Shown here one piece after another: positions 1 through 11,898 of a DNA stretch of 11,898 nucleotides. The notes under the pieces are model-generated. The model did not search any database and was not told the origin of the DNA. It saw only the letters and a program-made list of their open reading frames with translations. The position numbers and the translations under genes are program-made. Numbering within the stretch: position 1 is the stretch's first letter; each line of letters begins with the position of its first letter. Origin of the DNA: an uncultured Selenomonas sp. (GTDB taxonomy: Bacteria; Bacillota; Negativicutes; Selenomonadales; Selenomonadaceae); NCBI GenBank assembly GCA_945494195.1, contig CALYVJ010000028.1:1-11898 (forward strand), read 5' to 3'.

Positions 1-18
1 ACCTAGTCATAGTTGGAT

Positions 19-25
19 CGGAGTG
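19..25 (+). promoter_or_regulatory. Ribosome binding site of glgD
   Basis: A CGGAGTG block lies about 9 nt upstream of a TTG codon at 33-35. It is the only good Shine-Dalgarno site here, and it supports the TTG as the glgD start. No promoter is visible in the 32 bases before the gene, so glgD is probably transcribed from upstream, perhaps with glgC. The upstream gene itself cannot be seen. Confidence 0.7.
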
Positions 26-32
26 AATAAAT

Positions 33-1139
33 TTGAAAACAGTAATGGGGATTATCAATCTTCAGGAAGATAATAGCTTGATTCGCGACCTGACGGTGCG
101 CCGTGCCGTAGAGTCAATACCATTTGCCGGACGGTACCGGTTGATCGACTTTACCTTATCCAGCATGGTGAATTCCGGCATCTCAAATGTCGGGGTCATG
201 CTGCCGGATAAACCGCGTTCGGTACTAGATCATCTGCGTTCGGGTAAAGATTGGGATTTGGCTCGCCACCATGATGGTTTGTTTTATCTTCCGGCATCGC
301 AGCAGGAAGATGTGAACCGTAAGGGTGATTTGAAGAATTTCTATCACAATCTGGATTTCTTCGAGCACAGTTCCCAGCGCTATGTCCTGCTGACCAGCGG
401 TAGTTTTGTCTACAATGTGGATTTCAGCCAGCTGTTGCGTTTCCACCAGAACACCAATGCCGATATCACTATGGTATATAATACGGCCAGTGAAGAAGCT
501 CATGGCAAGAATGTGGTCATTGAGACAGCTGAGAACGGCCTGGTTACGGATATTGCCGAGAAACCGGCTGTTTATGATGGAACACAGGTATCGACGAATG
601 TCTATCTCATGGAGAAGCGCATCTTTGTAGAAATGATTCGCTATACCTATGAACATGGTGGACAGGATTTCCTGATGGATGGTATCATCCGCCGGGCTGC
701 TGAGTATAACATCTATGGCTATGAACATGATGGTTACGTGGCCCATGTGGATTCTACGGCGGCATACTATAAAGCCAATATGGATATCCTGCAGCCAGAG
801 GTATGGGAGGAGCTCTTTATGGGGCAGCATCCCGTTTATACGAAGGTAAAGGATGAAGTGCCGGTCCAGTATAAGGAAACCGCCGATGTCAAGAATTCAC
901 TGATTGCCAATGGCTGCATTGTCCGCGGGGAAGTGGAGAACAGTATCCTGTTCCGCGGTGTCAAAGTGGCTGAGGGAGTCAAAATCAAAAATTCCATTAT
1001 CATGCAGAAATGCGACATTCAAGAAGGTTCTCTAATTGAAAATGTCATCTGTGATAAAAATGTCATCATCACGGAGGAGAAGTGGCTCAAGGGAGCTGCT
1101 AACTACCCGCTGATTGTTACAAAAAATGTCGTAATTTGA
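33..1139 (+). CDS. glgD: Glucose-1-phosphate adenylyltransferase-like subunit GlgD
   Basis: This is the GlgD paralogue of ADP-glucose pyrophosphorylase. In Firmicutes it partners the catalytic GlgC to make ADP-glucose for glycogen synthesis in the cytoplasm. The 368 residues match the family length. The N-terminal nucleotidyltransferase fold is recognisable from PFAGRYRLIDFTLSSMVNSG (about residues 30-49) and from the EKP motif around Lys177. The glycine/arginine-rich GGGxGxRLxPLT loop of catalytic GlgC is absent and replaced by INLQEDNSLIRDL, which is typical of GlgD as a regulatory or low-activity subunit. Residues ~285-350 have the hexapeptide pattern of a left-handed beta-helix (for example CIVRGEVENSILFRGVKV), the usual oligomerisation/allosteric domain. 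The start is TTG with a good RBS; the next codons give MKTVMGI. The gene is first in the visible operon, and glgC is expected just upstream. The subunit role is known from the family; partnership with GlgC here is inferred. Confidence 0.93.
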   Translation: MKTVMGIINLQEDNSLIRDLTVRRAVESIPFAGRYRLIDFTLSSMVNSGISNVGVMLPDKPRSVLDHLRSGKDWDLARHHDGLFYLPASQQEDVNRKGDLKNFYHNLDFFEHSSQRYVLLTSGSFVYNVDFSQLLRFHQNTNADITMVYNTASEEAHGKNVVIETAENGLVTDIAEKPAVYDGTQVSTNVYLMEKRIFVEMIRYTYEHGGQDFLMDGIIRRAAEYNIYGYEHDGYVAHVDSTAAYYKANMDILQPEVWEELFMGQHPVYTKVKDEVPVQYKETADVKNSLIANGCIVRGEVENSILFRGVKVAEGVKIKNSIIMQKCDIQEGSLIENVICDKNVIITEEKWLKGAANYPLIVTKNVVI

Positions 1140-1149
1140 TAGGCAAAGT

Positions 1150-1207
1150 CAGCCGTTGTAACGAGGTACCATTGCTTATAACGGGCAGTGGGCTCGGACA
1201 ACGGCTG
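1150..1207 (+). promoter_or_regulatory. Long imperfect hairpin in the glgD-glgP gap
   Basis: A 10-bp perfect outer stem, CAGCCGTTGT (1150-1159) with ACAACGGCTG (1198-1207), encloses a 4-bp stem (CGAG 1162-1165 with CTCG 1193-1196). That encloses a 7-bp stem with one G-U pair (CCATTGC 1169-1175 with GCAGTGG 1185-1191) and a 9-nt loop. Small internal loops separate the three helices. No run of U follows directly, so it does not look like a standard terminator. It could be an mRNA stabiliser, a processing site or a translation regulator ahead of glgP. The structure was worked out by eye from base complementarity. Confidence 0.7.
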
Positions 1208-1250
1208 TTCTTATTGTAAAAAACTTAAGGTATTTGTGGCTCAAGGCCAA

Positions 1251-1257
1251 AGGGGAG
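1251..1257 (+). promoter_or_regulatory. Ribosome binding site that fixes the glgP start
   Basis: AGGGGAG sits 8 nt before a TTG at 1266-1268. The reading frame is open further upstream to a GTG at 1188, but that GTG lies inside the intercistronic hairpin, has no Shine-Dalgarno, and would add 26 residues (GSDNGCSYCKK...) unlike any phosphorylase N-terminus. The TTG at 1266 is therefore preferred. Confidence 0.8.
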
Positions 1258-1265
1258 TGTTTTAT

Positions 1266-3743
1266 TTGGCAAGAGAAAAGAAAGAAAAAAAACAGAAGGG
1301 ATCAAAGAGCAAGGAGTTTGAAAAGCTTAAAGAGGGTCTTAAAGTTCGTTTTGTGAATACCGCTCATATCATGTGGGGGCGTGCCCTCAATGAACTGACG
1401 GAAAATGAAATTTATCAGACTGTGGCAGCAACAGCCAAACAGTATATTTCCGATAACTGGATCAAGACAAATCGCACCTATGAAGAGCGCGAGGAAAAGC
1501 AGGTTTATTATTTCTCCATTGAATTTTTGATGGGGCGTCTGTTGAAATCAAATCTGATTAATCTCGGTATTGAAGAAGCAGTTCGGGAGGTTTTGGAAGG
1601 ATTTGACCTAAACTTATCCGAAGTCTTCGAGGAAGAGCCGGATGCCGGTCTCGGCAATGGCGGCTTGGGACGCCTGGCTGCCTGCTTCATCGACTCGATG
1701 GCAGCTCACCGACTGCCAGGACATGGCTGCAGCATCCGCTATCAGTATGGGTTGTTTGAACAGAAAATCATCAATGGCAACCAGATTGAGATTCCGGATA
1801 ACTGGCTGAAAAATGGGTTTGCCTGGGAGTATCGCAAACCAGATAAGGCTGTTGATGTAAAATTTGGCGGCAATGCCTACATGAAGGAAATGCCGGACGG
1901 CAGCCTCAAACTAGTTCATGAGCATGCGCGGACGGTAATGGCAGTTCCGTATGATGTGCCAATTGTAGGCTATCACAACAATACGGTCAATACGCTGCGC
2001 CTTTGGAATGCAGAAGTCAATCGCGATTTTTCGGATTATGGCATGCTGACCCAGGAACAGATGCGGCAAAAAAATGAATATCGCCTGTTCGTGGAAAGCA
2101 TTACGCGTTATCTGTATCCGGATGATAGTACCTATGAAGGCCGTCGCATGCGCTTGATACAGGAGTACTTTATGACTTCGGCTGGCGTACAGAGCATCGT
2201 CCGCCACTTTAAGAAGACGGGCATGAATCTGCATGATTTTGCCCAGAAGATTGCTATCCATATCAACGATACGCATCCGGCTGTGGCAGTGGCAGAACTT
2301 ATGCGCATCCTGGTGGATGAAGAGGGCTTTGAGTGGAATGAGGCTTGGGCAATCACGAAGAACACCATTGCCTATACCAATCATACGATTATGCCGGAGG
2401 CCTTGGAGACGTGGCCTGTAGATATGTTCCGGGAACTTTTGCCACGCATTTATATGATTATTGATGAAATAAACCGCCGTCATCTTTTGGAAGTACGGGC
2501 CCGTTACCCGCGTAACGAAGGCAAGGTCCATGCCCTTTCCATTATCCAGGATGGATTGGTCCATATGGCCAGACTTTCCATTGTAGGCGGTCATAGTGTC
2601 AATGGCGTTGCCAAAATCCATTCGGATATTTTGAAGGATACGACATTGCGGGATTTCTATGAGTACAATCCGAAGATGTTCAACAATAAGACGAACGGCA
2701 TCACCCATCGCCGGTGGCTCATGGGGGCTAATCCAGAGCTGGCGGATCTCATCGATGCGACTATCGGCAGCCGCCGCTGGCATCGTCATCCGGAACAGCT
2801 GGATTTGCTCAATGATTATGTGGAAGACAAACCTTTTCTGGCGGAACTTGGCAAGATCAAACACCTCCGCAAAGAGGCTTTGGCAAAATACATCAAAGAG
2901 CACAATGGCATTGAGGTCAACCCGGATTCCATTTTCGATATCCAGGTTAAACGCATCCATTCCTATAAGCGCCAGCTTATGAATATCATGCACATCATGT
3001 ATCAGTATCACAAGCTCAAGACGGATAAGAGCTTTGATATGCTGCCGACTACGTATATTTTTGGCGGTAAGGCAGCACCAGGATACTATATCGCTAAAGA
3101 GACGATTCGCCTGATCCTGGCTGTGGCAGATAAGGTCAACAACGATAAGTCCATCAAGGGGAAAATCAAGATTGTCTTTATTGAAAACTTTGGCGTATCG
3201 ATTGGTGAGATCGTCTATCCGGCCGCTGATGTCAGCGAGCAGATTTCCACTGCTTCGAAGGAAGCTTCGGGGACTGGCAATATGAAATTCATGATGAATG
3301 GTGCTATTACCCTGGGAACCCTTGACGGGGCAAATGTCGAAATCCGTGAGGCAGTAGGCGGCGATGAGCACTGTGTAATTTTTGGCCTGCGGGCGGAAGA
3401 GGTATTGAACTATTACGCAACGGGAACTTATTCTGCTTGGGATGAGTACAATACCAATGAAAATGTCCGTATCGTTGTGAACCAGCTGACGGATGGGACT
3501 TATGGTGATTTCCGTTCGCTTTATGAATATCTCGTCCATGCAAACGATGAGTTCTTTATCATGAAGGACTTCAATGCCTATGCTGCGGCTCATGTGGAAA
3601 TCATGAAGCGGTATCAGGATCGTTTCCATTGGCTTAAATCATCGGCTATGAATATTGCCAATTCCGGATGCTTCTCGTCTGACCGGACTATCGACGAGTA
3701 TGCAAATCAAATCTGGCAGGTAAAACCTGTCATGATTCCATAA
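1266..3743 (+). CDS. glgP: Glycogen/starch/alpha-glucan phosphorylase (GT35)
   Basis: GlgP removes glucose from non-reducing alpha-1,4 ends of glycogen as glucose-1-phosphate, using pyridoxal phosphate, in the cytoplasm. From the TTG start the protein is 825 residues, the normal family length. Visible family signatures are LGNGGLGRLAACF (from residue 129), HINDTHPAVAVAELMR (from 332), the phosphate-site block QVKRIHSYKRQ with Lys562/Arg563, and the PLP motif EASGTGNMKFMMNGA, in which Lys674 is the expected Schiff-base lysine. The QVKRIH block usually continues EYKRQ; here the Glu is Ser. All core motifs are intact, so it should be active. The first ~25 residues form a strongly basic, low-complexity extension (MAREKKEKKQKGSKSKEFEK). 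It lies between glgD and glgB, separated from both by structured gaps, so breakdown is encoded within the biosynthetic operon. Confidence 0.96.
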   Translation: MAREKKEKKQKGSKSKEFEKLKEGLKVRFVNTAHIMWGRALNELTENEIYQTVAATAKQYISDNWIKTNRTYEEREEKQVYYFSIEFLMGRLLKSNLINLGIEEAVREVLEGFDLNLSEVFEEEPDAGLGNGGLGRLAACFIDSMAAHRLPGHGCSIRYQYGLFEQKIINGNQIEIPDNWLKNGFAWEYRKPDKAVDVKFGGNAYMKEMPDGSLKLVHEHARTVMAVPYDVPIVGYHNNTVNTLRLWNAEVNRDFSDYGMLTQEQMRQKNEYRLFVESITRYLYPDDSTYEGRRMRLIQEYFMTSAGVQSIVRHFKKTGMNLHDFAQKIAIHINDTHPAVAVAELMRILVDEEGFEWNEAWAITKNTIAYTNHTIMPEALETWPVDMFRELLPRIYMIIDEINRRHLLEVRARYPRNEGKVHALSIIQDGLVHMARLSIVGGHSVNGVAKIHSDILKDTTLRDFYEYNPKMFNNKTNGITHRRWLMGANPELADLIDATIGSRRWHRHPEQLDLLNDYVEDKPFLAELGKIKHLRKEALAKYIKEHNGIEVNPDSIFDIQVKRIHSYKRQLMNIMHIMYQYHKLKTDKSFDMLPTTYIFGGKAAPGYYIAKETIRLILAVADKVNNDKSIKGKIKIVFIENFGVSIGEIVYPAADVSEQISTASKEASGTGNMKFMMNGAITLGTLDGANVEIREAVGGDEHCVIFGLRAEEVLNYYATGTYSAWDEYNTNENVRIVVNQLTDGTYGDFRSLYEYLVHANDEFFIMKDFNAYAAAHVEIMKRYQDRFHWLKSSAMNIANSGCFSSDRTIDEYANQIWQVKPVMIP

Positions 3744-3752
3744 GGAGCTGGA

Positions 3753-3794
3753 TTATTGATGGCAGGCGAGTGGGATTCGCCTGCCTATCAATGG
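3753..3794 (+). promoter_or_regulatory. Hairpin in the glgP-glgB gap
   Basis: A 9-bp perfect stem (GGCAGGCGA 3761-3769 with TCGCCTGCC 3777-3785) closes a 7-nt loop. After a single-nt bulge (3786) the helix continues with TTGAT 3756-3760 pairing with ATCAA 3787-3791, an A-T pair (3755/3792) and two G-U pairs. It begins about 10 nt after the glgP stop and ends about 8 nt before the glgB ribosome binding site. No U-run follows, so it is not a standard terminator. mRNA protection of the upstream message or translational control of glgB are plausible roles. Confidence 0.75.
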
Positions 3795-3800
3795 ATATAA
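3759..3800 (+). CDS. Possible 13-codon leader-type ORF before glgB
   Basis: An ATG at 3759 (with an in-frame TTG just before it) opens a 13-residue frame, MAGEWDSPAYQWI, ending in TAA at 3798-3800. A strong Shine-Dalgarno, TAAGGAG, overlaps the glgP stop codon and lies 11 nt upstream, at the long end of useful spacing. The stop falls one base before the glgB ribosome binding site, and almost the whole ORF lies inside the hairpin at 3753-3794. A ribosome reading it would melt the hairpin and finish beside the glgB start region, so translational coupling is possible. No homology is recognised and the frame could be chance. Confidence 0.3.
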   Translation: MAGEWDSPAYQWI

Positions 3801-3801
3801 C

Positions 3802-3812
3802 AGGGGGGGGGA
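3802..3812 (+). promoter_or_regulatory. Ribosome binding site of glgB made of a 9-G tract
   Basis: A run of nine G (3803-3811) flanked by A on each side is the only Shine-Dalgarno-like sequence before the glgB TTG at 3818, with about 6 nt from the end of the run to the start. Its homopolymeric nature is unusual, because such runs are prone to replication slippage, which would change SD-start spacing. An in-frame ATG at 3791 would put the G-run inside the coding region (MDITGGGINLKTSD), but that ATG has no ribosome binding site. Confidence 0.65.
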
Positions 3813-3817
3813 TTAAT

Positions 3818-6178
3818 TTGAAAACATCAGATCTTAGTGAATTTGACCGATATTTATTCCATCAGGGAACAAACTATCATGCCTATGAGATGCTTGGAGC
3901 TCATTTCGTGGAGGAAAATGGCAAAAAGGGCGTACGGTTTGCGGTTTGGGCACCCCATGCCAAATCCATCACGGTGGTTGGTGATTTCAACAACTGGGAT
4001 GACCGGGTAAATCCGATGACCCGTTTGGATGATGGGGAGATTTGGTCGGTATTTTTGGAAAACATTCCTGAAGGGGCACTTTACAAATATGCGATCGAAC
4101 CCCAGTGGGGGGGACCTCGCATCTTGAAGGCTGACCCCTATGGATTCTACGCGGAAAAGAAACCGAATACGGCTTCTCGGGTCTATGATATGAGTCGCTA
4201 TGAATGGAAGGATAATGCCTGGGCGGAGCAGAAACGCCGGGAATCCTCCTATGAGCGGCCGATGCTTACCTATGAGGTTCATGCTGGTTCTTGGCGGCGC
4301 AATGCCGATGGGGAGTATCTGTCGTATCGCGAGCTGGCCGACCAGCTCGTTGACTACGTTCGGGACATGAACTATACTCATATTGAGTTTATGCCGCTTT
4401 GCGAACATCCTTTTGATGGTTCTTGGGGCTATCAGGCAACGGGGTATTATGCGGTGACCAGTCGCTATGGCACGCCGGATGATTTCCGTTATCTGGTTGA
4501 CCGGGCGCATGCGAATGGCATCGGCGTTATCATGGATTGGGTACCGGGACATTTCTGCAAGGATGAACAGGGACTCCGCCATTTTGATGGTCAGACTCTC
4601 TATGAATCGGATAATGAGACTCGTGCCGAGAACTGGGAGTGGGGAACCACGAACTTCGATTACGGCCGTACGGAGGTTCAGAGTTTCTTGATTTCCAATG
4701 CCATGTTCTGGTTCGAGGAATTCCATATTGATGGGTTGCGCATTGATGCGGTAGCGAATATGCTCTACCTTAATTATGGACGCAAAGACGGTGAGTGGCA
4801 GCCCAACAAGTATGGGGATACAGGTAATCTGGAGGCTATGGATTTTTTGAAGAAGCTCAATGAGGCTATCTTCCAGTACCATCCACAGGCGTTGATGATT
4901 GCTGAGGAGTCAACGGCCTGGCCGTTGATTTCCAAGCCAGTCTATATGGGTGGTATGGGCTTTAATTACAAGTGGAATATGGGCTGGATGAATGATATGC
5001 TCAAATATATGAGCTTGGATCCAATCTATCGTAAGTGGAATCACGATAAGGTTACGTTCTCGTTCATGTATGCCTTTTCGGAAAACTTTGTACTGCCATT
5101 GTCCCATGATGAGGTCGTTCATGGCAAGTGCTCGCTTATCAGCAAGATGCCTGGCGATTATTGGCAAAAGTTTGCTGGCTTGCGTTCCTTCTTTGGCTAT
5201 TGGATGGCTCATCCTGGTAAGAAGTTGCTGTTCATGGGAGGCGAGTTCGGTCAGTTCATCGAGTGGAATTACGATGATAGTCTGGATTGGCATCTGGTGG
5301 AACAGTATGAGATGCATACAAAGATGAAGGAATATTCCAAGGCGCTCAATAAATTCTATTGTGACCATAAGGCTTTTTGGCAGGTGGATTTCGATTGGAA
5401 TGGTTTCCAATGGATTGACTGCAACGATAATGAGAATAGCATTGTATCCTTTATCCGCAAGGCAGACGACAGCAACGACTTCATCATTGCCATCTGCAAC
5501 TTCACGCCAGAGGTTCGCCATAATTACCGGATTGGTGTTCCTTCCAAGGGAAATTATGTGGAGGTATTCAATTCGGATGATGAGGCCTTTGGCGGCAGCG
5601 GTGTCAAGAATGCCAATGAAATTGCTTCGGTGGATATTCCCTGGCATAACCGGGAACAGTCCATTACGCTTACTATCCCGCCGTTGGCAACTATCTATCT
5701 GCGTTTAAACGGTCAGACTGGTGCAGGAACGTCTTTTTCTGAAGCTTCGGCGGAAGTAGACGCCAGAGGCCATGAGGAAAAAGAATCTGCCGATAAGGCA
5801 GAAGCCGCTGAAGTAAAGGCCACGGCTAAGCGCCGTGGCCGTCCGAAAAAGACAGAGGCAGAAAAGAAGGAACCAGCCAAGAAAACAGTGGCGAAGAAAA
5901 CGACCCGTAAGACCACTGCCCAAGTGACGGCGGCGAAAGTGGAACAGTCTAAGGAAGAAACGAAGAAAGAAGAAAAGCCCAAGAAAGCTGCGGCTAAGAA
6001 AGCTTCTACTGCCAAAACGGCCACGAAAAAAACGACAGCAGCTAAAAAAGATTCTGGATCTGCTGCCGCTAAGAAAGCAACTACCCCTAAGAAGGCAACA
6101 AAAAAATCTGCTGCTGTTACGACGGCAGCCCGTAAGAAAACGGTGAAGAAAAAAGCTGTTGCCGTCGGCGATGAATAA
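3818..6178 (+). CDS. glgB: 1,4-alpha-glucan branching enzyme GlgB with Lys/Ala-rich tail
   Basis: GlgB cuts an alpha-1,4 chain and re-attaches it through an alpha-1,6 bond, creating glycogen branches. From the TTG at 3818 it has 786 residues: a CBM48-type beta-sandwich (about 30-110, with WAPHAKSITVVGDFNNW), a GH13 barrel, and a C-terminal beta domain ending near PPLATIYLRL (residue ~630). The catalytic residues are present: Asp310 in GLRIDAVANM, Glu363 in IAEEST, Asp431 in LSHDEVVHGK. This core is the compact branching-enzyme length without an extra N1 domain. Unlike ordinary GlgB it continues for ~155 residues: an acidic linker, then a Lys/Ala/Thr-rich tail with an AT-hook-like motif. The start is chosen from the G-rich ribosome binding site; the upstream GTG at 3770 and ATG at 3791 lack one. 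The stop is 13 nt before glgA and is followed at once by the glgA Shine-Dalgarno, so the two are probably coupled. Confidence 0.95.
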   Translation: MKTSDLSEFDRYLFHQGTNYHAYEMLGAHFVEENGKKGVRFAVWAPHAKSITVVGDFNNWDDRVNPMTRLDDGEIWSVFLENIPEGALYKYAIEPQWGGPRILKADPYGFYAEKKPNTASRVYDMSRYEWKDNAWAEQKRRESSYERPMLTYEVHAGSWRRNADGEYLSYRELADQLVDYVRDMNYTHIEFMPLCEHPFDGSWGYQATGYYAVTSRYGTPDDFRYLVDRAHANGIGVIMDWVPGHFCKDEQGLRHFDGQTLYESDNETRAENWEWGTTNFDYGRTEVQSFLISNAMFWFEEFHIDGLRIDAVANMLYLNYGRKDGEWQPNKYGDTGNLEAMDFLKKLNEAIFQYHPQALMIAEESTAWPLISKPVYMGGMGFNYKWNMGWMNDMLKYMSLDPIYRKWNHDKVTFSFMYAFSENFVLPLSHDEVVHGKCSLISKMPGDYWQKFAGLRSFFGYWMAHPGKKLLFMGGEFGQFIEWNYDDSLDWHLVEQYEMHTKMKEYSKALNKFYCDHKAFWQVDFDWNGFQWIDCNDNENSIVSFIRKADDSNDFIIAICNFTPEVRHNYRIGVPSKGNYVEVFNSDDEAFGGSGVKNANEIASVDIPWHNREQSITLTIPPLATIYLRLNGQTGAGTSFSEASAEVDARGHEEKESADKAEAAEVKATAKRRGRPKKTEAEKKEPAKKTVAKKTTRKTTAQVTAAKVEQSKEETKKEEKPKKAAAKKASTAKTATKKTTAAKKDSGSAAAKKATTPKKATKKSAAVTTAARKKTVKKKAVAVGDE
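5711..6175 (+). other. Histone H1/AlgP-like basic tail of GlgB with AT-hook-like motif
   Basis: This segment encodes residues ~632-786 of GlgB. Residues 642-667 form a mostly acidic linker rich in Glu, Asp and Ala. They are followed by KRRGRPKK (residues 671-678, bases 5828-5851), which matches the GRP core with basic flanks of an AT-hook. The rest is low complexity and built from Lys pairs spaced by Ala/Thr/Pro (AKK, TKK, PKK repeated). By hand count, about 38 of 155 residues are Lys and 6 are Arg, with one aromatic residue. Both AAA and AAG, and varied Ala and Thr codons, are used, so it is not a simple DNA repeat expansion. Such sequence is expected to be disordered and polyanion-binding; its role on a branching enzyme is unknown to me. 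Confidence 0.9.
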
Positions 6179-6183
6179 GGAGG
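6177..6183 (+). promoter_or_regulatory. Ribosome binding site that fixes the glgA start
   Basis: AAGGAGG overlaps the glgB stop codon. It is 8 nt before the ATG at 6192 and only 2 nt before the in-frame ATG at 6186, so 6192 is favoured. That choice gives the standard GlgA N-terminus MKVLYVASEVVPFAKTGGL. Overlap with the glgB stop implies translational coupling. Confidence 0.85.
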
Positions 6184-6191
6184 ATATGGGT

Positions 6192-7628
6192 ATGAAAGTT
6201 CTTTATGTAGCATCGGAAGTAGTGCCTTTTGCCAAAACGGGAGGATTGGCTGATGTAGCAGGTTCTCTTCCTCAGGCATTGAAAGAGGAGAATGTAGATA
6301 TCCGTGTCATCATGCCGAAATTTGGCAAGATTGACCCGAAATATACCAACGCTATGGAGCACGTTTATGACGGGGAATTGGATGTAGCTTGGCGCAAAAA
6401 GTATGTGGGGTTGGATAAATACGAAAAGGACGGGATTACTTATTATTTCGTCGATAACCAGGAATATTTCGGTCGTGAGGGCTTCTATGGTTATGACGAT
6501 GATGCAGAGCGTTTTTCTTTCTTCTGCCGTGCAGTCTTGAATTTACTGCCGGTTATGGATTTCTGGCCGGAGGTCATCCATACCAACGATTGGCATGCGG
6601 GGCTGGTAAATGTCCTGTTGAAACTTGAGCACATGGATGATGAGCGTTATCGCGACATCCGTACACTCTATACGATTCATAATCTCAAATATCAGGGGGT
6701 GTTCCCGAAAGAGGTTATGAGCGATGTCTTGGGGATTGACTGGAAGTATTTCAATAATGGAGATTTGGAATTTTATGATGCCGTTAACTTCATGAAGGGT
6801 GGTATCATTTATGCCGATTATATCTCCACCGTCAGTAAGACGTATGCCCAGGAGATTCAGTACGGATACTTTGGTGAGCACTTAGATGGCCTGCTCCGCA
6901 GCCGCCAGGATACCCTGTTCGGCATTGTGAACGGCTTGGATTATAATGTTTACAATCCGGCTACAGATACGAATTTGTTTGAGACTTATGACATCGACAG
7001 TCGTGACCGCAAGGCCGACAATAAGACGGAATTGCAGAACCTTCTGGGATTGCCGAACAACCGCCGGACACCGATGGTGGCACTGGTTTCGCGTCTCGTT
7101 GCGGCTAAGGGGCTTGACCTCATCGTCCGCATGATGGATGAAATCCTGCAGCATGAGGATATTCAGTTCGTTATGCTTGGAACTGGCGATAGAGAATATG
7201 AAGAGTGGTTCAAAGGGCTGGAGTGGCGTTTCCCCAACAAGGTTTCGGCCAATATTAAGTTCTCTAATGAATTAGCGCAGCGCATGTATGCGGCAGCGGA
7301 TATTTTCCTGATGCCGTCGGATTACGAGCCCTGTGGTATTGGCCAGTTGATTGCCTTGCGTTATGGTGCTGTTCCTGTCGTCCGCGAGATTGGCGGACTT
7401 AAGGATACGGTCCAGCAGTATGATAAGTATACGAATGAGGGCAATGGCTTTGTCTTTGGAGATTACAATGCCCATGAAATGATGTATGCGTTAAAGCGTG
7501 CGCTTAGTGCCTACGAGAATTTCGAAGAGTGGCAGCATATTGTGGCAAATGCGATGAATACAGATTACAGTTGGAAAAATTCTGCTAGGGAATACAAGGA
7601 ACTGTATCAGAAACTGTTAGAGGAATAA
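6192..7628 (+). CDS. glgA: Glycogen synthase, ADP-glucose type (GT5)
   Basis: GlgA transfers glucose from ADP-glucose to non-reducing ends of alpha-1,4-glucan in the cytoplasm. The 478 residues match the bacterial GT5 family. The N-terminal Rossmann domain begins with the hallmark KTGGLADVAGSLPQAL (Lys15 of KTGGL contacts ADP-glucose in the family) and includes HTNDWHAGL and TIHNLKYQGVFP. The C-terminal half has VSRLVAAKGLDLI, VMLGTGDREYE, and the conserved active-site block YEPCGIGQLIALRYGAVPVVRE with Glu379, followed by GGLKDTV. Nothing is missing or truncated. The gene follows glgB by 13 nt, so it should be made in proportion to GlgB, which suits joint elongation and branching. A terminator-like hairpin follows, which may reduce transcription of the next gene. 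Confidence 0.97.
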   Translation: MKVLYVASEVVPFAKTGGLADVAGSLPQALKEENVDIRVIMPKFGKIDPKYTNAMEHVYDGELDVAWRKKYVGLDKYEKDGITYYFVDNQEYFGREGFYGYDDDAERFSFFCRAVLNLLPVMDFWPEVIHTNDWHAGLVNVLLKLEHMDDERYRDIRTLYTIHNLKYQGVFPKEVMSDVLGIDWKYFNNGDLEFYDAVNFMKGGIIYADYISTVSKTYAQEIQYGYFGEHLDGLLRSRQDTLFGIVNGLDYNVYNPATDTNLFETYDIDSRDRKADNKTELQNLLGLPNNRRTPMVALVSRLVAAKGLDLIVRMMDEILQHEDIQFVMLGTGDREYEEWFKGLEWRFPNKVSANIKFSNELAQRMYAAADIFLMPSDYEPCGIGQLIALRYGAVPVVREIGGLKDTVQQYDKYTNEGNGFVFGDYNAHEMMYALKRALSAYENFEEWQHIVANAMNTDYSWKNSAREYKELYQKLLEE

Positions 7629-7640
7629 AAAGCAAGATAG

Positions 7641-7665
7641 GGCGGCAATGAAATTGCCGCCTTTT
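7641..7665 (+). terminator. Terminator-like hairpin between glgA and the GH13-GH77 gene
   Basis: GGCGGCAAT (7641-7649) and ATTGCCGCC (7653-7661) form a perfect 9-bp GC-rich stem with a 3-nt loop, followed directly by TTTTAT. The U-run is short, so termination is probably partial. That would give a glg message ending after glgA plus a longer read-through message. It could instead protect the 3' end of a processed transcript. Confidence 0.65.
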
Positions 7666-7684
7666 ATGCAAGAAAAAGGAGCAG

Positions 7685-7692
7685 AGGAGGGG
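7685..7692 (+). promoter_or_regulatory. Ribosome binding site of the GH13-GH77 gene
   Basis: AGGAGGGG is followed at about 7 nt spacing from its GGAGG core by the ATG at 7698. It supports this start and sits in a purine-rich stretch after the terminator-like hairpin. No clear -35/-10 promoter pair was identified in the 69-nt gap. Confidence 0.8.
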
Positions 7693-7697
7693 ATTTT

Positions 7698-10600
7698 ATG
7701 CTGGAAAGAAATGAGGTTGAGCATAATTCTCGAAATGTCTATTTTCGTTCCCAGGTTGGAGCAGCAGAGGCTGGTTCTAAAATAAAACTCGGTATTCGTT
7801 TGCGAACTTGCCAGTCCATCCAGAGTGTTCTTATGCGGGGATGGCATGACCGGTTCGGGGAAAAACTCTTTACGCTTACCACTAAGAATGAATGGTCCAG
7901 TGAGGAAAAGTTCTATTCCATCACATTGGATTTGCCGGAAAAAGGCTGCCTGCTTTGGTATTATTTCATCATCACAACCGCGGAAGGCACTTGTTACTAC
8001 GGAAATAATCCGGAACAGCTTGGTGGTTTAGGGGAAGTATATGACCATGTTCCGCCTTCGTTCCAGATTACGGTATATAATAAGGGCGCCAAAACACCGG
8101 ACTGGTTCAAACACAGCGTGATGTATCAAATTTTCCCCGACCGGTTCAATCGGCAGGGAGAACGGATTATTCCTAAAAAGGGCGCCGTATATCATGCGGA
8201 TTGGTCAGATGATCCCTGTTATTATAAAGATCCTGATACGAAAGAGATTGTAGCGTATGATTTTTTTGGCGGCAATCTGCAGGGAATCCGGGAGAAACTC
8301 AGCTATTTGAAAAAACTGGGGATTTCGGTTATCTATCTCAATCCGGTCTTTGAGTCTGAAAGCAATCATCATTATGATACTGGTGACTATCATAAAATCG
8401 ATCCGATTCTCGGGACGAGAGAGGATTTTCGTGAATTGGTCCAGGCAGCGAAGGAGCAGGGGATACGGATAATCCTCGACGGTGTCTTCAGTCATACGGG
8501 TAGCAACAGCCGCTATTTCAATCGGGCGGGGGACTATGATACTGTGGGTGCATTCCAGTCCAAGGAATCTCCCTACTACGAATGGTATAGCTTCCGCAAT
8601 TTTCCCTATGAATACGATAGCTGGTGGAATTTCAACACCCTGCCGAATGTCAATGAGACGACCCCTTCCTACATGGATTTCATCATTTACGATGAGGACA
8701 GTGTGCTTCACCATTGGATGAAGGAGGGAATCGCCGGCTGGCGTCTCGATGTCATTGATGAACTGCCGGAGCCCTTTTCCCAGGCTTTTTATGCGGAACT
8801 GAAAAAGACGAATCCTGAGGCCGTCATGATTGGTGAGGTCTGGGAGGATGCCTCGCATAAGATTGCTTATGGAACGCCGCGGGAGTATCTTTGCGGTCAG
8901 GAAATGGATTCGGCGATGAACTATCCATTCCGGGATATCCTGTTTGATTTCTTGCTGTATCGAAATGATGGGCGGCAGGCAATGCGGCGGTTTGAGAGCT
9001 TGCGGGAGAATTATCCCAAGGAAAATTTCTATTCCATGATGAACCTTATCGGCAGCCATGATGTTCAGCGGGCCATAACGATCCTGGGGGAGGCAGCTTA
9101 TTACGATGGTATGCCGGCCGCAGAGCAGTCGCGGTCAAGGCTGGACAAGGATCAGTATAATCTTGGGGTAGAACGGCTGATGATGGCTTCACTTTGGCAG
9201 ATGACTTATCCAGGGGTTCCCTGTGTCTACTATGGTGATGAAATCGGCATGCAGGGATTTAAAGATCCATATAATCGCCGGCCGTATCCTTGGGGGAAGG
9301 GAGATCCTTATCTGAACCATTGGTATGAGAAAATCATTGCCCTGCGCAATGAACATCCGGCGCTGCAGACTGGTGCGCTGCTGCCACTCCTGGCAGAAGG
9401 GGATTGTATCGCCTATGCCCGGGTCATCCGCGGCGGCAAGGATGTGTTCGGACAAGAAGAAAAAGATGAAGCCTTCCTGGCTGCCTTTAACCGAAGCCGG
9501 ACGGAAACCCATACCCTGGAAATGGATGTCAGCGATTTCGCAGAGGGGTATTTTGTCGATGCGCTGGGGAGTGATGATGTGTATGAGGTCACCCGCGGCA
9601 AAGTGGAGTTAAGGCTTGAGCCGCTGACCGGGGTCCTGCTCCAGCATAAGCGGGCTCCCCGAGCCTATAAGCGTCAGGCAGGCATATTGCTTCATCCCAC
9701 TTCACTGCCGTCTAAATATGGAATCGGGGATCTGGGTAAAGAAGCGTACAAATTCGTTGATTTTCTCAAGGACGCTGGGCAAAAGGTCTGGCAAATTCTC
9801 CCCTTGGGGCCTGTGGATAACGTGGGATATTCCCCTTACCAGTCGAGCTCGGCTTTCGCCGGGAATCCCTTGCTGATTGATTTGAACGAATTGATTGAGA
9901 AGAAGTGGTTAACGGCAGCTGAGGCCAGGGTGCCTAATGTGAGCAATTCCCCTTTTATCGATTTTGAATGGGTCCAGCATTTCAAGCAGAAATGTTTCAA
10001 AAAGGCTTGGACGAAATTCCAGCATACGATGGATAAAAATGAAGAGTATCAGGAATTTTGCCGGAAAGAAGCGGATTGGCTGGAGGATTTTTCGTTATTC
10101 CAGGCAGCTAAGCGGGAATACAAGGGGAAGGAGTGGAGCAAGTGGCCGGAACCCATCCGGGGGCGTGATCCCAAGGCGTTGGCCGAACTTAGAAAACGTT
10201 TGGCCGATTCTGTGGGGATGGTGAAGTTTGAGCAATATCTATTTGCCCAACAGTGGCAACGGCTTCATGATTATGCGAAATCCCAGGGAATCCAGATCAT
10301 GGGGGACATGCCGATATTCTTGGCGGGGGACAGTGCAGATGTCTGGGCGAACCAGAAACTTTTTGATCTTCGGGAAGATGGCACGGCCAATACAGTGGCC
10401 GGAGTCCCGCCGGATTACTTTAGTGCAACGGGACAGCTTTGGGGCAATCCCCAGTACGATTGGCAGGCGATGAAGGCGGATAATTACAGTTGGTGGAAAA
10501 AACGCTTTCATAAGCTGTTCGAGATGGTGGATATCGTCCGCATCGATCATTTCCGTGGATTTGAGTCCTTTTGGGAAGTGGATGGAAAGGCGTCAACTGC

Positions 10601-11156
10601 CATCAATGGCCGCTGGGTCAAGGGGCCAGGGAAGCCATTTTTTGATGAGATTCGCCGGGAATTTGGTGACAAGTTCCGTATTGTAGCCGAGGATTTGGGA
10701 ATCATCACTAATGAGGTGGAACAGCTTCGCGATGTCTGCGGGTTCCCTGGAATGAAAGTACTGCATTTCTGCTTGCATTTCAATGAGCAGGGGCGGCTTG
10801 GCTGTGTGGTCCCCGAGAACAGCGTGGTATACACGGGAACGCATGATAACAATACGACGGTTGGCTGGTACAATCAAGATATTGATGAATCCGTGCGGGC
10901 CGCAGTGGCAGGCTTGCTGCATGCCAAGGCTGACCGGCCGCAGGATGTGGCTGCCGGGCTTATCGCTTTTGCGTATGCGTCAAATGCCCGCTTGGCAATT
11001 GTTCCGATGCAGGATATCCTGCATCTGGATGAGCGCAGCCGGATGAATACACCGGGAACGGTGGGGTTGAATTGGAAATGGCGGCTGAAAGCGGATTACA
11101 TGTTGCTGATTGAGCCAGAAGAATTAAAACGCCTTGGCGAAAAATACGAGCGTTAA
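7698..11156 (+). CDS. Fused GH13 amylase/neopullulanase and GH77 4-alpha-glucanotransferase
   Basis: One 1152-residue cytoplasmic protein (no signal peptide) joins two complete enzymes. Residues 1-~135 form a beta-sandwich-like N-domain of neopullulanase type. Residues ~139-560 are a GH13 barrel starting HSVMYQIFPDRF, with His266 in DGVFSHTG, Asp351 in GWRLDVIDE (nucleophile), Glu380 in IGEVWED (acid/base) and Asp455 in IGSHDVQR; a beta domain follows to ~655. Residues ~659-1150 are a full-length amylomaltase (MalQ) starting RQAGILLHPTSLPS, with Asp950 in RIDHFRGF, Glu998 in AEDLG and Asp1050 in GTHDNNTT. Both active sites look intact. The GH13 part should cut alpha-1,4 and perhaps alpha-1,6 bonds in maltodextrins or limit dextrins, while the GH77 part disproportionates short chains for reuse by GlgP. 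Substrate choice is inferred. No separate glgX is present here, so this protein may supply debranching. Confidence 0.93.
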   Translation: MLERNEVEHNSRNVYFRSQVGAAEAGSKIKLGIRLRTCQSIQSVLMRGWHDRFGEKLFTLTTKNEWSSEEKFYSITLDLPEKGCLLWYYFIITTAEGTCYYGNNPEQLGGLGEVYDHVPPSFQITVYNKGAKTPDWFKHSVMYQIFPDRFNRQGERIIPKKGAVYHADWSDDPCYYKDPDTKEIVAYDFFGGNLQGIREKLSYLKKLGISVIYLNPVFESESNHHYDTGDYHKIDPILGTREDFRELVQAAKEQGIRIILDGVFSHTGSNSRYFNRAGDYDTVGAFQSKESPYYEWYSFRNFPYEYDSWWNFNTLPNVNETTPSYMDFIIYDEDSVLHHWMKEGIAGWRLDVIDELPEPFSQAFYAELKKTNPEAVMIGEVWEDASHKIAYGTPREYLCGQEMDSAMNYPFRDILFDFLLYRNDGRQAMRRFESLRENYPKENFYSMMNLIGSHDVQRAITILGEAAYYDGMPAAEQSRSRLDKDQYNLGVERLMMASLWQMTYPGVPCVYYGDEIGMQGFKDPYNRRPYPWGKGDPYLNHWYEKIIALRNEHPALQTGALLPLLAEGDCIAYARVIRGGKDVFGQEEKDEAFLAAFNRSRTETHTLEMDVSDFAEGYFVDALGSDDVYEVTRGKVELRLEPLTGVLLQHKRAPRAYKRQAGILLHPTSLPSKYGIGDLGKEAYKFVDFLKDAGQKVWQILPLGPVDNVGYSPYQSSSAFAGNPLLIDLNELIEKKWLTAAEARVPNVSNSPFIDFEWVQHFKQKCFKKAWTKFQHTMDKNEEYQEFCRKEADWLEDFSLFQAAKREYKGKEWSKWPEPIRGRDPKALAELRKRLADSVGMVKFEQYLFAQQWQRLHDYAKSQGIQIMGDMPIFLAGDSADVWANQKLFDLREDGTANTVAGVPPDYFSATGQLWGNPQYDWQAMKADNYSWWKKRFHKLFEMVDIVRIDHFRGFESFWEVDGKASTAINGRWVKGPGKPFFDEIRREFGDKFRIVAEDLGIITNEVEQLRDVCGFPGMKVLHFCLHFNEQGRLGCVVPENSVVYTGTHDNNTTVGWYNQDIDESVRAAVAGLLHAKADRPQDVAAGLIAFAYASNARLAIVPMQDILHLDERSRMNTPGTVGLNWKWRLKADYMLLIEPEELKRLGEKYER

Positions 11157-11174
11157 TTTTTGCCGATAGGCATA

Positions 11175-11224
11175 AAACAGCCCCGCATAAGCTTGGAAAA
11201 TGTCCAGCTTATGCGGGGCTGTTT
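11175..11224. terminator. Bidirectional intrinsic terminator between convergent genes
   Basis: A perfect 19-bp inverted repeat (11175-11193 with 11206-11224) contains the GC-rich core CAGCCCCGCATAAGC. It is flanked by A-rich sequence on the left and TTTA on the right, so each strand reads as a stem followed by a short U-run. Pairing can continue into the 12-nt loop through TGGA/TCCA if one T is bulged. It lies about 18 nt after the GH13-GH77 stop and about 14 nt beyond the stop of the HD-GYP gene on the opposite strand, as expected for a shared terminator. Confidence 0.92.
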
Positions 11225-11238
11225 ATGTTCAAAATCGG

Positions 11239-11898
11239 TTATTTGGGGTTGTACTCCGTAATCGTAAGTTCCGGATGCTCATTGAGATTGATGATTTCAT
11301 CAGGAGAAATGCTAACAACCGGATGTGCGGCAAAGTCATTGGGATAGGCCGCAATAGTACCCTTTTCGCCATTGTTCAACGTGACCCGCGAACCAAGGAA
11401 AGCATCCTTGATATGGGTGAGCACTGGAACGCAGACGGTAGGATCTAATGAGGTGAACATGCTTTCCGTAATCAGTGCAATGGCCGAAAACGGAGTCTGT
11501 TTTACGTAGCCTTCACGCTCGGTGGTGATATTGTCGTAGATATCGGCAATCATGATGATACGCGCGTATTCGTGGATGTCGGCTCCCATGCAGTTGAAGG
11601 GGAAGCCGGTCCCATCCATCCGCTCATGGTGCTGCATGGCAGCGAGCTTTACGCCATCGGAAAGACCAGTCTGGGCATTCAAGATATGATGGCCGTCGAC
11701 CGTATGCTTGATATAGGCCTCATAATCTTCGCCCCGCAGGTTGTTGACATTTTTATCCAGCAGGCGCTGCGGGAATTTCGTTTTGCCGATGTCATGAAGA
11801 AATCCAGCTAACATAATATCTCTGCGCTTAGCGCGGTCGAAATGCATCCATTTTGCAATGACGCCAGACAGGATGGAAACGCGCAGCGAATGGTTGTA
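11239..11898 (-). CDS. HD-GYP domain protein, partial (5' end beyond window)
   Basis: The frame stays open to the right edge, so only the C-terminal 219 residues are seen; an internal Met at 11847 is not the likely start. HD-GYP proteins hydrolyse c-di-GMP (or related dinucleotides) at a metal centre. Visible motifs in order are YNHS at the window edge, FLHDIGK (HDIGK at 11796-11782), HTVDGHHIL, QHHERMDGTGFP (bases 11634-11599) and ARIIMIADIYDNITT. These supply the expected metal ligands, and the GYP triplet reads GFP. A C-terminal extension of roughly 60 residues (for example GSRVTLNNGEKGTIAAYP) follows the domain. Any N-terminal sensor or extra domain is outside the window. The gene converges on the glycogen operon and shares its terminator; no functional link can be shown from this. 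Confidence 0.9.
   Translation of the reverse strand, partial: YNHSLRVSILSGVIAKWMHFDRAKRRDIMLAGFLHDIGKTKFPQRLLDKNVNNLRGEDYEAYIKHTVDGHHILNAQTGLSDGVKLAAMQHHERMDGTGFPFNCMGADIHEYARIIMIADIYDNITTEREGYVKQTPFSAIALITESMFTSLDPTVCVPVLTHIKDAFLGSRVTLNNGEKGTIAAYPNDFAAHPVVSISPDEIINLNEHPELTITEYNPK

Follow-up and report, generated by a model that had tools for sequence, protein, structure and literature searches.

The window, i.e. the whole stretch of 11,898 nucleotides from an uncultured Selenomonas sp. that was analysed, harbors a glycogen operon on the forward strand (Table 1). Judged by its domains and catalytic residues, the glgB product is a GH13 branching enzyme with an intact core. It scores 949 bits against NF003811 (cut-off 741), exceeds the cut-offs of PF02922, PF00128 and PF02806, and contains D326, E379 and D447, which we take to be the GlgB catalytic triad and which are invariant in an alignment of 21 GlgB sequences. 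The branching-enzyme models NF003811, NF008967 and TIGR01515 stop at residue 645-647, rather than near residue 630, where the preliminary description of this DNA had placed the end of the core. In the AlphaFold2 model the pLDDT of the core is mostly above 80, with lower values in some loops and in residues 1-14.

Table 1. Genes and sequence features of the glycogen operon in the window.
Feature	Positions	Strand	Residues	Basis or remark
glgD-type ADP-glucose pyrophosphorylase subunit	33..1139	+		aligned relatives also tailless
glgP, glycogen phosphorylase	1188..3743	+		without lysine-rich C-terminal tail
glgB	3770-6178	+	802 aa	GTG start
glgB core: CBM48, GH13 barrel (D326, E379, D447), C-terminal beta domain	3770..5704	+	1-645	Pfam/NCBIfam
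Acidic/mixed tail linker	5705..5827	+	646-686	translation
AT-hook-like KRRGRPKK	5828..5851	+	687-694	translation
H1-like lysine-rich part, predicted disordered; lysine pairs with Ala/Thr/Pro spacers	5852..6175	+	695-802	composition, repeats, pLDDT about 30
glgA Shine-Dalgarno AAGGAGG	6177-6183	+		sequence; overlaps glgB stop codon (6176-6178)
glgA, glycogen synthase	6192..7628	+		ATG at 6192; no tail in the window, counterpart in the Succiniclasticum family tailed
GH13 amylase-GH77 4-alpha-glucanotransferase fusion	7698..11156	+		tailless

The core is followed by a tail of 157 in-frame residues, 646-802 (5705-6175), which confirms the observation of about 155 residues behind a complete GlgB with three catalytic residues. 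It contains 38 Lys (24%), 6 Arg and 20 Asp/Glu, resulting in a net charge of +24, and only three residues of the types FWYCHIML. Translation and composition also bear out the reported order of an acidic linker, KRRGRPKK and lysine pairs with Ala/Thr spacers, as well as the histone H1-like make-up. With pLDDT values below 50 throughout residues 652-802 the tail is predicted to be disordered. Like the tail, the bacterial H1-like proteins (HC2 and Burkholderia H1-like), which are free small proteins, are rich in Lys and Ala. The corresponding matches are under the cut-off both for Pfam HC2 (E 0.02, 15.5 of 40 bits) and for NCBIfam hist_H1_lk_Burk (E 8e-4, 19.8 of 80 bits), and Pfam AT_hook reaches 12.6 bits against a cut-off of 17.4 bits with the RGRP core present; by these models the tail is a member of none of the three families. 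In the window, as in the relatives that were read, core and tail are encoded by a single open frame, and the Shine-Dalgarno sequence of glgA lies at the stop codon; a separate gene or stop-codon readthrough was rejected on these grounds. Compared to an ordinary GH13 GlgB, which has the same core, catalytic residues and operon context, the window protein adds the cationic, predicted disordered tail; to our knowledge GlgB of E. coli has no such tail. In a survey covering 9,006 branching enzymes from bacteria, N-terminal domains served as the basis of classification, and the words 'disordered' and 'lysine' are absent from its main text (PMC6339891). Among the titles and abstract openings listed by searches of the open-licence PMC literature, none describes such a tail on GlgB or GlgA.

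For the comparison of relatives a tail was defined as a stretch of 60 aa or more past the core end in which Lys and Arg together make up 15% or more, net charge being no part of the rule. GlgB was found in 154 of the 250 genomes of the class that were searched, and all 61 Selenomonadaceae genomes among these were read. Within this family 69 GlgBs were read, G007 and G023 (no strong match) and G017 (split gene) being left out, and 68 have a complete end, G025 reaching the contig end with 49 aa seen. A tail is present in 53 of the 68, with net charges from +4 to +39, while the ends of the remaining 15 measure 3-52 aa and are below the threshold. A short-tailed relative is Pectinatus haikarae, with 51 aa. 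When the 53 tails are divided into tenths, acidity peaks in the second one (acidic fraction 0.21, basic 0.18). Tail presence is all-or-none within each genus of the family with more than one assessed genome. In the genus of the window (22 genomes, G007 and G017 without a usable GlgB) all 20 assessable GlgBs are tailed, with 71-206 aa and net charges of +10 to +39; the sister genomes G019, G020 and G010 have tails of 161-190 aa. The tail is also found in the isolates Mitsuokella sp. oral taxon 131 and Selenomonas artemidis DSM 19719. This recurrence in sister genomes, the whole genus and isolates disposes of an assembly error or a single-strain feature, the two conditions that the preliminary description had named as refuting its observation. 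The tail is conserved; its length varies within the genus, and the strict AT-hook is not general.

Within the operon the tail is limited to a glycogen-building enzyme. Wherever GlgD, GlgP and the GH13-GH77 fusion are present and complete in the window and 40 fetched loci, they are tailless in this sense; among their C-terminal ends those of two GlgP proteins extend furthest (27 aa in G045, 35 aa in G054). Likewise, none of the 63 complete GlgAs of the Selenomonadaceae is tailed (67 read, 4 running off the fetched stretch and dropped). In the neighbouring family of Succiniclasticum and kin the distribution is reversed: 19 of 22 GlgAs carry a tail versus 1 of 21 GlgBs. These GlgAs derive from 59 searched genomes with 23 matches, the fragment G239 having been dropped, and the tailed GlgA of G226 is cut at a contig end, its length being a minimum. 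In one genus of this family, g70, a long acidic half brings the GlgA tails close to neutrality as a whole (net -6 to +20 in 12 complete tails), and their binding strength is therefore less clear. Since the tail is found on GlgB in one family and on GlgA in the other, the item shared by both carriers is the glycogen particle and not a reaction. For the same reason the suggestion that the tail senses a polyanion and so changes branching fits badly, as Succiniclasticum and kin carry it on the glycogen synthase instead.

None of 16 GlgBs read from 14 other families is tailed. In one further family, f4, with at least 12 genomes, tails were found in three of five GlgBs read, a biased sample partly picked for long matches; GlgBs of further families were judged by match end and open-frame length alone. 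Lysine-rich GlgB tails also occur in more distant Clostridia among the best 80 of 550 confirmed candidates, and some of these count as K/R-rich and yet are net acidic (L049 with -6, L075 with -14). Tail frequencies in Clostridia and other outside groups are biased, because KEETKKEE, among the six patterns used for the search, sits inside the tail. One tree takes in 64 of these 80 loci (L015, L017, L018 and L019-L080 minus L066). In the trees, obtained by quick methods with long-branch warnings, the GlgB-tail state changes eight times within Negativicutes, gain and loss not being separated.

The tails are under purifying selection. Their dN/dS is 0.10-0.48 in 12 of 12 GlgB pairs (a simple pairwise count in which some sequences enter more than one pair; a 13th pair with 3-residue tails was left out) and 0.23-0.49 in five of five GlgA pairs. 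At the same time dN of the tail is about 3.5 to 20 times that of the core, a 58-nt repeat pair is present, and tail length and sequence shift fast within the one genus. The latter observations would suit a charged bristle that promotes solubility or acts entropically with no specific partner, or the near-neutral growth of low-complexity sequence by repeat expansion and drift. The dN/dS values, the all-or-none presence per genus, the recurrence on GlgA and the patterned lysine pairs all oppose such an origin, and a neutral bristle would not need the net charge found throughout the genus of the window; we consider this explanation decidedly unlikely. As to the pattern, the motif KK[ASTP]2-4[KR]2 occurs 87 times in the 53 Selenomonadaceae tails versus 10.4 times in residue shuffles, none of 500 shuffles being as high, a result that is not to be read as a probability since the 53 sequences are related. 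In GlgB and GlgA tails alike, lysine pairs and GRP/GRKP motifs are far above residue shuffles. [KR]GRP, the strict form of the AT-hook core, occurs in 8 of the 53 tails, from 3 genera, and the looser GRP/GRKP in 10 of these 53 GlgB tails and 10 of 19 GlgA tails of Succiniclasticum and kin. The AT-hook stressed in the preliminary description is present in the window as KRRGRPKK, but given the rarity of its strict core it was dropped as an essential element; the GRP motif is a recurrent accessory and not the core of the tail.

A sample of 800 kb from two relatives was scanned for tail-type sequence with a procedure that flags 50 of the 53 Selenomonadaceae tails as positive control. Both GlgB tails were flagged together with three other places, one of them the end of topoisomerase I; at a looser cut further segments appear in a DEAD-box helicase, IF-2, ParB and an FtsA-like protein (tandem RGRPKK). 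The proteins carrying such segments are mostly nucleic-acid binders, and as RNA-binding as well as DNA-binding proteins are among them, DNA is not singled out as the ligand. The tail might be a generic polyanion anchor acting mainly on RNA or ribosomes, or on anionic membrane lipid, rather than on DNA. Its composition would bind any polyanion, 45 of the 53 tails are without the strict AT-hook core, and the helicase and IF-2 segments of the sampled relatives are similar. Conversely, GRP/GRKP, a DNA minor-groove motif, recurs in tails of Selenomonadaceae, f4 and Succiniclasticum and kin, segments of this sort also lie in topoisomerase I and ParB, and the closest described precedents bind DNA, so that an anchor of this kind appears unlikely. 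A free H1-like protein encoded elsewhere in the genome was also considered as the source of the tail and set aside: a search of the draft own genome with the tail (E up to 10) matched only the tail itself, a result from an insensitive search that decides little. In 10 relatives the same query found the GlgB tails of G019, G020, G010 and G031 and two weak other matches; its insensitivity is evident from the real GlgB tails of G011, G018, G016, G005 and G029 that it missed. Counted genome-wide among the matches listed, an exact DNA pattern for KK(A/S/T/P)2KK reached numbers of the same order as its reversed control in the majority of 38 genomes; as it misses most of these tails, no conclusion is drawn from it.

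Polyphosphate as the partner, a further idea of the preliminary description, has a precedent in AlgP, which associates with polyphosphate granules (PMC9239181). A tail that brings GlgB to such granules or senses polyphosphate would be compatible with the PPK1 found in 11 of 15 other Selenomonadaceae genomes searched (G022-G036), both tailed and untailed. Among the 22 genomes of the window's genus, its own included and several of them incomplete (own 82%), PPK1 is found once and PPK2 never, and yet every assessable GlgB is tailed; in G008, the single species with PPK1, the tail is shorter (71 aa) than in any other member of the genus. This partner is thus very improbable.

The alternation of the tail between two enzymes that must cooperate could also point to enzyme clustering, with the tail binding to acidic surfaces of GlgA and GlgB or to acidic linkers in other tails, which would concentrate both enzymes at the particle, the nucleoid playing no role. 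The cores are indeed acidic, with mean net charges of -28.9 (GlgB) and -16.1 (GlgA) in 50 tailed Selenomonadaceae genomes, and the GlgA core averages -16.9 in 19 tailed genomes of Succiniclasticum and kin versus -6.7 in 15 genomes from other families that have no tail. However, acidity is usual in bacterial proteins, GlgA is also acidic (-10.3) in 14 Selenomonadaceae genomes without a long tail, and the GRP/GRKP motifs are left unexplained. The idea that the tail follows how strongly charged the partner enzyme is was rejected, the differences being small and phylogeny uncontrolled. We regard clustering as rather unlikely.

The reading we favour, at somewhat less than an even chance, is that the tail acts as a nonspecific nucleoid tether for glycogen of the PhaF/AlgP kind, built into the polymer-making enzyme; this was the first idea of the preliminary description, whose interpretation is partly supported overall. 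Branching enzymes of this family are established to bind glycogen particles and build them up through their folded core. The tail carrier is GlgB or GlgA as judged by sequence, and its glycogen binding would follow from the family. PhaF is a phasin and not an enzyme of its polymer. PhaF and PhaM, from the PHA/PHB granules of Pseudomonas putida and Cupriavidus necator, respectively, combine a granule-binding N-terminal part with a C-terminal histone-like domain. The domain of PhaF binds DNA nonspecifically, and granules are spread along the nucleoid (PMC13052382). AlgP of Pseudomonas aeruginosa has a 195-aa C-terminal domain, predicted disordered, K/P/A-rich and likened to histone H1, in which a 154-aa KPAA region is needed for even spacing of polyphosphate granules, and the PhaF tail, serving PHA, is homologous to these KPAA repeats (PMC9239181). 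Both tails are considered to link storage granules with the nucleoid (PMC13052382; PMC9239181). The GlgB tail, known here from sequence, resembles them in length, composition and placement, being likewise a predicted disordered, Lys/Ala-rich C-terminal domain of about 150 aa. It differs from AlgP, which serves polyphosphate granules, in that AlgP has a helical N-terminal domain where GlgB has an enzyme, and in its repeats: inspection of the window tail found no KPAA, the tandem repeat that marks the PhaF/AlgP sequence family, but KK[ASTP]2-4[KR]2.

In the proposed arrangement the core of GlgB would sit on the glycogen particle while the acidic-then-polycationic tail extends outward and grips the chromosome through H1-like electrostatic contacts, aided in some lineages by the GRP/GRKP motif. 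Nascent glycogen would be held on or among the nucleoid, spread through the cell and shared at division, and its fusion into a single polar mass would be hindered. Such a tether would work as PhaF does on PHA granules and AlgP on those of polyphosphate, with the difference that it is part of the enzyme making the polymer; the DNA binding, nucleoid location and effect on particle distribution ascribed to the tail are putative. In favour of a tether are the distribution of the tail over GlgB and GlgA and its absence from the other operon enzymes, the purifying selection, the predicted disorder, the patterned lysine pairs and GRP/GRKP motifs, the similar segments on mostly nucleic-acid-binding proteins and the AlgP precedent. 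The KK(A/T)n rather than KPAA repeats, the near-neutral GlgA tails of g70, the 15 of 68 Selenomonadaceae GlgBs below the threshold, the lysine-rich segments on RNA-binding proteins, the weak HC2/H1 scores and the net acidic tails of some Clostridia speak against it.

Nucleoid tethers have already been described for PHA/PHB and for polyphosphate granules, and the word 'glycogen' is absent from the main text of a 2025 review on organelle positioning (PMC13052382). Tentatively, glycogen, a third major bacterial storage polymer, may have a nucleoid tether of its own, an H1-like tail fused to the polymer-making enzyme, GlgB in Selenomonadaceae and GlgA in Succiniclasticum and kin, with lysine-rich GlgB tails also in distant Clostridia. 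Mutual exclusion of glycogen and nucleoid is described for E. coli (PMC12706056). If the proposal is true, glycogen would be kept on the chromosome, opposite to the nucleoid-excluding polar glycogen of that organism. If the tail works in this manner, bacteria would also set the position of glycogen, by a tether inside the synthesising enzyme, and the tail would provide a portable module for asking why that position matters, with its swap between GlgB and GlgA as a natural experiment.

The window, contig C28 (11,898 bases) of the draft genome G000, is filled by a glycogen operon in the order glgD, glgP, glgB, glgA and a GH13-GH77 fusion gene. Branching-enzyme profiles place the end of the GlgB core at residue 645–647 instead of near residue 630 as proposed in the preliminary description, whose complete core with an in-frame extension is borne out: D326, E379 and D447 are invariant across 21 aligned sequences, and from residue 646 the frame continues for 157 residues (38 Lys, 6 Arg, 20 Asp/Glu) to a stop codon overlapping the glgA Shine-Dalgarno sequence. 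In the AlphaFold2 model of GlgB the core is mostly confident (pTM 0.75) and pLDDT is below 50 over all of residues 652–802, hence the tail is predicted to be disordered.

The tail lysines are encoded by 19 AAA and 19 AAG codons, and the A runs among them may be polymerase slippage sites, which could give heterogeneous tail ends. The antisense frame opposite the tail reflects the lysine/alanine codons of the other strand and is not necessarily a gene. The best NCBIfam equivalog match of the GH13-GH77 fusion scores 1248.5 bits, below the cut-off of 1322.

Coordinates of operon features and of lysine-rich segments at other loci
Feature	Position	Strand	Remark
glgB	window 3770-6178		complete core
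HD-domain gene	window end	opposite to operon	
GlgP frame, opening	window 1188-1350		GTG and lysine-rich stretch (REKKEKKQKGSKSKEF) before phosphorylase domain; true start unsure
A runs of six or seven in tail lysine codons	window 6026-6032, 6044-6049, 6100-6106, 6149-6154		
Open frame opposite tail	window 5713-6279	-	188 codons
GH13 amylase fused to GH77 4-alpha-glucanotransferase	window 7698-11156		within glycogen operon
NYN-domain protein (genome G011)	L164:17217-18029	-	inner lysine/alanine-rich linker
FtsA/PilM-like protein (genome G029)	L186:1982-4552	-	starts with two tandem motifs of KRGRPKK type; this motif also occurs in the window's tail
DUF2934 protein, proteobacterial MAG	L061:2221-2502	-	small; lysine-rich tail; ~0.5 kb upstream of glgB match
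DUF2934 protein, second proteobacterial MAG	L063:2154-2471	+	small; lysine-rich tail; ~0.5 kb upstream of glgB match

A Lys/Arg-rich tail is kept on all 20 assessable GlgBs of the window's genus, where it has 71–206 residues, and, within Selenomonadaceae, on 53 of 68 GlgBs with a complete end, across 12 of 22 genera, being present in all or none of the genomes in each genus with more than one assessed. Confinement to one strain is thus contradicted, also by named isolates such as Mitsuokella sp. oral taxon 131 (L001) and Selenomonas artemidis DSM 19719 (L003); Anaerovibrio MAGs (L006, L007) carry it as well. Values of dN/dS are 0.10–0.48 in the tail versus 0.00–0.07 in the core for 12 GlgB pairs, and 0.23–0.49 versus 0.05–0.17 for five pairs of GlgA, indicating that the exact sequence drifts while the make-up is kept. 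The 53 family tails contain 87 occurrences of the pattern KK[ASTP]2-4[KR]2, against 10.4 in shuffles, and 12 of GRP/GRKP, against 0.3; these counts are not independent since the tails are related. A mere charged bristle, or drift, appears a distinctly unlikely account of the tail.

In the family of Succiniclasticum and its kin (f15) the same kind of tail is borne by GlgA. Scanning the flanks of glgB loci revealed GlgA with such a tail in Succiniclasticum MAGs (L014, with synthase domains in the tailed protein, and L066) and in one Selenomonadales MAG (L016). GlgA matches occur in 23 of 59 f15 genomes; 19 of the 22 assessed carry a tail of 65–219 residues (18 of 21 counting complete ends only), which in genus g70 usually consists of an acidic half and, after it, repeats of lysine pairs; GRP/GRKP is present in ten of the 19. 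The GlgB end in f15 is short and often basic, and a single genome (G194) has both enzymes above the tail threshold. None of 63 complete Selenomonadaceae GlgAs is tailed, nor are GlgD, GlgP or the GH13-GH77 fusion, where present and complete, in the window and 40 loci, the longest ends being those of GlgP (27 residues in G045, 35 in G054). In the GlgB tree f15 groups with family f4 (SH-aLRT 100), in which three of five GlgBs read are tailed, from a biased choice of genomes. More distant GlgBs can have Lys/Arg-rich tails too: among the rows labelled outside in the tree, likewise a biased set, 14 of 64, mostly Clostridia, reach the threshold, and a few of these tails are net acidic. Three Clostridia with lysine-tailed GlgB (G262, G263 and G264; loci L055, L031 and L052) have a second, more distant homologue (42–43% identity) whose match stops near the core end; the G264 copy has internal stops.

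What GlgB has in common with GlgA is the glycogen particle. As the tail can sit on either enzyme, placing or holding the particle is likelier than tuning of one reaction. That the tail clusters acidic GlgA and GlgB is unlikely.

A scan for lysine-rich segments covered 400 kb from G011 and another 400 kb from G029; as positive control it flags both GlgB tails and 50 of the 53 family tails. Three further places were flagged, one in the inner linker of an NYN-domain protein, one at the end of topoisomerase I and one in a protein that has no family. A looser scan of the same samples gave nine and seven places, some in short frames that are perhaps not genes; a DEAD-box helicase end, the N-terminal part of IF-2, ParB and an FtsA-like protein are recognisable. 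No other metabolic enzyme is among the annotated places in these samples. Such segments thus exist elsewhere, mostly on nucleic-acid binders, DNA and RNA alike. Binding of another polyanion, foremost RNA, is a rather unlikely role. The DUF2934 proteins near glgB may be a further lysine-rich protein that partners glycogen enzymes.

Polyphosphate, a ligand suggested in the preliminary description, is disfavoured and highly improbable because PPK1 is found in one and PPK2 in none of 22 genomes of the genus, some of them incomplete, although 11 of 15 other Selenomonadaceae genomes have PPK1. In the single species of the genus that has PPK1 (G008, locus L101), the GlgB tail is atypical, with 71 residues, ten of them Arg and nine Lys.

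Selenomonas ruminantium is listed among glycogen storers (PMC10395257). A survey of bacterial branching enzymes concerned with N-termini (PMC6339891) makes no mention of such a tail in the portion available, and 'disordered', 'lysine-rich' and 'nucleoid' are absent from the first 300,000 of the 445,374 characters of an extensive review on the alpha-glucan enzymes of prokaryotes (PMC11046441). Among described systems, the closest are PhaF and AlgP, whose C-terminal H1-like domains, according to excerpts of PMC9239181 and PMC13052382, are thought to tie PHA or polyphosphate granules to the nucleoid. The GlgB/GlgA tail lies outside their sequence family, and the likeness would be one of operation. 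In E. coli, as stated in an excerpt of PMC12706056, glycogen collects at the old pole and displaces the nucleoid. On account of the particle common to both enzymes, the PhaF/AlgP precedent and this exclusion, we tentatively favour, with slightly less than even confidence, a nucleoid tether built into a glycogen enzyme. The analysis shows that the tail exists, is constrained, is predicted to be disordered and sits on particular enzymes; as a tether it would in addition bind DNA and may thereby set the location of glycogen at the nucleoid and affect how the particles are distributed.
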